Below are positions 1 to 64,000 of a DNA stretch of 64,000 bases, in pieces (the stretch's first letter is position 1; the number at the start of each line of letters is the position of its first letter). Made by a program: the position numbers and the translations under genes. Origin of the DNA: Chryseobacterium sp. MFBS3-17 (lineage in GTDB: Bacteria; Bacteroidota; Bacteroidia; Flavobacteriales; Weeksellaceae); the NCBI RefSeq assembly GCF_020687745.1, contig NZ_JAJEWK010000012.1:62001-126000 (forward strand), given 5' to 3'. The notes below the pieces were generated by a model. The model saw only the letters and a program-made list of their open reading frames with translations, was not told the origin of the DNA and made no database searches.

Positions 1-205
1 CATACATTTTCGGATTGGAGTTTTCGCAGGCCACGGGCAGGTCGTGCTCGCAGAAATAACATCCGCCGCACGCTATAGGGAAGGGAACCACTACGCGGTC
101 GCCTCTCTTCAAATGGTGAACATCCGGACCTGTTTCTTCTACGATACCCATGAATTCGTGGCCCATTACTATGGGACGTGCCTGGGGTACACCGCCGGAA
201 TACAT
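1..205 (-). pseudogene. 5'-truncated zinc-dependent alcohol dehydrogenase fragment
   Basis: The minus strand encodes 68 residues running off the left edge, beginning MYSGGVPQARP and containing GHEFMG, GDRVVVPFPIACG and CYFCEHDLP. These match the start of the catalytic domain of glutathione-independent formaldehyde/alcohol dehydrogenases of the MDR superfamily, including the GHE motif and the Cys-rich structural zinc loop. Intact members carry about 45 more residues upstream, including the CGSD zinc-ligand segment. Here the frame instead runs into an A/T-rich unrelated stretch and a stop at 266-268. I infer a broken gene. It could still start at the ATG at 205 but would lack the catalytic Cys. 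A tRNA-Leu lies just upstream. Confidence 0.7.
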
Positions 206-313
206 AAAAATTTGGTTGAAAAAAAAGAGCAAAAATGTACTAAAAAACGATTCAGGTAAATCTTGTTAGATATGTTTGAAATGTTGTAAAAGGAAAGAAG
301 CAGGAGTGAAAAA

Positions 314-341
314 CCAAAAAAAGCAACCATGGCGGTTGCTT
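314..341 (-). terminator. Terminator of tRNA-Leu
   Basis: The inverted repeat AGCAACC/GGTTGCT (322-328 and 334-340) is followed on the minus strand by seven T. It sits four bases beyond the tRNA 3' end, so it should end the tRNA transcript before the dehydrogenase fragment. Confidence 0.75.
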
Positions 342-344
342 TTG

Positions 345-425
345 TACCCAGAGCCGGGATCGAACCGGCACTCCAAAGGAACTGGTGTTTGAGACCAGCG
401 CGTCTACCAATTCCGCCATCTGGGC
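345..425 (-). tRNA. tRNA-Leu (anticodon CAA)
   Basis: Read on the minus strand this is an 81-base class II tRNA. The 7-bp acceptor stem is GCCCAGA/TCTGGGT with discriminator A, and the T-arm carries GGTTCGATCC. The anticodon stem is CTGGT/ACCAG with loop CTCAAAC, giving anticodon CAA, which reads UUG. A variable arm is present, as expected for leucine. CCA is not encoded. A terminator follows, and a TATATTTG -7 box precedes it. Confidence 0.93.
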
Positions 426-438
426 TTAAATTGGTGTG

Positions 439-446
439 CAAATATA
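439..446 (-). promoter_or_regulatory. -7 box of the tRNA-Leu promoter
   Basis: The minus strand reads TATATTTG, matching the Bacteroidota TAnnTTTG element, 13 bases upstream of the mature tRNA 5' end. No clear -33 TTG was found. Confidence 0.6.
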
Positions 447-520
447 ATATAAAAATTAAATCCGGAAAGAAAAAAAATGTAAAAATTATCCTCCGTGCTT
501 CCTTTGGGAGTACGTGTTCA

Positions 521-1285
521 TCAGAACTCAATCTCCAAAGAATCGTACGCCAGCTGTACATTCGCCGGCAAGTCTGTGTGGGACTCGCTGTGCAGGCCGT
601 ACTGGTGACTGATGTGGGTCAGGTACATATTGGCGGGTTTCAGTTCTTCATTCAGTTTCAGCACGTCTTCCAGAATAAAATGTGCCGGGTGTGGATTTTC
701 TTTCCGGATGCAATTCAGAATCAGATGATCCAGGCCGCGCAGTTTATCTTTTTCTTCTTCTGGAATCAGACTCGCATCGGTAATGTACACCAGGTTTCTG
801 AACCGGAATCCATAGATGCTGATGCGGTAGTGCATGACCTCTACGGGAAGAATCTGTGTGCCAAACAAATGAAGGTCGCCATTGATCAGATGAAGGTCAA
901 AGGACGGCGCTCCCGGATACTTTTCTTCTGTAAAAGCATAAGGAAATCTTTGCTTGATTTCATGGCTTACACGTTCATTACAGTACACCGGTATTTCTTT
1001 TTTATTTTTGAAAATAAGTGGCCGCAGATCATCCAGGCCAATGACGTGATCATTATGTTCGTGGGTCAGCAGCAGGGCATCTACCTGGGTCTCATTGTTG
1101 CTGAGCATCTGTTGGCGGAAATCCGGTCCGCAGTCTATCAGGATTTTGTGACCGCTGTCAGTGGTGATCATGGCAGAGGCCCTGGTTCTCTTGTCCCGCG
1201 GGTCTGCAGAGCTGCATACGGGGCAATGGCAGCCGATTACCGGAATTCCCTGAGAAGTGCCTGTTCCTAAAAACTTTAATGTCAT
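521..1285 (-). CDS. Metallo-beta-lactamase-fold hydrolase, PhnP-like
   Basis: This 254-residue protein is probably a cytosolic phosphodiesterase. It has the MBL-fold metal motif THEHNDH (His75, His77, Asp79, His80), an ILIDCGPD strand near 48-55, and an N-terminal GTSQGIP loop. A Cys cluster GCHCPVC at 18-24 resembles the structural zinc site of PhnP-type cyclic phosphate phosphodiesterases. The length fits that family. It stands alone, divergent from the gene at 1465, and no phosphonate genes are nearby, so the substrate is unknown. RNase Z-like or other nucleotide phosphodiesterase activity is an alternative. Confidence 0.85.
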   Translation of the reverse strand: MTLKFLGTGTSQGIPVIGCHCPVCSSADPRDKRTRASAMITTDSGHKILIDCGPDFRQQMLSNNETQVDALLLTHEHNDHVIGLDDLRPLIFKNKKEIPVYCNERVSHEIKQRFPYAFTEEKYPGAPSFDLHLINGDLHLFGTQILPVEVMHYRISIYGFRFRNLVYITDASLIPEEEKDKLRGLDHLILNCIRKENPHPAHFILEDVLKLNEELKPANMYLTHISHQYGLHSESHTDLPANVQLAYDSLEIEF

Positions 1286-1418
1286 GTTTTGCAGATTGTG
1301 TGTAAAGCTAAAAAAAAATGCGTTGTCTGAAAAGTTTTTTGTTATGATCCACCGGAAACCGTGTGGCTGTTGTCAATTCAGGATCTGTGATTTCCGGCGG
1401 ATTTGCGTTGTCGACGGA

Positions 1419-1450
1419 TTTGCTTTACCCCTTAAGAATTCGTATTTTTG
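1419..1450 (+). promoter_or_regulatory. Promoter of the gene at 1465
   Basis: TTTG at 1419-1422 is followed after 20 bases by TATTTTTG at 1443-1450. This is the Bacteroidota -33/-7 arrangement and ends 14 bases before the chosen ATG. It is the main reason for rejecting the longer reading frame that opens at 1363, upstream of this promoter. Confidence 0.65.
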
Positions 1451-1464
1451 CAAAAAATTTCTTC

Positions 1465-2901
1465 ATGTCTTTAAATCAGCCCAAACTGACCCCCAAACAG
1501 AAAGCTTTAGCCATCAATCTGGATTCCAAGATTTACGGAACATTTGCCGAAATTGGAGCCGGACAGGAAACGGTACGTCATTTTTTCCGGGCAGGAGGCG
1601 CATCCAAGACCATTGCCAAAGCGATGTCTGCCTATGATAAAGACTTCTCTGATGCCATTTACGGAAAAGAGCCCCATAACCGGTATGTTACCCAGCACCG
1701 CCTGCGCAAAATGCTGCGCTATGAGGTGGCTCTGATAGAAGAAAGACTCTCCCGTGAAGATAGTCCGGGCAGAAAATTCTTTTCCTATGCCAATACGGTG
1801 ACTACCATCAACTTTGAGAAAACCTTTAAAGGTCACGGTTGGGTAGGCGTGCGTTTTCAGCGGGAAGAAACAGAAGATTACAGTGAAGTGGTGCTTCATG
1901 TGAAATTTAAAGAGAATAATACGACTCTGCAGCAGGAAACGCTTGGGAATCTTGGGGTGAACCTCATTTATGGAGCCTACTTTTATCATGATAACCCAAG
2001 ACAACTCATAGATTCCCTTTATGATGATATTGCGCTGGATGATCTAGAGATTGATATGATAGATTTCATGGGCCCTGCTTTCCCTTATGTGGACAACCGA
2101 CTAATGAGTCTGCAACTGGTGAAAAACGGTATGACGGATGCCGTGATCTTTACACCGGGCGGGAAAAATATGCTGCCGGCAGATATGCTGTACAAAAAGA
2201 ATATCTTTGCGGTGCGGGGCAGCTTCAGACCGGTGACCAAGGTGAACATCGATATGTTTGAAAGCGGACTGAAACTGTTTATGAATGACAATCAGTGCAG
2301 CGAAAAAGATACAGAGGTACTTTTTGAAATTACTATTTCTAACCTGAAGGGCGACGGGGATATAGACGAACGGGACTTCCTGGACCGGGTAGATGTCCTG
2401 GCCAATCTGGGATACACCGTCATCATTTCCAATTTCTCAGAATATTATCGTCTGATCGATTATTTTGCCGGCTATACCGGGCAGAACATCGGTATTGCCA
2501 TGGGGGTGAATAATCTGCTCATGGTATTTGATGAAAAATACTATAAAGATCTTTCCGGTGGAATTCTGGAGGCATTCGGGAAGTTTTTCCGGAATGATAC
2601 CACGGTTTATCTTTATCCCTACAAAGATCCAGAAACCGGAGATATACTTACGGCCAAAAACCTGAAGGTAACGGATCACCTGAAGGATCTGTATAAATTC
2701 TTTAAACTGAATAACAGAATAAAAGATATTGATTCCTACAATCCGGAATACGCCGAAATCTACTCGCGGGAAATCCTGAGAAAAATTACCCATAACGAAA
2801 GTGGCTGGGAAGAGCAAATCCCGGACGGGGTGGCAGAACTCATTAAGGAAAGAGGAATGTTCGGCTATAAAAACGAAGTAGAACTGAAAGAATTTACCTG
2901 A
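1465..2901 (+). CDS. Conserved flavobacterial protein of unknown function (478 aa)
   Basis: The 478-residue protein begins MSLNQPKLTPKQKAL and includes FAEIGAGQETVRHFFRAGG near 30-48. From memory this is a family widespread and well conserved in Bacteroidota that carries inconsistent automatic names, none of which I can support. There is no signal peptide, membrane helix or nucleotide-binding motif visible, so I expect a cytosolic protein. The ATG at 1465 is chosen because a good promoter lies immediately upstream. A GAF-domain gene starts 10 bases downstream, so the two are probably co-transcribed. Confidence 0.8.
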   Translation: MSLNQPKLTPKQKALAINLDSKIYGTFAEIGAGQETVRHFFRAGGASKTIAKAMSAYDKDFSDAIYGKEPHNRYVTQHRLRKMLRYEVALIEERLSREDSPGRKFFSYANTVTTINFEKTFKGHGWVGVRFQREETEDYSEVVLHVKFKENNTTLQQETLGNLGVNLIYGAYFYHDNPRQLIDSLYDDIALDDLEIDMIDFMGPAFPYVDNRLMSLQLVKNGMTDAVIFTPGGKNMLPADMLYKKNIFAVRGSFRPVTKVNIDMFESGLKLFMNDNQCSEKDTEVLFEITISNLKGDGDIDERDFLDRVDVLANLGYTVIISNFSEYYRLIDYFAGYTGQNIGIAMGVNNLLMVFDEKYYKDLSGGILEAFGKFFRNDTTVYLYPYKDPETGDILTAKNLKVTDHLKDLYKFFKLNNRIKDIDSYNPEYAEIYSREILRKITHNESGWEEQIPDGVAELIKERGMFGYKNEVELKEFT

Positions 2902-2911
2902 AATTAATATC

Positions 2912-3361
2912 ATGTCCGAAATAAAAAGAAGACTCGCGACCATTCTGGAAAGCCCTGCAATGAATCCCACAGAAAAACTGCAGAAAATCTGTACCTTGCT
3001 GGATCAGGAGATTGAATATTTCAACTGGACCGGATTTTATTTTAAAAACGGGGTCAAGGATGAGCTGATTCTCGGTCCTTATGTGGGTGCCGAAACGGAT
3101 CATACCATCATTCCCTACGGAAAAGGAATCTGCGGGCAGGTAGCCGTGTCTGGCGAAACATTTGTGGTGCCGGATGTTCACGCTCAGGATAATTATCTGG
3201 CGTGCTCACTGGAAACCAAGGCTGAAATTGTGGTTCCTATATTCAAAGACGGCATAAATGTGGGTCAGATTGATATAGATTCGCACACGCCCGATCCTTT
3301 TACGCCGGAAGATCGCGAAATGCTGGAATGGCTTTGTGGCAAGGTTGCTGAAATAATCTGA
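2912..3361 (+). CDS. GAF-domain protein, free methionine-(R)-sulfoxide reductase type
   Basis: This 149-residue single GAF domain has the fRMsr signatures FNWTGFY (37-43), GKGICG (70-75), VVPDVH (85-90) and ACSLETKAEIVVPI (97-110). In the E. coli family member three cysteines take part, with the one in the last motif catalytic. Here Cys74 and Cys98 are kept, but the third position (about residue 64) is His. Reduction of free methionine-R-sulfoxide in the cytosol is the likely role. It follows the gene at 1465 by 10 bases and is convergent with the next gene. Confidence 0.85.
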   Translation: MSEIKRRLATILESPAMNPTEKLQKICTLLDQEIEYFNWTGFYFKNGVKDELILGPYVGAETDHTIIPYGKGICGQVAVSGETFVVPDVHAQDNYLACSLETKAEIVVPIFKDGINVGQIDIDSHTPDPFTPEDREMLEWLCGKVAEII

Positions 3362-3366
3362 TGTTC

Positions 3367-4086
3367 TCAGAGATTCCTCAGGGTGTTGTATGTGGATTTG
3401 CACTGCAGTAGGTGGGTGCCAAACCATGAAAAAGCTTCGCCGTCTGCCAGGGTAATCTTTGATTCCGGAAACTTTTTACCGAATTCTTTTACATGCTGAT
3501 CCCGGAACGGATACGGTTCTGTGGAAAGCAGAATATACTCGGCGCCTGCCAGTTCCTGCACTCCAATTTCCGGATAGCGCGTCCGGTGTCCGAAGATATT
3601 TTCAAAACCGGTTCTTACCAGAATATCATGGATAAACGTGTCACCCCCTATGGTCATCAATGGGTTTTGCCAGATGAGGTAAGCTGCTTTTTTGCCTGGC
3701 AACACTGAGGGTTGCTCAAAGATGGCATCCAGTTCACTGTTGAATTCAGCGGCCCGGTTTTCTTTACCCAGCACGCTTCCCAGATCAGTGATGAACTGTC
3801 GGTTGTCTTCCATATTTTTAATGTCGGTGACCCACACCTTGAAATCCTTCATAAGTGCTTCTGCCTGTTCCTTTACATTTTCTTCTTTATTGGCAATGAT
3901 AAGGTCCGGTTTCAGCGCTTTTATCTTTTCAATATGGATGTTCTTGGTGCCGCCTATCACCGGAATCTGATGTACCGCTGGAGCAGGGTGGATGCAAAAT
4001 TTGGTCCTGCCGGCAATTTCCTTTGCACTCAGCCCGAAATCAAAGAGCGTTTTGGTGATGGACGGAACCAGTGAAACAATGGTCAT
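3367..4086 (-). CDS. Helical-backbone metal receptor / BtuF-like protein without signal peptide
   Basis: The 239 residues show the fold of ABC-importer substrate-binding proteins of the cobalamin/iron-chelate type: VSLVPSIT at 3-10, a LKPDLIIA segment near 57-64, and an AGAEYILLSTEPYPF strand in the C-terminal lobe. The protein starts directly at MTIVSLVPS, and no signal peptide or lipobox is visible. It therefore may act in the cytoplasm or belong to a non-transport branch. The gene lies 7 bases after mgtE on the same strand, which suggests a shared transcript and a link to metal handling. Confidence 0.75.
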   Translation of the reverse strand: MTIVSLVPSITKTLFDFGLSAKEIAGRTKFCIHPAPAVHQIPVIGGTKNIHIEKIKALKPDLIIANKEENVKEQAEALMKDFKVWVTDIKNMEDNRQFITDLGSVLGKENRAAEFNSELDAIFEQPSVLPGKKAAYLIWQNPLMTIGGDTFIHDILVRTGFENIFGHRTRYPEIGVQELAGAEYILLSTEPYPFRDQHVKEFGKKFPESKITLADGEAFSWFGTHLLQCKSTYNTLRNL

Positions 4087-4092
4087 AAACAG

Positions 4093-5412
4093 TTACAGTA
4101 TTTTACCCGCCAGAAATAAACCGGCAATAGAAAAATAGATGATGAGTCCGGTGACATCTACCAGAGTGGCGACAAACGGGGCTGATGAGGTGGCAGGATC
4201 CAGATTGAATTTTTTGAGCAGAAACGGAACCATGGAGCCGGAAAGGGTACCCCAAACCACAATCATCGCCAGAGAAATTCCCACGCTGATGCCCACAAAT
4301 ATCCAGTATGCGCCATAATCGAACCATCCCAGCTTATGCCAGATCAAAATCCGTAAAAACCCGAGTATGCCCAGCAATGAACCCAGAAACAGGCCGGTAA
4401 CCAGTTCCTTTCGCATGACTTTCCACCAGTCCTTCAGGGTGATTTCCTGCAAAGCCATGGCGCGGATAATTAAGGTAGCCGCCTGTGAACCGGAGTTTCC
4501 GCCGCTGGATATAATAAGGGGGATAAAAAGGGCAAGCATTACCGCTTTTTCTATTTCATTTTCATAAAAACCCATTACTGAAGCAGTAATCAGCTGCAGG
4601 AAAAACAGAACGACCAGCCAGAACGCCCGTTTTTTAATCATCTCAAACCAGTGGGTCTGGATATAAGGCTCGTCCAGCGCTTCCATACCCCCGAATTTCT
4701 GAATGTCCTCCGTGTTCTGAAGTTCAATCTGATCCAGAATGTCATCTATGGTTACAATGCCTACCAAAACCCCCGCTTCTGTGATGATGGGCAGTGCGTT
4801 CCGGTCATATTTTTCAAAATATTGTACCGCATCTTCCTTGCTGGTGGTGGTTTGTATGGCTACATAATGATTGTCTGTGAGTTCTGAGACCAGTTGGTTC
4901 TCATCGGCCAGCAGGAGGTTTCGGATGTCCAGGTCATCAATCAGATGATTCCGTTCATCTACCACATACAGATAGTTCAGGGTTTCTACCTTTTTCCCGA
5001 CTTTTTTAATCTGTTCAAAACATTTTTTTACCGTCCATTCTTTTCTGATCTGAATGTAGTAGGGGGTCATCATTCTGGCAATGCTGTTCTCATGATACCC
5101 CAGCAGTTTCAGTGCAATTCTCCGTTCCTGCGGATTGAGCAGGTTAATGGAGTGTTTGATGAGCTCATCCGGAAAATCCTCGAACAGGAGGGTTCGGTCA
5201 TCAGGAGTCATTCCGTTCAGAATGTTGGAGACCTCTTCATTGCCGATGCTGCGAATCGTTTCTTCCTGAAAATCGGGATCCAGGTGGGTGAAAACGGCAG
5301 ATTTATACGCTTTGGGAACTTTCAGAAACTCCAGCAGCCGTTCATCTGCGCGGAGTTCGCTCAGTTTTTCAGCAATATCAGCAGGGTTTATTAATAGTTC
5401 TTCCGTATCCAC
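4093..5412 (-). CDS. mgtE: Magnesium transporter MgtE
   Basis: The protein has the MgtE order: an N-terminal superhelical domain (about 10-120), two CBS domains (about 125-245, with MMTPYYIQI opening the first), then five membrane helices. [13 protein letters not shown] and [18 protein letters not shown] mark the conserved pore helices. It is an inner-membrane Mg2+ channel gated by Mg2+ on the CBS domains. An in-frame TTG at 5433 would start inside the -7 box, so I choose the GTG at 5412 (protein [10 protein letters not shown], 439 residues). The metal-receptor-like gene follows in the same operon. Confidence 0.92.
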
Positions 5413-5430
5413 AACACAGGTTTTATGGTG

Positions 5431-5438
5431 CAAAAATA
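5431..5438 (-). promoter_or_regulatory. -7 box of the mgtE promoter
   Basis: The minus strand reads TATTTTTG. Its last three bases are the TTG that would be the most upstream start of mgtE, so translation must begin further in, most likely at the GTG at 5412. Confidence 0.6.
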
Positions 5439-5493
5439 GCTGAAATTATTGGATAACCTAAGAAGCAGGCAGCTTTTAGGGCTTTGCAACAGG

Positions 5494-6063
5494 TTAATTT
5501 GTTTTTCTGGCCCTTTTCAAATCTTTAGACATCAGCTTCATAACGCCATCAGTGCCTTTTTTAATGGAATTTTGGGCAGAACCAAGTATTCTGGCGTTTT
5601 TCCTGAACGTGTCATACTTGTTTTCGGCTATGAGAACTCCCCGGGCATCGTATAATTTCATGCTCACAATCACCTGGCTGGAAAACACAAACTGACCCAG
5701 TCCGACCTTGAAAAACCTGACCTTCGGTATTACCGCATGGGACGCATCATTGTTCAGGCATATTTCACGGATGACTTCTGCATCGGTATCCTGATAAGTT
5801 ACCGGCATATCTACCCGTACCATACGACTGTTTTTTGCGTTTGCAAAACGGTCTGTTACGGCAGAAAAAAACGCATCATAGGTGGCTGAACGGATTTCTT
5901 CTACGGGAGGAAAAATTTCAGGAGCAAAATAGACTACGTTCCGGGATATTTTTTCCCTGCTGTTCTGCTCATCGTTTTGGACCAGAATTTGCGCTTCCAG
6001 ATTCTGAAAACACAGAACCAGAAGCAGAAAACCGGCGAGAAAATGAACGTTTTTAGTCAGCAT
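5494..6063 (-). CDS. Secreted protein of unknown function (189 aa)
   Basis: I do not recognise this family. The N-terminus has a signal peptide, with hydrophobic FLAGFLLLVLC at 8-18 and a probable signal peptidase I cut after LEA. The mature part is mixed alpha/beta with a Lys/Arg-rich C-terminus ending in KDLKRARKTN. A Cys lies inside the hydrophobic stretch, but the lipobox is poor. The gene is monocistronic, with its own TATCTTTG box, divergent from rpsO. A periplasmic location is inferred. Confidence 0.7.
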   Translation of the reverse strand: MLTKNVHFLAGFLLLVLCFQNLEAQILVQNDEQNSREKISRNVVYFAPEIFPPVEEIRSATYDAFFSAVTDRFANAKNSRMVRVDMPVTYQDTDAEVIREICLNNDASHAVIPKVRFFKVGLGQFVFSSQVIVSMKLYDARGVLIAENKYDTFRKNARILGSAQNSIKKGTDGVMKLMSKDLKRARKTN

Positions 6064-6077
6064 TTGTTAATTATGGG

Positions 6078-6085
6078 CAAAGATA
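6078..6085 (-). promoter_or_regulatory. -7 box of the gene at 6063
   Basis: The minus strand reads TATCTTTG 14 bases upstream of the ATG. Confidence 0.55.
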
Positions 6086-6172
6086 CAGTCTTTAAAAGCA
6101 ATTTTAATGCAAAATTTAAGAAAATTTTAACATAATTACAAGCCGTATTGCAACTAAAGAGGAGCACGGCAC

Positions 6173-6202
6173 TTGCTGGTTCATAAAATTGTTGTACTTT
6201 TG
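6173..6202 (+). promoter_or_regulatory. rpsO promoter
   Basis: TTG at 6173-6175, a 19-base spacer and TACTTTTG at 6195-6202 form a near-ideal Bacteroidota housekeeping promoter. The leader to the ATG at 6239 is about 30 bases. Confidence 0.8.
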
Positions 6203-6238
6203 CACCTCGTTACATAATAATCATTAAATAATATTTGC

Positions 6239-6508
6239 ATGTACTTAACATCAGAGAAAAAAGCAGAAATCTTCGCTAAGCACGGAGGAAAAGCAGAAAA
6301 CACAGGTTCTGCAGAAGGTCAAATTGCATTGTTTACCTTTAGAATTAACCACCTTACAAGCCACCTGAAGGCGAATCACAAAGATTACAATACAGAAAGA
6401 TCTCTTGTAAGACTGGTAGGTAAAAGAAAAAGCTTACTGGATTATCTTAAGAAAAAAGATATTGCAAGATACAGAGCAATTATTGCTGAACTGGGTTTAA
6501 GAAAATAA
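6239..6508 (+). CDS. rpsO: 30S ribosomal protein S15
   Basis: The 89-residue length and the motifs GSAEGQIALFTFRINHLTSHL and LVGKRKSLLDYLKKKD match S15, a primary 16S rRNA binder of the small-subunit platform. The start is MYLTSEKK. The gene is monocistronic, between a strong promoter and a strong terminator. In many bacteria rpsO is next to pnp. Here pnp lies 1.9 kb away, separated by two genes. Confidence 0.97.
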   Translation: MYLTSEKKAEIFAKHGGKAENTGSAEGQIALFTFRINHLTSHLKANHKDYNTERSLVRLVGKRKSLLDYLKKKDIARYRAIIAELGLRK

Positions 6509-6531
6509 TTCTTTTCCACTACAGAAATTTT

Positions 6532-6560
6532 AAGGCAGCACCGCAGGGTGTTGCCTTTTT
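6532..6560 (+). terminator. rpsO terminator
   Basis: GGCAGCACC/GGTGTTGCC (6534-6542 and 6547-6555) forms a 9-bp stem with a four-base loop, followed by five T. Confidence 0.8.
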
Positions 6561-6681
6561 GGTTATTCCTGCAGCACTACAATCCTGATTTTTTATACTT
6601 CGCATGCGCGGGATATTTTGTTTTCCGCTAAGTATTTCTATTTTTGTGCTTCGCCAGTTTTTGTGAACTTAAAAAATTGAA

Positions 6682-7887
6682 GTGTCCTATATATTAAAAT
6701 CCTCAGGCCGACTGATTCAGAAAACCGCATTCATTCTGCTGACATGGACAGGAATGGAATCCGTGGTTGCCCAGCATTCAGACAGTATCCGCAATGCGGA
6801 TATTATTTTTTCTGCCGCACTGGAGCATGGAAAAATTTTACCAACCAATTTTTACCTTTTGGAACTGGAGACCCCCAAACAATACACCGGATATCATATC
6901 AGTGCCCGATATCAGACCGACGGGAGCCGCGAGTGGGAACAGGTTTTTGGCAATCCAAGTTTCGGACTGGGCGTTTTTGCTGCAGATCTGCACGCAGACC
7001 GGGATATTGCCAGACCGCTGGCTGTGTACGGAACCTTTAATACGACGGCCAGAAGCTGGGAAAAACTGAAGTGGGATTACTGGGTGAGTTTCGGTATTGC
7101 CATCGGCGGAAATCCCTATCACATGGAAATGAATCCGAATCCCACGCTGGGCACCAAAACCAATATGTACATTGGTGTAGGAAGTGCTTTCAAATATAAA
7201 TTGGCAGATAAGTTTGATCTGGGACTGGGACTTTCATTTAATCACTTGTCCAATGGTGCCATGAAAACACCCAACAAAGGACTGAATGTGCTTGCCCCGC
7301 AGTTATCTCTGACCTATCATCCGGAGGGGTTTGCACCCGTGCATAAAATTTCCAGCCGGAATCTGCCATTCGAGAAAGCTGATAAAATAGAACTGTCTGC
7401 TTTTTACGGCAGAAAGAATGTCTTCTACCGCGGAGTAAACCGCGAGTTGCTTGCAGATCCTTATGATGGATTTAACTTTACCATTACCGGAATGGAAGGA
7501 TTGTATATGCGTAAAATCAGTTATAAATCGTCTGCAGGTCTTGGCGTGGGAATTACGTATGATGACAGCTATAATTATGATTTATTTGTGGACGGGTCGG
7601 TGGTAAGTAAAAGAAAAAGATTTGAAAACACCCACCTGTTACTCAGTGTGTTGCCCTCTTACAGGCTGAGCATCAATAATCTTCACGTAAATGTTCAGGC
7701 AGGTTATTATCCCTTTAAAAAGACCCGCCAGTATGATGAATTCCGTTTTTTCCAGAGGGTTGGGATTCAGTATGAATTCAATAACCGGATGTTTGCTTCA
7801 TTCGGGATCAATGCTTTTGATTTCCACCGGGCTAATTATCTGGAATGGAAACTGGGTTACGTCATCAGCAAAAAAATCAGAGACTGA
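6682..7887 (+). CDS. Acyloxyacyl hydrolase / PagL-type lipid A deacylase
   Basis: The protein has an N-terminal signal peptide (hydrophobic AFILLTW near 16-22, cut near VVAQ) and beta-barrel-like strands. Its motif FNHLSNGAMKTPNKGLN (from about 187) matches the PagL active-site signature, with His188 and Ser190 as the catalytic pair. PagL enzymes remove the 3-O acyl chain of lipid A in the outer membrane. At 401 residues it is much longer than proteobacterial PagL and carries a C-terminal extension. The GTG at 6682 is preferred because a start at Met25 would remove most of the signal peptide. Confidence 0.8.
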   Translation: MSYILKSSGRLIQKTAFILLTWTGMESVVAQHSDSIRNADIIFSAALEHGKILPTNFYLLELETPKQYTGYHISARYQTDGSREWEQVFGNPSFGLGVFAADLHADRDIARPLAVYGTFNTTARSWEKLKWDYWVSFGIAIGGNPYHMEMNPNPTLGTKTNMYIGVGSAFKYKLADKFDLGLGLSFNHLSNGAMKTPNKGLNVLAPQLSLTYHPEGFAPVHKISSRNLPFEKADKIELSAFYGRKNVFYRGVNRELLADPYDGFNFTITGMEGLYMRKISYKSSAGLGVGITYDDSYNYDLFVDGSVVSKRKRFENTHLLLSVLPSYRLSINNLHVNVQAGYYPFKKTRQYDEFRFFQRVGIQYEFNNRMFASFGINAFDFHRANYLEWKLGYVISKKIRD

Positions 7888-8238
7888 TTACTTGCCGATT
7901 TTGCCTAAATGGGTATGCTTGAAATGATCCGGATATTTAAGTCCGTATCCCATAATCCGGTCGAATGCAGCGTGCGAAAAGAGAATGATTCCCGCAACTT
8001 CCAGATGCAGCATTCCGGAATACATGCCGGCTGCATAACAGAGCACTGCGATGCCGAAATGGTGAAACAGATTGTAAAAATAGCTTCCGGCTTTGGGCCC
8101 CGCCAGATATCCCAGCATTGAAACATCGGGCAGAAAAAACAGTCCCGCAAACCACCACCAGGAGAGACCGGTTTGTGCAAAGGCCATGATGCCCAGCAGT
8201 AAAAAAGCAGCATATTCAATTTTCAGGATCAGTTGCAT
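7888..8238 (-). CDS. DUF4260 small membrane protein
   Basis: This 116-residue protein has about four hydrophobic segments and conserved-looking blocks (FFLPDVSMLGYLAGP, YNLFHHFGIAVLCYA, FSHAAFDRIMGYGLKY). I associate these with the DUF4260 family. Its function is unknown and the location is the inner membrane. It stands alone, with its stop directly beside that of the PagL-like gene (convergent). Confidence 0.8.
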   Translation of the reverse strand: MQLILKIEYAAFLLLGIMAFAQTGLSWWWFAGLFFLPDVSMLGYLAGPKAGSYFYNLFHHFGIAVLCYAAGMYSGMLHLEVAGIILFSHAAFDRIMGYGLKYPDHFKHTHLGKIGK

Positions 8239-8321
8239 GGCAAAATCTTTAAATATCAGTCAGAATGAAGAGCAGAAAGTTACGTTTTCCTTTAAATAAA
8301 TCGTGAACCAACAAAAAAACG

Positions 8322-8329
8322 TATCTTTG
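8322..8329 (+). promoter_or_regulatory. -7 box of the pnp promoter
   Basis: TATCTTTG, about 70 bases upstream of the pnp ATG. The -33 element is weak. The leader is long enough for the RNase-dependent autoregulation known for pnp elsewhere, but I see no conserved hairpin. Confidence 0.55.
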
Positions 8330-8398
8330 CCCACGAAAATTTAAAGAGATTAAATATTAACCGCACTCAATACGGAGTGCCCAAGACGAAACAATTTT

Positions 8399-10720
8399 AT
8401 GAATGCTCCGGAAGCAATTATTGAAAAATTTCAATTAAAAGACGGGAGAGAAATCTCCATAGAGACAGGACGTCTGGCGAAACAAGCCAACGGTTCTGTA
8501 GTGGTAAAATGTGGCGGCACCATGCTTTTGGCAACGGTGGTGGCCAATAAAGAAGCCAGCCCGGGAGTGGATTTCCTTCCGCTTACCGTAGATTACAGAG
8601 AAAAATTCTATGCCGGTGGTAAAATCCCCGGAAACTTTTTCCGAAGAGAAGCAAGACCTTCAGACGAGGAAATTCTGACCATGAGACTGGTAGACCGCGT
8701 ATTGCGTCCACTGTTCCCGGAAGATTTCCATGCCGAGGTTCAGGTGATGATTGCCCTGATTTCTTATGACAAAGAAGCCATGCCGGAAGATCTGGCCGGT
8801 CTCGCAGCATCTGCAGCCATCGCTCTTACAGATATCCCGTTCAACGGGCCTATGTCTGAGGTAAGAGTGGTAAGAATAGACGGACAGTTGTCTGTAAACC
8901 CAAGTTTTGAAAACCTGAAAAAGGCAGATCTGGATATCATGGTGGGAGCTACCAAAGACTCCATTGTAATGGTAGAAGGAATTATGGACGAGATTTCTGA
9001 GCAGGAAATGATTGAAGCCATTCAGTATGCGCATGATGAAATTAAGGTTCAGATTGCAGCGCAGGAAAGACTGGCAGAAAGAGTAGGGAAATCTTTACCA
9101 AAAAGAGAATACAGCCATGAGGTTCACAACGAAGAAATTCGGGAGAAAGTATGGAAAGAAACATATGATAAAGTATATTCAGTAGCCAGAACGCCTTCTG
9201 CAAAAGAAGAAAGACACGAGAATTTTGCAGCAGTACTGGAGGAATTCCTTGCACAATATTCTGAAGAAGAAAGAGCAGAAGTAGAGCCTTTTGCCAAAAT
9301 TTACTATCATGACGTAGAAAAAGAAGCGATGCGTCAGATGATTCTGAATGACAAAATCCGTCTGGATGGCCGGGACCCGGAAACAATCCGCCCGATTTGG
9401 AGCGAAATTGATTATCTGCCGGGCGCACACGGTTCCGCAATTTTCACCAGAGGAGAAACGCAGTCGCTAACTGCTGTAACCCTGGGTTCCATTAAAGATG
9501 CCAATATGGTAGATTCTGTAGCTTCACAGCATGATCAGAAATTCTTCCTGCACTATAACTTCCCGCCATTCTCCACAGGAGAGGCAAGACCACTCAGAGG
9601 TACTTCCAGAAGAGAAGTGGGTCATGGAAACCTGGCGCAAAGAGCGCTGGAGAATATGATTCCTGCCGAGAATCCGTATACCGTACGTATTGTTTCTGAT
9701 ATTCTGGAATCCAACGGATCTTCTTCTATGGCTACCGTTTGTGCCGGTACGCTGGCGCTGATGGATGCCGGAGTACAAATTAAAAAGCCGGTTTCCGGGA
9801 TTGCAATGGGTCTGATTACCGATCCGAAATCCGGAAAATTCACCGTACTTTCAGATATTTTAGGTGATGAGGATCACCTGGGAGATATGGATTTCAAAGT
9901 AACCGGAACAGCAGACGGAATTACGGCCTGCCAGATGGATATTAAAATCCAGGGCCTTACCATGGATATCCTGACCACAGCGCTGAATCAGGCAAAAGAC
10001 GGACGTCTGCATATCCTGAATGAAATCATGAAAACCATAGACACACCGAGAACAGATGTGAAACCTCACGCTCCGAAAATGGAAATTCTGGAAATTCCGA
10101 AGGACTTCATTGGTGCCGTAATCGGACCTGGTGGTAAGATTATTCAGCAAATGCAAAAAGATTTTGATACTGTGATTGCCATTGAGGAAATTGGTGAAAT
10201 CGGAAGAATTGAAATCTCCGGCGTAAGCCGCGAAAACATCAACGCAACTATTGCAGCCATTAACGAAATTACCTTTGTTCCTGTAGTGGGCGAGGTGTAT
10301 AATGGTAAAGTGGTGAAAGTGATGGATTTCGGAGCCTTCGTGGCCATTGCCAAAGGTACTGAAGGTCTGCTTCATATTTCCGAAATAGAATGGAGAAGAC
10401 TGGACAAAGTGCCTTATGCAGAAGGTGATGAAGTGGAAGTGAAATTCATGGGTTATGATGACCGCAAGAAAATGAAACTTTCCAGAAAGGTATTGCTGCC
10501 AAGACCTCCGAGACCGGAAGGAAAGGATGGAGAACAGCGTGAAAACCGTGAAAACCGTCCGCCAAGAGGTGAAGGAAGAGAGGGTGGCGACCGCAGACCA
10601 GGCGGAAACAACCGTCCTCACCACAGCGGCAGAACCAACGAAAGACCGGCGGGTGAAGATACCTTCAAACCCCTGAATGAAGGTGAAAACCCAACTGACG
10701 AGAAGCCGGAAGGATTCTAA
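8399..10720 (+). CDS. pnp: Polyribonucleotide nucleotidyltransferase (PNPase)
   Basis: PNPase degrades RNA 3' to 5' by phosphorolysis as a cytosolic trimer. The sequence shows two RNase PH-like cores (the second with [29 protein letters not shown] split over about 383-415), a KH domain ([12 protein letters not shown] near 564-575) and an S1 domain ([17 protein letters not shown] near 632-648). At 773 residues it is longer than most. The extra is a basic, Arg/Pro/Gly-rich tail after about residue 700, likely an RNA-binding or degradosome-type extension. It is monocistronic. Confidence 0.97.
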
Positions 10721-10740
10721 GCAACAGACCTTATTATAAT

Positions 10741-10769
10741 GAAACCACCGAATTTCCGGTGGTTTTTTT
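10741..10769 (+). terminator. pnp terminator
   Basis: AACCACCG/CGGTGGTT (10743-10750 and 10757-10764) is followed by a T-run. Confidence 0.8.
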
Positions 10770-10806
10770 GTTATGTGTTCTGCTGCCGGCACCGGTGTCA
10801 AATCTT

Positions 10807-10956
10807 TCAGGTAAAACGCATCATCGTAGCAGAAGGTTTTGTGATTTCCAGTAGTTGATTCTGGGTTTCGGAGAAAGCATCACTGTTCACCGGCCGCGGC
10901 GTCTGCGGAAACGTATCGCCTGGAAACTGAGTACAGCTGCTCAGAATTATCAGCAT
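10807..10956 (-). CDS. Possible 49-residue lipoprotein
   Basis: A short minus-strand frame begins MLIILSSCTQFPGD and ends TMMRFT. The LSSC motif looks like a lipobox, with Cys8 acylated and the mature peptide starting CTQFPGD. The frame fills the gap between the terminator of the lyase gene and the pnp terminator. The hydrophobic segment is short for a signal peptide, and the in-frame codons upstream lie in the preceding terminator. This could be a degraded lipoprotein gene or chance. Confidence 0.35.
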   Translation of the reverse strand: MLIILSSCTQFPGDTFPQTPRPVNSDAFSETQNQLLEITKPSATMMRFT

Positions 10957-10970
10957 TCGCTGCTTGAAGA

Positions 10971-11002
10971 TAAAAATCCCTCTGCAAAAAGCGGAGGGAT
11001 CG
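10971..11002 (-). terminator. Terminator of the lyase gene
   Basis: On the minus strand ATCCCTC/GAGGGAT (11000-10994 and 10982-10976) is followed by five T-paired positions, 15 bases after the stop codon. Confidence 0.75.
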
Positions 11003-11016
11003 ATGACGAAATGCGG

Positions 11017-12477
<1,461 letters not shown>

Positions 12478-12687
12478 TTAAAATCAGGTAGGTTTTCGCA
12501 GAAACTTTTTGTACAGAATCATAGAAAATTCGTCCATGTATACTTCGGAAAATTGCAAGATCATTAACCAGGAATATTTCATGAACGAATTTATTCTCAA
12601 ATTTAGTAAAGATTTGTGAATGAAACAGATGATTTAAATCATAGTTTTGGCGTACTAATTGTAATTAAATGAAAAAATCAAAATATT

Positions 12688-12810
12688 ATGAATGCAACGC
12701 TTTTAAGAAGAATTCTGATGTGGGTGGCTCCAATTGCCATCGGTTATATTGTAAAGAAATATGAGGAAAAACAAGCGAAGAAAAAACAGCAGAAAGGCCT
12801 TGTGAAATAA
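12688..12810 (+). CDS. Small membrane-associated protein (40 aa)
   Basis: This 40-residue frame begins MNATLLRRILMWVAPIAIGY. It has one hydrophobic segment (about 9-22) followed by a very basic tail (KKYEEKQAKKKQQKG) and the stop at 12810. A strong terminator follows 23 bases later, and a TAGTTTTG -7-like box lies at 12642-12649. A gene-like arrangement with promoter, frame and terminator supports a real small protein, probably anchored in the inner membrane with its tail in the cytoplasm. Its function is unknown. Confidence 0.65.
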   Translation: MNATLLRRILMWVAPIAIGYIVKKYEEKQAKKKQQKGLVK

Positions 12811-12833
12811 TACCGTTTGCACATCACCACCTC

Positions 12834-12863
12834 CCCGGACAGTTGTTTCCGGGATTTTTTTTT
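12834..12863 (+). terminator. Terminator of the 40-residue gene
   Basis: CCCGGA/TCCGGG (12834-12839 and 12848-12853) is followed by A and nine T. Confidence 0.8.
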
Positions 12864-12984
12864 GAAAAAGGGTGATTTTCCTGCTCTGCAATGGCTGATA
12901 TTACGTAATTTTACTATGTAAAAGCTTCATGGTCAGTACATAATGCTTTTTCAGATTAAAAAATTAACCCAAAAAACGAATACC

Positions 12985-13902
12985 ATGCCTTCAAATCCTT
13001 TGCAGACCAGAATCAAAATGATTCAGTCTAAATTATCCCTGCCGCAAACCGGCTTATACGATGTTGCCACCGTTTCGGAACTTGAAAAATTACTTGGAAC
13101 TTCCGGTTCGTCCTCAAATTTGCAACAGCGAAAAATGAATATCCAGAAGAAACTTGGATTCACAGGGCGAGATGTAGACGGCATCTTTGGTGTCAATACC
13201 ACCACGCGCATTGAAATGTTTGTGGATGAACGAATTCCGCCGCTTCCTAAAGGAGCCAGTATGATTGTGTCTAAAAACTCACTCCAGCTGGTGCTCGAAA
13301 GTGAAATTTCATCAAAAGCCATGTACAATTCCAGGTATAAATTTCCCACATGGCCGCACGGTTCCAGCGGAATTACCATCGGAATAGGTTATGATCTGGG
13401 CTATACCACCCCGGCGCAGTTCGAAAGAGACTGGCGGGCACTCCTGGGCGATGCACGGTTCAATAAGCTGAAACCGGCCGTAGGGAAGAAAGGAGAGCCG
13501 GCCCGGAATGCACTGAGTGCTTCTGTAAAATCTGTTGAGATTCCGTATGAGGATGCATTGGAGGTGTTTTATACCGCTTCTGTGCCGGTCTATGCCAGAA
13601 CAGCCGCAAAAGCTTATCCCGGAATCGAACTGCTGCCACCCGATGCTCAGGGAGCGCTGCTCTCCCTGGTGTATAACCGGGGTGCCAGTCTCACCGGTGC
13701 TACCCGTACTGAAATGAAAAATATCGTACAGTGGGTAAAGGCTAAAAATCTGGATAGAATAGCCTCCGAAATCATTTCCATGAAACGGCTGTGGGCGGGG
13801 AAGCCCAATATGAGAGGGCTTTTGCTTCGGCGCGACAAGGAGGCTGCTCTGGTTCGCAATGCTCAATATTATATGAAACCGCAGGACTATATTTTTGCCT
13901 GA
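12985..13902 (+). CDS. Muramidase-like protein with two peptidoglycan-binding-like repeats
   Basis: From the ATG at 12985 (MPSNPLQTRIKM) the protein is 305 residues. Two short repeats near 11-38 and 50-80 (KLGFTGRDVDGIFGVNTTTR in the second) resemble peptidoglycan-binding domain 1. The rest resembles the pesticin/T4-lysozyme muramidase fold: Glu105 and Glu107 in LESEIS, GITIGIGYDLGY at 129-140, then ALLSLVYNRG. Hydrolysis of peptidoglycan glycan strands is inferred. No signal peptide is visible, so export would need another route. It stands alone; no holin or secretion genes are near. Confidence 0.7.
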   Translation: MPSNPLQTRIKMIQSKLSLPQTGLYDVATVSELEKLLGTSGSSSNLQQRKMNIQKKLGFTGRDVDGIFGVNTTTRIEMFVDERIPPLPKGASMIVSKNSLQLVLESEISSKAMYNSRYKFPTWPHGSSGITIGIGYDLGYTTPAQFERDWRALLGDARFNKLKPAVGKKGEPARNALSASVKSVEIPYEDALEVFYTASVPVYARTAAKAYPGIELLPPDAQGALLSLVYNRGASLTGATRTEMKNIVQWVKAKNLDRIASEIISMKRLWAGKPNMRGLLLRRDKEAALVRNAQYYMKPQDYIFA

Positions 13903-14011
13903 GTACAAAATATCAGATCATTTATATGATATAAATTATACGTGAAATGTGAAGATATTTGGCTAAATTTGCTAGGAACCAATACGGAATTAATAAAAAT
14001 ATTATACAATT

Positions 14012-15688
14012 ATGAGTTTTCCTACCGATTTAGAAATCGCACAAAATGCGGACATTCAGCACATCAGAAACATTGCCGGAAAAATTAACATTGAAGAAGA
14101 TGATCTGGAATACTACGGGAAATACAAGGCCAAGATTCCTCTGAAGTATATTGACGAAGAAAAAGTGAAAAAATCCAGGCTCATTCTGGTGTCAGCCATT
14201 AATCCTACACCGGCCGGAGAAGGAAAAACGACCGTATCCGTAGGACTTTGCGACGGTCTCAATAAAATTGGGAAAAAGGCAATTGCGGTATTGCGCGAGC
14301 CTTCTTTGGGGCCTGTTTTCGGCATTAAGGGAGGTGCTGCCGGCGGCGGCTATGCGCAGGTAATTCCCATGGTGGATATCAATCTGCATTTTACGGGTGA
14401 TTTCGGCGCAATAGAGAAAGCGAATAATCTTTTGGCCGCACTCATTGACAATAATCTTCAGAATAAAAAACATTCGCTCAATATAGATCCCAGAACCATC
14501 GTATGGAAACGGGTGATGGATATGAACGACCGTGCCCTTCGCAAAATTGTGGTAGGTCTGGGCGGTACCGCCAATGGTATTCCCCGTGAAGACGGTTTCA
14601 ACATTACGCCGGCTTCAGAAGTTATGGCCATTCTGTGCATGAGTGAAAACTTTGAAGACCTTAAAACACGTCTGGGTAATATTTTTATAGGCTATACCAT
14701 GGACAAAAAACCGGTATACGCCAGAGACCTGAAGGCCGAGGCGGCTATGGCCATTTTACTGAAGGACGCCGTAAAGCCTAACCTGGTACAAACCCTGGAA
14801 GGGAATCCGGCCATCTTGCACGGCGGGCCTTTTGCCAATATTGCTCAGGGCACGAACACGATTATTGCAACCAAAACCGGGATGTCGCTCTGCGATTATG
14901 TGGTGACTGAGGCTGGTTTCGGGGCGGATCTGGGTGCAGAAAAGTTCCTCCACATCAAATGTCATTACGCAGGATTTAAGCCTGCAGCCATGGTGATTGT
15001 GACTACGGTGCGTGCCATGCGCTACCATGGTGGTGCCAAAAAAGGGGAGTATGAAAACCCGAACTACGAAGCGGTGACCAAAGGGATTGAAAACCTGAAA
15101 AAACATATTGAAAACTATTTGAAACTTCAGTTGAAACCGGTGGTGGCCATTAACCATTTTGCAACAGATTCTGAAGAAGAAATCAATTTCATCAAAGCAG
15201 AGTGTGAGAAACTTGGTGTAAAAGCCATTCTGGCAGATGAGTTTACTATGGGAGGCGAAGGCATGAAGGAACTGGCTGCCGAGGTAGTAAACGCTGCCGA
15301 AAATTATGGCAATGATTTCCAGCCGCTGTATGATGTTAATGCAAGAGTGGAAGACAAAATAGAAAAAATTGCCCGGGAAATGTATGGTGCAGATGGTGTG
15401 GTGTTTTCGGCAAAAGCAAAATCAGACCTGAAGGTTATTTATGATTTGGGACTGGATAAACTGCCGGTGTGCATGGCCAAGACCCAAAAATCGCTTTCAG
15501 ATAATGAAAAGAAAATAGGAAGACCCACCGGTTTTGAAATCAATGTGCGCGAATTTGAATTTGCCGCCGGTGCCGGCTTCATCATTCCGGTATTGGGAGA
15601 CATGATGCGGATGCCGGGGCTTCCCGCTGTGCCTGCATCCGAAGGAATGGATATTGACAAGGATGGAAATATCTTTGGTCTGAGTTAG
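14012..15688 (+). CDS. fhs: Formate-tetrahydrofolate ligase
   Basis: It makes 10-formyltetrahydrofolate from formate, THF and ATP in the cytosol. The P-loop NPTPAGEGKTT sits at 64-74. ALREPSLGPVFGIKGGAAGGG-type sequence follows near 93-112, and the C-terminal FAAGAGFIIPVLGDMMRMPGLP is conserved. The 558-residue length is normal. The gene is monocistronic with a clear terminator, and supplies one-carbon units together with folP and the serine-using genes of this region. Confidence 0.97.
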   Translation: MSFPTDLEIAQNADIQHIRNIAGKINIEEDDLEYYGKYKAKIPLKYIDEEKVKKSRLILVSAINPTPAGEGKTTVSVGLCDGLNKIGKKAIAVLREPSLGPVFGIKGGAAGGGYAQVIPMVDINLHFTGDFGAIEKANNLLAALIDNNLQNKKHSLNIDPRTIVWKRVMDMNDRALRKIVVGLGGTANGIPREDGFNITPASEVMAILCMSENFEDLKTRLGNIFIGYTMDKKPVYARDLKAEAAMAILLKDAVKPNLVQTLEGNPAILHGGPFANIAQGTNTIIATKTGMSLCDYVVTEAGFGADLGAEKFLHIKCHYAGFKPAAMVIVTTVRAMRYHGGAKKGEYENPNYEAVTKGIENLKKHIENYLKLQLKPVVAINHFATDSEEEINFIKAECEKLGVKAILADEFTMGGEGMKELAAEVVNAAENYGNDFQPLYDVNARVEDKIEKIAREMYGADGVVFSAKAKSDLKVIYDLGLDKLPVCMAKTQKSLSDNEKKIGRPTGFEINVREFEFAAGAGFIIPVLGDMMRMPGLPAVPASEGMDIDKDGNIFGLS

Positions 15689-15713
15689 TTTCGTTCAGCA
15701 ACCAAATCTAAGT

Positions 15714-15746
15714 AAAGCCATTTTCAGCAGGAAATGGCTTTTTTGT
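15714..15746 (+). terminator. fhs terminator
   Basis: AAAGCCATTT/AAATGGCTTT (15714-15723 and 15732-15741) is followed by T-rich sequence. Confidence 0.8.
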
Positions 15747-15939
15747 TTTTTCATAATTCCTTGATTTATTTATAGAATTTAAATGATTGTTTAAATTAAT
15801 GATATTTTAAATGATTGATAATCAGATATAGTTGTGAATTTCTATGCGCCAAATGGTAAATGTCAGATAGAATATGGCACAGTTTTTACACCTTATCAGT
15901 CAGTAAAATTTAAAACAACATACATTAAAATTCAACATT

Positions 15940-16533
15940 ATGAAAGCGATTAAAACAACAGCCCTTAGTTTAGGAATTTTAGCATCAGGGATGCTCTTTG
16001 CACAAGAGCAGCCACAGCCTAAGTATGACAATCCGCAGATGACCAATATGATTAAAATTGGCGGTGCAGTAGGTCTTGCAGTGCCGGCAGAAAATGCGGC
16101 ATGGTCACTCGGGCTGGATGTAGCATATCAGAATCTGGTGACTCCAGGTTTTGGTTTAGGTATTGCGACGGGTTATACCCATTATTTTGCAAGAGAAAAT
16201 GACGGACTGAATAATAACGATTTTGGCGTGGTGCCTGCAGCAGCGCTAATCAGAATCTATCCGCGTGATACCGGATTCTATTTCGGAACAGACTTAGGTT
16301 ACGGTTTTATTGTTGGAGATGATGAAGTTGCGTCAAACGATGCGGCAGAAACGCAGAGACCAGATGGCGGTTTCTATATCAAACCCGAAATAGGATACCA
16401 TAATAATGACTGGAATTTCTTCCTGCAGTATCAGAAAGTATTTACAGGAGATACCGGGAATATCGGAAATCAAAGCTACAATGCAGGTTCCATAGGTGTA
16501 GGAGCCTCTTACAACATTCCGCTGGGTAAATAA
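15940..16533 (+). CDS. Outer-membrane beta-barrel-like protein (197 aa)
   Basis: A signal peptide (MKAIKTTALSLGILASGMLF, cut after LFAQ) is followed by a short linker and alternating Gly/aromatic strands (FGLGIATGYTHYF, GFYFGTDLGYGFIVG). It ends in strand-like GSIGVGASYNIPLGK. This looks like a small 8-strand outer-membrane barrel. I cannot assign a family or substrate. It is monocistronic, followed by a strong terminator. Confidence 0.75.
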   Translation: MKAIKTTALSLGILASGMLFAQEQPQPKYDNPQMTNMIKIGGAVGLAVPAENAAWSLGLDVAYQNLVTPGFGLGIATGYTHYFARENDGLNNNDFGVVPAAALIRIYPRDTGFYFGTDLGYGFIVGDDEVASNDAAETQRPDGGFYIKPEIGYHNNDWNFFLQYQKVFTGDTGNIGNQSYNAGSIGVGASYNIPLGK

Positions 16534-16554
16534 TTTTTGCCAGGCGATAAACAG

Positions 16555-16589
16555 AACCTTTTCATTATTTTTTATGAAAAGGTTTTTTT
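16555..16589 (+). terminator. Terminator of the barrel protein gene
   Basis: AACCTTTTCAT/ATGAAAAGGTT (16555-16565 and 16574-16584) is an 11-bp stem followed by five T. Confidence 0.85.
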
Positions 16590-16606
16590 ATTTTACGAAA
16601 CATTTT

Positions 16607-16614
16607 TATCTTTG
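16607..16614 (+). promoter_or_regulatory. -7 box of the glk promoter
   Basis: TATCTTTG lies 16 bases before the ATG at 16631. This argues against the longer frame opening at 16574 inside the previous terminator. Confidence 0.6.
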
Positions 16615-16630
16615 GTTGAAATACCCTACT

Positions 16631-17683
16631 ATGGTCAGCAACGCAAAATTTCCGCTGTTTCTTCCCGGTGTCCGGAAGGACAGTAATCAAAATATTTCCA
16701 TCATTTCTGCTGACGTTCGTGAGGCAGAAACCGTTTTGGCATTCTACACCGTTTCAGGAGAAAAGGCAGAAAGTACTGTAGAAAAATCGTATGAAACCAC
16801 CGCATTTGCATCTTTTTCAGACATTGTAAAATTATTTGTGGAGGAGCATCAACTTTCAGAAATCAATCGTATTGCGGTAGCTGTTCCCGGGCCCGTAATT
16901 CACGACCAGGGAATATCCATTCGTTTACCATGGATTCTGGACAAAGCAGAAATTGCGGCGGGTACCGGTGTTTCAGATATTTTCCTGCTGAATGATCTGG
17001 AAGCTATGGCATACGGACTTGCAGATGTTACCGACAAGGATTTACTCACCATTTACGAATCCGAGAACAGAACGACCGGTAATGTGGCCATTCTGGCTCC
17101 CGGCAGCGGATTGGGAGAGGCTGGTTTGTTTTATGACGGGAAATTCCTGAGACCGTTTGCAACAGAAGGCGGGCATTCTGAATTCTCACCACGCACCACT
17201 GTAGAAGTGGAATTTTATCAGTTTCTCAATAAGATCTACGGAATTGTGAGCTGGGAAAATGTATTGTCCAAAAATGGTCTTTTCAATATCTTCCGGTTTC
17301 TGAGAGACGAAAAGAGACATCCGCAGTCCGAAAGACTGATTGAAAGACTGAAAGCAGGCCGCGATTTTTCTACCGTGATTTACGAGTCTGCCATGGAAGA
17401 TCAAGAACAAATCAGTACCATAGCCCTCAATACCTATCTGGAATTTCTGGCCCGCGAAGCCAATAGTCTTGTCCTGAAACTGAAGGCTACCGGTGGTTTG
17501 TTGCTGGGTGGCGAATTGCCGCTGCTGCTGAAAGAGTATATCGATAAGGAAAGATTATACCAGAAATTTATGATCAGCGATAAAATGGAGCGCGTACTGC
17601 GTGATATCCCGATTTATATGCTGCTGAATAAAAAAATGATTCTTGCGGGTGCCGCTTATTATGCCGCTTTTTCGGAGAATTAA
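16631..17683 (+). CDS. glk: Glucokinase
   Basis: The 350-residue protein from MVSNAKFPLFLPG has the Glk (non-ROK) motifs LNDLEAMAYGL, LAPGSGLGEAGL and TEGGHSEFSP, giving the glucose- and ATP-binding sites of the hexokinase fold. It phosphorylates glucose to glucose 6-phosphate in the cytosol. The start was placed after the promoter box and after the preceding terminator, removing 19 residues of the open frame. It is monocistronic. Confidence 0.93.
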   Translation: MVSNAKFPLFLPGVRKDSNQNISIISADVREAETVLAFYTVSGEKAESTVEKSYETTAFASFSDIVKLFVEEHQLSEINRIAVAVPGPVIHDQGISIRLPWILDKAEIAAGTGVSDIFLLNDLEAMAYGLADVTDKDLLTIYESENRTTGNVAILAPGSGLGEAGLFYDGKFLRPFATEGGHSEFSPRTTVEVEFYQFLNKIYGIVSWENVLSKNGLFNIFRFLRDEKRHPQSERLIERLKAGRDFSTVIYESAMEDQEQISTIALNTYLEFLAREANSLVLKLKATGGLLLGGELPLLLKEYIDKERLYQKFMISDKMERVLRDIPIYMLLNKKMILAGAAYYAAFSEN

Positions 17684-17706
17684 TATTTTTTGATTTAACA
17701 TAATGT

Positions 17707-17739
17707 AAAAACTTCAATCAAACGGTTGAAGTTTTTTTT
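17707..17739 (+). terminator. glk terminator
   Basis: AAACTTCAA/TTGAAGTTT (17709-17717 and 17726-17734) runs into a T-tract. Confidence 0.8.
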
Positions 17740-17879
17740 GGCTTTTTCTCCGGTTCAAAAAAAATGGATATATTCACCAACTCTAAAAATCCTGATGAGA
17801 ACAGCAGAATAAGAGGGTGAATTTCAAAAAATAAATAGGTGCGGACGCAAATAGGTTCCGAATTATTAAGGAGAATTGT

Positions 17880-17887
17880 TATATTTG
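17880..17887 (+). promoter_or_regulatory. -7 box of the YceI-family gene
   Basis: TATATTTG, 21 bases upstream of the ATG at 17909. Confidence 0.6.
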
Positions 17888-17908
17888 TTAATTGATAAAA
17901 AAGATTAA

Positions 17909-18502
17909 ATGAAAAAATTATTTTTACTGACGTTAATGCTGTGCAGTGTTTTCTTACTGGCACAGAAAACAAAAACCAAAGGTGTACAAATTTCAAAGGT
18001 GAAGACTTCAGACATCAGATGGTGGGGTTATAAGGTAGTGAAGAGCGAAGCGACCACACATTCCGGATTCGTAAAGCTGAAAAACGGTAAATTTATATTC
18101 AAAGATAAATTACTGGTGGGTGGCGATTTTACTATTGATATGAGAAGCCTTACCAATACCGATTTAACCGGTGAAGATCAGGTAAAACTGACCAACCACC
18201 TGCGCAGTACAGATTTCTTTGAAGTAAAGAAATTTCCTGTGGCGAAGTTTGTCATCACAAAAATCCTTCCTTCAAAAAACCTGGAGTATAACTATCTGGT
18301 ATATGGTAATTTAACCATAAAAGGAAAAAGAAAAACCATTTCTTTCCCTGCAAAAATCCGGACCAATGACCGTTTTGTAGAGTTTGAATCTGCCAAGTTC
18401 TCGCTGAACAGACAAGATTATAAAGCATTCTACAAGTCATCCATCAGAGATTATCTGATCAAGGATCAGATGGACATACAGGTGAAACTGACCGCTAACT
18501 AA
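17909..18502 (+). CDS. YceI-family periplasmic protein
   Basis: A signal peptide (MKKLFLLTLMLCSVFLL, cut after LAQ) precedes a YceI lipocalin-like barrel. DIRWWGYKVV, SGFVKLKNGKF, FTIDMRSLTNTD, HLRSTDFFEVKKFPVAKF and YGNLTIKGKRKTISFPA are the usual strand motifs. YceI barrels bind isoprenoid-like lipids in the periplasm. The length of 197 is typical. It is monocistronic, and the physiological ligand is unknown. Confidence 0.92.
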   Translation: MKKLFLLTLMLCSVFLLAQKTKTKGVQISKVKTSDIRWWGYKVVKSEATTHSGFVKLKNGKFIFKDKLLVGGDFTIDMRSLTNTDLTGEDQVKLTNHLRSTDFFEVKKFPVAKFVITKILPSKNLEYNYLVYGNLTIKGKRKTISFPAKIRTNDRFVEFESAKFSLNRQDYKAFYKSSIRDYLIKDQMDIQVKLTAN

Positions 18503-18528
18503 TTTTTACACTTTTTACAAGTGATACA

Positions 18529-18552
18529 AGAGCAGATTTTCTGCTCTTTTTT
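18529..18552 (+). terminator. Terminator of the YceI-family gene
   Basis: AGAGCAG/CTGCTCT (18529-18535 and 18541-18547) is followed by T residues. Confidence 0.75.
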
Positions 18553-18721
18553 AGTTAAAGGTGATGACTTCATTTTTATCAGTACTTTAATGTTGATTTT
18601 TGATTTTGTATTTACATTACAAAGCAAATTCCATCAATATCAGGAAAGAAAAACGGTTAAAATGGATCATCCCGGATGCATGTTATTTTACAAATAGAGG
18701 CCATATTTTAAAACCGATTCT

Positions 18722-18729
18722 TAATTTTG
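18722..18729 (+). promoter_or_regulatory. -7 box four bases before an ATG
   Basis: TAATTTTG is followed by CAGG and then the ATG at 18734, predicting a leaderless transcript. Confidence 0.6.
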
Positions 18730-18733
18730 CAGG

Positions 18734-19417
18734 ATGACGAAAAAGAAACTGTACATCGTCAGTGGTCTGGGAGCAGACTTCAAAGTACTGGAACGCCTCA
18801 GCTTTCCGGAGCATCTGGAAATAGTTTTTCTGGAGTGGCTGATTCCTGAAATAGAGGAGCCTTTTTCTGCTTATGTACAAAGAATGGCATCTTTTATAGA
18901 TGACTCCGAACCCTTTTATTTAATGGGCTATTCATTTGGCGGAATCATTGTGCAGGAAATTCATCAGCTGAAACCGGCAGAGAAAGTCGTGATTTTAGGA
19001 AGCATAAAATCGGCGAAAGAAAAATCACGCATGCTGAAACTGGGTCGCCTTACCCGAATTCCCAAACTGATGCCGGCCGCTTTTTATACACAGCGTACCA
19101 TGTCTGCGTACAGCTATCTGCGAAAATTCTTTACCGAAAAAAACACTAAAATTCTGCAGTATTTTAATGTACGGCATCCGTATTATCTGAAATGGAGCAT
19201 TGCTCAGGTGGTAGAGTGGAACGGAACAGAAATTCCCGGAGTTATTCAGATTCTTGCAGACCGCGATATGGTTTTTCCGGTGGCCAATTCCAGACCGGAC
19301 TATATTATAAAAGGTGGTTCGCACCTGTTTCCCGCTACCCGGCATAAAGAAGTTTCGCTGATTCTGGAAAAAGTTTTTCAGCCTGAACAACAGACCGGTA
19401 CGCCGGAGAAAAATTAA
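18734..19417 (+). CDS. Alpha/beta hydrolase
   Basis: The 227 residues follow the alpha/beta-hydrolase plan: IVSGLGADF at 8-16 and the nucleophile elbow GYSFGG with Ser near 68. An Asp in LADRDMVFP near 177 and a His in GGSHLFP complete the triad. There is no signal peptide, so it is cytosolic. The substrate is unknown. The -7 box ends four bases before the ATG, so the mRNA is probably leaderless, which supports this start. Confidence 0.85.
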   Translation: MTKKKLYIVSGLGADFKVLERLSFPEHLEIVFLEWLIPEIEEPFSAYVQRMASFIDDSEPFYLMGYSFGGIIVQEIHQLKPAEKVVILGSIKSAKEKSRMLKLGRLTRIPKLMPAAFYTQRTMSAYSYLRKFFTEKNTKILQYFNVRHPYYLKWSIAQVVEWNGTEIPGVIQILADRDMVFPVANSRPDYIIKGGSHLFPATRHKEVSLILEKVFQPEQQTGTPEKN

Positions 19418-19483
19418 GCAGACATTCTGTACAGTTGACGATTTTCTTCATTTAAAATTCATTTTTTATCCGTTGTAAACCAT

Positions 19484-19491
19484 TATCTTTG
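19484..19491 (+). promoter_or_regulatory. -7 box of the sdaA promoter
   Basis: TATCTTTG, 17 bases upstream of the ATG at 19509. Confidence 0.6.
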
Positions 19492-19508
19492 TCTTTCAAA
19501 TAATCCAT

Positions 19509-20927
19509 ATGCAGTCTATTTCTGTTTTTGAAATTATAAAAGTAGGTATTGGCCCTTCCAGCTCCCACACCATGGGTCCCTGGAATGCCGCAGAAAATTT
19601 TCTTATCCAGATTCGCACCCATCACAATCTTCAGGATGTCCGGGAAGTTTTTGTAGAATTCTTCGGTTCACTGGCCAAAACCGGTATCGGACACGGAACC
19701 GATATTGCCGGCATGTTGGGACTTTCCGGTGAGAATTTTAAAACTATTGATACCACACAGATTGACAGTAAAATAGAGCATATTAAAGTCAATAATCAGT
19801 TGATGCTGGGGGGCGAGAAACTTGTTCCATTTGTGTATGGCAAGCACCTAGTACTCAATATGAAGAAAAATCTGGATTTTCACCCGAACGGGATGATTTT
19901 CCGGGCGGTGTTTAACGACGGAACAGAACTTGAGCAGGATTATTACTCCATCGGTGGCGGTTTTATAGCCACTCAGAACGAAAATTCCATGGAAAAAGTG
20001 TGCATCCGGACCCTGTATCCCTGTCATAGTGGCAAGGATGTGCTGGAGTATATGCGCAAACTGAATCTGGAGCGGATTTCAGACCTTATTTTTCTGAATG
20101 AACAATCGTGGCGGCCCCGCGAAGAAACCGAAAAGGAAGCATTGTATATCTGGGATCAGATTAAAGAATGTATTTATAAAGGAGTTAACAAAGACGGGAT
20201 TCTCCCCGGAGGACTTCGGGTGACACGCAGGGCAGCAGATCTGAACAGAAAACTTCTGGGCGGAAAACTGTACCGGGATCAGGAAGAATGGTACCGTATG
20301 GTGATGGAAGCAGAAAGCACTTTTACCAATATCAATAAATGGGTTTCCTGTTTTGCGCTCGCCGTAAATGAAGAAAATGCCAGTTTCGGACGCATTATTA
20401 CGGCACCAACCAATGGTGCCAGCGGCGTGATTCCTGCGGTACTGATGTATTCCCAGGCTTTTACAGAACACCGGAACCTTGATGACATCATTCGGTTTAT
20501 CCTCGTGGCCGGCGAAATAGGCACGTTATTTAAAAAGAATGCCACCATTTCTGCAGCCATGGGTGGTTGCCAGGCCGAAGTCGGTGTATCATCAGCCATG
20601 GCCGCCGCTGGACTTACAGAGATTATGGGCGGAACCCCGGGACAGGTTTTGATGGCTGCAGAAATAGCCATGGAACACCACCTGGGACTTACCTGCGACC
20701 CGATTGCCGGACTTGTACAGATTCCTTGTATTGAAAGAAATTCCATGGGCGCCATGAAAGCCATTACTGCAGCCAATATTGCCATAGAATCAGATCCTGC
20801 GAAAGCAAGAGTCACACTGGATGAAGTTATTCAGAGCATGTGGGAAACGGCGCAGAGCATGAGCGACCGCTTCAAGGAAACTTCTGAAGGCGGACTGGCC
20901 ATCGCGGTAAACGTAGCCGAATGCTGA
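19509..20927 (+). CDS. sdaA: L-serine ammonia-lyase
   Basis: This is a single-chain iron-sulfur serine deaminase (serine to pyruvate plus ammonia) with the beta domain first. The motifs are GIGPSSSHTMGPWNAA (near 13-28), TNGASGVIPAVL, GGCQAEVGVSSAMAAAGL, TCDPIAGLVQIPC and ERNSMGA. The cysteines in the last three blocks are the expected [4Fe-4S] ligands. The 472-residue length is normal. It is oxygen-sensitive in other bacteria. It is monocistronic, convergent with the DUF4258-like gene. Confidence 0.96.
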   Translation: MQSISVFEIIKVGIGPSSSHTMGPWNAAENFLIQIRTHHNLQDVREVFVEFFGSLAKTGIGHGTDIAGMLGLSGENFKTIDTTQIDSKIEHIKVNNQLMLGGEKLVPFVYGKHLVLNMKKNLDFHPNGMIFRAVFNDGTELEQDYYSIGGGFIATQNENSMEKVCIRTLYPCHSGKDVLEYMRKLNLERISDLIFLNEQSWRPREETEKEALYIWDQIKECIYKGVNKDGILPGGLRVTRRAADLNRKLLGGKLYRDQEEWYRMVMEAESTFTNINKWVSCFALAVNEENASFGRIITAPTNGASGVIPAVLMYSQAFTEHRNLDDIIRFILVAGEIGTLFKKNATISAAMGGCQAEVGVSSAMAAAGLTEIMGGTPGQVLMAAEIAMEHHLGLTCDPIAGLVQIPCIERNSMGAMKAITAANIAIESDPAKARVTLDEVIQSMWETAQSMSDRFKETSEGGLAIAVNVAEC

Positions 20928-20995
20928 TGAACTGACAAAAAGATTGTTTACCACCGTTTTTTGCCCGCATCCTTAGCGGATAAAAAAGAGTTGTT

Positions 20996-21367
20996 CTACC
21001 TGAGTTTCTTCAGACTGTTAAATGTCGCCGCATCCTTACATTTGGTAAAGTGAACTTCGTACCTCGGGTTTTTCTTGGGGTACACCAGGATATAGTCCGG
21101 GCAGGGCTTTTTCTGAGCTTCACTGCGGCTGAAATCTATATGGCCTGCAGTGACAATGCTGTCCCGCACAAAGTTTTTATCGATGTTTTCAGCGGTCATG
21201 TCTTTTTGAAAATCATCTGCATAAATGAAATTTTTGGATAGGGTTTCGGCTATTACCCGGCTGTTGGGCAAGTAACCACTGCAGCTTACCCCTTTCTGGT
21301 TCAGAATAAAAAATACAATAATCAGTCCCGGTACCAGACCGATGAGGAAGAATTTTAGTTTTCTCAA
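20996..21367 (-). CDS. DUF4258-like membrane-anchored protein
   Basis: The 123-residue protein opens with a hydrophobic anchor (FFLIGLVPGLIIVFFILN at 6-23), then VSCSGYLPNSRV and HIDFSRS near 76-82. Three Cys residues are spread through the exported part. This matches my memory of flavobacterial DUF4258 proteins (motifs SC-x-Y-x-PN-x-RV and G-x-x-DFS). Function is unknown. The gene lies 3 bases downstream of ald on the same strand, a typical operon spacing. Confidence 0.7.
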   Translation of the reverse strand: MRKLKFFLIGLVPGLIIVFFILNQKGVSCSGYLPNSRVIAETLSKNFIYADDFQKDMTAENIDKNFVRDSIVTAGHIDFSRSEAQKKPCPDYILVYPKKNPRYEVHFTKCKDAATFNSLKKLR

Positions 21368-21370
21368 GAT

Positions 21371-22564
21371 TTAAAACATTAAAAGATTGATGTCATGATA
21401 GGGCAACCCGAAAAGATCACAAATGATTTTTTTGGTATGCCGGCCTTTATACATATACAGACTTTGTTTGATTTCGTTTTTGTGGATGAACATATTTTCT
21501 ATGCCGCCCTCTTTGTCGTAACTCAGTAAATAGCTCAGGAAAAAATTGGATATGGCTTTACTGGTAGTGCGAGGAATTCTGGACGTAAGATTAGGCAGTC
21601 CACAGTGAATCACATCATGCTTGATGAGGTAAGGATCAGAAAGGGTAGTGATTTCAGTGGTTTCAACTACTTTTCCATAATCTACGGTGACGTCTATGAT
21701 GACACTTCCTTTCTTCATAATCTGCACCATTTCTTCGGTAACAATGGGTTCCATGCTGGTTCTGGGCAATGCACCTATGAGTACATCTGCACGCCGCAGG
21801 CTTTTGGTAAGTTCCTTCGGGTCTATGATGGATGTGGGCACGCGGCCGTCAATCATCATGTGAAGTCTTCGGAGTTTGGAGAGGGAATTATCAAAAACTT
21901 TCACACTGGCTCCCAGTCCCAGTGCCGCTTTCACAGCAAATTCACCTACGATTCCGGCGCCTATAATGACCACTTCGGTAGGCCGCACCCCAGTGATGCC
22001 ACCCAGCATATTTCCGTTGGACAAGGCCAGCAACTCCGCCGAGTACAATATGGAAGCGGTGCCGGCAATTTCGCCGATGAGCCTTACCAGAGGTAGTTGT
22101 CTGTACTCGTCAGCTATAAATTCAAACGCAATGGCATTGATTTTTTTGACGGCCAGTTTTTTAAAATATTCCGGATTCCGCAGGTTGATCTGGAGTGCAG
22201 AAATAAGGTGCGCATTGTTTTTAAGATAGTCAATTTCATCCTCTGTAGGCGGGTTTATTTTCAGGACCAGATCCTGCCCGAAGGCTTCTTTGGGATCTTT
22301 GGTAATGCGTGCGCCCGCTTCAGCGTACTGCAGGTCAGTAAAGAAAGAGGCTTTTCCGGTATCGGACTCAATGATGATGTCATGTCCATGGTTTACCAGA
22401 ACCTGTACCGCATCTGGTGTAATGCAGGTACGCCGTTCATCCAGACAGGTTTCTTTGGGAATCCCGATGGTGAATTTGGGCTCTTTTTTCTGGATTTCCA
22501 GCTTCTCTTCCAACGGAAGAAGATCTTCTTCCCGAAAGGGTGTAAAAATATTTCCGCTGCTCAT
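21371..22564 (-). CDS. ald: Alanine dehydrogenase
   Basis: The 397-residue NAD-dependent enzyme interconverts alanine and pyruvate plus ammonia. FTIGIPKETCLDERR and ITPDAV are the substrate-domain motifs, and VVIIGAGIVGEFAVKAALGLGA is split over the Rossmann fold near 199-220. SRIPRTTSKAISNFF closes the domain. An N-terminal extension of about 30 residues and a C-terminal tail are typical of the Bacteroidota branch. It is followed by the DUF4258-like gene. Confidence 0.9.
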   Translation of the reverse strand: MSSGNIFTPFREEDLLPLEEKLEIQKKEPKFTIGIPKETCLDERRTCITPDAVQVLVNHGHDIIIESDTGKASFFTDLQYAEAGARITKDPKEAFGQDLVLKINPPTEDEIDYLKNNAHLISALQINLRNPEYFKKLAVKKINAIAFEFIADEYRQLPLVRLIGEIAGTASILYSAELLALSNGNMLGGITGVRPTEVVIIGAGIVGEFAVKAALGLGASVKVFDNSLSKLRRLHMMIDGRVPTSIIDPKELTKSLRRADVLIGALPRTSMEPIVTEEMVQIMKKGSVIIDVTVDYGKVVETTEITTLSDPYLIKHDVIHCGLPNLTSRIPRTTSKAISNFFLSYLLSYDKEGGIENMFIHKNEIKQSLYMYKGRHTKKIICDLFGLPYHDINLLMF

Positions 22565-22609
22565 TTTAAAGTAAGTTGATCAATGATTTTGGCAATTGAA
22601 ATGATGATA

Positions 22610-22617
22610 CAAAGATA
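22610..22617 (-). promoter_or_regulatory. -7 box of the ald promoter
   Basis: The minus strand reads TATCTTTG, 45 bases upstream of the ald ATG and just after the tsaE stop codon. Confidence 0.5.
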
Positions 22618-22621
22618 AGTC

Positions 22622-23026
22622 TTATTTAAAAAAGACAGTCCGGCCTTCCCCGGTATTTTCAATACGCATTTCGTGATGCGAAATGCCTTCTAATTCAGTT
22701 TCATATACCTCCGGCCATTCAATGATGCACAGGGCTGCACGATCCAGATATTCATCAATCCCGATATCCAGTACTTCACCGGTGTTTTTCAGCCGGTACA
22801 GGTCAAAATGAAAAATGTCTCCCGCCGGCGAATTGTATTGATTGACAATGGTATAGGTAGGGGATGTGGCCTCATCTGTACTGCCCAGCTTCCGGATGAG
22901 AAATTGCGTGAAGGTGGTTTTGCCGGCACCCAGATTCCCTTTCAGAAGCAAAATATTATGTTCTAATTGCGGAAGGATTTCTTCGGTAACTTTCTCCCAG
23001 TCGGTCATGGTAACTACGTGCATCAT
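22622..23026 (-). CDS. tsaE: tRNA threonylcarbamoyladenosine biosynthesis ATPase TsaE
   Basis: This 134-residue P-loop ATPase supports t6A37 formation on ANN-reading tRNAs with TsaB, TsaC and TsaD. The P-loop GNLGAGKTTF is near 31-40, SPTYTIVNQY near 55-64 is the conserved switch region, and HFDLYRL and IIEWPE follow. Length and motifs are standard. It has its own promoter and may be read through into ald. Confidence 0.95.
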   Translation of the reverse strand: MMHVVTMTDWEKVTEEILPQLEHNILLLKGNLGAGKTTFTQFLIRKLGSTDEATSPTYTIVNQYNSPAGDIFHFDLYRLKNTGEVLDIGIDEYLDRAALCIIEWPEVYETELEGISHHEMRIENTGEGRTVFFK

Positions 23027-23056
23027 CTTTTTTGAATCAGGTAAGTTTTATGGGGT

Positions 23057-23064
23057 CAAAAATA
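23057..23064 (-). promoter_or_regulatory. -7 box of the tsaE promoter
   Basis: The minus strand reads TATTTTTG, 31 bases upstream of the ATG. Confidence 0.55.
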
Positions 23065-23157
23065 CGAATTTAATTACTCGGTCAGGTGTTTTATGCTGGC
23101 ATATGACTCATGGGAATCTGAAGCCTGCCGGTTGTAGTTTGTTTTCCTTAAATTCCT

Positions 23158-23165
23158 TACTTTTA
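23158..23165 (+). promoter_or_regulatory. -7-like box four bases before the dnaG ATG
   Basis: TACTTTTA (one change from TAnnTTTG) is followed by CACC and the dnaG ATG at 23170. It fits the leaderless pattern seen at several other genes here. Confidence 0.5.
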
Positions 23166-23169
23166 CACC

Positions 23170-25086
23170 ATGATTTCAAAAGCTACCATAGACCGTATTT
23201 TCTCTACAATCCGAGTAGAGGAAATAATTGGTGAATATGTGCAGCTGAAGCGTGCCGGCTCCAATTTCAAAGGATTAAGCCCTTTTAAAGATGAAAAGAC
23301 GCCAAGTTTTGTCGTTTCTCCCAGTAAACAGATCTGGAAAGATTTTTCTACGGGCAAAGGCGGTTCTGCCATCACGTTCCTCATGGAAATTGAAAGTTTT
23401 ACCTATCCCGAAGCATTACGTCACGCCGCAAAAAAGTACGGAATAGAAATTGAAGAAACGGTTTTTGAACCGTCTGAAGAGCAGAAAGCCGCACAGTCTG
23501 AGAAAGAACTGCTGTATAAAATTCATGAGGTTGCCAATGACTATTATCAGCAACAGATGCATGAAACCGCAGAGGGCAGAGCCATCGGATATGCCTACTT
23601 CAAGGAGCGTGAACTGAAAGACGAGATCATCCGGAAGTTCCAGCTGGGTTACTCGCCGGAACAGAAAAATGCCTTTACCACCTATGCGCTGGATAAAGGA
23701 TATTCCAAAGAAATTCTGGAGAAGTCCGGCTTATCCATTTTCCCCGAACATAGCCCCGGAGGCGTAGACCGGTTCCGCGAGCGGGTGATTTTCCCCATTC
23801 ACAGTTTCTCCGGCCGGGTGCTGGGTTTCGGAGCACGGATTTTAAAAAATAATGTAAAAACAGCCAAATATCTTAATTCGCCGGAGACCGAGATTTACCA
23901 CAAATCTGCTGTGTTGTATGGTCTCAATCAGAGCAAACAGGCCATATCCCGTAAGAATCTATGCCTTTTGGTAGAAGGGTATATGGATGTGATTGCATTG
24001 CACCAGAGCGGCATCGAGCATGTAGTCTCCAGTTCAGGAACATCATTGACCCATGATCAGATCCGCCTGATTAAAAGGCTTACCGAAAATGTAACCATTC
24101 TGTTTGACGGCGATGAAGCGGGCATTAAAGCGAGTTTCAGAAGTATAGATATGCTTCTGTCTCAGGGAATGAATATCCGTTTGCTTTTATTTCCGGACGG
24201 TGATGACCCGGATTCCTTTGCCAGAAAACATCCGCAGGAATATACAGAGCACTATATAGAGACCGAAGCGAAGGACTTCATTGACTTTAAATCCGAAATT
24301 CTGCTGAGAGATGCCGGAAAAGATCCCATAAAAACGGCAGAAGCAATACGGGATATTGTAAAATCTGTGGCCTATGTTCCCAATGCGCTGAAGCAGGAGG
24401 TCTATCTGAAAGAAATCTCTGCCAGATTCGGACTCAGTGAGCAGAGTTTATTCAGCGAACTGGGCATACAAAAGCAGGTAAAACAGCAGGGAACCCGACC
24501 CGAAGTGAAGCCGGTAAAACCCAGTATGGAAGTGGTTCAGGGTCCCGGGCAGACCATAGATCCGCTGTTGGTGCTGGAGGAAAAACTGGTAGAACTGATG
24601 CTGAAATACGGTGATCAGATTGTAGAACGCAGGAATGAAGCCGGTGAAACGTATGAAATCACGGTCATAGAGGAAATTCTGGCGCATTTGGGTGAAGATG
24701 AATACGAAATCCAGTCGCCGCTCAATCAGCGTATTGTACAAGAAATCTCTGAGGGTATTGCCAAAAGTGAACTGCGCTCCGGTCATTTTTTCTTCAGCCT
24801 TATGGACGAAGAACTGACTGGCAAGGTGGCAGATGTGCTCATTAATCCGCATGAGAACAGTGACTGGAGCAAACACAATATTTTCTTTCAAAAAGAAGAA
24901 GAAGTGGTGCCGAAACTGGTGCATGATGTGATGATCCGGCACAAAAGAGAATTTGTAATGGCCATGATCCGCAAAATTAAAAACGCACTGGCAGAAGACG
25001 GAGATCAGACCGAAAATTATATGAAAATTGTAAAACTGAACGAACTCCGGAAGGAAATGGATACCGTCTTATACCGCATTTTGTGA
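23170..25086 (+). CDS. dnaG: DNA primase
   Basis: DnaG makes RNA primers for replication. The TOPRIM core is intact: LLVEGYMDVIALHQSG near 265-280 with the catalytic Glu, and ILFDGDEAGIKAS near 314-326 with the metal Asp pair. The N-terminal zinc-finger fold is recognisable (KGLSPFKDEKTPSFVVSP), but all four zinc ligands are replaced: Ser37, Lys40, Asp58 and Thr61 stand where Cys, His, Cys, Cys are expected. The C-terminal helicase-interaction domain is divergent. The length of 638 is normal. The start is fixed by the promoter four bases upstream. Confidence 0.95.
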   Translation: MISKATIDRIFSTIRVEEIIGEYVQLKRAGSNFKGLSPFKDEKTPSFVVSPSKQIWKDFSTGKGGSAITFLMEIESFTYPEALRHAAKKYGIEIEETVFEPSEEQKAAQSEKELLYKIHEVANDYYQQQMHETAEGRAIGYAYFKERELKDEIIRKFQLGYSPEQKNAFTTYALDKGYSKEILEKSGLSIFPEHSPGGVDRFRERVIFPIHSFSGRVLGFGARILKNNVKTAKYLNSPETEIYHKSAVLYGLNQSKQAISRKNLCLLVEGYMDVIALHQSGIEHVVSSSGTSLTHDQIRLIKRLTENVTILFDGDEAGIKASFRSIDMLLSQGMNIRLLLFPDGDDPDSFARKHPQEYTEHYIETEAKDFIDFKSEILLRDAGKDPIKTAEAIRDIVKSVAYVPNALKQEVYLKEISARFGLSEQSLFSELGIQKQVKQQGTRPEVKPVKPSMEVVQGPGQTIDPLLVLEEKLVELMLKYGDQIVERRNEAGETYEITVIEEILAHLGEDEYEIQSPLNQRIVQEISEGIAKSELRSGHFFFSLMDEELTGKVADVLINPHENSDWSKHNIFFQKEEEVVPKLVHDVMIRHKREFVMAMIRKIKNALAEDGDQTENYMKIVKLNELRKEMDTVLYRIL

Positions 25087-25095
25087 CAAATTGAC

Positions 25096-25103
25096 TATTT
25101 TTG
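25096..25103 (+). promoter_or_regulatory. -7 box of the clpP promoter
   Basis: TATTTTTG just after the dnaG stop codon, 62 bases before the clpP ATG. Confidence 0.55.
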
Positions 25104-25165
25104 AAAGAGGAACGGATTTTGTGCCCTGCAAAGGATAGGAAAATTTCTATTTAAACAACGAATTT

Positions 25166-25849
25166 ATGGATATAAAAAAAGATTTCAGAGATTTCTCTGT
25201 AAAGCATTTAGGAAACAGCGGTCTGGCGACCGATCAGTACATGGGCATGTTTAACCCCACCAACCTTACTCCTTATATTATGGAAGAAAGACGTCTGAAT
25301 GTAGCTCAGATGGACGTTTTTTCGCGTCTGATGATGGACAGAATCATTTTTTTAGGAACCGGAATTGATGATCAGGTGGCCAATATTGTGACGGCTCAGC
25401 TCCTGTTTCTGGAAAGTTCTGACGCATCCAAGGATATTCAGATTTACATCAACTCGCCGGGGGGCAGCGTATATGCCGGCTTGGGTATTTACGATACCAT
25501 GCAGATTATAAAGCCGGATGTGGCCACCATCTGTACCGGTATGGCAGCTTCTATGGGAGCGGTGTTACTGGTAGCAGGTGAGAAAGGCAAGCGTTCTGCG
25601 CTGAAGCATTCGCGTGTTATGATTCACCAGCCCAGCGGTGGCGCTCAGGGGGTGGCTTCCGATATGGAAATCAACCTGCGTGAGATGCTGAAACTCAAAA
25701 AAGAATTATATGACATCATCTCTCACCACTCCGGACAACCTTATGAATGGGTGGAGAAAGCCTCTGACCGTGATTACTGGATGACCTCTGCCGAGGCCAA
25801 AGAAATGGGCATGGTAGATGAGGTGCTGGAAAGAAAGAAAGAAGCGTAA
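25166..25849 (+). CDS. clpP: ATP-dependent Clp protease proteolytic subunit
   Basis: This serine protease of the ClpXP/ClpAP complex has Ser129 in GMAASMGAV, His154 in MIHQPSGG and an Asp near the C-terminal YWMTSAEA block. INSPGGSVYAGLGIYD carries the oxyanion strand. At 227 residues it has about 30 more N-terminal residues than E. coli mature ClpP, consistent with a propeptide. It is monocistronic, with a terminator shared with tpiA. Confidence 0.96.
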   Translation: MDIKKDFRDFSVKHLGNSGLATDQYMGMFNPTNLTPYIMEERRLNVAQMDVFSRLMMDRIIFLGTGIDDQVANIVTAQLLFLESSDASKDIQIYINSPGGSVYAGLGIYDTMQIIKPDVATICTGMAASMGAVLLVAGEKGKRSALKHSRVMIHQPSGGAQGVASDMEINLREMLKLKKELYDIISHHSGQPYEWVEKASDRDYWMTSAEAKEMGMVDEVLERKKEA

Positions 25850-25924
25850 TCGCGTTTTCCAATGCATAAGATTCCGTCTTGCATGAATTTGGGGGACGGA
25901 TTTTATTACATTTCTATGCAAAAC

Positions 25925-25956
25925 AAAGCCGCTGCAAAATTTTTTGCGGCGGCTTT
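25925..25956. terminator. Bidirectional terminator between clpP and tpiA
   Basis: A long stem, AAAGCCGC-t-GCAAAA against TTTTGC-g-GCGGCTTT, has one central wobble. It is flanked by A and T on both sides, so it can serve both convergent genes. Confidence 0.75.
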
Positions 25957-25973
25957 TGTATTCAGAAAATTCA

Positions 25974-26735
25974 TCAGGCATTAAACCCTTCAATAATCTT
26001 TGCAAAATCGTCTATTTTCAGGGCGGCACCTCCTATAAGTCCGCCATCAATATCGGGTTGCGAGAAAATTTCTTTCGCATTGTCAGGTTTCACAGAGCCT
26101 CCGTATAAAATGGAGATTTCATCGGCAACTTCCTGTCCGTATTTGGCAGCAATTAAACTTCTGATGTGGGCATGAATTTCCTGCGCCTGCGCCGGTGTTG
26201 CAGTTTCCCCCGTACCGATGGCCCAAATGGGTTCGTAAGCAATCACTACTTTTTTTATCTCTTCTGCAGAAAGGGTGAAGAGGGCAACTTCTGTCTGGTT
26301 TTTCACCACTTCCAGATGCTGGCCGGCTTTTCTCTGTTCCAGGGTTTCGCCGTTGCAGTAAATGGGCGTCAGTCCTTTGTCCAGTGCCAGTTTTACTTTC
26401 TGATTGCAGTGAGCATCTGTTTCACCATGGTATTGTCTGCGCTCAGAATGCCCGATGATGGCTCCTGTAGCCTCTATGGACTCCAGCATATCGGCAGAAA
26501 TTTCACCGGTATAGGCACCACTTTCATGGGCGCTCATATCCTGCGCAAAGATGCCGATTTCATTATTTTCGTACAGATCTTTAGCCATCAGCAGATAAAG
26601 AGCCGGCGGGGCAATCCATACTTCACACGAAGCCGGATTATTCTTTTTATACTGCAGTAACTGAAACATCAATTGTTGTGCATCAATTACATTCTTGTTC
26701 ATCTTCCAGTTTCCGGCTACAATTTTTCTTCTCAT
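25974..26735 (-). CDS. tpiA: Triosephosphate isomerase
   Basis: The glycolytic enzyme interconverts dihydroxyacetone phosphate and glyceraldehyde 3-phosphate. It shows NWKMNK (Asn and Lys near 9-11), the electrophile His in IIGHSERR, and the catalytic Glu in AYEPIWAIGTG. LYGGSV and GLIGGAAL are phosphate-binding loops. The 253-residue length is standard. It is the last gene of a minus-strand run starting at the DUF1599 gene, an arrangement I remember from other flavobacteria. Confidence 0.97.
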   Translation of the reverse strand: MRRKIVAGNWKMNKNVIDAQQLMFQLLQYKKNNPASCEVWIAPPALYLLMAKDLYENNEIGIFAQDMSAHESGAYTGEISADMLESIEATGAIIGHSERRQYHGETDAHCNQKVKLALDKGLTPIYCNGETLEQRKAGQHLEVVKNQTEVALFTLSAEEIKKVVIAYEPIWAIGTGETATPAQAQEIHAHIRSLIAAKYGQEVADEISILYGGSVKPDNAKEIFSQPDIDGGLIGGAALKIDDFAKIIEGFNA

Positions 26736-26776
26736 AAGGTATATTTAGATTTAGATTGTTGTTTCGGGAGTGCTTG

Positions 26777-27127
26777 TTAAGCTATTTTCCACATGTTTTT
26801 CAGAAGTTTATAGAAACGGTGTTCATCTTCACTTACTGCATCATCTGCTTTAATCAGCGATTTGGCAAATGAAATGAAGCTGCTTCTTTCATCTGCGGTG
26901 GAGTCGTCATAGAAACATCTTGCATGAAACTCAAAGTGATCTTTCCAGTCTTCCGGGTTCAGAGAAGCAATGATGTCCAATTCGTTGTCCAGATTCATGC
27001 GAAACGGAAATTCATCTGCCAGATATTCCTGAATTTTTAATCCTTCTTCCGGCGCAAATTCGTCGTCTATAGCAGAAAGAATCATCAGTAAATGATAGCC
27101 GGCAATGGATTTGTTGGATTTTTGCAT
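26777..27127 (-). CDS. TerB-like small acidic protein
   Basis: The 116 residues are helical and acidic (MILSAIDDEFAPEEG, SLIKADDAVSEDEHRFYKLL). The spacing of Asp/Glu pairs recalls TerB-like domains, but I would not claim tellurite resistance. There is no signal peptide. It lies between the BT_3928-type gene and tpiA on the same strand, with a TAAATTTG box at 27166-27173 that may give it a separate promoter. Confidence 0.6.
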   Translation of the reverse strand: MQKSNKSIAGYHLLMILSAIDDEFAPEEGLKIQEYLADEFPFRMNLDNELDIIASLNPEDWKDHFEFHARCFYDDSTADERSSFISFAKSLIKADDAVSEDEHRFYKLLKNMWKIA

Positions 27128-27171
27128 TACAGTTATTTTGTCGTTTTAATGTTGATATTAATGATTCAAAT

Positions 27172-28254
27172 TTAATCATTTAAAAAGTCTTTTGCCGATT
27201 TTTTATCAGTTATTTTACCGTGTTGCAGCACCAGTACGAAAGGATTGCTGCGGGCGATGGTTTTAATGGCTACGCCATCCATGGTGGCAGCCGGCAGGGT
27301 CCTGAATGTGCTGATGTCTGTAGATACTCCCAGTATGTAAGTACCTGGCATCGCTTCGATTTTGGCCTCTGCGGCCGCAGCAATCTTCGGGTCAATGTTT
27401 TTTGGGTCGTACGCGAAGAGAATTACCGCATTTGGCGCCTGCAGAATCTGCTGTACCAGATCATTTCCGTTTTCATCTTCAATCCGGAATTTTACAATTT
27501 CAGAGGCATAGCCTTCCTGCACCATTTTGGTCGTGGTCAGATCTTCCTGGATTTCCCATGGTGTCCCTTCTTCCCAGTATTTTTTATCGCTCACAAAATC
27601 GTCCTGGTTGATTTCCAGCACTTCTCCTGTTTGTTTGTTTTTCAGGGAATAAAAGGTTTTGTATACGGACGGGTTGGCGTCAATTTTCTTTCTTTCTGCG
27701 TTGATATCAGTCCCTATTTTATAATGTCTGAAATCAATCACCGGTTCATGGCGGATGCCGTGTACCGTAACCCAGGCCATGGCCGCTGCCAGAACACCTA
27801 AGGTAATTGTACTTAATTTTCCGGTTTTCAGCTGCCTGAAATCCTTTCGGTATAAAAACCACAGAATGATGAGTCCCGCAAGGAGAATAATATCCTTTAG
27901 GAAACTCTGCCACGGGGTAAATTTGATGGCATCTCCGAAACATCCGCAGTCTGTCACTTTATTGAAATACGCAGAGTAAAAAGTGAGAAATGCAAAAAAT
28001 ACGCAAAGGGCAATGAGGGACAGCAGGGTAGTGCGCAGCCGAATTCCCAGTAAAAGCATGAAACCCAGAATCAGCTCCAGCGCCACTACAAAAATAGCGA
28101 TGGGCAAAGCCAGTTCTTCAAAAAATGGCATATTGAATACCGATGGCGAGAAATATTCTTCCAGTTTAAAGGAAAATCCTACTGCGTCTACGGCTTTCAC
28201 AAATCCGGAAGCAATAAAAATCAGGGCAATGATGATGCGTAAAATGGCTCTCAT
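27172..28254 (-). CDS. BT_3928-type DoxX/MauE family membrane protein
   Basis: The N-terminal half has about four membrane helices of the DoxX/MauE type with the motif DCGCFGDAIKFTPWQSF near 101-117, whose Cys pair is typical of MauE-like quinone/disulfide proteins. The C-terminal half (after about 160) is soluble, without an obvious CxxC. It ends KKSAKDFLND. The 360-residue length matches the BT_3928 family named from Bacteroides. A role in periplasmic redox is inferred. It lies in the DUF1599-to-tpiA operon. Confidence 0.8.
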   Translation of the reverse strand: MRAILRIIIALIFIASGFVKAVDAVGFSFKLEEYFSPSVFNMPFFEELALPIAIFVVALELILGFMLLLGIRLRTTLLSLIALCVFFAFLTFYSAYFNKVTDCGCFGDAIKFTPWQSFLKDIILLAGLIILWFLYRKDFRQLKTGKLSTITLGVLAAAMAWVTVHGIRHEPVIDFRHYKIGTDINAERKKIDANPSVYKTFYSLKNKQTGEVLEINQDDFVSDKKYWEEGTPWEIQEDLTTTKMVQEGYASEIVKFRIEDENGNDLVQQILQAPNAVILFAYDPKNIDPKIAAAAEAKIEAMPGTYILGVSTDISTFRTLPAATMDGVAIKTIARSNPFVLVLQHGKITDKKSAKDFLND

Positions 28255-28280
28255 ACTTTTGTTTTGGGGTCGGTTAAATA

Positions 28281-28826
28281 TCAGGATGGTTCTTCGTTAA
28301 TTTTAATCAGGCTGAATACTGCATAGTTCAGCATATCATAAAAGTTGGCATCCAGGCCTTCGGAAACTTCTGTTTTTTCATTATTTTTCAGAATCATCTT
28401 CATGCGCAGGATTTTCTGGTAAATCATATCGGTGATGGAAGAAATTTCCATGTCGCGCCAGGCTTCTCCATAGTCATGGTTTTTGCGTTCCATCAATGCT
28501 TTTCCGGCGGCCGCAAAATGGTCATACAACTCCATCATTTCGTCCCGGTCTGCTTCAAAATCATCTGCAAAACCTTTTTGAATCTGGATGAGCCCGATGA
28601 TCGAATAATTGACAATCGCTATAAAGTTTTCGGTTTCACTTTCGCCTACCCGGGAGACACCGGTCATCTGGAAATTTCGCAGACTTTTTACTTTAATCAG
28701 AATCTGGTCTATGACGGAAAGCGCCCGCAAAACCCTGAAAGAAGCTCCATAATCCGACTGTTTTTTATAAAAAAGATCACGGCATTCCGCAATCACTTCA
28801 TCAAACTGTATAGAGGTTTTTGTCAT
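28281..28826 (-). CDS. DUF1599 protein
   Basis: The protein starts at MTKTSIQFDEV (28826, 181 residues). An upstream in-frame ATG at 28871 would lie beyond the promoter box and is rejected. Two related halves are visible: CRDLFYKKQSDYGASFRVLR near 14-33, and ALMERKNHDYGEAWRDM in the second half. Both carry the K-x-x-DYG-x-x-[FW]R pattern of DUF1599, possibly a nucleotide-binding or MazG-like helical fold. Function is unknown. It leads the operon ending in tpiA. Confidence 0.85.
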   Translation of the reverse strand: MTKTSIQFDEVIAECRDLFYKKQSDYGASFRVLRALSVIDQILIKVKSLRNFQMTGVSRVGESETENFIAIVNYSIIGLIQIQKGFADDFEADRDEMMELYDHFAAAGKALMERKNHDYGEAWRDMEISSITDMIYQKILRMKMILKNNEKTEVSEGLDANFYDMLNYAVFSLIKINEEPS

Positions 28827-28843
28827 AGTTTCAGTTAATGTTT

Positions 28844-28871
28844 CAAAGATAAGAATTTTGAACGGAAGCAA
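28844..28871 (-). promoter_or_regulatory. Promoter of the DUF1599-tpiA operon
   Basis: On the minus strand TTG (28871-28869), a 17-base spacer and TATCTTTG (28851-28844) precede the ATG at 28826. Confidence 0.6.
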
Positions 28872-28910
28872 GAAGTACAGCCTGCAGCACAGCGCTGCCG
28901 GGCAATTTCG

Positions 28911-28918
28911 TAACTTTG
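28911..28918 (+). promoter_or_regulatory. -7 box four bases before the folP ATG
   Basis: TAACTTTG is followed by CCGC and the ATG at 28923, predicting a leaderless folP mRNA. Confidence 0.65.
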
Positions 28919-28922
28919 CCGC

Positions 28923-29750
28923 ATGAACGCAACCAAATCTTTAATCAACTGCCGCGGAAGACTGGTCACCCTGGATCCTCCACTCATTATGGGAATTCTG
29001 AATCTCACCCCGGATTCATTTTCAGATGGCGGCCGGTTTAACAATGAGAAAGCTGCCCTTTTGCAGGCTGAAAAAATGGTGCGTGAGGGTGCAAAAATCA
29101 TAGATGTGGGTCCGCAATCTACCCGCCCGGGCGCAGATTTTCTAAGCAGTGCAGAGGAAATACGGAGAATTGGAACGCTGATTTCGGTTTTGAAAAAAGA
29201 GTTCAGTGATGTGCTTGTTTCTGTAGATACTTTCTATTCTGAAACGGTAGAATTTGCTTGGAACGAGGGCATGGACATCATTAACGATATTTCGGGGGGT
29301 AATTTTGACCCTAAGATGTTTGAAATGGCTGCCAAAACAGGTTTGCCCTATGTTTTGATGCATGTAAATTCTACGTATGACACCATGCATGATAAAGTGA
29401 TTGAGGAAGATATTATTCTCAACATTAACCGGTATTTCTCCGAAAAGTGTGATCTTCTGCTGGCTGCAGGCGTAAAGGACATTATTCTGGATCCGGGTTT
29501 CGGCTTCGGGAAAACAGTGGAGCAGCAACACCAGATGATTGATGAACTGGAGTATATAGGATTCAACGGGTACCCGCTGCTGATCGGGATTTCGCGGAAA
29601 TCATTTATCTATAAACCATTAGGCAAAAAACCTGCAGATATTACAGAGGAAACGCAGAACCTGCACCGCAAAGTGCTGGACAAAGGAGCCCGAATTCTGA
29701 GGGTGCACGATGTGGAAACCACCCGCAGCACCATTGAAAATCACAGATGA
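28923..29750 (+). CDS. folP: Dihydropteroate synthase
   Basis: It condenses p-aminobenzoate with dihydropterin pyrophosphate in folate synthesis and is the sulfonamide target. ILNLTPDSFSDGG near 22-34, DVGPQSTRPGA near 61-71, IINDISGG, ILDPGFGFGKT and LIGISRKSF are the family blocks. The glycine-rich STRPGA loop is normal. The 275-residue length is standard. It is divergent from the DUF1599 operon, with an overlapping promoter region. Confidence 0.97.
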   Translation: MNATKSLINCRGRLVTLDPPLIMGILNLTPDSFSDGGRFNNEKAALLQAEKMVREGAKIIDVGPQSTRPGADFLSSAEEIRRIGTLISVLKKEFSDVLVSVDTFYSETVEFAWNEGMDIINDISGGNFDPKMFEMAAKTGLPYVLMHVNSTYDTMHDKVIEEDIILNINRYFSEKCDLLLAAGVKDIILDPGFGFGKTVEQQHQMIDELEYIGFNGYPLLIGISRKSFIYKPLGKKPADITEETQNLHRKVLDKGARILRVHDVETTRSTIENHR

Positions 29751-29791
29751 AATTCTATACTGAGCAGGAATTATCTAAGGAAATCTGATGA

Positions 29792-30028
29792 TCAGTTCAT
29801 CCCCGAAAGTTTCTCTGCATATTCTTGTGCAAATTTTTCCCGGTCTTCATTCAGTTTTTCCAGAGAATCGGGAAGTGTATAGCTGAAGAGAATCTGATCC
29901 TGGTCATCTGTGAAAATCAGTTCTTTTTCTTCGCCATCCATCAGTTGGGCGAAAATTTCCCACATGGAGGTGTCTTTGGTTTTCAGCATTTCAAAGAAAG
30001 GAGTTGCTTTGATTTGTATGGCTTTCAT
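29792..30028 (-). CDS. Small acidic protein of unknown function (78 aa)
   Basis: I do not recognise this protein. It begins MKAIQIKATPFFEML, is rich in Glu/Asp and Lys, and has no signal peptide or membrane segment, so a small cytosolic protein is likely. It lies 17 bases downstream of the DUF5686 gene on the same strand, so it may be the second gene of that transcript. Coding potential is supported only by length and position. Confidence 0.55.
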   Translation of the reverse strand: MKAIQIKATPFFEMLKTKDTSMWEIFAQLMDGEEKELIFTDDQDQILFSYTLPDSLEKLNEDREKFAQEYAEKLSGMN

Positions 30029-30045
30029 TAAAATATAAATTAAAG

Positions 30046-32490
30046 TTAAAAAGCAAGGAGTTTAAATTTCAGCTGTACTGCAAAGTTGTCTGAGAATTTT
30101 GGTGTATGGTAATAGCCCACGCGGTAAAAAAGTCCAAGATTGAAATAGCTGGAAAGGAAATTATTCCATTCCAGGCCTACTTCCTGATACAGGTGATCCA
30201 ACTTGCGGAAGTTGAACTGATGGTACTCGGGATTTCTCATATTGCCGATGACGCTGCGGTGAATGATATCAAAACTGGATGAGTTCTGCCCGATGCTCCG
30301 GAAATACCACGGAATGCGGTGGGTGAAATACTGGCCCACAAATTCGTCATTGTAATACATGCCGCCTTTCATGGTGGCAAATCCAAGATAGGAAGTCAGG
30401 TTGAATTTGAAATTGTTGCTTCCGGAAAGACCGTTCATGGTAAAATGATGCCACACCGGTGCTTCGCCGAAAAGCTTACCACCATATACCCGGATCCCCG
30501 TGAGTCCCAGTTTGGTTTTAAACTGATGATTAATAAGTACATCTGCTTTGCTGTATTTGAAGTCGCCGCCCAGTCCTTCCCACGCCTGTTCAAAGTTCAG
30601 AAAGAATTCCGGGTAACGTTTCCGGGTGGTAAATTTGCCCTGAGGCGTCATCATATTTCTGGAAAAAGGGGAATATTTGAAAGAAAGCAGCGTGCTGAAA
30701 TTCGTGAAATCTGCAATGGCATTCCGGTAGGTATAGTTGAAGCACGCTTCCTCCGTCTGCAGTCTTCCGGCCAGTTTCATGCTCAGGTTATTGGTCAGGT
30801 CATATTCAAAAGTAATTTTCCCGCCTTCGAAGTGGTAGAAACGATCATTATTCAGGGCAATTCCGGCATTGTTAATTTTCATTCTGAAATCCCAGAAATG
30901 CTCGCTGAATCGTCCTGCAGCCATTACATCATGATAATATTCGCCACGTAATATTGCGGTGCGGTTACGGGATAAATGATAATCTGCGCCCACTCCGTAT
31001 TTCACATCGCCATCTTTGAAGCCGTACGCAAAATAAGCATCCGGAGAGAATACCGGACTGAATTTTTCATTCAGCTTCACCGAAATCCCGGCACGGGCAC
31101 CTTCATACAGATTATACCCGATGACTTTTCCAAGGTCAATATCCACTTTGTTTACCCTTAGTTTACCTCGTACCAGTGCAGACAGTACGCTCGCCTTGCT
31201 GTTGATGTCCATTTTCTGTCCCAGACTGTCTATTACCACATAGGTGTTTTGCTCCCTCGGTGTCAGATTTTCTGTTCTGTACTGATCCATGAGGCTGCCG
31301 TCTGCATTTTTTACTGAAAAAGTATAACCGCGGAAGTCTTTGGGGTTTTCTTCTATCGGGGATTCGTGATCGAAATAAGTGGCGGTTATCATGCCGTAGG
31401 TCCGGAAATTGTCTACCGTGCGCATGGTTTGTCTGCGCTCCGGATCTTGTTCGTCTGCACTATTATCCTGATCCGGTTCCATGCTCATATTGGTAAGCTT
31501 CATTTTGATGGATTCACTTTCCAGGAACCATTTTCCGTACAGCGGTTTCCAGATGCTGGTCATGCTGCCGTCGCTTTTTTCCTTGTTATGGCTTTCTATC
31601 TTTCTCAGACCATAGGTTTCGGTATCTACATAGAGATAGCCATTGAATTTTCTGCGTTGTACAGCTTGTTTGTAGGTGACTTCACGGAAGCTGATGACGT
31701 AATTCTGTCTGCCTTCTATGTCTATGGAGTCGGTCAGGAAATAGCGGTAGAGGTTCTGGTTTTCTTCGCGGATTTCCCGTGGCATGCGGTCACGGTTGCT
31801 CTGAATGGCCATCATTTCGTAGAAGGGTTCAGAAAGTCCGGCCACGCGGTTATCCAGTACGTTTATTTTTTCACCGTATTTGCTGGAATGCAGAAATTCC
31901 TGAGCCCTTTCCCACAGGAATAATTTACTGTTGGCAAAAACTTCTTTCACCGTTACAGTAGTGTCTTCTTCTTGTTTTTTATCCTTTTTTTTAAGGGACA
32001 GCCGGTCCATGAGACGGGTCATCTCGCTGAGGGACTGGTTGTAATGCTGCAGGCTGTCTTCGTCTATGTCAATGGAGATTTTCTCATAAGATTTGTAGCG
32101 GTAGGAATCCAGGCTTTTCGGCGAATTATTTTTGTAGTTTTCCCGTACCTTTTTCAAAATCGCCAATGCCCGGGGGTCACTGCTTTCATTAATGATGACG
32201 GTTTCAATATTCTGGGTTTTCAGGTCGGTTTTGGCCAGATATACCTGCATTACAGCATCTGTAACGGGTTTTTCTGTATAGTAACCATCCTTGCTCACTT
32301 CTACCTGCAGACAGTCTGTGGTAAAACTCAGGGTTCCGTTGTTTTGTGTATAGCCCAGTACAGTACCGTTACACGTTACGGCTGCTCCGGCTACCGGAAT
32401 TTCGCTTCCGGACTGGTACACGGTGAGCACAGACTGAGATTTATATATCGTAAAGAGAATCAGCAGGATCAGTGACAGTTTTTTTTTCAT
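30046..32490 (-). CDS. DUF5686 outer-membrane protein with carboxypeptidase-like regulatory domain
   Basis: From MKKKLSLILLILF (32490) the protein is 814 residues. It has a signal peptide, then a carboxypeptidase-regulatory-like beta domain (about 20-85, SGSEIPVAGAAVTCNG), then the DUF5686 block beginning near ALAILKKVRENYKNN. The C-terminal half alternates aromatic strands like an outer-membrane barrel and ends in LKFKLLAF. Function is unknown. The longer open frame (18 residues more) starts upstream of candidate -7 boxes and was rejected. Confidence 0.88.
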   Translation of the reverse strand: MKKKLSLILLILFTIYKSQSVLTVYQSGSEIPVAGAAVTCNGTVLGYTQNNGTLSFTTDCLQVEVSKDGYYTEKPVTDAVMQVYLAKTDLKTQNIETVIINESSDPRALAILKKVRENYKNNSPKSLDSYRYKSYEKISIDIDEDSLQHYNQSLSEMTRLMDRLSLKKKDKKQEEDTTVTVKEVFANSKLFLWERAQEFLHSSKYGEKINVLDNRVAGLSEPFYEMMAIQSNRDRMPREIREENQNLYRYFLTDSIDIEGRQNYVISFREVTYKQAVQRRKFNGYLYVDTETYGLRKIESHNKEKSDGSMTSIWKPLYGKWFLESESIKMKLTNMSMEPDQDNSADEQDPERRQTMRTVDNFRTYGMITATYFDHESPIEENPKDFRGYTFSVKNADGSLMDQYRTENLTPREQNTYVVIDSLGQKMDINSKASVLSALVRGKLRVNKVDIDLGKVIGYNLYEGARAGISVKLNEKFSPVFSPDAYFAYGFKDGDVKYGVGADYHLSRNRTAILRGEYYHDVMAAGRFSEHFWDFRMKINNAGIALNNDRFYHFEGGKITFEYDLTNNLSMKLAGRLQTEEACFNYTYRNAIADFTNFSTLLSFKYSPFSRNMMTPQGKFTTRKRYPEFFLNFEQAWEGLGGDFKYSKADVLINHQFKTKLGLTGIRVYGGKLFGEAPVWHHFTMNGLSGSNNFKFNLTSYLGFATMKGGMYYNDEFVGQYFTHRIPWYFRSIGQNSSSFDIIHRSVIGNMRNPEYHQFNFRKLDHLYQEVGLEWNNFLSSYFNLGLFYRVGYYHTPKFSDNFAVQLKFKLLAF

Positions 32491-32528
32491 AGGCCGTGTT
32501 TTTGCTTTAAAAATCTGCAGGCAACTTA

Positions 32529-32549
32529 CAAAAATAAGCAACAAATTTA
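32529..32549 (-). promoter_or_regulatory. Candidate promoter boxes for the DUF5686 gene
   Basis: The minus strand has TAAATTTG (32549-32542) and TATTTTTG (32536-32529), both fitting TAnnTTTG, about 40-50 bases before the ATG. I cannot say which is used. Confidence 0.45.
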
Positions 32550-32582
32550 AAAAACGTCCGTTATTAATTTTTATTTTAAAGT

Positions 32583-33182
32583 ATGAAGAAAGCGATATTA
32601 TTTTTACTCACGATGATGTCTGGCAGCTTCATTAGCGCCCAAAAATGCTATGACCTGAATGGAATGATGAAGATGAAATACCATCCCGTCTACGAAAAAC
32701 ATCTGCAGGCCTCCCGGAAATTCAATATGAAGGTTTTGAAAAATTCTACTTCAATTGCCAGTTATAAGAAGCAGGGCAAACTGATTACCGTGAAAACGCT
32801 GGGCAAGGGCTACCGTATTCAAAAGTTGAATTTCAGTAAACCGGTACTCGTGCCCAGGGCGCAGACCGTTCTGAAGGAGATAGCCAAAAATTTCAGCGCC
32901 AGAAGTAAGGGGAGTACCCTAACTTATACATCTCTTACCCGCACGCTGGAAGATCAGTGCCGCCTCCGGAAGGTGAATCCCAATGCATCTGCGGGTCTGA
33001 GTTCGCATAATTACGGAAATTCCTTTGATGTGTCGTATGTTCGGTTTAATGACAGGCTGGCTGCCAATGCACGACTGGACAAAATTCTGGAAAACGTGCT
33101 GAAGGATCTGGAGAAGCAGGGCAAAATATATTATATCAAAGAAAAACAACAGAATTGCTACCATATCACGGTAAGGGCCTGA
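32583..33182 (+). CDS. DUF5715 secreted protein, M15-peptidase-like fold
   Basis: A signal peptide (MKKAILFLLTMMSGSF, cut near ISAQ) is followed by a domain with YTSLTRTLEDQCRLRK, SAGLSSHNYGNSFDVSY and a final CYHITVRA. The S-x-H-x-x-G-x-x-x-D and late H pattern are the metal ligands of VanY/M15 D-Ala-D-Ala peptidases. Periplasmic murein cleavage is therefore plausible but not proven for DUF5715. The 199-residue length is compact. It is divergent from the DUF5686 gene. Confidence 0.82.
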   Translation: MKKAILFLLTMMSGSFISAQKCYDLNGMMKMKYHPVYEKHLQASRKFNMKVLKNSTSIASYKKQGKLITVKTLGKGYRIQKLNFSKPVLVPRAQTVLKEIAKNFSARSKGSTLTYTSLTRTLEDQCRLRKVNPNASAGLSSHNYGNSFDVSYVRFNDRLAANARLDKILENVLKDLEKQGKIYYIKEKQQNCYHITVRA

Positions 33183-33213
33183 CGATAAATAGGGCGGGCG
33201 AAATTTTTTGTAG

Positions 33214-33221
33214 TACATTTG
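33214..33221 (+). promoter_or_regulatory. -7 box of the coiled-coil protein gene
   Basis: TACATTTG, 23 bases before the ATG at 33245, which supports that start over the longer open frame from 33155. Confidence 0.55.
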
Positions 33222-33244
33222 CCGCAAATTTTAAAGATAAATGC

Positions 33245-33676
33245 ATGAAAAAAATGATTATTGCTACGGTTCTTTTTATGGGAACTGTTATGTTCGGAGT
33301 GGCACAAGCACAGTCTAAAGATCAGCTTAATGAACTTAAGGCTAAAAAAGAAGTCCTGAAATTGAATACGAAACTGGCCAACTATAAAATTGATCTGGAG
33401 AGGGAAAAACTAAACCATGCCAAGTATCTGGAGGAAGCCAAAGATGTTACCGGAACTGCAGATAAACTGGGAACAAGATTCGAAGGAAGTGCAGATACTG
33501 CATCCAATGCTAAGGAAGCGAAAAAAGTAGCTAAAAAAATGAAGGCGGCACAGAAAGCGAATAAAAATGTAACCAGCAGTGCCAAAAAAATTGAAAATCT
33601 GGAAAAGAATATTAAAAAAACAGAAAGCAAAATCGCTGAACTGAACCACCAGATTCAATTTGTGGAAGCTAAGTAA
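33245..33676 (+). CDS. Secreted coiled-coil protein
   Basis: From MKKMIIATVLFMGTV the protein is 143 residues, with a signal peptide (cut near AQAQ) and a Lys/Glu/Ala-rich helical remainder. Two coiled-coil segments (about 24-65 and 95-140) flank an Ala/Gly/Thr-rich middle. I recognise no family. A periplasmic or envelope structural role is a guess. It is monocistronic with a very stable terminator. Confidence 0.75.
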   Translation: MKKMIIATVLFMGTVMFGVAQAQSKDQLNELKAKKEVLKLNTKLANYKIDLEREKLNHAKYLEEAKDVTGTADKLGTRFEGSADTASNAKEAKKVAKKMKAAQKANKNVTSSAKKIENLEKNIKKTESKIAELNHQIQFVEAK

Positions 33677-33697
33677 TGCTGCACTTCATGAAAATGC

Positions 33698-33725
33698 AAA
33701 TCCCGGCCGGCGGCCGGGATTTTTG
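33698..33725 (+). terminator. Terminator of the coiled-coil protein gene
   Basis: ATCCCGGCC/GGCCGGGAT (33700-33708 and 33712-33720) is a 9-bp GC-rich stem with a three-base loop and five T. Confidence 0.85.
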
Positions 33726-33737
33726 TTGGGATCAGGT

Positions 33738-34613
33738 TCATTTTACTTCCGCAATGCGCAGATTTGAGATATAGAACCCGTCTTTCGGTTCGGGAATCAG
33801 GGGTGCTGAACGGAAGTGGAAATTGTTGCGGTAGCTGTTTTTATCAAAAGCACGGGGCAGATCAAACAACTTTTCTCCGTCCATATACAGCCGGATACGG
33901 GTGCCGTTTACGGCAATGCTTACCGGAATTTTCTTATTGACCTTGCGGTCTGCCGGCCATTCTCTGGTGGTTTCCCTTCCGGAATATAAACTGGTAGAAT
34001 AGCCTACCCATTGATTCACGGAAGACGGAATTATAAAATAGAAAATGCTTTTATGCTGTACCGGTGTTTTAGCAGGATTGCTCACCTCGGTAAATCCGAA
34101 GGTTACCGGTGGTCTAAGGCCTGTGGGTGGATACAGCAAATCAAACTCGATGGTGAAATGTTGCGGCAGTGTTCCTTTAATTTCCGGAAATATAAGTGCA
34201 TTGTCCGTTACCCGAAGCCACTTCCCCGACTGATTTTTTACAGTGGCAATGGAGCCGGAGCTGTTGGTGTTCCACCGGGAAGGAAAGTCGCCGGTATTAT
34301 AGGTCTGAAAGTCATCGGAGAAAATAATTCGGGTTCCCGGAATGAAATCTGAAGCGGTGGCTGCAGAGAATTCGGGTTCTGAAGCAGGTTTTGTGGCTGT
34401 AGTCCCGGGTTTTTTAGTGCTGTTCTTTTTGCCGGGAGTCGCCGCTTCTTCTACTTTGTCTAGCCCCTTGTCTATGGCCTGATTGGCTTTGCGTTCAATG
34501 CGCTGATTGACCTTGGATTCTATTCTTTTGTCCAGGTTTTTGAGAACCTGAGCTTCGCAAATCAGTAGCCCGCCTAGGCAAGCCATGGCTGTGAGCGTGG
34601 TTTTGGTTTTCAT
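33738..34613 (-). CDS. Secreted protein with lectin-like (LamG/ConA-type) domain
   Basis: The 291 residues have a signal peptide (TLTAMACLGGLLICEAQ), a basic helical segment (KNLDKRIESKVNQRIE near 25-40), a Thr/Pro/Lys-rich linker, and a beta-sandwich-like domain starting IFSDDFQTYNTGDFPSRW. In my memory of flavobacterial genomes this N-terminal arrangement is usually followed by an OmpA domain. Here the frame stops at ISNLRIAEVK, so no peptidoglycan anchor is present. Envelope carbohydrate or protein binding is inferred. Confidence 0.7.
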   Translation of the reverse strand: MKTKTTLTAMACLGGLLICEAQVLKNLDKRIESKVNQRIERKANQAIDKGLDKVEEAATPGKKNSTKKPGTTATKPASEPEFSAATASDFIPGTRIIFSDDFQTYNTGDFPSRWNTNSSGSIATVKNQSGKWLRVTDNALIFPEIKGTLPQHFTIEFDLLYPPTGLRPPVTFGFTEVSNPAKTPVQHKSIFYFIIPSSVNQWVGYSTSLYSGRETTREWPADRKVNKKIPVSIAVNGTRIRLYMDGEKLFDLPRAFDKNSYRNNFHFRSAPLIPEPKDGFYISNLRIAEVK

Positions 34614-34732
34614 AGGTATGGTTTTTAGTTTTAGTTTTTGCCTGATAGAAAATGCATTTGTTGGTCTAAATGATTCGTTTCAAACGGTATAGCAAATTTA
34701 ATAAAAAAATAAATCCGGACGTTTCTCTGAAA

Positions 34733-34766
34733 CAAAAAAAATGCTCCTTAAAAAAAAGAAGCATAT
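34733..34766 (-). terminator. alaS terminator
   Basis: On the minus strand ATGCTTCTT/AAGGAGCAT (one G-T pair) is followed by eight T. Confidence 0.7.
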
Positions 34767-34787
34767 TGTATTTAAGTCAAATAGATC

Positions 34788-37445
34788 TTACAGTTGCATT
34801 GCTTTCTGTACTGCGGCATCAATACCAGCCAGGTTTTTGCCGCCTGCAGTAGCAAATCCCGGATTGCCGCCGCCGCCGCCCTGGATTTCTTTTGCCAGCT
34901 CTTTTACAATGTTTCCGGCATGGTATTTCCCTTCCAGATCTTCTGATACTCCTACGGAAATGAGTGGTTTTTGACCGGCATCTGTAATGATGACCGTTAC
35001 AGAAGACGGAATTTCTTTTTTCAGTCCAAATACCAGATCCTTGATGGAACCGGCATCTAGTGAGACTTTTTTCACCAGCAGTTTTTTATCACCATGATCC
35101 TGGTATTCGTTTTTCCAGTTGGCCGTTTCCGCTTTGGCTCTTTCCTTTTTCATGGCTTCAACCTCTGCTTTCAGTTCAGCATTTTCTGCCATCAGTTTTT
35201 CTACAGATCGGGTAATGTCTTTGGATTTCAGCAGTTGAGACAGCTCAGCCAGGTGTGTTTCCAGATTTTTAAAATATGCGGCAGACTGGTCACCGGAGAT
35301 GGCTTCTATTCTGCGGATTCCGGCGGCAGTGGAACTTTCTGCGGAGATTTTGAAATGGCCTATTTCGCCGGTGGTTTTCACGTGTGTTCCCCCGCAAAGT
35401 TCTTTGGAAGTGCCAAACTGAATCATGCGCACTTTGTCCCCGTATTTCTCACCGAAAAGTGCCATGGCTCCTTTTTCCATAGCTTCTGCAATCGGAATGT
35501 CACGATATTCCTGCAGCGCAATGTTTTCTTTGATCTTTGCATTCACTTTATGTTCGACGAGCTTCAGTTCTTCTTCGTTCATTTTTGAAAAATGTGAGAA
35601 GTCAAACCGCAGATATTCGGGTCCCACATAAGAACCTTTTTGCTCCACATGCGTGCCCAGTACCTCGCGCAGGGCTTCGTGCAGCAGGTGTGTAGCAGAG
35701 TGGTTGGCCTGGGTGTTTCTGCGTTCTTCGGTATTTACTTTGGCATAAAAAACCGCGCCGGCATCTTTTGGTAACTCTTTTATGAGCGAGATGATGAGGT
35801 TGTTTTCCTTTTTGGTCTCCAGTACTTCTATGAGTTCGGAACAATCCTTTACATCGGTAAGGCTGGGGTTGGAGAGGTCGAATCCTTCCACATAACTCGG
35901 AATCAGAATGCCTTTATCACCTATCTGGCCTCCACCTTCCGGGTAAAATGGTGTTTTGGAGAGTACAATCTGATAAAATTCACCATCCTTATTTTCAATT
36001 TTCCGGTAGCGGGTGATATAGGTTTCGGTTTCTGTCTGGTCATAACCTACGAATATTTCAGGTTTTTCTTCCAGAACTACCCAGTCATGAACTTTGGCAG
36101 CAGAATCTTTTTTGGAACGCTGTTTCTGTTTTTCCATTTCCGCATTGAATCCTTCTTCATCTACAGTAAGTTGTTTTTCTTCGGCAATAATCCTGGATAA
36201 ATCTGCAGGGAAGCCGAAGGTGTCGTACAGTTCAAATACAGCAGAACCGGGCAGTGTTTTTTCATTTTTGGCCAGCGTTTCGTTAATAATCAGGTCAATG
36301 CGTTTCAGTCCGAGTTCAATGGTTTTCAGGAAAGAATTTTCTTCTTCCTTAATGACTTCTGTAACCAGTTTTTCCTGCTTCTCCAGCTCAGGGAAGAAAC
36401 TTCCCATCTCTTTTTTCAGAATGGCCACCATTTCATAGAGGAAGGCCTCTTTCATTCCTAAAAAACGATAAGAATAGGAGATGGCTCTTCTCAGAATTCT
36501 GCGGATGACATAGCCTGCGCCTCCGTTGCCGGGAAGTTGTCCGTCTGCAATGGCAAATGTTACTGCTCTGATGTGGTCTACCACCACGCGGATGGCAATG
36601 TCTTTTCCGTCTTCCAGAATGCCGGTATATTTCTTACCGGAAAGTTCTTCTACTTTGGCAATCAGCGGTGTGAAAACATCGGTGTCGTAGTTGGATTTTT
36701 TACCCTGAAGTGCCATACAAAGACGCTCGAAACCCATTCCGGTATCTACATGCTGATTCGGAAGTTTTTCCAGGCTACCGTCTGCCTTGCGGTTGAATTC
36801 CATGAAAACCAGATTCCATACTTCAATCACCTGCGGGTGATCCATATTCACGAGTTCTATTCCGGGTACGGCTGCTTTTTCCTCTATTGTACGCAGATCC
36901 ACATGGATTTCGGAACAAGGTCCGCAGGGTCCGCTTTCGCCCATTTCCCAGAAATTGTCTTTCTTGTTTCCATTAATGATTCGGCTTTCATCTATATGCT
37001 TTTTCCAGAATTGATAAGCGTCTTCATCACGACCCAGATTTTCGGATGCATCACCTTCAAAGATGGTCACGTAGAGATTTTCCTTCGGAATTTTATATAC
37101 TTCGGTCAGCAGTTCCCATGCAAAATGAATGGCTTCTTCTTTAAAATAATCACCAAATGACCAGTTTCCCAGCATTTCAAACATCGTATGGTGGTAGGTA
37201 TCACGACCTACATCATCCAGATCATTGTGTTTTCCGGAAACCCGCAGGCATTTTTGGGTATCGGCTATTCTCGGTGCTTTAGGTTCTTTGTATCCCAGAA
37301 AATAATCCTTGAACTGAGTCATTCCGGAGTTGGAAAACATCAGCGTCGGGTCGTCTTTCAGAACGATGGGAGCCGAGGGAACGATGAGGTGATTTTTACT
37401 TTGAAAAAAATCCAGAAATTGCTGGCGTATCTGTTGTGAGGTCAT
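34788..37445 (-). CDS. alaS: Alanine-tRNA ligase
   Basis: This class II synthetase of 885 residues has the motif 1-3 core (SNSGMTQFKDYFLG near 34-47, GHPQ-like region and GGAGYVIRRILRRA near 310-323). The editing domain has HSATHLLHEALREVLG and CGGTHVKTTGEIG, its zinc and editing residues. The C-Ala domain ends in GGGGGNPGFATAGGK. It charges tRNA-Ala and clears mischarged Ser and Gly. Monocistronic; the leader is about 45 bases. Confidence 0.97.
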   Translation of the reverse strand: MTSQQIRQQFLDFFQSKNHLIVPSAPIVLKDDPTLMFSNSGMTQFKDYFLGYKEPKAPRIADTQKCLRVSGKHNDLDDVGRDTYHHTMFEMLGNWSFGDYFKEEAIHFAWELLTEVYKIPKENLYVTIFEGDASENLGRDEDAYQFWKKHIDESRIINGNKKDNFWEMGESGPCGPCSEIHVDLRTIEEKAAVPGIELVNMDHPQVIEVWNLVFMEFNRKADGSLEKLPNQHVDTGMGFERLCMALQGKKSNYDTDVFTPLIAKVEELSGKKYTGILEDGKDIAIRVVVDHIRAVTFAIADGQLPGNGGAGYVIRRILRRAISYSYRFLGMKEAFLYEMVAILKKEMGSFFPELEKQEKLVTEVIKEEENSFLKTIELGLKRIDLIINETLAKNEKTLPGSAVFELYDTFGFPADLSRIIAEEKQLTVDEEGFNAEMEKQKQRSKKDSAAKVHDWVVLEEKPEIFVGYDQTETETYITRYRKIENKDGEFYQIVLSKTPFYPEGGGQIGDKGILIPSYVEGFDLSNPSLTDVKDCSELIEVLETKKENNLIISLIKELPKDAGAVFYAKVNTEERRNTQANHSATHLLHEALREVLGTHVEQKGSYVGPEYLRFDFSHFSKMNEEELKLVEHKVNAKIKENIALQEYRDIPIAEAMEKGAMALFGEKYGDKVRMIQFGTSKELCGGTHVKTTGEIGHFKISAESSTAAGIRRIEAISGDQSAAYFKNLETHLAELSQLLKSKDITRSVEKLMAENAELKAEVEAMKKERAKAETANWKNEYQDHGDKKLLVKKVSLDAGSIKDLVFGLKKEIPSSVTVIITDAGQKPLISVGVSEDLEGKYHAGNIVKELAKEIQGGGGGNPGFATAGGKNLAGIDAAVQKAMQL

Positions 37446-37495
37446 AGTGTAAACTTTGCGCGTCCGGCTCTGGGCTTTCTGCTTTTTTAAGACTG

Positions 37496-37503
37496 CAAAT
37501 TTA
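37496..37503 (-). promoter_or_regulatory. -7 box of the alaS promoter
   Basis: The minus strand reads TAAATTTG, 50 bases upstream of the ATG. Confidence 0.5.
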
Positions 37504-37593
37504 ATGATTTTTACTTGATTAAACGTTGCCGGAACTTATGAGAACAAAGTTTTAGATGTAAAAATTGTGAGGTTCTGCGAAGGCTGCCTATAG

Positions 37594-37641
37594 AACTTTC
37601 CCCGCACGGCATTATTTCTGCTGATCGAGCGGGAGAAAGTT
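37594..37641. repeat. Long hairpin between alaS and the AAA-protein gene
   Basis: AACTTTCCCCGC (37594-37605) pairs with GCGGGAGAAAGTT (37629-37641), giving 12 base pairs with a single bulged A and a 23-base loop. It is not followed by a T-run on either strand, so it is not an obvious terminator. It lies in the divergent intergenic region, about 15 bases upstream of a TATCTTTA box at 37657-37664 for the + gene. Confidence 0.55.
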
Positions 37642-37688
37642 TTCGCCGGAAATGCGTATCTTTAAATCTTATTTTTAAATCAGCTTTT

Positions 37689-39032
37689 ATGAATATTACC
37701 GAACTGGCCCTGGAACTCGGGGTTTCCACATACAGCATCAAGCAGTTTATCGATGATTTTGATCTGGAACTTTCAGAATGCCTCTATCCGAATATGGAAG
37801 TGAAGGATGATTTTCTGAAGTTTGCCCGTGAAAACAAAAAGTTCCTGCTGAACTATGAAAGGGATCTGGTGGAGGAAAAGACCTCGGAAGATATTGCAGA
37901 ACAGATTAACCAACCGGTAGAGAAAGTGGAGGAAGTGATTAAAAAGCAGAAGCCGAACCTCTTTGAAAACGGCATGTACAAATCCTCGGTATCCAGTTAT
38001 GGAATAGATCATGAATTGGGCGGGAATTATAATTTTGTATATAATTACTTTGGAAAAAAAACCTCACTCACCCAACGGGATTTCATAGGTTACCGGGATT
38101 TGTTTTTTTATATCACCGAGATGCTGAATCCTTTCATAGACGGGCAACAGGCCAGAGACTGGGGGATTTATAAACCTGCAGGAATCATCATGTATGGTCC
38201 CAAAGGCAGCGGCAAGATTTTCTGGGCAAGGAAAATTGCCGAAATCATCGGTTATGAATTCAAGGAAGTGAAAAACTCGTTTCTGGGTACTTCTTTTATT
38301 AACGGCGAAAAGGCAGATTTCAACGATTACCTCACCACCATGATGAAAGAGGACAAGGTGTTGCTGTTTCTGGAAAATTTTGACCAGATTGCACGTGACC
38401 GCTCTTCAGAAAACACTCAGTATTCGGAATTTGAAGAGACCAAAGAAATTATTCTGCACAGCATTCATCGTTTTGTGAATGAAGAATTACTGATGGTAGT
38501 GGCTGCCGATAACCTTTTGGGTATGGATTCTGAAGTGTTCGCGCCCGGAAGGTTTGATGTGAAAATTCCGGTATTCCCACCGAATGCCAGCGAGCGGGCC
38601 GAAATGATTATGCGTTATCTGATGATGAATCTGGACAAAGACGCCCTTCTGATGCGTATCCTGGAGCATAACGGGGCAGATTACAAACCGTTCTGGAAGG
38701 AGTACGCCTCGCGCATGAAACTCTTCAGCAATACCATGGTGATTGATTTTACACAGGGCGTGAAAAAGCGGCTCCGAAATCATTATCTGAAGGTGAAAAA
38801 CTCCGATTTTGTCATTGACCAATCCATTCTGGAGAACAGCCTTATAGAAGCGGCCAGCAAACTGACGGAAGATTATCTGAATTCTGTGCAGCAGTTTATC
38901 TATGAAGTTTCTGCCAATGATTATGATGTGTTTTCGCGCAGAATAGAGAATCTGAAACACGAACTGGATACCTACAAAGTGGTAGAAATGCCACGCCGGC
39001 AGATTGGTTTCGGGAAAAACGATGATAAATAA
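37689..39032 (+). CDS. AAA-family ATPase-like protein with altered Walker motifs
   Basis: The N-terminus (ITELALELGVSTYSIKQFI) looks like a small helical DNA- or protein-binding module. The AAA module starts near 130: a Walker A-like GPKGSGKIF (170-178) with Ile in place of the Thr/Ser that contacts Mg2+, a Walker B-like VLLFLEN (224-230) with Glu-Asn instead of Asp-Glu, and APGRFDVKIPVFPPN, which resembles the FtsH/proteasomal-ATPase region. It may bind but not efficiently hydrolyse ATP. It overlaps the FAD oxidoreductase gene by one base (TAATG), implying co-translation. Confidence 0.75.
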   Translation: MNITELALELGVSTYSIKQFIDDFDLELSECLYPNMEVKDDFLKFARENKKFLLNYERDLVEEKTSEDIAEQINQPVEKVEEVIKKQKPNLFENGMYKSSVSSYGIDHELGGNYNFVYNYFGKKTSLTQRDFIGYRDLFFYITEMLNPFIDGQQARDWGIYKPAGIIMYGPKGSGKIFWARKIAEIIGYEFKEVKNSFLGTSFINGEKADFNDYLTTMMKEDKVLLFLENFDQIARDRSSENTQYSEFEETKEIILHSIHRFVNEELLMVVAADNLLGMDSEVFAPGRFDVKIPVFPPNASERAEMIMRYLMMNLDKDALLMRILEHNGADYKPFWKEYASRMKLFSNTMVIDFTQGVKKRLRNHYLKVKNSDFVIDQSILENSLIEAASKLTEDYLNSVQQFIYEVSANDYDVFSRRIENLKHELDTYKVVEMPRRQIGFGKNDDK

Positions 39033-40153
39033 TGAAGCCTGAATTTCCTGCCATAAGCTTGTGGGAGAAAGAAACATTCTTCCGGAAAAGGGACGTTGTC
39101 ATTATAGGCGGCGGGTTTACAGGATTGTGGACCGCTCTGTCTGTAAAGGAAAGATTTCCGGAAAAGTCCGTGCTGGTTACCGAGCGGAGTGCTATCCCAC
39201 TGGGTGCTTCCACCAGAAATGCCGGTTTTGCCTGTTTCGGCAGCCTTACCGAGGTTCTGGCAGATTCGGAATTGCTGGGTTGGGAGAAGACGCTGAATCT
39301 GGTGAAAATGCGGTTTGATGGTTTGCAGAAAATTCAGCAATTTTTCGGGGCAGATGAGATTGATTATGAGCAGTGCGGCGGCTATGAACTGCTGAAAGAC
39401 CGAGCAGTTTTGAAGCATCTGGATGAGGTTAATGAAAAACTTTCGTCCATTACCGGAGTGGCAGAAACCTTTGTGCTGAATGAGCAGAAAAAGGACATAT
39501 TCGGCTTCGCAGAGGCAGAGTACCTTATTGAAAATCCTTTTGAAGGAGCCTTACATTCCGGCAAATTATTGATGAATTTGATGAAGCGCTGTCAGGATCA
39601 GGATATTGAATTTCTTTTCGGAACAGAAATAACGGCAGTGAATGAGGAGGATAGTCAAGTAATCGTCACAGGCACAAATTTCCGGGTGGAAGCGGCCCAA
39701 ATCATCATGTGTACCAACGCTTTTGCCAAAAACCTGGTGCCTGATGCTGAGGTTACTCCGGCGAGGGGGCAGATTCTTTTAACAGAACCCATAGAAAATC
39801 TGAAACTGAAGGGTACTTTCCATTATGACGAAGGATTTTATTATTTCCGGAATGTGGGTAACCGCATCTTGCTGGGAGGCGGACGTAATCAGGACTTTAA
39901 GGCGGAGGAAACCCTGGAGATGGTCACGACAGATTTCCTTCAGCATCATCTGGAAGATTTTCTGAAAACGGTTATTCTGCCGGGCAAAACTGTTCGTGTG
40001 GATCAGCGGTGGAGTGGCATTATGGCCATGGGTGCAGAGAAATTTCCGGTGATGAAAAGGCTTACGAACCGGCAGCTTCTAGTGGCCCGGCTTTCCGGAA
40101 TGGGCGTGGCACTGGCACCCGTGATGGGTGAAAAAGCAGCAGATATGCTTTAG
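39032..40153 (+). CDS. FAD-dependent oxidoreductase (DAO/DadA-like)
   Basis: The 373 residues have the FAD dinucleotide fold VVIIGGGFTGLWTALSVKE near 22-40, then STRNAGFACFG, which flanks the flavin in glycine/sarcosine oxidase-like enzymes. RGQILLTEP and the C-terminal SGMGVALAPVMGEKAA complete the DAO fold. Oxidation of a small amine or amino acid is inferred; the substrate is unknown. The start overlaps the stop of the AAA gene. Confidence 0.85.
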   Translation: MKPEFPAISLWEKETFFRKRDVVIIGGGFTGLWTALSVKERFPEKSVLVTERSAIPLGASTRNAGFACFGSLTEVLADSELLGWEKTLNLVKMRFDGLQKIQQFFGADEIDYEQCGGYELLKDRAVLKHLDEVNEKLSSITGVAETFVLNEQKKDIFGFAEAEYLIENPFEGALHSGKLLMNLMKRCQDQDIEFLFGTEITAVNEEDSQVIVTGTNFRVEAAQIIMCTNAFAKNLVPDAEVTPARGQILLTEPIENLKLKGTFHYDEGFYYFRNVGNRILLGGGRNQDFKAEETLEMVTTDFLQHHLEDFLKTVILPGKTVRVDQRWSGIMAMGAEKFPVMKRLTNRQLLVARLSGMGVALAPVMGEKAADML

Positions 40154-40217
40154 ATTCTTTGGTTGCATATGTTGCATCTAAAACTGCTGAATGCATCCGG
40201 AATTTATTTTTAAATAG

Positions 40218-40225
40218 TAAATTTG
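40218..40225 (+). promoter_or_regulatory. -7 box of the prfB promoter
   Basis: TAAATTTG, 17 bases before the TTG at 40243, which supports that unusual start codon. Confidence 0.55.
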
Positions 40226-40242
40226 CAGATTAAATATTCACA

Positions 40243-41355
40243 TTGATTAGTCAGGAACAAATAAAAGAAACTCAGTCCCGTATTGCGGATTTATACCGGT
40301 TTTTACAGATTGAGAAAAAGAAAATAGAAATCGCCAACGACGAGGAAAAGACGGCGGCACCCGAATTTTGGGATAACCCCAAAGAGGCTGAAGTCTTCAT
40401 GAAGCAGCTCCGGTCCAAAAAGAAATGGGTAGATGATTATGATGAGATTTTCTCCCGATTCGAGGATATTCAGGTGCTGGCAGAGTTTGCCCGGGAAGAT
40501 CCGGATTCAGACAAGGAACTGGATGTAGCCTACCCCGAACTCATCAGTAAAATTGAAGATCTGGAATTCCGGAATATGCTTTCTAATGAAGGCGATGAGC
40601 TTTCTGCAGTACTTCAGATTACGGCCGGCGCCGGTGGTACGGAATCCTGCGACTGGGCGTCTATGCTCATGCGGATGTACAATATGTGGGCAGAAAAAAA
40701 TGGCTACAAAGTACGAGAGCTGAACTATCAGGAAGGTGATGTGGCCGGTGTGAAAACCGTCACCCTTGAAATTGAAGGCGAATTTGCCTTTGGATACCTG
40801 CGCGGCGAAAACGGGGTACACCGCCTGGTTCGGATTTCACCATTTGATTCTAACGCGAAACGCCATACCAGTTTCGTGTCCGTATATGTCTATCCGCTGG
40901 TAGATGATACCATTGAGATTCACATAAACCCTGCCGATATTTCCTTCGAAACCATGCGGAGTTCCGGTGCCGGTGGACAGAATGTGAATAAGGTGGAAAC
41001 GGCAGTTCGCTTGCGACACGCACCTACCGGGATTATCATCGAAAACTCAGAGAGCCGTTCCCAATTGCAGAATAAAGAAAAAGCCATGCAGCTTTTACGC
41101 TCCAGACTTTACGAAATTGAGCTGGAAGAAAGAATGAAAGCGCGGAACGAAATTGAAGCGGGGAAAATGAAAATAGAATGGGGCAGCCAGATCCGGAATT
41201 ATGTGATGCATCCGTACAAACTGGTGAAGGATGTGCGTTCCGGTTATGAAACTTCGGACGTAGATGCGGTGATGAACGGCGAAATTACACCCTTCCTCAA
41301 ATCTTTCCTGATGGCTGATGGAACGGCAGTTTCAGATGACGATCTCGAGTTTTAG
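40243..41355 (+). CDS. prfB: Peptide chain release factor 2
   Basis: RF2 ends translation at UGA and UAA. The stop-recognition motif SPF is at 199-201 and the catalytic GGQ at 244-246 ([14 protein letters not shown]). The 370-residue frame is continuous, so the programmed +1 frameshift of many prfB genes is absent. The start is a TTG ([11 protein letters not shown]), supported by the promoter 17 bases upstream and the absence of a nearby ATG. Confidence 0.95.
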
Positions 41356-41408
41356 CAATTTTTGTGGCAAAGCAGAATGTTGGATGGTCTAAACTACAGG
41401 GTGAGAAT

Positions 41409-41487
41409 CCGGCAGGTTTCCTGTGTGCATGATTTAGTCATCATCTCCAATCAGGAAGGTGGTGCATCGCACGGGTAAACCTTCCGG
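41409..41487 (+). other. Structured intergenic element of unknown type
   Basis: CCGG-c-AGGTTT-CCTGTG (41409-41425) pairs with CACGGG-t-AAACCT-t-CCGG (41470-41487). This makes a 16-bp stem with one mismatch and one bulge around a 44-base region that contains a smaller ATGA/TCAT hairpin. No T-run follows. A 33-codon frame (41377-41478) beginning MLDGLNYRVRIRQ covers the same bases, so a gene remnant is an alternative. It matches no riboswitch consensus I can recall. Confidence 0.45.
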
Positions 41488-41561
41488 AAGTTGCGTGAAA
41501 ACGGGCTTTAAAATTGGCAAACTTTAACAGTAAATCATTCCCCGAAAAAATGCCCGTTTTG

Positions 41562-41569
41562 TATCTTTG
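41562..41569 (+). promoter_or_regulatory. -7 box five bases before the DedA-family ATG
   Basis: TATCTTTG is followed by CAAAT and the ATG at 41575, predicting a leaderless or near-leaderless mRNA. Confidence 0.6.
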
Positions 41570-41574
41570 CAAAT

Positions 41575-42267
41575 ATGGAACATTATGAAAGTTGGAAGGA
41601 TCTTCTGAATCCTGAATTTTATATAAGAATGGGTGGTTTCTGGCTCGTCTTATTTATCATATTTGCAGAAACGGGTTTATTTGTGGGCTTTTTTCTGCCC
41701 GGCGACAGTCTTCTTTTTGTATCGGGGATTTATGCAGTAGAACTGGTGACACAGAGTGTTGGCTCCACCGGCAGCGATTTCTGGGATACTACATTACTGG
41801 CCACCTGCATTGCATTTGCAGCTGTAGTGGGAAATCAGGTAGGGTATTGGTTCGGGCGCCGTACCGGACCGGCATTGTTTAAAAAGGAAGATACCTTTTT
41901 CTTTAAAAAGAAATACCTGCTGCAGGCCCATGATTTTTTTGAGAAGCATGGATCCCTGGCCATCATTATGGCAAGATTTCTCCCTGTAGTGCGTACCTTT
42001 ACCCCCATCGTGGCAGGTATTGTAGATATGGACAGACGTAAATTTCTGGTAGATAATATCATCGGCGGTATCCTGTGGTCATTTTCACTGATTTTTGCCG
42101 GACATTATCTGGATAAACTGTTCATAGACCAGTTCGGAATTGACCTGAAGGCACATCTGGAACTCATTATTCTGGTCATTGTGGCGGTAACCACACTGCC
42201 GCTGATTTTGAAAATGATTTTTAACAAACATGAAGACCGCGATTTTGATCCTCAGAATCCTGAATAA
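41575..42267 (+). CDS. DedA-family membrane protein
   Basis: The 230 residues have the DedA motifs: ETGLFVGFFLPGDSLLF near 32-48 and GYWFGRRTGPALF near 90-102, then FFEKHGSLAIIMARFLPVVRTFTPIVAG, whose R-F-x-P-x-x-R core is typical. DedA proteins are inner-membrane lipid scramblases or flippases, recently linked to undecaprenyl phosphate recycling. There are four to five hydrophobic segments. It is monocistronic, with a terminator shared with the convergent esterase. Confidence 0.92.
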   Translation: MEHYESWKDLLNPEFYIRMGGFWLVLFIIFAETGLFVGFFLPGDSLLFVSGIYAVELVTQSVGSTGSDFWDTTLLATCIAFAAVVGNQVGYWFGRRTGPALFKKEDTFFFKKKYLLQAHDFFEKHGSLAIIMARFLPVVRTFTPIVAGIVDMDRRKFLVDNIIGGILWSFSLIFAGHYLDKLFIDQFGIDLKAHLELIILVIVAVTTLPLILKMIFNKHEDRDFDPQNPE

Positions 42268-42272
42268 ATACT

Positions 42273-42300
42273 GACCCGCTTCGCAAGCGGGTTATTTTTT
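42273..42300. terminator. Terminator between the DedA gene and the esterase
   Basis: ACCCGCTT/AAGCGGGT (42274-42281 and 42285-42292) is followed on the plus strand by TATTTTTTT. The right arm touches the stop codon of the minus-strand gene. Confidence 0.75.
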
Positions 42301-43164
42301 TACCCAGTTCAGAATGGCCGGAAAGATAATTTTGTCCCGCTTATGCTTACTGAAAAAACGCGGAGTATGTCCGGTGTTTTTCATGTAAACCAACTGATGA
42401 GGTACCTTTTTCGCCTTCAATACCGAGTCCAGTTTCAGAGCCTGATTCCGGTTCACCAGATAATCTGAATCCCCCTGAAATATCAGCGTGGGCACATGGC
42501 TCACATAATTTACCGGACTGGCTTCCCTGAATTTTTCGGAGAGATTTTTTCGGTTAAATTTTTCGCCGACCACGGTTTGTAAAGTAGGTGCGCTGTACCA
42601 CGAGTGAGCAGAAGAAAGATAAGTAGAACTGTGAAAATCTACCGGTCCGCTCATGGAAATCAGGCGTTTCACATATTCCGGATGCTGATAGCCGTAAAGC
42701 AGGGCCAGATGGGCACCTGCGCTTTCACCCAGAAGAATATAATGGTCGGGCAACAGGCCGGCTTTGGGAGCCAGTGTGTTGAATTGCTGTCTTGCCAGGT
42801 CTAAGTCCTGCAGTTGCTCGCGGTAGGTGATTTGCTTCTTACGGGAGGCATGCCGGTAATCAATATTGACGGTTGGCACCTGATGCTCGTGCAGATATTT
42901 CTGAATCATGATCATGTGTTCCTTGCGGCCATACTTCCACGCACCGCCGTGCACAATCATCACTACAGGCGATTCCGACGGGGCATTTTTTGGCAAAAAC
43001 ACATCCATAACCTGTTTCGGGTCTTCGCCATAGGGGAGGTTATAGATTTTCTGATCACCATTATCACCTACCCACACCCGGTATTTATTATTGCAGGAGG
43101 TAAATGCCGTAAGACCCGCTGCTCCCAGAAGCAGCACCGGTATTTTTCGCAAAAAAGATTTCAT
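42292..43164 (-). CDS. Lipoprotein alpha/beta hydrolase (BD-FAE/esterase type)
   Basis: From MKSFLRKIPVLLLGAAG the protein has a lipoprotein signal ending in the lipobox-like FTSC. Next come an HGGAW oxyanion motif, the nucleophile elbow GESAGAH, DSDYLV (acid) and NTGHTPRFF (His). It is therefore an envelope-anchored carboxylesterase-like enzyme. An ATG at 43176 lies only two bases from the -7 box, so I chose the third Met (43164); 43170 is also possible. The substrate is unknown. Confidence 0.82.
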   Translation of the reverse strand: MKSFLRKIPVLLLGAAGLTAFTSCNNKYRVWVGDNGDQKIYNLPYGEDPKQVMDVFLPKNAPSESPVVMIVHGGAWKYGRKEHMIMIQKYLHEHQVPTVNIDYRHASRKKQITYREQLQDLDLARQQFNTLAPKAGLLPDHYILLGESAGAHLALLYGYQHPEYVKRLISMSGPVDFHSSTYLSSAHSWYSAPTLQTVVGEKFNRKNLSEKFREASPVNYVSHVPTLIFQGDSDYLVNRNQALKLDSVLKAKKVPHQLVYMKNTGHTPRFFSKHKRDKIIFPAILNWVKK

Positions 43165-43178
43165 ACGCATGGTCATGA

Positions 43179-43186
43179 CAAAGGTA
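43179..43186 (-). promoter_or_regulatory. -7 box of the esterase gene
   Basis: The minus strand reads TACCTTTG, ending 14 bases before the chosen ATG at 43164. Confidence 0.5.
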
Positions 43187-43230
43187 CGTACTGTAAAACA
43201 AAAAAGAGGCTCAGCGCCTCTTGAATATGA

Positions 43231-44346
43231 TTAATTGAATAAATCTCTTACCTTATCGAAGAATGTTTTTTCTTTCCCGGAGGGTTCAGCTACCATTTCA
43301 CCCTTATTCAATTGATTTTCAAAAAATTCTTTCTGCTCGGGTGTCAGTTTCTGAGGGGTCCATACATTAATATGTACAAACATATCGCCCTTGCCGTAGC
43401 TGTCTATGCTGGGTAAGCCTTTGCCTGCCAGACGCAGGATTTTACCGGACTGGGTGCCCGGGTCGACTTTGATTTTTACTTTGCCGCCTACGGTAGGAAT
43501 TTCTTTCTGCGTTCCCAGAGCCGCTTCTGCAAACGAAACATAAAGTTCCTGATGCAGGTTATCTCCTTCACGCTTGATTTGGGCATCTGTTTCCTCTTCT
43601 ACCACCACCAGTAAATCGCCCGGAGTACCGCCAAAAGGGGCATCATTTCCTTTGCCGCGCACGTTCAGCTGAATGCCTTCTCTGGCGCCTGCCGGAATGT
43701 TGATGGTTACTTCATCGTCTTCTTTGATGAGTCCCTGTGCATTGGCTCCGGCCGGAATTTTATCGGCTATTTTTCCTGTACCCTGGCAGGTTCCGCAGTG
43801 GGTCTGTGTCTGCATCTGTCCGAACATGGTATTCATTACCTTTACCTGAACCCCGCTTCCGTTACAGGTGGTACATGTTTTGGAAGTAGCACCGGGAGCC
43901 AGTTTCATGCGTTTTACCTTGATGGTTTTCTGGGTTCCGTTTACCATTTCTTCCAGGTTCAGTTTGATGCGTACCCGCAGGTTAGACCCGCGCATCTGCT
44001 GTCTTTGGCCGCCGCCGAAACCGCCGCCGCCAAAATGTCCGCCAAAAATATCTCCGAACTGGCTGAAAATGTCTTCCATATTCATGCCTCCGAAACCGCC
44101 GCCACCAAAACCACCGGCACCGCCCATACCGGCGTGTCCATACTGGTCGTAGCGTGCTTTTGTGTTTTCGTCGCTCAGCACTTCATAGGCCTCTGCAGCT
44201 TCCTTGAACTTTTCTTCGGCTTCCTTGTCACCCGGGTTTTTATCTGGGTGATATTTCAGCGCCATTTTTCTGTAGGCCTTTTTTATTTCGTCTGCTGAAG
44301 CACTTTTAGATACCTCTAGCACTTCATAGTAATCTCTTTTTGCCAT
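43231..44346 (-). CDS. dnaJ: Chaperone protein DnaJ
   Basis: DnaJ delivers unfolded clients to DnaK. The J domain has HPD at 33-35, followed by a Gly/Phe-rich linker (about 73-113) and the C-terminal client-binding domains. Only two of the four zinc motifs are present: CTTCNGSG (158-165) and CGTCQGTG (184-191), which correspond to motifs 2 and 3 and together form zinc centre II. The positions of motifs 1 and 4 hold [10 protein letters not shown] and DKIPAGANA. The length of 371 is normal. It follows grpE. Confidence 0.95.
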
Positions 44347-44370
44347 ATTTTTTTCTTCAAAAAAGGAAAT

Positions 44371-44390
44371 CCGGCAGTCTGTGCTGCCGG
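44371..44390. repeat. Hairpin between grpE and dnaJ
   Basis: CCGGCAG/CTGCCGG (44371-44377 and 44384-44390) forms a 7-bp stem with a six-base loop. On the minus strand the T-run starts only six bases later, so it may be a weak attenuator or an mRNA processing site that lowers dnaJ relative to grpE. Confidence 0.5.
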
Positions 44391-44409
44391 TTCTCCATAT
44401 TTATTTTAA

Positions 44410-44949
44410 TTAATTTCCGGTGACTACTTTTGTAAAACGAATGACTTTATCGTGAAGCGTATATCCGGTTTCTATGACGTCTACAATTTTCCCTTTCAGG
44501 TCTTCAGACGGAGCAGTAATCTGGGTAATAGCCTCATGGAAATCCACATTAAAGTCATCTCCGGATTTTACTTCCAATTCCTTCAGGCCTTTTTCGCCCA
44601 GTTTGTTTTTCAGTTTCTGGTAAATAAGTTCCACCCCCTGCAGATCTGCTTCGTTACCGCGTTTTGAAATTTCTTTGATGGCCCGTTCGAAATCATCCAG
44701 AACTGCCAGCATGGAAATCATCAGATCCTGGTTGGCATACTGAAAAAACTCCATTTTCTCTTTGGAAGTCCGTTTTTTGTAGTTTTCAAATTCTGCAAAT
44801 AACCTTACATAGCGGTCACGCTCTTCTGCCAAAAGTTCTTCGGCAGTAGGTTCTTCTGCCATTTTTTCCTCCTGAATGACGTTCTCTTCCGTATGATTTT
44901 CCTCCTGTAGATTCAGATTTTCTTCGTGTATATCTTTATTTTCTGACAT
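44410..44949 (-). CDS. grpE: Nucleotide exchange factor GrpE
   Basis: GrpE releases ADP from DnaK. The start MSENKDIHEEN (44949) gives 179 residues; an upstream ATG adds seven unlikely residues. The acidic N-terminal tail leads into the long coiled coil (ELLAEERDRYVRLFAEFENYKKRT near 37-60) and the small beta domain ending GYTLHDKVIRFTKVVTGN, which is diagnostic. It forms an operon with dnaJ 63 bases downstream, with a hairpin between them. Confidence 0.95.
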   Translation of the reverse strand: MSENKDIHEENLNLQEENHTEENVIQEEKMAEEPTAEELLAEERDRYVRLFAEFENYKKRTSKEKMEFFQYANQDLMISMLAVLDDFERAIKEISKRGNEADLQGVELIYQKLKNKLGEKGLKELEVKSGDDFNVDFHEAITQITAPSEDLKGKIVDVIETGYTLHDKVIRFTKVVTGN

Positions 44950-45050
44950 AATGATTATTTTCTTTAGCATAGGTTCTCAAAATTTTTGCCAAATAACAAA
45001 GATGGACATTTCGGCAGTTTTAAAGATGAATTAGGTGTTGATAATTAAAT

Positions 45051-45081
45051 TTGTTAGACTGGGCTAACATTTCTATATTTG
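45051..45081 (+). promoter_or_regulatory. Promoter of the TonB-dependent receptor
   Basis: TTG at 45051-45053, a 20-base spacer and TATATTTG at 45074-45081 precede the ATG at 45100. The spacer is almost filled by the palindrome described separately. Confidence 0.75.
45052..45069. promoter_or_regulatory. Palindromic operator TGTTAG-N6-CTAACA (copy 1)
   Basis: TGTTAG-actggg-CTAACA lies between the -33 and -7 boxes of the receptor promoter, where a bound repressor would block RNA polymerase. The same arms occur at the mntH promoter 4 kb away. The form resembles DtxR/IdeR-type iron or manganese boxes (TTAGG-x-TAA type). Confidence 0.7.
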
Positions 45082-45099
45082 CAGTATAATTACTGTTCC

Positions 45100-47199
45100 A
45101 TGAAACCTGTTTTTTCTATTTTCGCAGCATTCAGCATCCTCTTGTGGTCGGGGCAGAGTCAGTTGTTCGCTCAGCGTGATTCCATTGCTACGTCTTCCCT
45201 GGATTCAATCCGGATTTCAGACCAGCAATTTAAAACTTCCGACATTGATGAAATTGTGATTTCCGGAACCATGAAAGCGGTGAACAGACTGGAAAGTCCG
45301 GTTCCGGTGGAGGTGTACAGTGCTGCATTCTTCCGGAAAAACCCTACTCCCACAATATTTGACGCACTGCAGAATGTCAATGGCGTCCGTCCGCAACTGA
45401 ACTGCAATATCTGCAACACCGGAGATATCCACATCAATGGTCTGGAGGGTCCCTATACCATGGTTTTAATTGACGGAATGCCCATTGTGAGTTCGCTGGG
45501 TACGGTGTACGGACTTTCCGGAATTCCTAATGCAATGGTAGAACGGATTGAAATCGTGAAGGGGCCGGCTTCATCTTTGTACGGCAGTGAGGCGGTAGGC
45601 GGACTTATTAATATCATCACGCGGAATCCGCAGCAGGCACCGGTTTTTTCGGCAGATGTGATGTCCACCGCCTGGGGCGAGTATAATGCAGATGTAGGTT
45701 TTAAAATCCATGCCGGTGATAAAGCATCTGTTTTAACGGGTTTGAATTATTTTAATTATCAGAATATAACAGATGATAACCACGATCATTTTACCGATGT
45801 CACGCTGCAGGACCGGATTTCCGTTTTTCAGAAATGGAATTTCCGTCGGAGGGAAAACCGTTTGTTCAGTCTTGCTGGCAGATACGTGTATGAAGACCGG
45901 TGGGGCGGAGATGTACGGTGGAATCCATCCTACAGGGGTGGCAGTGAAATATATGGCGAAAGCATCTATACCGGCAGAGCCGAAATCATAGGAATGTACC
46001 AGCTCCCGGTGAAAGATCCTGTGTTTTTCGGGTTTTCATTCATCAGCCATAATCAGGACAGCCGCTATGGGGATACGTCTTATATTGCGCATCAGAACAT
46101 TGCATTCGGACAGGTTACCTGGGATAAAAAGTATGGAAAACATGACCTGCTGGCCGGTGCTGCACTCAGATATTCATTTTATGAGGATAATACAGCTGCC
46201 ACTGCTCATGAGGCGGAACAGACCTGGCTTCCCGGCATCTTTCTACAAAATGAAATGGATCTGGCCTCCGGGCATACACTGTTACTGGGAGCCCGCTATG
46301 ATTTCCATTACCATCATGGATCTGTTTTTACGCCCAGACTGGCTTATAAATGGTCTTTGAATGATACCAGTATCTTAAGATTCAACGCAGGAACCGGTTT
46401 CCGGGTGGTGAATCTGTTTACCGAGGATCATGCGGCACTCACCGGAGCCCGGGAAGTTATTATTCTGAATGATCTGAAGCCTGAGAAATCGTATAATGTG
46501 AACCTGAATTTCATTAGGAAAATTTATCTGGACACAGGAAGTTCTCTTGCTCTGGAAGCGAGCGCATTTTATACGTATTTTACCAACAGGATAGTCCCGG
46601 ATTATGAAAACCCGCAAAGCATTGTGTATGATAATATGAATGGACATGCGGTAAGCAAAGGCTTGAGCCTTAATGCAGACCTGAATTTTGCAAGAGGTTT
46701 AAAGTTGATTCTTGGCGGCACCTTTATGGAAAATGAAACCACTGTAAATGGTCAACGGACACAGCAGATGCTCACTGAAAAATTTAGCGGTACCTGGGCG
46801 GCTTCCTACAAAATACGACCATGGAATCTGACGGTGGATTATACCGGAAATGTCTTCGGACCGATGCGATTGCCACTTGCCGGTGAGCTGGATCCCAGAC
46901 CCGCAATGTCACCGTGGTGGAGCCTGCAGAATGTTCAGATGACGTTTAGCGGATTTAAAAATTTTGAGGTGTATGGTGGCGTCAAAAATCTGCTGAACTG
47001 GACGCCAGGCCGACATACTCCTTTTTTAATTTCCCGCACAGAAGATCCTTTTAATCAGCAGGTGGAATACGGTCCGGGCGGTCAGGTGATTGCTACACCG
47101 GGTAATCCGTATGCGCTCACTTTCGACACTGCCTATATGTATGCACCCAATCAGGGAATCAGAGGGTTTCTAGGCATCAGATTCAGATTAGATCAGTGA
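45100..47199 (+). CDS. TonB-dependent outer-membrane receptor (metal or metal-chelate)
   Basis: From MKPVFSIFAAFSILL the protein is 699 residues: a signal peptide, a plug domain (IDEIVISGTMKAVNRLESPVPVEV split over 49-72, then VLIDGMPIV and IEIVKGPASSLYGSEAVGG), and a C-terminal barrel ending FLGIRFRLDQ. The plug carries NCNICNTGD with Cys102 and Cys105, an unusual CxxC. Uptake of an iron, haem or other metal complex is inferred from the operator shared with mntH. Its stop overlaps the ATG of the thioredoxin-like gene (TGATG). Confidence 0.88.
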   Translation: MKPVFSIFAAFSILLWSGQSQLFAQRDSIATSSLDSIRISDQQFKTSDIDEIVISGTMKAVNRLESPVPVEVYSAAFFRKNPTPTIFDALQNVNGVRPQLNCNICNTGDIHINGLEGPYTMVLIDGMPIVSSLGTVYGLSGIPNAMVERIEIVKGPASSLYGSEAVGGLINIITRNPQQAPVFSADVMSTAWGEYNADVGFKIHAGDKASVLTGLNYFNYQNITDDNHDHFTDVTLQDRISVFQKWNFRRRENRLFSLAGRYVYEDRWGGDVRWNPSYRGGSEIYGESIYTGRAEIIGMYQLPVKDPVFFGFSFISHNQDSRYGDTSYIAHQNIAFGQVTWDKKYGKHDLLAGAALRYSFYEDNTAATAHEAEQTWLPGIFLQNEMDLASGHTLLLGARYDFHYHHGSVFTPRLAYKWSLNDTSILRFNAGTGFRVVNLFTEDHAALTGAREVIILNDLKPEKSYNVNLNFIRKIYLDTGSSLALEASAFYTYFTNRIVPDYENPQSIVYDNMNGHAVSKGLSLNADLNFARGLKLILGGTFMENETTVNGQRTQQMLTEKFSGTWAASYKIRPWNLTVDYTGNVFGPMRLPLAGELDPRPAMSPWWSLQNVQMTFSGFKNFEVYGGVKNLLNWTPGRHTPFLISRTEDPFNQQVEYGPGGQVIATPGNPYALTFDTAYMYAPNQGIRGFLGIRFRLDQ

Positions 47200-47771
47200 T
47201 GAAACTTCAGCATTACATCCTCAAAATAATTGTAGCGGGCAGTTTGGTGCTTGCGCAAACAGCTGCTGCTCAGTTGCCGCATCACCAGATTGCGGACATT
47301 GAGCAACTTCAGAAACAGGAGGAAAGAAACATGGTTATTTTTGTGTATACCGACTGGTGTACGTATTGCAAAGCGATGGAGCATACCACGTTTAGAAACA
47401 AGGGTCTCCTAAAAATCCTCAGTGATCAGTTTTATTTCATCCGTTTCAATGCAGAAGAAAGAGCAGAAGTTTTATGGAATCATCAGTGGTTCCGGTATCA
47501 ACCGACGGGAAGGGGTACCGGCACGCATCAGCTGGCAATTGAGCTGGCTCAGAAAGAAGGCTCTTATCCGTTAATAAACATTCTGGACAAAGATTACCAA
47601 ATACAGTTTCAGTACAGTGGTTTTTTATCTGCAGAAGATCTGCAGCAAATACTGCGGCAGTTTCTGAAATGGGGTAGTATTTATCAGCATTTTGTTTTAA
47701 GGTTAAACAAATCCGTCTTCAAAAAAAGTTTGATAGAGCAGGTACAGATTCAGCACGATAATGATGAATGA
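47199..47771 (+). CDS. Exported thioredoxin-like protein
   Basis: The 190-residue protein has a signal peptide (LKIIVAGSLVLAQTAAAQ) and a thioredoxin fold with the active site DWCTYCK (Cys54, Cys57), followed by cis-Pro-like YPLINILDKD. It is expected in the periplasm. Start and the receptor stop share bases, so the two are translationally coupled. I infer a reductase for the receptor or its substrate. Its last 69 bases overlap the 3' end of mntH on the other strand. Confidence 0.85.
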   Translation: MKLQHYILKIIVAGSLVLAQTAAAQLPHHQIADIEQLQKQEERNMVIFVYTDWCTYCKAMEHTTFRNKGLLKILSDQFYFIRFNAEERAEVLWNHQWFRYQPTGRGTGTHQLAIELAQKEGSYPLINILDKDYQIQFQYSGFLSAEDLQQILRQFLKWGSIYQHFVLRLNKSVFKKSLIEQVQIQHDNDE

Positions 47772-49046
47772 AATAATCCATGCCACGATTTTCAGCCATG
47801 GTTTGTTCACAAAAATTCCCATTTTCAGTTTATCTCCGGTGAACATGACCAGCGGAACCACCGCAAAACTCAGTTGCATGGACAAAATAACTTGACTGAG
47901 AACCAGCAGATCAGCAGTACCGCCTTCGCCGTACATGATGGTCACGAAAAAAGCTGGCACCACAGCAATAAGCCTGGTAATCAGTCTTCGCAGCCATGGT
48001 TTGAGTTTGATGTTGAGAAAGCCTTCCATTACAATCTGTCCTGCCAGCGTACCCGTGAGGGTAGAATTTTGTCCGGAGGCCAGCAGGGCGATGGCAAATG
48101 CAATACTGGCAAGGCTGGTGCCCAACAGCGGTTCCAGCATGCGGTGTGCATCATGAATATCTGCAATGTCATGATTGCCACTGGTGTGAAAAGTAGCGGC
48201 TGCCACGATGAGAATGGCCGCATTGATGAAAAAGGCGAGAAACAGAGATGCAGTACTGTCTATGGTGGCGAATTTAATGGCTTCGCGTTTTCCGGGTGTG
48301 GTGCGGTCATAATTTCGGGTCTGTACAATGCTGCTGTGCAGATACAGATTATGGGGCATAACGGTAGCTCCCAGAATTCCGATGGCAATGTACAGCATAG
48401 AGGGATTGGTGACAATTTCCTTGTCCGGAACCAGCCCCCTCAGAATCGGGAAAATTTCCGGCTGGGAAATAACCATCTGATAGGCAAAACAAATCAGAAT
48501 AATGAAAATGAGACCGCCTACAATGCTCTCCAGCCAGCGGAAACCCCGGGCTTGCAGCAACAAAATTACGAAAACATCTACGATAGTGATGGCAACTCCC
48601 CAACTGAGGGGGATGCCAAAAAGGAGGTTCAGGGCAATGGCCGTTCCCAGGACTTCGGCAAGGTCCATGGCGGCAATGGCAATTTCGCAGAACAGCCAAA
48701 GAATGAAATTCACCACGGGATGAAAATGATCTTTACAGGCCTGAGCCAGATCCCGCTCTGCCACTACGCCCAGTTTCACGGACAGATGCTGCAGGATGAT
48801 GGCAAAAAGGTTGGATATCAGAATCACCGACAGCAGGGTGTACCCGAACTGCGCACCCCCGGCAATATCTGTAGCCCAGTTTCCAGGATCCATATAGCCT
48901 ACCGCCACCATCAGACCCGGACCTGCAAACGCAAAAAGTTTTTTCCAGAATCCTGCATCTTTAGGGATTTCCACAGAAGCAAAAGATTCAGATAAGGAAT
49001 TGGAACTGCGCTCTGACCGCCACGCTTTTCTAAACGGATTATTCAT
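47703..49046 (-). CDS. mntH: Nramp-family divalent metal (Mn2+/Fe2+) transporter
   Basis: The 447-residue inner-membrane protein has about 11 helices and the Nramp metal-site motifs: DPGNWATD (53-60) in helix 1 and MPHNLYLHS in helix 6. It imports Mn2+ or Fe2+ with protons. The N-terminal 30 residues are a polar tail. The promoter is near-ideal and carries the TGTTAG/CTAACA palindrome at the expected transcription start, so repression by a metal-loaded regulator is likely. Confidence 0.93.
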   Translation of the reverse strand: MNNPFRKAWRSERSSNSLSESFASVEIPKDAGFWKKLFAFAGPGLMVAVGYMDPGNWATDIAGGAQFGYTLLSVILISNLFAIILQHLSVKLGVVAERDLAQACKDHFHPVVNFILWLFCEIAIAAMDLAEVLGTAIALNLLFGIPLSWGVAITIVDVFVILLLQARGFRWLESIVGGLIFIILICFAYQMVISQPEIFPILRGLVPDKEIVTNPSMLYIAIGILGATVMPHNLYLHSSIVQTRNYDRTTPGKREAIKFATIDSTASLFLAFFINAAILIVAAATFHTSGNHDIADIHDAHRMLEPLLGTSLASIAFAIALLASGQNSTLTGTLAGQIVMEGFLNIKLKPWLRRLITRLIAVVPAFFVTIMYGEGGTADLLVLSQVILSMQLSFAVVPLVMFTGDKLKMGIFVNKPWLKIVAWIISFIIIVLNLYLLYQTFFEDGFV

Positions 49047-49052
49047 TTTGAA

Positions 49053-49070
49053 TGTTAGATTAACCTAACA
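49053..49070. promoter_or_regulatory. Palindromic operator TGTTAG-N6-CTAACA (copy 2)
   Basis: TGTTAG-attaac-CTAACA abuts the -7 box of mntH and covers the predicted start of transcription, 6 bases before the ATG (49046). On the minus strand it reads TGTTAGGTTAATCTAACA, close to DtxR/IdeR consensus sites. Confidence 0.75.
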
Positions 49071-49098
49071 AAAGTACATCATTTCATCTAATTTGCAA
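49069..49098 (-). promoter_or_regulatory. mntH promoter
   Basis: On the minus strand TTG (49098-49096), exactly 19 bases and TACTTTTG (49076-49069). Confidence 0.8.
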
Positions 49099-49105
49099 AT
49101 TTTCT

Positions 49106-49141
49106 GCAAAAAAAATCCGCTTCCCGGGTGGGGAAGCGGAA
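49106..49141 (-). terminator. Terminator of the OmpA-family gene
   Basis: On the minus strand TCCGCTTCCC/GGGAAGCGGA (10 bp, five-base loop) is followed by eight T. Confidence 0.85.
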
Positions 49142-49158
49142 GAATTATAGTTTGCTTT

Positions 49159-50421
49159 TTATTTCACGAAGCGGATTGCCGTTTTTCTGTCGGCTTCTCT
49201 TTCTTCATCAGAAGCATTTTCATCTACCGTGGCAAATTCTTCACCGTAACCTTCTGCTGCCGTAACCTGTGCAGAGTTCAGTGCATTTTTCACTGCATCA
49301 GCTCTATCCTGAGACAGTTTTTTATTCACAGCATCATCACCTTTTTTGTCGGTGTATGCTCCGATTTTCACTTTTGCATCCGGATACGCAGCCAGAATGG
49401 CTTTCAGATTTTCCAGTTGAACCTGAGATTCCGCTGTCAGTGTAGTAGTTCCGAATTCAAAATTCAGGTTGTCAAAATTGAACCATCTGTTTTTTAGTTC
49501 TTCTTCTGTAGCGTTGGTGTATTCGTCAGAATTCAGGAACATGACCACCTGATCTTCTATACCGCCTGCATAGGCATTGAGTGCGGTGCCATTCGGAAGT
49601 GTAACAGTGGTAGACTGTCTTTCCATAGTCATGGTGTCGGTTCCGGATATAGCTGCGGAATCTTCTACTACGCTAAGGGTGTCCGTGCTGTCTGTAGTGG
49701 TTGTGGCAGGCTTGTCACACTGTTTCCATAAAAACCAGGCAGCAAGACCCAGTAGCAGTAGTGGCAGTAGCCATTTCCAGATGGATCCGCCTCCTGCATT
49801 ATCATCGTGCCGGTCTGTGTTCACATGAGTGTTTCCGCCTCTGTTTACCTCAACTTTTGGTTCCTCATAGGAGGTAACTCTGGCGGTATCTGCCGGGTCG
49901 CTGCCACCAAACAGGTTTCCTAAACCTAACGAACCTAAGGAAAGTCCCGCTGGCAGGAGTGTAGAGACGATTCCCTTCTGATCTTCAAGCAAAGAACTGA
50001 TACCGGAAGCCCCCAGATTGTTATCAACCGCATATTTGCCTACAGATCCCAGTGTAGCACCGGTTACCATATTCAACAGCGAATTTGCAGATGAATTGTT
50101 GATGCCTGCAAAACTGGCCACTGTGTTGACGAGTCCACCAATTTTATCTCCAAAAATAGCTGAAAGTACAGTGGTAATCAGTGAGTTTCCGGATGATCCG
50201 TTAAGCAGATTGCCCAAAATTCCGCTGGAGGTTGCGCCGGTAATGGCATCCAGTACGGAAGGATTGCGGGCATTATTGGCCAGACCTCCTACCACTGCGG
50301 GCAGAAGTCCGCTGATGGCTTTTGAGATGCCGGATTCGCTTTCGCCTAACTGTGTGGCAGCTTGTGAAACCAATGCAGGTCCCAGTTGTCCTTTGATAAG
50401 GTCAAGAATGTTTAATGACAT
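49159..50421 (-). CDS. DUF937 plus OmpA-family protein
   Basis: The 420 residues are built as an N-terminal DUF937 region (about 1-175, Gly/Ser/Leu-rich: GLLPAVVGGLANNARNPSVLD), a membrane helix (WKWLLPLLLLGLAAWFLW near 214-231) and a C-terminal OmpA peptidoglycan-binding domain (LNFEFGTTTLTAES, IGAYTDKKGDDAVNKKLSQDRA). There is no signal peptide. The inner-membrane anchor would place the OmpA domain in the periplasm and DUF937 in the cytoplasm. It is monocistronic. Confidence 0.85.
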   Translation of the reverse strand: MSLNILDLIKGQLGPALVSQAATQLGESESGISKAISGLLPAVVGGLANNARNPSVLDAITGATSSGILGNLLNGSSGNSLITTVLSAIFGDKIGGLVNTVASFAGINNSSANSLLNMVTGATLGSVGKYAVDNNLGASGISSLLEDQKGIVSTLLPAGLSLGSLGLGNLFGGSDPADTARVTSYEEPKVEVNRGGNTHVNTDRHDDNAGGGSIWKWLLPLLLLGLAAWFLWKQCDKPATTTTDSTDTLSVVEDSAAISGTDTMTMERQSTTVTLPNGTALNAYAGGIEDQVVMFLNSDEYTNATEEELKNRWFNFDNLNFEFGTTTLTAESQVQLENLKAILAAYPDAKVKIGAYTDKKGDDAVNKKLSQDRADAVKNALNSAQVTAAEGYGEEFATVDENASDEEREADRKTAIRFVK

Positions 50422-50450
50422 AATAGTTTAATTTTGTGATTAGATTATTA

Positions 50451-50482
50451 CAAATTTATACAAAAAATTATGGAAAAAACAA
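50451..50482 (-). promoter_or_regulatory. Promoter of the OmpA-family gene
   Basis: On the minus strand TTG (50482-50480), a 21-base spacer and TAAATTTG (50458-50451), about 30 bases before the ATG. Confidence 0.55.
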
Positions 50483-50544
50483 AATTTTTCCATAATTTAT
50501 AATGTTGTTAACAGTGTGTTAAAGAAAGATTTCCGGCCGGAGCA

Positions 50545-52020
50545 TCAATAAGCTTTGGCGAAGATCACTCTTCTTGCGGAAGGTTTTCCCGAAATCATGG
50601 AAATCCCGTTTTCTTCTGCGGCATCCAGAGGAATACAACGGATGGTGGCTTTGGTTTCTGCTTTAATCTGTTCCTCTTCTTCGGGCGTACCGTCCCAGTG
50701 AGCAAAGATGAATCCGCCTTTTTCTTCCAGAATTTGTTTGAACTCTTCGTAGGTATCTACTTTGGTGATATTGGTATTCCTGAAGTTCAGCGCTTTGGTA
50801 TAGATTTCTGTCTGTATGGTTGCCAGCAGTTCCTCAATGTAGTTTTCGATGCCTTCAATCGGTTTTACTTCTTTGGTAAGGGTATCTCTTCTGGCAATTT
50901 CCAGGGTTTGGTTTTCCAGATCGCGGGCTCCCATGGCAATTCTTACCGGTACCCCTTTCAGTTCGTATTCTGCAAACTTCCACCCCGGTTTGTTCTGATC
51001 GTCATCATCAAATTTTACCGAAATGCCTTTTGCTTTCAGTTTCTGCTGAATGTCATCGGCTACCACCCTGATTTGCTCCAATTGCTCTGCTCCTTTGAAA
51101 ATCGGTACCATAACGACCTGAATGGGCGCCAGTGTAGGCGGAAGCACCAGGCCATGGTCATCTGAATGTGCCATAATCAATGCACCCATCAGACGTGTAG
51201 AAACACCCCAGGATGTAGCCCAGGCATATTCCATTTTACCTTCTTTATTGGTGAATTTCACATCAAAAGCCTCCGCGAAATTCTGCCCCAGAAAGTGAGA
51301 AGTTCCGGCCTGCAATGCTTTGCCATCCTGCATCATGGCTTCAATACAGTACGTTTCTATCGCACCGGCAAAACGTTCTGACTCAGATTTTATTCCTTTA
51401 ATCACCGGCATGGCCATGAATTTTTCGGCAAATGTGGCATAAACTTCAAGCATTTTCTCGGTTTCCTCTATCGCTTCTTCTTTTGTAGCGTGGGCGGTAT
51501 GACCTTCCTGCCATAAGAATTCAGCAGTTCTCAGGAAAAGACGGGTGCGCATTTCCCAGCGTACCACATTGGCCCACTGGTTGATGAGGATGGGCAGATC
51601 CCGGTAACTCTGAATCCAGTTTTTGTAGGTGTTCCAGATAATGGCTTCAGATGTGGGCCTTACAATGAGTTCTTCTTCCAGTTTGGCCTCCGGATCTACG
51701 ATGAGTTTCTGCGGATTATCCGGATCTGTTTTCAGCCGGTAGTGGGTTACCACCGCACATTCTTTTGCAAAACCTTCTGCGTTTTTCTCTTCTGCTTCAA
51801 ATAGTTTTTTAGGAACAAACAAAGGGAAATAAGCGTTCTGGTGACCGGTTTCCTTGAACATCCGGTCCAGTTCATCACGCATTTTTTCCCATATGGCAAA
51901 ACCATAAGGCTTGATGACCATGCAACCGCGGACGGCAGAATTTTCTGCCAGATCTGCCTTTACAACCAGTTCATTATACCATTTACTATAATCTTCATTT
52001 CTTGATGTTAATTTTGCCAT
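50545..52020 (-). CDS. proS: Proline-tRNA ligase
   Basis: The 491-residue class II synthetase is the short, archaeal/eukaryotic-like ProRS without the bacterial editing insertion. The motifs are [24 protein letters not shown] split over the N-terminus, [10 protein letters not shown] (motif 2 region), [10 protein letters not shown], and the C-terminal zinc-like domain ending [11 protein letters not shown]. It charges tRNA-Pro. It is monocistronic, probably from the TATCTTTG box about 110 bases upstream. Confidence 0.95.
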
Positions 52021-52131
52021 GATGCGACTTTATTTTGAATCTCTTTTTAACTTTTTTGTAACTTAATAATCTAAATTAAAACACGTATATTAGCGGTGTT
52101 ATTTGCACTATTCTGTGTTTTTACGGCAATG

Positions 52132-52139
52132 CAAAGATA
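52132..52139 (-). promoter_or_regulatory. Candidate -7 box for proS
   Basis: The minus strand reads TATCTTTG with TTG 16 bases further upstream (52158-52156), implying a proS leader of about 105 bases. Confidence 0.4.
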
Positions 52140-52163
52140 TTTAAATAAAAATTTCCAAATACT

Positions 52164-53144
52164 ATGAAAAGTTATATCCATAAAAGTTTTTCTTCCCTCT
52201 GCCGTTCCAAAGCAATTTTGGCTGTAGTCGGAAGTTTCTTGCTGGTTTCCTGCGGCACCCAGATGGGTGGATACAGTGAAACAGACGGCGTATATTATGA
52301 CCCCAATAATGATACACTGCCGGAAGGCGTGGTGATTGATGACAGAGGTAATGCAGTAGGTGAATACTATAACTATAACTCAGAACATCTGGAAGATGTA
52401 AGATCCAGAGACTGGCAGGAGAACAGTAAATATTGGGATGACAATGCATCAGCTTCAGACTGGGGAGCATATGCAGGATCTGAAACCAACTATTACCATG
52501 ATAACTGGGGTTGGGGAAGTCCGTGGGGTTATTACAGCCCTTATTACAGTGGTTGGCGCGTAGGATTGTCCTGGGGATGGGGCCACCCGTACAGTTGGTC
52601 CGGCTGGGGTTGGTATGATCCGTATTGGGGGTACGGTCCTTATTCCTATTGGGGGTATCCTTACAGCAATTGGTATTATTCCGGTTACGGATATTACGGA
52701 TACAATCCTTATTACTATGGTCCTTCTTACCGTTACCAGAGAAGTGGTGCCAATGGCAGGTTATATAACTCCTACCAGGGCGGACAAGGCTTATATAAGC
52801 AAGGAACGCAGGGCGGATTCAGATCCATGTCGGATTCACGCGTGAAATCCTCCAGTCAGCCGTTATGGAATACTACACCCAGAACGAGAAATAATTCTAT
52901 CCGGAATGTATCGCCGAGCAGTACACCTTCTCAGCAGGTGAGACCCACACCGGGTTACCGTCCGCAGAGCAATCCGCGGCAGGCACCTGTAAGAGATAAT
53001 CAGCCAAGATATCAAGCGCCAAGAACAAGATCTAATGACAGTGGCGGATTCCGTTCGGGAGGATTTAACAATAATTCTTCATCCGGAGGCGGATTCAGAT
53101 CCGGAGGTTCTACCGGTGGTGGCATGAGATCCGGCGGAAGATAA
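52164..53144 (+). CDS. Tyr/Trp/Gly-rich outer-membrane lipoprotein
   Basis: The 326 residues have a lipoprotein signal with lipobox LLVSCG (Cys30), an acidic spacer, and a low-complexity stretch of Trp, Tyr, Gly, Ser and Pro (about 110-195, units such as GYYGYNPYYYG). A Ser/Gly/Arg-rich tail repeats GGFRSGG. I recall similar flavobacterial proteins labelled vitellogenin II-like prolipoprotein. The composition suggests an adhesive or matrix-like surface protein. It is 39 bases upstream of the FadL-like gene, so probably one operon. Confidence 0.8.
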   Translation: MKSYIHKSFSSLCRSKAILAVVGSFLLVSCGTQMGGYSETDGVYYDPNNDTLPEGVVIDDRGNAVGEYYNYNSEHLEDVRSRDWQENSKYWDDNASASDWGAYAGSETNYYHDNWGWGSPWGYYSPYYSGWRVGLSWGWGHPYSWSGWGWYDPYWGYGPYSYWGYPYSNWYYSGYGYYGYNPYYYGPSYRYQRSGANGRLYNSYQGGQGLYKQGTQGGFRSMSDSRVKSSSQPLWNTTPRTRNNSIRNVSPSSTPSQQVRPTPGYRPQSNPRQAPVRDNQPRYQAPRTRSNDSGGFRSGGFNNNSSSGGGFRSGGSTGGGMRSGGR

Positions 53145-53183
53145 AATGATGATTCAAATCAAATTTAAACGTACCTATTTAAT

Positions 53184-54626
53184 ATGATTAAAAGATCTTT
53201 AGTAATACTTACCGTTGCTGCAGCCTTTTACGCACAGGCGCAGGATGTATCTACCGTACGCAACTCTGTTGATGTTTATTCCGGCTATTCACTTCCGGGT
53301 TCCGCAAAACTTAATGCGATGGCCGGTTCCGGCGGAGCGCTGGGTGGCGATGCCACATCTTTGCTGACTAACCCTGCCGGTCTTGGTGTTGCTATTTCCA
53401 GTAATATTGGGGCAACGCTCGGCATCCAGAATTATAAAACATCTGCTGCCATGGGAAACTCGGCGGTAGATTTCAATAAAACAATGGCCGAACTGTCCAA
53501 CGTAAATGGTGTGGCCGCTTTTCAATTGCTTACCGAAACGCCCTGGAAGTTTGTGAATGTAGGGGTGAATATCAGTACCCGGAATCTGGATCAATATATA
53601 GAAAGCCCGGGCAATAATAATATCGTCATTCAGAAAGATCTGGTAGACCAAAGCAATACGCCGGTAGTGGGCAATATGACCTATATGGGGCATGGCTATG
53701 ACCGCACCGGAGTTCAGACCAAAATGGGAATCGGGGTAGGAGCAAACTACGATAACCGACTGTACTTTGGTGCCGGACTGAATTTTCATTCGGGTACACT
53801 GGAGCAATACGATACCGCATTAATGGGTCTGGATCTGGATAATTCTGTAAATTATTTCAGCAAGCAGTACACTCCATTTACCGAGGTTTCAAACGGATTC
53901 TCGGCAAGTCTGGGGGTAATCGGAAAAGTTAATAACCAGCTCCGGCTGGGCGCAGCTATAGAAACCCCTACATGGTGGGGTATAGACCGCGTGTACCGGG
54001 ATTATTATACCGATACCAGCGGATACATCAGCTACGAAGATCTGGCGGAAGACCGCACGTTTACATCGCCTATGAAAGCAATGCTGAGTGCAGCTTTTGT
54101 TCCGAATAAAAATTTCTCCATCAACCTGGATTACGGCATTGGCCTTACCAAACCGAAATACAAAGTACAGGGTGCTGCCGAGACCGAACTGAATGAATTT
54201 TTCTCTGAATTTTCCAATAATACCTCTGAAATTAAGGTCGGTGCGGAGTACCGCATCAAATCACTGAGACTGAGAGGAGGCTATGCCCATACTACCAGTC
54301 CTTTTGATGCTGTAACGATTTCATCTTATAACCAAAGCGGAAATATTGGTAATAATTCCTTCAGCGATTTCATTCTGGGCAAAAGAAATACCGTGGGACT
54401 GGGTGTCGGGTATGATTTCAGATCCTTTTATATAGATTTAGCATATCAGAACCATAATTCTGAATACAGTAATCCGTTCCTGTTCGGAAGCGTGGCCAAT
54501 GCAAGTCCGCGTTATACGACCGGATATCATTCTGGAGATTTTGATGTTTCAGAAGAAACATCAGCCGTGTCTCAGGTAAAACATACCGAAAATAACGTTT
54601 ATCTTACCGTAGGCTGGAAATTCTAG
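53184..54626 (+). CDS. OmpP1/FadL-family outer-membrane transporter
   Basis: The 480 residues have a signal peptide (cut near YAQAQ) and the FadL-type N-terminus, with SAKLNAMAGSGGALGGDATSLLTNPAGLG just after it (about 34-62), which forms the hatch. A strand-rich barrel ends NNVYLTVGWKF, with the aromatic last residue typical of outer-membrane barrels. Uptake of hydrophobic substrates is the family role. It follows the surface lipoprotein gene, and a strong terminator closes the unit. Confidence 0.85.
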   Translation: MIKRSLVILTVAAAFYAQAQDVSTVRNSVDVYSGYSLPGSAKLNAMAGSGGALGGDATSLLTNPAGLGVAISSNIGATLGIQNYKTSAAMGNSAVDFNKTMAELSNVNGVAAFQLLTETPWKFVNVGVNISTRNLDQYIESPGNNNIVIQKDLVDQSNTPVVGNMTYMGHGYDRTGVQTKMGIGVGANYDNRLYFGAGLNFHSGTLEQYDTALMGLDLDNSVNYFSKQYTPFTEVSNGFSASLGVIGKVNNQLRLGAAIETPTWWGIDRVYRDYYTDTSGYISYEDLAEDRTFTSPMKAMLSAAFVPNKNFSINLDYGIGLTKPKYKVQGAAETELNEFFSEFSNNTSEIKVGAEYRIKSLRLRGGYAHTTSPFDAVTISSYNQSGNIGNNSFSDFILGKRNTVGLGVGYDFRSFYIDLAYQNHNSEYSNPFLFGSVANASPRYTTGYHSGDFDVSEETSAVSQVKHTENNVYLTVGWKF

Positions 54627-54655
54627 CCTCGGAATATCAGAAACGTTCCTTTGCA

Positions 54656-54685
54656 AAATACTCCGCCACGGCGGAGTATTTTTAT
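54656..54685 (+). terminator. Terminator of the lipoprotein-FadL operon
   Basis: AATACTCCGC/GCGGAGTATT (54657-54666 and 54671-54680) is a 10-bp stem with a four-base loop and T-run. Confidence 0.85.
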
Positions 54686-54731
54686 TTAGAGATATTCCCA
54701 AAAGTTTTTAGGCGTAATGAACACTCACACT

Positions 54732-55433
54732 TTAGTGCGCATGAAAACTGTGAATGAAAAAAGCCAGTGCCACCCCCAGAATCACCCAGGCAATTTTTGA
54801 CCAGTTTACATTGTGATTGCGGTTGCTTTCAAAGATGATAACCGACGAAATATGAAGGAAAATTCCGCCCACTACCGCCATAAAATAAGGTTGCAGGCTT
54901 ACATCAAAATAGTGACCTGCCACTACTCCCAAAGGAGATGCCAGTGCAAATAATGTGATGACCAGCCAGGAATAGCCGGAGAAATTTTTATTTTTAAACA
55001 GAAAGGCGCCCAGAATAAAAGAAATAGGAAGGTTGTGAAAAATAATCCCCTGCAGATAAGGCGAAAATACTTCCGTTTCATAAGCCAGCGGGAATCCTTC
55101 TATAAAAGCATGGACAAACATTCCCAAAATTAATGCCACCGGTAAAATCTGTGAATCAGAATGATGATGGAAATGTCCGTGCTCAAAACCTTTGGTAAGG
55201 CTTTCCAGCAGCATTTGCATAATGACGCCGGCAATGACCCAGAGCCCGATATGGCTGTCGCCAGACTGGTAAACGGCAGGGAATACTTCATTGACACAAA
55301 CGGTAATGAGAAATCCCGCACTCAGTATCAGCAGGTTTTTGGCGAATTTTTCCTTTTCACCAAAGAATTTCCCCAGAAGCACGCCTGCCAGCACACTTGC
55401 AATGAGCAATACAATAATGTAAAAGGTGTGCAT
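54732..55433 (-). CDS. ZIP-family metal transporter
   Basis: The 233-residue inner-membrane protein has about eight helices and the ZIP metal-site motifs HAFIEGFPLAYE (helix 4) and HNLPISFILGAF (helix 5). A His-rich loop KGFEHGHFHHHSDS precedes helix 4. It imports Zn2+ or another divalent metal. The last base of the upstream methyltransferase gene overlaps its start, indicating an operon. No Zur-like box was recognised. Confidence 0.88.
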   Translation of the reverse strand: MHTFYIIVLLIASVLAGVLLGKFFGEKEKFAKNLLILSAGFLITVCVNEVFPAVYQSGDSHIGLWVIAGVIMQMLLESLTKGFEHGHFHHHSDSQILPVALILGMFVHAFIEGFPLAYETEVFSPYLQGIIFHNLPISFILGAFLFKNKNFSGYSWLVITLFALASPLGVVAGHYFDVSLQPYFMAVVGGIFLHISSVIIFESNRNHNVNWSKIAWVILGVALAFFIHSFHAH

Positions 55434-56203
55434 TAGTATTCAGTTTTTTTTCTGAAAATATTGATGCATCTGGGAGATGTTTCTGCACTGAATGCTCCCA
55501 CATTATAATCGCCAAAGACCGATACCTGTTCGAAGCCAAAAGCGGAACCATACGCAGCAATTTCCTCCAGAGAATGTAGTTTTACCTTTTCATAGAAATG
55601 GTGCTCTTTTCCCTGATCATGAAAACGAATATCTTTAATGATATGCCGGTTTTCTATTCTTTTTCTGATGTGAAAGTCAATCTCCTGTTTTCTTTGTGTT
55701 TCTTCAGGAATAAGGGTGTTTTGCACCCAGGTTTCATTCAGGAAATCCAGCACAAAATAACCGCCGTCTTTCAGGGAATTGTGTACGGAAGCGAATACTT
55801 TCTTATCGTCATTTTCATCTTCAAAATAGCCGAAACTGGTAAAAAGGTTAAAAACGCCCTCTACTTTTTCTGGATGAACGCCGGGATAAATTTCATTCCG
55901 GATGTCGTGCACATCAAACTTCAGAAAAGGTTGTGAGTCCTGAGGCGCACCCGGAGTTTCAAATTGTTTGTTGTGCAGAATACTTTCTCTGGATAAATCC
56001 AGTCCCAGCACATTGTACCCCATTTTATTAAGGAATACGGAATGTCTTCCTTTGCCGCACGCCAGATCTATAATAGTGGCATGCTGCGGAATTTTTAAAT
56101 ATTCAGTTAAACGGGTAATGAAGTTTTCTGCTTCTGTATAGTCTCTGTCTTTGTACAGAATATGATAGTAAGGTGTATCAAACCAAGTTTCAAACCAAGC
56201 CAT
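55433..56203 (-). CDS. Class I SAM-dependent methyltransferase
   Basis: The 256-residue cytosolic enzyme has motif I DLACGKGRHSVFLNKMG near 46-62, the acidic motif II GLDLSRE near 67-73, and FNLFTSFGYFEDENDD. The substrate is unknown. Its promoter box TATTTTTG ends four bases before the ATG, so a leaderless transcript is expected. It overlaps the ZIP transporter gene by one base. Confidence 0.88.
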   Translation of the reverse strand: MAWFETWFDTPYYHILYKDRDYTEAENFITRLTEYLKIPQHATIIDLACGKGRHSVFLNKMGYNVLGLDLSRESILHNKQFETPGAPQDSQPFLKFDVHDIRNEIYPGVHPEKVEGVFNLFTSFGYFEDENDDKKVFASVHNSLKDGGYFVLDFLNETWVQNTLIPEETQRKQEIDFHIRKRIENRHIIKDIRFHDQGKEHHFYEKVKLHSLEEIAAYGSAFGFEQVSVFGDYNVGAFSAETSPRCINIFRKKTEY

Positions 56204-56207
56204 GGTG

Positions 56208-56215
56208 CAAAAATA
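56208..56215 (-). promoter_or_regulatory. -7 box four bases before the methyltransferase ATG
   Basis: The minus strand reads TATTTTTG, then CACC, then ATG (56203). Confidence 0.65.
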
Positions 56216-56303
56216 GGACTTTTGGCGCTAAGGTGAAGCCTTCCCTCCAAAAATTAATACAAGAGCACCGGGGTGGTTTCTTCAATAATCAAATTTCATT
56301 CAG

Positions 56304-56311
56304 TACTTTTG
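56304..56311 (+). promoter_or_regulatory. -7 box four bases before the rRNA methyltransferase ATG
   Basis: TACTTTTG, then CAGC, then the ATG at 56316. Confidence 0.65.
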
Positions 56312-56315
56312 CAGC

Positions 56316-57473
56316 ATGGATACAGAAAACCTTCAGATACAGATTAAAACCCTCTTCGGACTGGAGAATGTTTTAGCAGAAGAAATCAAAAAACTGGGCG
56401 GCCGCAATGTGGTGGTGAAAAACCGTGCTGTAAACTGTGAAGGAGACCTGGGATTCCTCTATAAAATTAATTTTAGTGCAAGAACCGCCCTGAAGATTCT
56501 CATCCCCGTACTCACCTTTAAGGCCTGGGATGAAAACCGGTTTTATGACAAACTCTTTAACTTCCCCTGGGATGAATATATGGATGTGAACCAGTCTTTT
56601 GCCATAGATGCTACGGTCTATTCCGAGCGGTTTAAGCATTCACAGTTCATGTCCCTGAAGATGAAGGATGCCATTGTGGATTATTTTAAATTCAAGCATA
56701 GAAAAAGACCGGATGTAGATACCCAAAACCCCGATGTCAAATTTCATCTGCACATAGACCGAGAACTGGTGACCATTTCTCTGGACTCTTCCGGAGATCC
56801 CTTGTTTAAGCGGGGTTACCGCAGAGAGCAGGGTGAGGCGCCCATCAATGAGGTGCTGGCCAGCGGCATGCTGCAAATGGCAGGGTGGGACGGAAAAGGA
56901 AACTTTCTGGATCCCATGTGCGGCTCCGGAACCTTGCTTATAGAGGCGGCAATGATTGCCATGGATCTCCCCGCGCAGATTTTCCGGAAGCGATTCGCTT
57001 TTCAGAACTGGAAAAATTATGATGAGGAACTTTTTCAGAAAATAAAAGAAGTCCGCATCAACCGGGTAAAAGAATTTTCCGGGAAGATTGTAGGTTATGA
57101 CATAGATTCTGCCATGCTGAACGCAGCCCGCATTAATATAGAAGCCGCAGAAATGGAAGATGTGATTGAGGTGAAGAAGAAAAATTTCTTCGAGTCTGAA
57201 AAAGATATGTTTCCTTTGCTGATGGTGTTTAACCCCCCGTATGATGAGCGAATTGCCATTAATGATGAAGATTTTTACCGGAAAGTGGGCGATACTTTTA
57301 AGCGAAACTATCCGAACACGCTGGCCTGGTTCATTTCCTCAGATCTGGATGCAGCCAAAAAAGTAGGACTGAGACCTTCGCGGAAAATTAAGCTGTTCAA
57401 CGGAAAACTGGAATGCCGGTTTCTGCAGTTTGAAATGTACGAAGGAACTAAAAAAGTGCATAAATTGCAGTAG
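56316..57473 (+). CDS. THUMP-domain RNA methyltransferase (RlmL N-terminal-like)
   Basis: The 385 residues begin with a ferredoxin-like plus THUMP RNA-binding region (about 1-155) and continue with the UPF0020 methyltransferase domain: FLDPMCGSGTLLIEAAMIA near 193-211, GYDIDSAMLNAARINIEAAE split after 245, and the catalytic NPPYDERI near 307-314. This matches the m2G2445-forming N-terminal half of RlmL, so 23S rRNA N2-guanine methylation is likely. The start is fixed by the promoter box. Confidence 0.9.
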   Translation: MDTENLQIQIKTLFGLENVLAEEIKKLGGRNVVVKNRAVNCEGDLGFLYKINFSARTALKILIPVLTFKAWDENRFYDKLFNFPWDEYMDVNQSFAIDATVYSERFKHSQFMSLKMKDAIVDYFKFKHRKRPDVDTQNPDVKFHLHIDRELVTISLDSSGDPLFKRGYRREQGEAPINEVLASGMLQMAGWDGKGNFLDPMCGSGTLLIEAAMIAMDLPAQIFRKRFAFQNWKNYDEELFQKIKEVRINRVKEFSGKIVGYDIDSAMLNAARINIEAAEMEDVIEVKKKNFFESEKDMFPLLMVFNPPYDERIAINDEDFYRKVGDTFKRNYPNTLAWFISSDLDAAKKVGLRPSRKIKLFNGKLECRFLQFEMYEGTKKVHKLQ

Positions 57474-57500
57474 ATCAGTTGTCTCTAAAATACCAAAGAT

Positions 57501-58502
57501 TTGAATACACTTTCCATTATCATCGCCATTTATAATCGTAAAGATGAACTTTTCGAGTTGCTGACTTCTTTATCCCTGCAAACCGATAAAGATTTTGAAA
57601 TCCTTATTGTAGATGATGGTTCGCTGGTAGATCTAAGGCCTACTGTGGAGTTGTTTCATGATCGTTTGAATATTCAGTTTTTCCGGAAAGACAATTCAGG
57701 TCCGGGACTGAGCCGGAATTACGGAGCCCGGAGAGCCAAAAACGACTGGCTCGTGTTTGTGGATTCAGATGTGATAGTGGAGCAGGATTATGTGCAGAAC
57801 ATAAAAAAAAATATCGCGAAGGTACCGTGTGATGCGTTCGGCGGAGCAGATAAAGCACACCGCGGTTTCAACCTGATGCAGAAAGCTATTTCCTATTCCA
57901 TGACCTCGGTTTTTACCACCGGTGGCATTCGCGGGAGTAAGAAGGCGGTTACCAAATTTCAGCCCAGAAGTTTTAATATGGGCGTGCGCAAATCTGCTTT
58001 TGAGAAAGTGGGCGGTTTTTCTGAAATGCGCATTGGTGAAGATCCGGATTTGTCTATGACGCTTTGGGAAAATGGTTTTACCACTGCTTTTTTTGATGAT
58101 ATCGGCGTGTATCATAAGCGCCGGGTAGATTTTGGTAAATTCTCAAAGCAAGTGTATCAGTTTGGCTGTGCGCGACCTATTCTGAACCAGCGCCATCCGC
58201 AGTACGTGAAAATTTCATTTGCTTTTCCGTCACTTTTTTTAATTGGGTATGTGCTGGGATTTATTGAATATTTCTTTTTTGAGCGCGGATTTATCCTGGC
58301 CATGTACGGTCTGTACACTTTTGTGGTATTTTTTCATGCATTGCTGAAAACCGGTAATGTAAGCATTGCGGCCATGGCCATTATTGCTACGTATATCCAG
58401 ATGTTTTCTTACGGTTATGGCTTTCTGAAATCCTGGATTTTGATGAATGTAATGCGCATGAAACCCGAAGATGCCTTCCCGAAGCATTTTCATAAAGAAT
58501 AA
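57501..58502 (+). CDS. Family 2 glycosyltransferase
   Basis: From a TTG at 57501 the protein is 333 residues: LSIIIAIYNRKDEL at 4-17, LIVDDGS near 35-41, LSRNYGARRAKNDWLVFVDSD with the DXD-type metal site near 76-96, and GEDPDLSMTLWENG. Two or three C-terminal hydrophobic segments anchor it to the inner membrane. The acceptor is unknown. It follows the rRNA methyltransferase gene by 27 bases and is probably co-transcribed. Confidence 0.87.
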   Translation: MNTLSIIIAIYNRKDELFELLTSLSLQTDKDFEILIVDDGSLVDLRPTVELFHDRLNIQFFRKDNSGPGLSRNYGARRAKNDWLVFVDSDVIVEQDYVQNIKKNIAKVPCDAFGGADKAHRGFNLMQKAISYSMTSVFTTGGIRGSKKAVTKFQPRSFNMGVRKSAFEKVGGFSEMRIGEDPDLSMTLWENGFTTAFFDDIGVYHKRRVDFGKFSKQVYQFGCARPILNQRHPQYVKISFAFPSLFLIGYVLGFIEYFFFERGFILAMYGLYTFVVFFHALLKTGNVSIAAMAIIATYIQMFSYGYGFLKSWILMNVMRMKPEDAFPKHFHKE

Positions 58503-58526
58503 AAGCACTGATTGCTCAGTGCTTCC
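58499..58526. terminator. Hairpin between the glycosyltransferase and E1 genes
   Basis: AAGCACTG/CAGTGCTT (58503-58510 and 58517-58524). On the minus strand it is followed by TTTTATTC, so it best serves the E1 gene. Confidence 0.6.
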
Positions 58527-58529
58527 CTA

Positions 58530-60605
58530 TTAATTATTCAAAAGTTCCTTCAGTTTCTCTTTTAATTTTTCGGCATTTGGCAGCATTTCTTTTTCCAGAA
58601 CCAGATTGATGGGTACTGCCGGAAGATTTAGTGAGCCCATAGCTTCCACAGGGGCATCAAGGTGCCTGAAACATGCTTTTGTAATGCGGTGTGCAAAAGC
58701 CTCAGCAAATGAATTCTGAATTTGTTCCTCGGTCAGGACGACGCATTTTCCATGAAGTTTCACCCGTTCAAAGACTAATTTTTCATCCAAAGGTATCAGC
58801 GTTCGCAAATCGATGATTTCTACCCGGCCTTCAAAACTTTTTACCGCCTCTTTAGCCCAATAAACGCCCATTCCGTAGGTGACAATCACAGCGGTGCGCC
58901 CTTTTTCTGTTTCACTTTCAGATGCCTGCTCTATGATATTGGCTTTCCCGAATGGCAAAATATAATCTTCTGCCGGCTCTATGGTTTTGGCGTCCTCGGT
59001 GCCGGGAACTTTGCTCCAGTACAAGCCTTTATGTTCCAGCATTACCACCGGATTGGGGTCGTAGTAGGCTGCTTTCAGCAGACCTTTAAAATCTGCTGCA
59101 TTGCTGGGATAGGCAATTTTGATGCCTTTAATATTGGCTAAAATACTCTCTACACTTCCGCTGTGGTACGGGCCACCGCCGCCGTAAGCGCCAATCGGAA
59201 CCCGGATGATATTGCTCACCGGGAATTTGCCGTGAGACAGATAAGATGATTTGGAGATTTCGGTAATCAGCTGGTTAATGCCGGGATAGATATAATCTGC
59301 AAACTGAACTTCTACAATCGGTTTCAGTCCTACGGCGCTCATGCCCACTGTCGAACCAATGATGTACGCTTCCTGAATGGCGGTATTGAACACCCTTTTA
59401 TTTCCGAACTTGGCTCCAAGGGTTACCGTCTCCCGGAATACGCCTCCGATTCTTTCGCCCACGTCCTGGCCATAGAGCAGCGCTTCAGGATGTTTCCACA
59501 TCAGCTCCTGAATGGCGTGTATGGCCGCATCTACCATGACAATTTTCTCGGCAGCACCGGCGGGAACACGGGTTCCGGTTTCTTCTGTAATAGGAGTGGG
59601 CGCGAAAACGTGATTTTCAACGGTTTCCGGAGCAGGATCATCTGCCTGAATGGCTTTTTCAAAGGCTTCCTCGGCTTCTATTCTGGCTTTTTTGGTAATC
59701 TGCTTCAGTAATTCCTCATCTACTCCTTCTTCCAGAAGGTGTTGTCTCAGGATGTTTCCGGGGTCTTTGGCGCGGTGTTTTTCCAGATCTGCTTCGTCCC
59801 GGTAAAATTCGCGGCGTACACCCGACGTATGATGGCCTATGAGTACGGTGCTGGCGCAAACCAGCATCGGTTTTCGTTCTGTTCTCACAAAATCTACCGC
59901 CGTTTTCATAGCTTCGTAGCTGGCTACAAAGTCAGTGCCATCTGCCCGCATGCGGTTCAGACCCACAAATCCGGCAGCAAAATCATAGGCGTCAGAAGTT
60001 CGGGCTTCATCCTTGGTCACAGAAATGCCCCATTCATTGTCCTGAACCAGAAATATAACGGGAAGTTGGTGCAACGCTGCAAACTGAAATGCTTCAGAGA
60101 CTTCACCTTCAGTAATGGAATTATCACCGAAACTGCACAAAACGACCGGGTTGTTATCAAAATTTCTAAGGTTAAATTCTTCAATATATTGAATGCCTTG
60201 TGCCACACCGGTTGTCGGGATGGCCTGCATGCCGGTGGCAGAACTTTGATGAATGATTTTGGGTTTGTCTTCTTCCAGACTGGAAGGATGGGAATAATAG
60301 GAGCGCCCGCCGGAAAAAGGATCTTCAGCTTTTGCCAGTAATTGCAGCATAAGTCTGTAAGGCTCAAAACCAATGCCCAGCAGCATACTCTCGTCACGAT
60401 AGTACGGCGATATCCAGTCATCTGGGGTCATCTGGTAGGCGGCTGCCAGCTGTATTGCTTCGTGCCCGCGTGAGGTGCTGTGCACGTACTTGGTAATGCT
60501 TCTGTTTTCCTCATAAATGTCTGCCATGGCTTTGGCAAGCATCATGTGGTTAAAAGCTTTTAATAAGATTTCCTGTGATATTTTTTCTTTTGCGGTTGTC
60601 TCCAT
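58530..60605 (-). CDS. Fused 2-oxoacid (branched-chain) dehydrogenase E1 alpha-beta
   Basis: From METTAKEKISQ (60605) the protein has 691 residues. The alpha half has STSRGHEAIQL, the TPP motif GDNSITEGEVSEAFQFAALH and HHTSGVRREFY. The beta half begins near 365 (MVDAAIHAIQELMWKHPEALLYGQDVG split) with VEVQFADYIYPGINQLITE and PIGAYGGGGPYHSGS. E1 decarboxylates a branched-chain 2-oxoacid using TPP for branched fatty-acid precursors. Alpha and beta are separate chains in most bacteria. The -7 box ends six bases before the ATG. Confidence 0.9.
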   Translation of the reverse strand: METTAKEKISQEILLKAFNHMMLAKAMADIYEENRSITKYVHSTSRGHEAIQLAAAYQMTPDDWISPYYRDESMLLGIGFEPYRLMLQLLAKAEDPFSGGRSYYSHPSSLEEDKPKIIHQSSATGMQAIPTTGVAQGIQYIEEFNLRNFDNNPVVLCSFGDNSITEGEVSEAFQFAALHQLPVIFLVQDNEWGISVTKDEARTSDAYDFAAGFVGLNRMRADGTDFVASYEAMKTAVDFVRTERKPMLVCASTVLIGHHTSGVRREFYRDEADLEKHRAKDPGNILRQHLLEEGVDEELLKQITKKARIEAEEAFEKAIQADDPAPETVENHVFAPTPITEETGTRVPAGAAEKIVMVDAAIHAIQELMWKHPEALLYGQDVGERIGGVFRETVTLGAKFGNKRVFNTAIQEAYIIGSTVGMSAVGLKPIVEVQFADYIYPGINQLITEISKSSYLSHGKFPVSNIIRVPIGAYGGGGPYHSGSVESILANIKGIKIAYPSNAADFKGLLKAAYYDPNPVVMLEHKGLYWSKVPGTEDAKTIEPAEDYILPFGKANIIEQASESETEKGRTAVIVTYGMGVYWAKEAVKSFEGRVEIIDLRTLIPLDEKLVFERVKLHGKCVVLTEEQIQNSFAEAFAHRITKACFRHLDAPVEAMGSLNLPAVPINLVLEKEMLPNAEKLKEKLKELLNN

Positions 60606-60611
60606 AGTGAG

Positions 60612-60619
60612 CAAATATA
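60612..60619 (-). promoter_or_regulatory. -7 box of the E1 gene
   Basis: The minus strand reads TATATTTG, ending six bases before the ATG at 60605. This rejects the 20-residue longer open frame. Confidence 0.6.
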
Positions 60620-60726
60620 CTAAATCCTGCATGGTATTCAAAACCGGATGCAGGCAGGGCGGCAACGGTCATTGGTGATGGTTGAAAGCGGACACAGATC
60701 CTTTAGATAAAAGACTTCAGGTGCTC

Positions 60727-61479
60727 TTACTGCAGCGAGAAATAGGGTTCCAGGATGTCTTCGTAATGGTACAGTCCCGGTTTTTTATGCTTCAGGTTTT
60801 CGACGGCGAAGAGCACACCATTCCCGAAGGCTTCTCTGGAAATGGATTCGTGAACCAGTCTTACCGTCTGAAACGGAAATCCAAAAATCACTTCATGTTT
60901 GCCCACTATTCCGCCCGCCCGTACGGAGTTGATTTCGTCTTTTTCCAGGTCCAGTTCTTCGGCAATTTTCAGTGCAGTGCCGGAAACTCCTTTTTTCTCT
61001 TTAAAATGTTCTTCGTTAATTTCAATATCCACCCACGGTGCGATTTTTTGAAGGAATTTTGCAGCAAAGAGCAGATAATTGACGCCCAGGGTAATGTTCG
61101 GACTCCAGAATACCACTGTTTTCTCAGCAAGCTGTTTTAATAATTCCTGCTGTCTTTCGCCATAATGAGATACTGCACTTACGATGATGATTTTTCGCTC
61201 TGCAGCGTGCGGACCGTAATTTTCAATACTTTTTTCTGAAGAAAAATCAATGAGGACATCTACCGGATACTGATCCAGTAAAGTTTCTATGGCAACAGAC
61301 TTCGCAGAGAAAATAGTGGCGTCAGAATCAGATTCAAGTCCCAGGAATTCGGCGGTGTTTCTGCCATGCAATAGGGAACTTTCTTTAAATACCCATGCCA
61401 GCGTATGCCGGTCATGCTGCAGAATTACACTAGCTACTGCTTTTCCTGTTTTTCCAAATCCGATTAATCCAATTTTCAT
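60727..61479 (-). CDS. Divergent dihydrodipicolinate reductase-like protein
   Basis: The 250 residues have a Rossmann start MKIGLIGFGKTGKAV, the DVLIDFSS strand, SPNITLGVNYLLF and SGTALKIAEEL, which place it in the DapB superfamily (lysine/peptidoglycan precursor synthesis). The active-site block normally reading like HH-x-x-K-x-DAPSGTA is altered to EEHFKEKKGVSGTA, so one His and the DAP residues are missing. It may be a paralogue with another substrate, with the true dapB elsewhere. It lies 121 bases upstream of the E1 gene on the same strand. Confidence 0.75.
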   Translation of the reverse strand: MKIGLIGFGKTGKAVASVILQHDRHTLAWVFKESSLLHGRNTAEFLGLESDSDATIFSAKSVAIETLLDQYPVDVLIDFSSEKSIENYGPHAAERKIIIVSAVSHYGERQQELLKQLAEKTVVFWSPNITLGVNYLLFAAKFLQKIAPWVDIEINEEHFKEKKGVSGTALKIAEELDLEKDEINSVRAGGIVGKHEVIFGFPFQTVRLVHESISREAFGNGVLFAVENLKHKKPGLYHYEDILEPYFSLQ

Positions 61480-61816
61480 AGTCTTTATTTTTTGCGTAAA
61501 ACATTTAAAAAGAAGAAACTGGCGGTCTCACAGTTGAAATTCAGAAGTGAAATCAGATGATTTATGTAGCGGAGTTGCCAGTTTAGTATGCTAAAGATAC
61601 AATTTTCAAAATTAAAAAGGGGTAAATGAAAGCGGGTCAACATTATATTTTGGTTAAATTTAAGCAGCGGAAACATGCATGACTCGGGATGTAATTCAGA
61701 TCATGTCCGGAAATCAACAGGAGATTTCTATATGGTTTTTTTAACAGATTCACAGAAGAAAAGACCACTTTTTTATCACGAAAAATTGCATTATTTTTAC
61801 CAAAATTCTTTGTAAA
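61480..61816. other. Gene-free divergent region between dapB-like gene and dnaE
   Basis: These 337 A/T-rich bases hold no convincing frame. On the minus strand possible -7 boxes are TATCTTTA (61599-61592) and TAATTTTG (61614-61607). An 8-bp perfect inverted repeat AAACTGGC/GCCAGTTT (61516-61523 and 61577-61584) would lie in the leader of the dapB-like mRNA. On the plus strand ATTCTTTG at 61805-61812 ends four bases before the dnaE ATG. Nothing else is recognised. Confidence 0.5.
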
Positions 61817-64000
61817 ATGTACTTGATTTTTGATACCGAAACCACGGGATTACCTAAAAATTTCAACGCACCGCTGACGGATTCAGACAACTGGCCCAGA
61901 ATGGTGCAGATCGCCTGGCAATTGCACGATAAAAATGGAAACCTTATTGAAAATCAGGATTATGTGATAAAGCCTGAAGGATATGATATTCCGTTTAATG
62001 CCACCCGGATTCATGGTATTTCTACCAAAATGGCTCATGCCGAGGGCCGGGATTTACAGGAAGTTCTTCTGGAATTTCAGGAGGTTCTGAAGAAAGCTGA
62101 AGTGGTGGCCGGACATAATATAGAATTCGACTACAATATTGTGGGAGCAGAGTTTCACCGCAAGCAGATGGACAATGTTCTTGCGCAGATTCCAAGTGCA
62201 GATACCATGCAGTTGGGAACCGATTTCTGCCAGCTGGGCGGTGGAAAAAACGGGAAATATAAATCGCCGAAACTTTCAGAACTTTTTGAAAAATTATACC
62301 AGCATCAGTTTGATGAAGCGCACAATGCTGCCGCCGACGTGAATGCGACCGCACAGGTCTTTTTTGAAATGATGAGAATTGGCGTGATTCCGGCAGAAAA
62401 AGTAAAGATTTCTGAGGAAGAACTGCGCACATATCAGCAGCGGCATCCTGATCCCATACAGCCGTTTGGAATCATTATCCGTCGGCAGGTCGCTGATTCC
62501 CGGAAGAAGAAAAAAGTTGATTTCGGAGATACCCATGACATAGAAATCGGAGATTATTTTAATTTTCACAACCACAGCATCTACTCGTCCCTGCAGGCAT
62601 CAAGTCACATTCATGACCTGGTGGCCAAAGCACTGGACAATAATTTTGCGGCAGCTGGTCTGGTAGATCTGGGCAATATGATGGGCGCTTTCAAGTTCGT
62701 GACAGAAGTTGAAAAAACCAACGGTACCATCAAAAAGAAATACCAGGAATTTCTGGAAAGTAAAAAGAAGGCTGAAGATGAAGGGATTAATTTCAGTGGG
62801 GAAGAACCACGCAAAGATCCCCTGATTCCGGTCATAGGATGTGAATTTTATCTTTCTGACCGCCCGGAGCAAAAGCAGTTTACAAAAGATGATCCCGACC
62901 GCCGGACCCATGTTGTGCTGCTGGCCAAAAATTTCAACGGCTATAAAAATCTGGCAAAACTTTCCAGCCTTGGTTATGTGAATGGATTTTACTTTGGAGT
63001 TCCCCGGATTTCCAAAAAGATGATTGCTGAGTACAGGGAAGATCTGATTGCTTTCACATCAGGAATCAACGGAGATGTGCCCAGTACCATACTGGAATAT
63101 GGAGAGCAGAAAGGCGAAGAGGTTTTCCGGTGGTGGAAAGATATCTTTGGCGACGATTTTTATGTGCAGATTCAGAACCATGAAGTGGATGAAGAGGAAC
63201 ACGTGAATGAGATTCTTCTGGAATTTGCCGAAAAATATGAAGTGAAAATTCTGGCGCAGAATGAAACTTATTACACCGCGCAGAAGGATGCCAATATTCA
63301 GGATATTCTGTTTTGTATAAAAGATGGTGAAAAGCTGTCTTCTCCCATAGGCAAGGGCTTCGGGAAGAGAAGAGGATTACCCGGAAATCAGTATTACATT
63401 AAAGATGCCGAAGAAATCAAACAAAGTTTCAGGCAGTTTCCGGATGCTTTTGAGGCTTACACTGAGCTGCTGGCCAAGTTTGAACCCTATACCCTTAAGC
63501 GTGATGTGCTGCTTCCGGAATTTGCCATTCCGCAGGAGTTTCAGAGTGAAGAAGACCTGGCCGATGGCGGCAAGCGGGGCGAAAATGCATACCTGCGGCA
63601 TTTAACATACGAAGGAGCCAAAGAACGGTATGAAGTGATTACCGATGAAATACGGGAGCGGCTAGACTTTGAACTGGAAGTAATTGCCAATACGGGCTAT
63701 CCCGGGTACTTCCTCATTGTGCAGGATTTTTGCAATGAAGCCCGGAAAATGGGGGTCTGGGTCGGACCAGGACGGGGTTCTGCAGCGGGTTCTGCCGTAG
63801 CGTACTGTACCGGAATTACCAATGTGGATCCCATTGCATATGACCTCCTTTTTGAGCGTTTCCTCAATCCGGAGCGTATCTCTATGCCCGATATTGATAT
63901 TGATTTTGACGATGAAGGCCGTGATAAAATCATAAAGTGGGTGGTAGAGAAATATGGTAAAAGTAATGTGGCTCAAATCATTACCTACTCTGTGCTCGGC
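61817..64000 (+). CDS. dnaE: DNA polymerase III alpha subunit with fused 3'-5' exonuclease (partial)
   Basis: The frame runs 728 codons from MYLIFDTETTGLP to the right edge. Residues 1-190 form a DnaQ-type DEDDh exonuclease: Asp6 and Glu8, AGHNIEFDYN, and HNAAADVNATAQ with the His and last Asp. A PHP domain follows (FNFHNHSIYSS from about 251) with weakened metal motifs, then the polymerase palm: GPGRGSAAGSAVAY and PDIDIDFDDE (from 691) with the catalytic aspartates. It is the replicative polymerase with built-in proofreading. The 3' end lies outside the window. Confidence 0.93.
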   Translation, partial: MYLIFDTETTGLPKNFNAPLTDSDNWPRMVQIAWQLHDKNGNLIENQDYVIKPEGYDIPFNATRIHGISTKMAHAEGRDLQEVLLEFQEVLKKAEVVAGHNIEFDYNIVGAEFHRKQMDNVLAQIPSADTMQLGTDFCQLGGGKNGKYKSPKLSELFEKLYQHQFDEAHNAAADVNATAQVFFEMMRIGVIPAEKVKISEEELRTYQQRHPDPIQPFGIIIRRQVADSRKKKKVDFGDTHDIEIGDYFNFHNHSIYSSLQASSHIHDLVAKALDNNFAAAGLVDLGNMMGAFKFVTEVEKTNGTIKKKYQEFLESKKKAEDEGINFSGEEPRKDPLIPVIGCEFYLSDRPEQKQFTKDDPDRRTHVVLLAKNFNGYKNLAKLSSLGYVNGFYFGVPRISKKMIAEYREDLIAFTSGINGDVPSTILEYGEQKGEEVFRWWKDIFGDDFYVQIQNHEVDEEEHVNEILLEFAEKYEVKILAQNETYYTAQKDANIQDILFCIKDGEKLSSPIGKGFGKRRGLPGNQYYIKDAEEIKQSFRQFPDAFEAYTELLAKFEPYTLKRDVLLPEFAIPQEFQSEEDLADGGKRGENAYLRHLTYEGAKERYEVITDEIRERLDFELEVIANTGYPGYFLIVQDFCNEARKMGVWVGPGRGSAAGSAVAYCTGITNVDPIAYDLLFERFLNPERISMPDIDIDFDDEGRDKIIKWVVEKYGKSNVAQIITYSVLG

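Follow-up and report, generated by a model that had tools for sequence, protein, structure and literature searches.

Two copies of the palindrome TGTTAG-N6-CTAACA, one at each outer end of an island comprising a TonB-dependent receptor, a thioredoxin-fold protein and mntH, probably serve as operators through which the only DtxR-family, MntR-like repressor of Chryseobacterium sp. MFBS3-17 shuts two metal-uptake units when manganese is sufficient; we put the probability of this reading at roughly 0.8. The arrangement, in which what appears to be a single metal-sensing repressor governs, through two matching operators, a manganese importer as well as an outer-membrane receptor and its thioredoxin-like partner, recurs in many relatives. 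Both copies lie in the window (the whole stretch of DNA analyzed here, 64,000 nucleotides) at the positions assigned by an earlier sequence-only reading, and its description of the promoters also held on checking: the receptor operator falls within the spacer, the mntH operator abuts the -7 box, and the boxes are well formed (Table 1). Bacteroidetes promoters take the form TTTG, approximately 19–21 bases, TAnnTTTG, and both promoters match it.

Table 1. Features of the metal-uptake island and its promoters (window coordinates)
Feature	Position	Strand	Basis or remark
-33 box TTTG, receptor promoter	45050..45053	+	Sequence; boxes named as in Bacteroidetes promoters
Operator copy 1, TGTTAGACTGGGCTAACA, in promoter spacer	45052..45069	.	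Perfect match; conserved before receptor orthologues
-7 box TATATTTG, receptor promoter	45074..45081	+	N20 after -33 box
TonB-dependent receptor, 699 aa from ATG 45100	45100..47199	+	Plug PF07715, barrel PF00593
C-N-I-C in receptor plug, residues 102-105	45403..45414	+	Both cysteines in 90/90 aligned
Thioredoxin-fold protein with CTYC	47199..47771	+	PF13098, PF13899
mntH, Nramp importer, 447 aa	47703..49046	-	PF01566, 445 bits
Operator copy 2, plus-strand TGTTAGATTAACCTAACA	49053..49070	.	Perfect match; ends 6 nt before mntH ATG
-7 box TACTTTTG, mntH promoter	49069..49076	-	Last two box bases are the first two operator bases
-33 box TTTG, mntH promoter	49096..49099	-	N19 before -7 box

The thioredoxin-fold gene starts within the receptor stop codon (TGATG), its ATG having one base in common with it; mntH converges on this pair from the opposite side, and its 3′ end runs 69 bases into that of the thioredoxin-like ORF (47703-47771). 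MntH scores above its subfamily cut-off (NF001923, 641 bits versus 430). The receptor, whose nearest named relatives are in Epilithonimonas, Kaistella and Chryseobacterium, is left without a named subfamily because all of its family-profile matches fall far below their cut-offs, and the nearest folds of its AlphaFold2 model are general receptors (CirA, FepA and BtuB); mean pLDDT is 75 but drops below 50 over the stretch that holds the plug cysteines (model residues 73-99). Among 90 aligned receptors, the window included, the plug C-x-x-C is present in all (CNIC in 81, CSVC in nine), a count biased for C-x-x-C in that QLNCNICN was among the query peptides that retrieved 80 of the 90; Cys102, Cys105, His111, His317, His406 and His444 are invariant in the same 90. 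The nine receptors found through the DNA motif are of the CSVC type and keep the same Cys and His residues. A C-x-x-C also occurs in 42/42 of the downstream thioredoxin-fold proteins found, a set that includes the window and counts some species twice. At 191 aa, the window thioredoxin-like protein is longer than most of the downstream relatives recovered, which have 151–165 aa. Elsewhere in the window, Rfam matches mark an S15-Flavobacteria ribosomal protein leader (6195-6241, +) and a tRNA (345-425, -).

A search of the whole genome (2.64 Mb, given as 99.66% complete) returned two perfect matches to TGTTAG-N6-CTAACA, both of them the window copies, against a chance expectation from base composition of ~0.23 sites per genome. 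Relaxing the pattern brought no excess: with up to two mismatches the genome holds 50 sites compared to 93 for a reversed-pattern control, and with up to three the window holds 15 compared to a shuffle mean of 21.9. Outnumbered by the control at two mismatches, loose matches are thus noise. Eight of the 48 imperfect sites with ≤2 mismatches were inspected, four with one mismatch and four with a perfect core; six overlap an ORF of at least 90 aa, and the two intergenic ones (L005 and L189) have no evident metal-uptake gene downstream. A P-type-ATPase-like ORF lies upstream of the L005 match.

The link between the motif and metal genes emerges across the family. Of 148 family genomes, 92 carry the perfect motif, with 131 occurrences in all, compared to 49 occurrences of the reversed control in 41 genomes. 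Among the 75 perfect sites listed of the 131, 74 stand just before MntH (42 sites, at 4–41 nt) or a receptor orthologue (32 sites, at 24–123 nt), and all 30 perfect sites that were fetched precede one or the other (21 and nine, respectively). This pattern is at odds with random occurrence unconnected to metal genes, and it supports the proposal of the sequence-only reading that the receptor and thioredoxin-like genes belong with the Nramp importer to a single DtxR/MntR-type regulon. The one listed site of the 75 that is off both targets, in G140, has no evident metal gene beside it; this third perfect site (L267, G140:C4:977783-977800) lies within a longer intergenic inverted repeat. A reverse test started from the genes, using the operator core TTAG-N6-CTAA and base shuffles of every region as controls. 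The core was present upstream of MntH in 30/30 best matches (shuffles, 10/600), upstream of the receptor in 27/30 loci (11/600), and near the MntH start in 14 of 20 further genomes chosen for wider genera (4/400). The six core-less MntH loci in the last set belong to three genomes without the regulator described below (G001, G003 and G014) and three with it (G017, G025 and G098); G003 and G017 have a core ~400 nt from MntH. The three regulator-bearing cases and the three of 30 receptor loci without a core are counterpoints to the proposed regulon. Promoter geometry recurs together with the core: a TAnnTTTG box begins 8 nt before it at 38/46 MntH operators and 19–22 nt after its start at 18/27 receptor operators. 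A second Nramp type, at 51–55% identity and with frames of ~620–674 aa that are longer than MntH, was also seen (G016, G041, G098, G127 and others).

The operator extends beyond the family. A receptor-locus search that included the peptide QLNCNICN yielded 242 related stretches, the best 80 of which come from what we take, from record titles, to be Flavobacteriales, Sphingobacteriales, Cytophagales and Chitinophagales. A perfect core lies ≤400 nt upstream of the receptor in 75 of these 80 loci; the full 18-base motif is perfect in six and has one mismatch in 27, with shuffle controls covering one locus only, and a TTTTAG-N6-CTAAA form is common. A DtxR-family gene is divergent within 1 kb in 43/80 loci and present anywhere in the locus in 61/80, and MntH is present within the locus in 23/80. 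A thioredoxin-fold gene directly 3′ of the receptor was found in only 25/80 loci and in 17/30 of a second set (L220-L249), which appears to overlap in species with the first (L017-L096); this patchy pairing is a further counterpoint to the proposed regulon.

The regulator of the window genome is encoded apart from both targets. The sequence-only reading had noted that no regulator gene is present in the window, correctly so: the sole match in the genome to PF02742, the DtxR-family dimerisation domain (98.3 bits, cut-off 27), is a 216-aa protein on another contig (G000:C8:13923-14573). Its nearest solved relatives are 6o5c, 5zr4, ScaR and SloR, with IdeR and DtxR scoring lower. We aligned the metal sites using the IdeR, MntR and ScaR residues given in the accessible part of PMC4805248. 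The ligand pattern is strongly conserved: Glu101, Glu104 and His105, corresponding to the Glu, Glu and His of the MntR site, are the same in 91/91 aligned relatives, as are Glu82, Asp125 and His127, which occupy the places of ScaR Glu80, Cys123 and His125. The Met-Cys-Glu-His primary site of IdeR/DtxR is absent: Asn9 stands in place of the Met and Glu101 in place of the Cys. Judged from these residues, the predicted metal site lies nearer to that of MntR than to that of IdeR, and manganese-type sensing is more likely than iron-type, if not proven; the choice of metal is uncertain because the Asp of the known MntR site is Asn in this regulator (Asn9) and in 87/91 relatives, the other four having Asp. 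Alignment position 81 divides the regulators into two types, with Trp in 58/61 relatives (L017-L126) versus Thr in 26/30 from the family search (L127-L156).

The choice of metal is where the strongest rival arises, namely that the DtxR-family protein does read the operator but senses iron, in the manner of IdeR/DtxR, or both metals, in which case the regulon would be one for iron or mixed Fe/Mn uptake. Both Fe(II) and Mn(II) are substrates of Nramp proteins, and this counts for iron or mixed sensing together with the Asn in place of the MntR Asp. A further point is that P. gingivalis MntR binds both metals in vitro, according to the accessible text of PMC4805248. Against these stand the Glu that replaces IdeR Cys102 in 91/91 relatives, the scores of ScaR and SloR, far above those of IdeR and DtxR, and an MntH that exceeds the Mn-importer cut-off; we consider iron or mixed sensing unlikely.

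The joint absence of regulator and operator argues that the two belong together. PF02742 is matched in 143/148 family genomes (in G028, at C8:874155-874364, the match is inside a 431-aa frame, twice the usual length and possibly a fusion). The five genomes without it (G001, G003, G014, G059 and G101) contain zero perfect motifs and give no match to the window genome's regulator up to E 10. Four of the five keep an MntH homologue, and the core is near mntH in none of these four, as against 55 of 58 genomes that have the regulator (30/30 + 14/17 + 11/11; Fisher 6e-5, with related genomes not being independent). The last 11 are regulator-bearing congeners of the regulator-less genomes (four further g2 and seven further g16); the other two of the four regulator-less cases (g4 and g14) are each the sole sampled member of their genus. 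In G001, a receptor orthologue with two in-frame stops (G001:C1:1360809-1362857) has no operator; its g2 relatives have one at the receptor in 4/4 inspected. Together with the core found before the receptor in wider Bacteroidota, the absence of the operator from genomes that have no DtxR-family gene strengthens the case for the single regulon.

These genomes also bear on the idea that another regulator, e.g., Fur, reads the palindrome. Fur is present in the window genome, and in many bacteria TonB receptors are under its control; however, 5/5 regulator-less genomes keep Fur yet contain no perfect motif, and none of the four with an MntH homologue has the core near it, which ties the operator to a DtxR-type protein instead and makes a Fur-read palindrome very improbable. 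The genome's one DtxR/MntR-family regulator is the likely reader. Coincidence as the source of the two palindromes, which the G140 site and the lack of surplus near matches (window and genome alike) might suggest, is already refuted by the conservation of the motif before the same two genes.

We posit that when manganese is sufficient, MntR loaded with its presumed effector Mn(II) would bind directly to both operator copies, sitting between the -33 and -7 boxes at the receptor and covering the -7 box and the start region at mntH; RNA polymerase would be unable to initiate because MntR sits on both promoters. When manganese is scarce, MntR would leave the operators, relieving repression and opening a two-membrane uptake route in which the TonB-powered receptor, with manganese as its putative substrate, and its thioredoxin-fold partner act together with the inner-membrane MntH. 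A more tentative extension, which we regard as possible though doubtful, is that the receptor is redox-gated within a shared Bacteroidota MntR regulon: the plug C-x-x-C, with the invariant histidines, would have to be reduced to take manganese, and its redox state would be set by the co-transcribed thioredoxin-fold protein, so that manganese entry would be coupled to oxidative stress.

Few bacteria have a known route for manganese across the outer membrane, and the present analysis offers a candidate receptor family, an operator and a likely regulator for a large part of Bacteroidota. The simple operator pattern can be used to find the regulon elsewhere, and the regulator-less genomes serve as natural knock-outs. 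The results also suggest that Bacteroidota commonly carry a counterpart of a receptor-thioredoxin module described as sparse in its distribution.

That module comes from the closest known system, described in the accessible text of PMC13217887 (2026). In S. maltophilia, MntR controls mntH, mntP and a locus encoding a CQNC-type TonB receptor and a periplasmic thioredoxin-fold protein (pTFP), and mntR deletion derepresses mntH and the receptor locus; the authors raise the possibility that pTFP reduces the plug CQNC. The likeness includes MntR-type control of mntH and of a receptor/periplasmic thioredoxin-fold pair, a plug C-x-x-C, and an operator placed between the promoter boxes (-35/-10 in S. 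maltophilia) at the receptor and just before mntH; in the window, as in that module, a thioredoxin-fold gene adjoins the receptor. The systems differ in the plug motif, which is CNIC or CSVC here and exactly CQNC in 0/90 receptors, in the operator, an 18-bp TGTTAG-N6-CTAACA here versus a 25-bp palindrome there, and in the mntP site, none of which was seen here. Module synteny is reported for Lysobacterales, Sphingomonadales and Opitutales, and no word beginning with "Bacteroid" occurs in the accessible text. CQNC-like relatives in plasmids, seven records all at ≤27% identity, were rejected.

Other systems share single elements. PgMntR of Porphyromonas gingivalis is likewise a DtxR-family manganese regulator in Bacteroidota that binds a manganese-transporter promoter; unlike the regulator here, it has two FeoA domains, an Asp-Cys-Glu-His site and the FeoB-type transporter FB2 as its target, and TonB is absent from the accessible text of that paper (PMC4805248). 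ScaR and SloR of streptococci, the closest named solved relatives over the full regulator length, share the Glu-Glu-His and secondary-site places; the regulator here has Asn for Asp and Asp for Cys123. MnoT of Burkholderia thailandensis, a TonB-dependent outer-membrane manganese receptor likened here by its description in the accessible text of PMC13217887, has as its partner a T6SS-secreted manganese-binding protein, unlike the receptor here. In the accessible parts of two further sources, a TonB receptor and MntR stand side by side in a list of Elizabethkingia features with no regulon stated (PMC8768576), and Riemerella is credited with an MntH homologue (PMC10434265); the open-access papers listed include no report of a manganese TonB-receptor regulon in Bacteroidota. 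Comparing the receptors by description, we read the system as a probable Bacteroidota variant, with its own operator, of the plan published for Stenotrophomonas.
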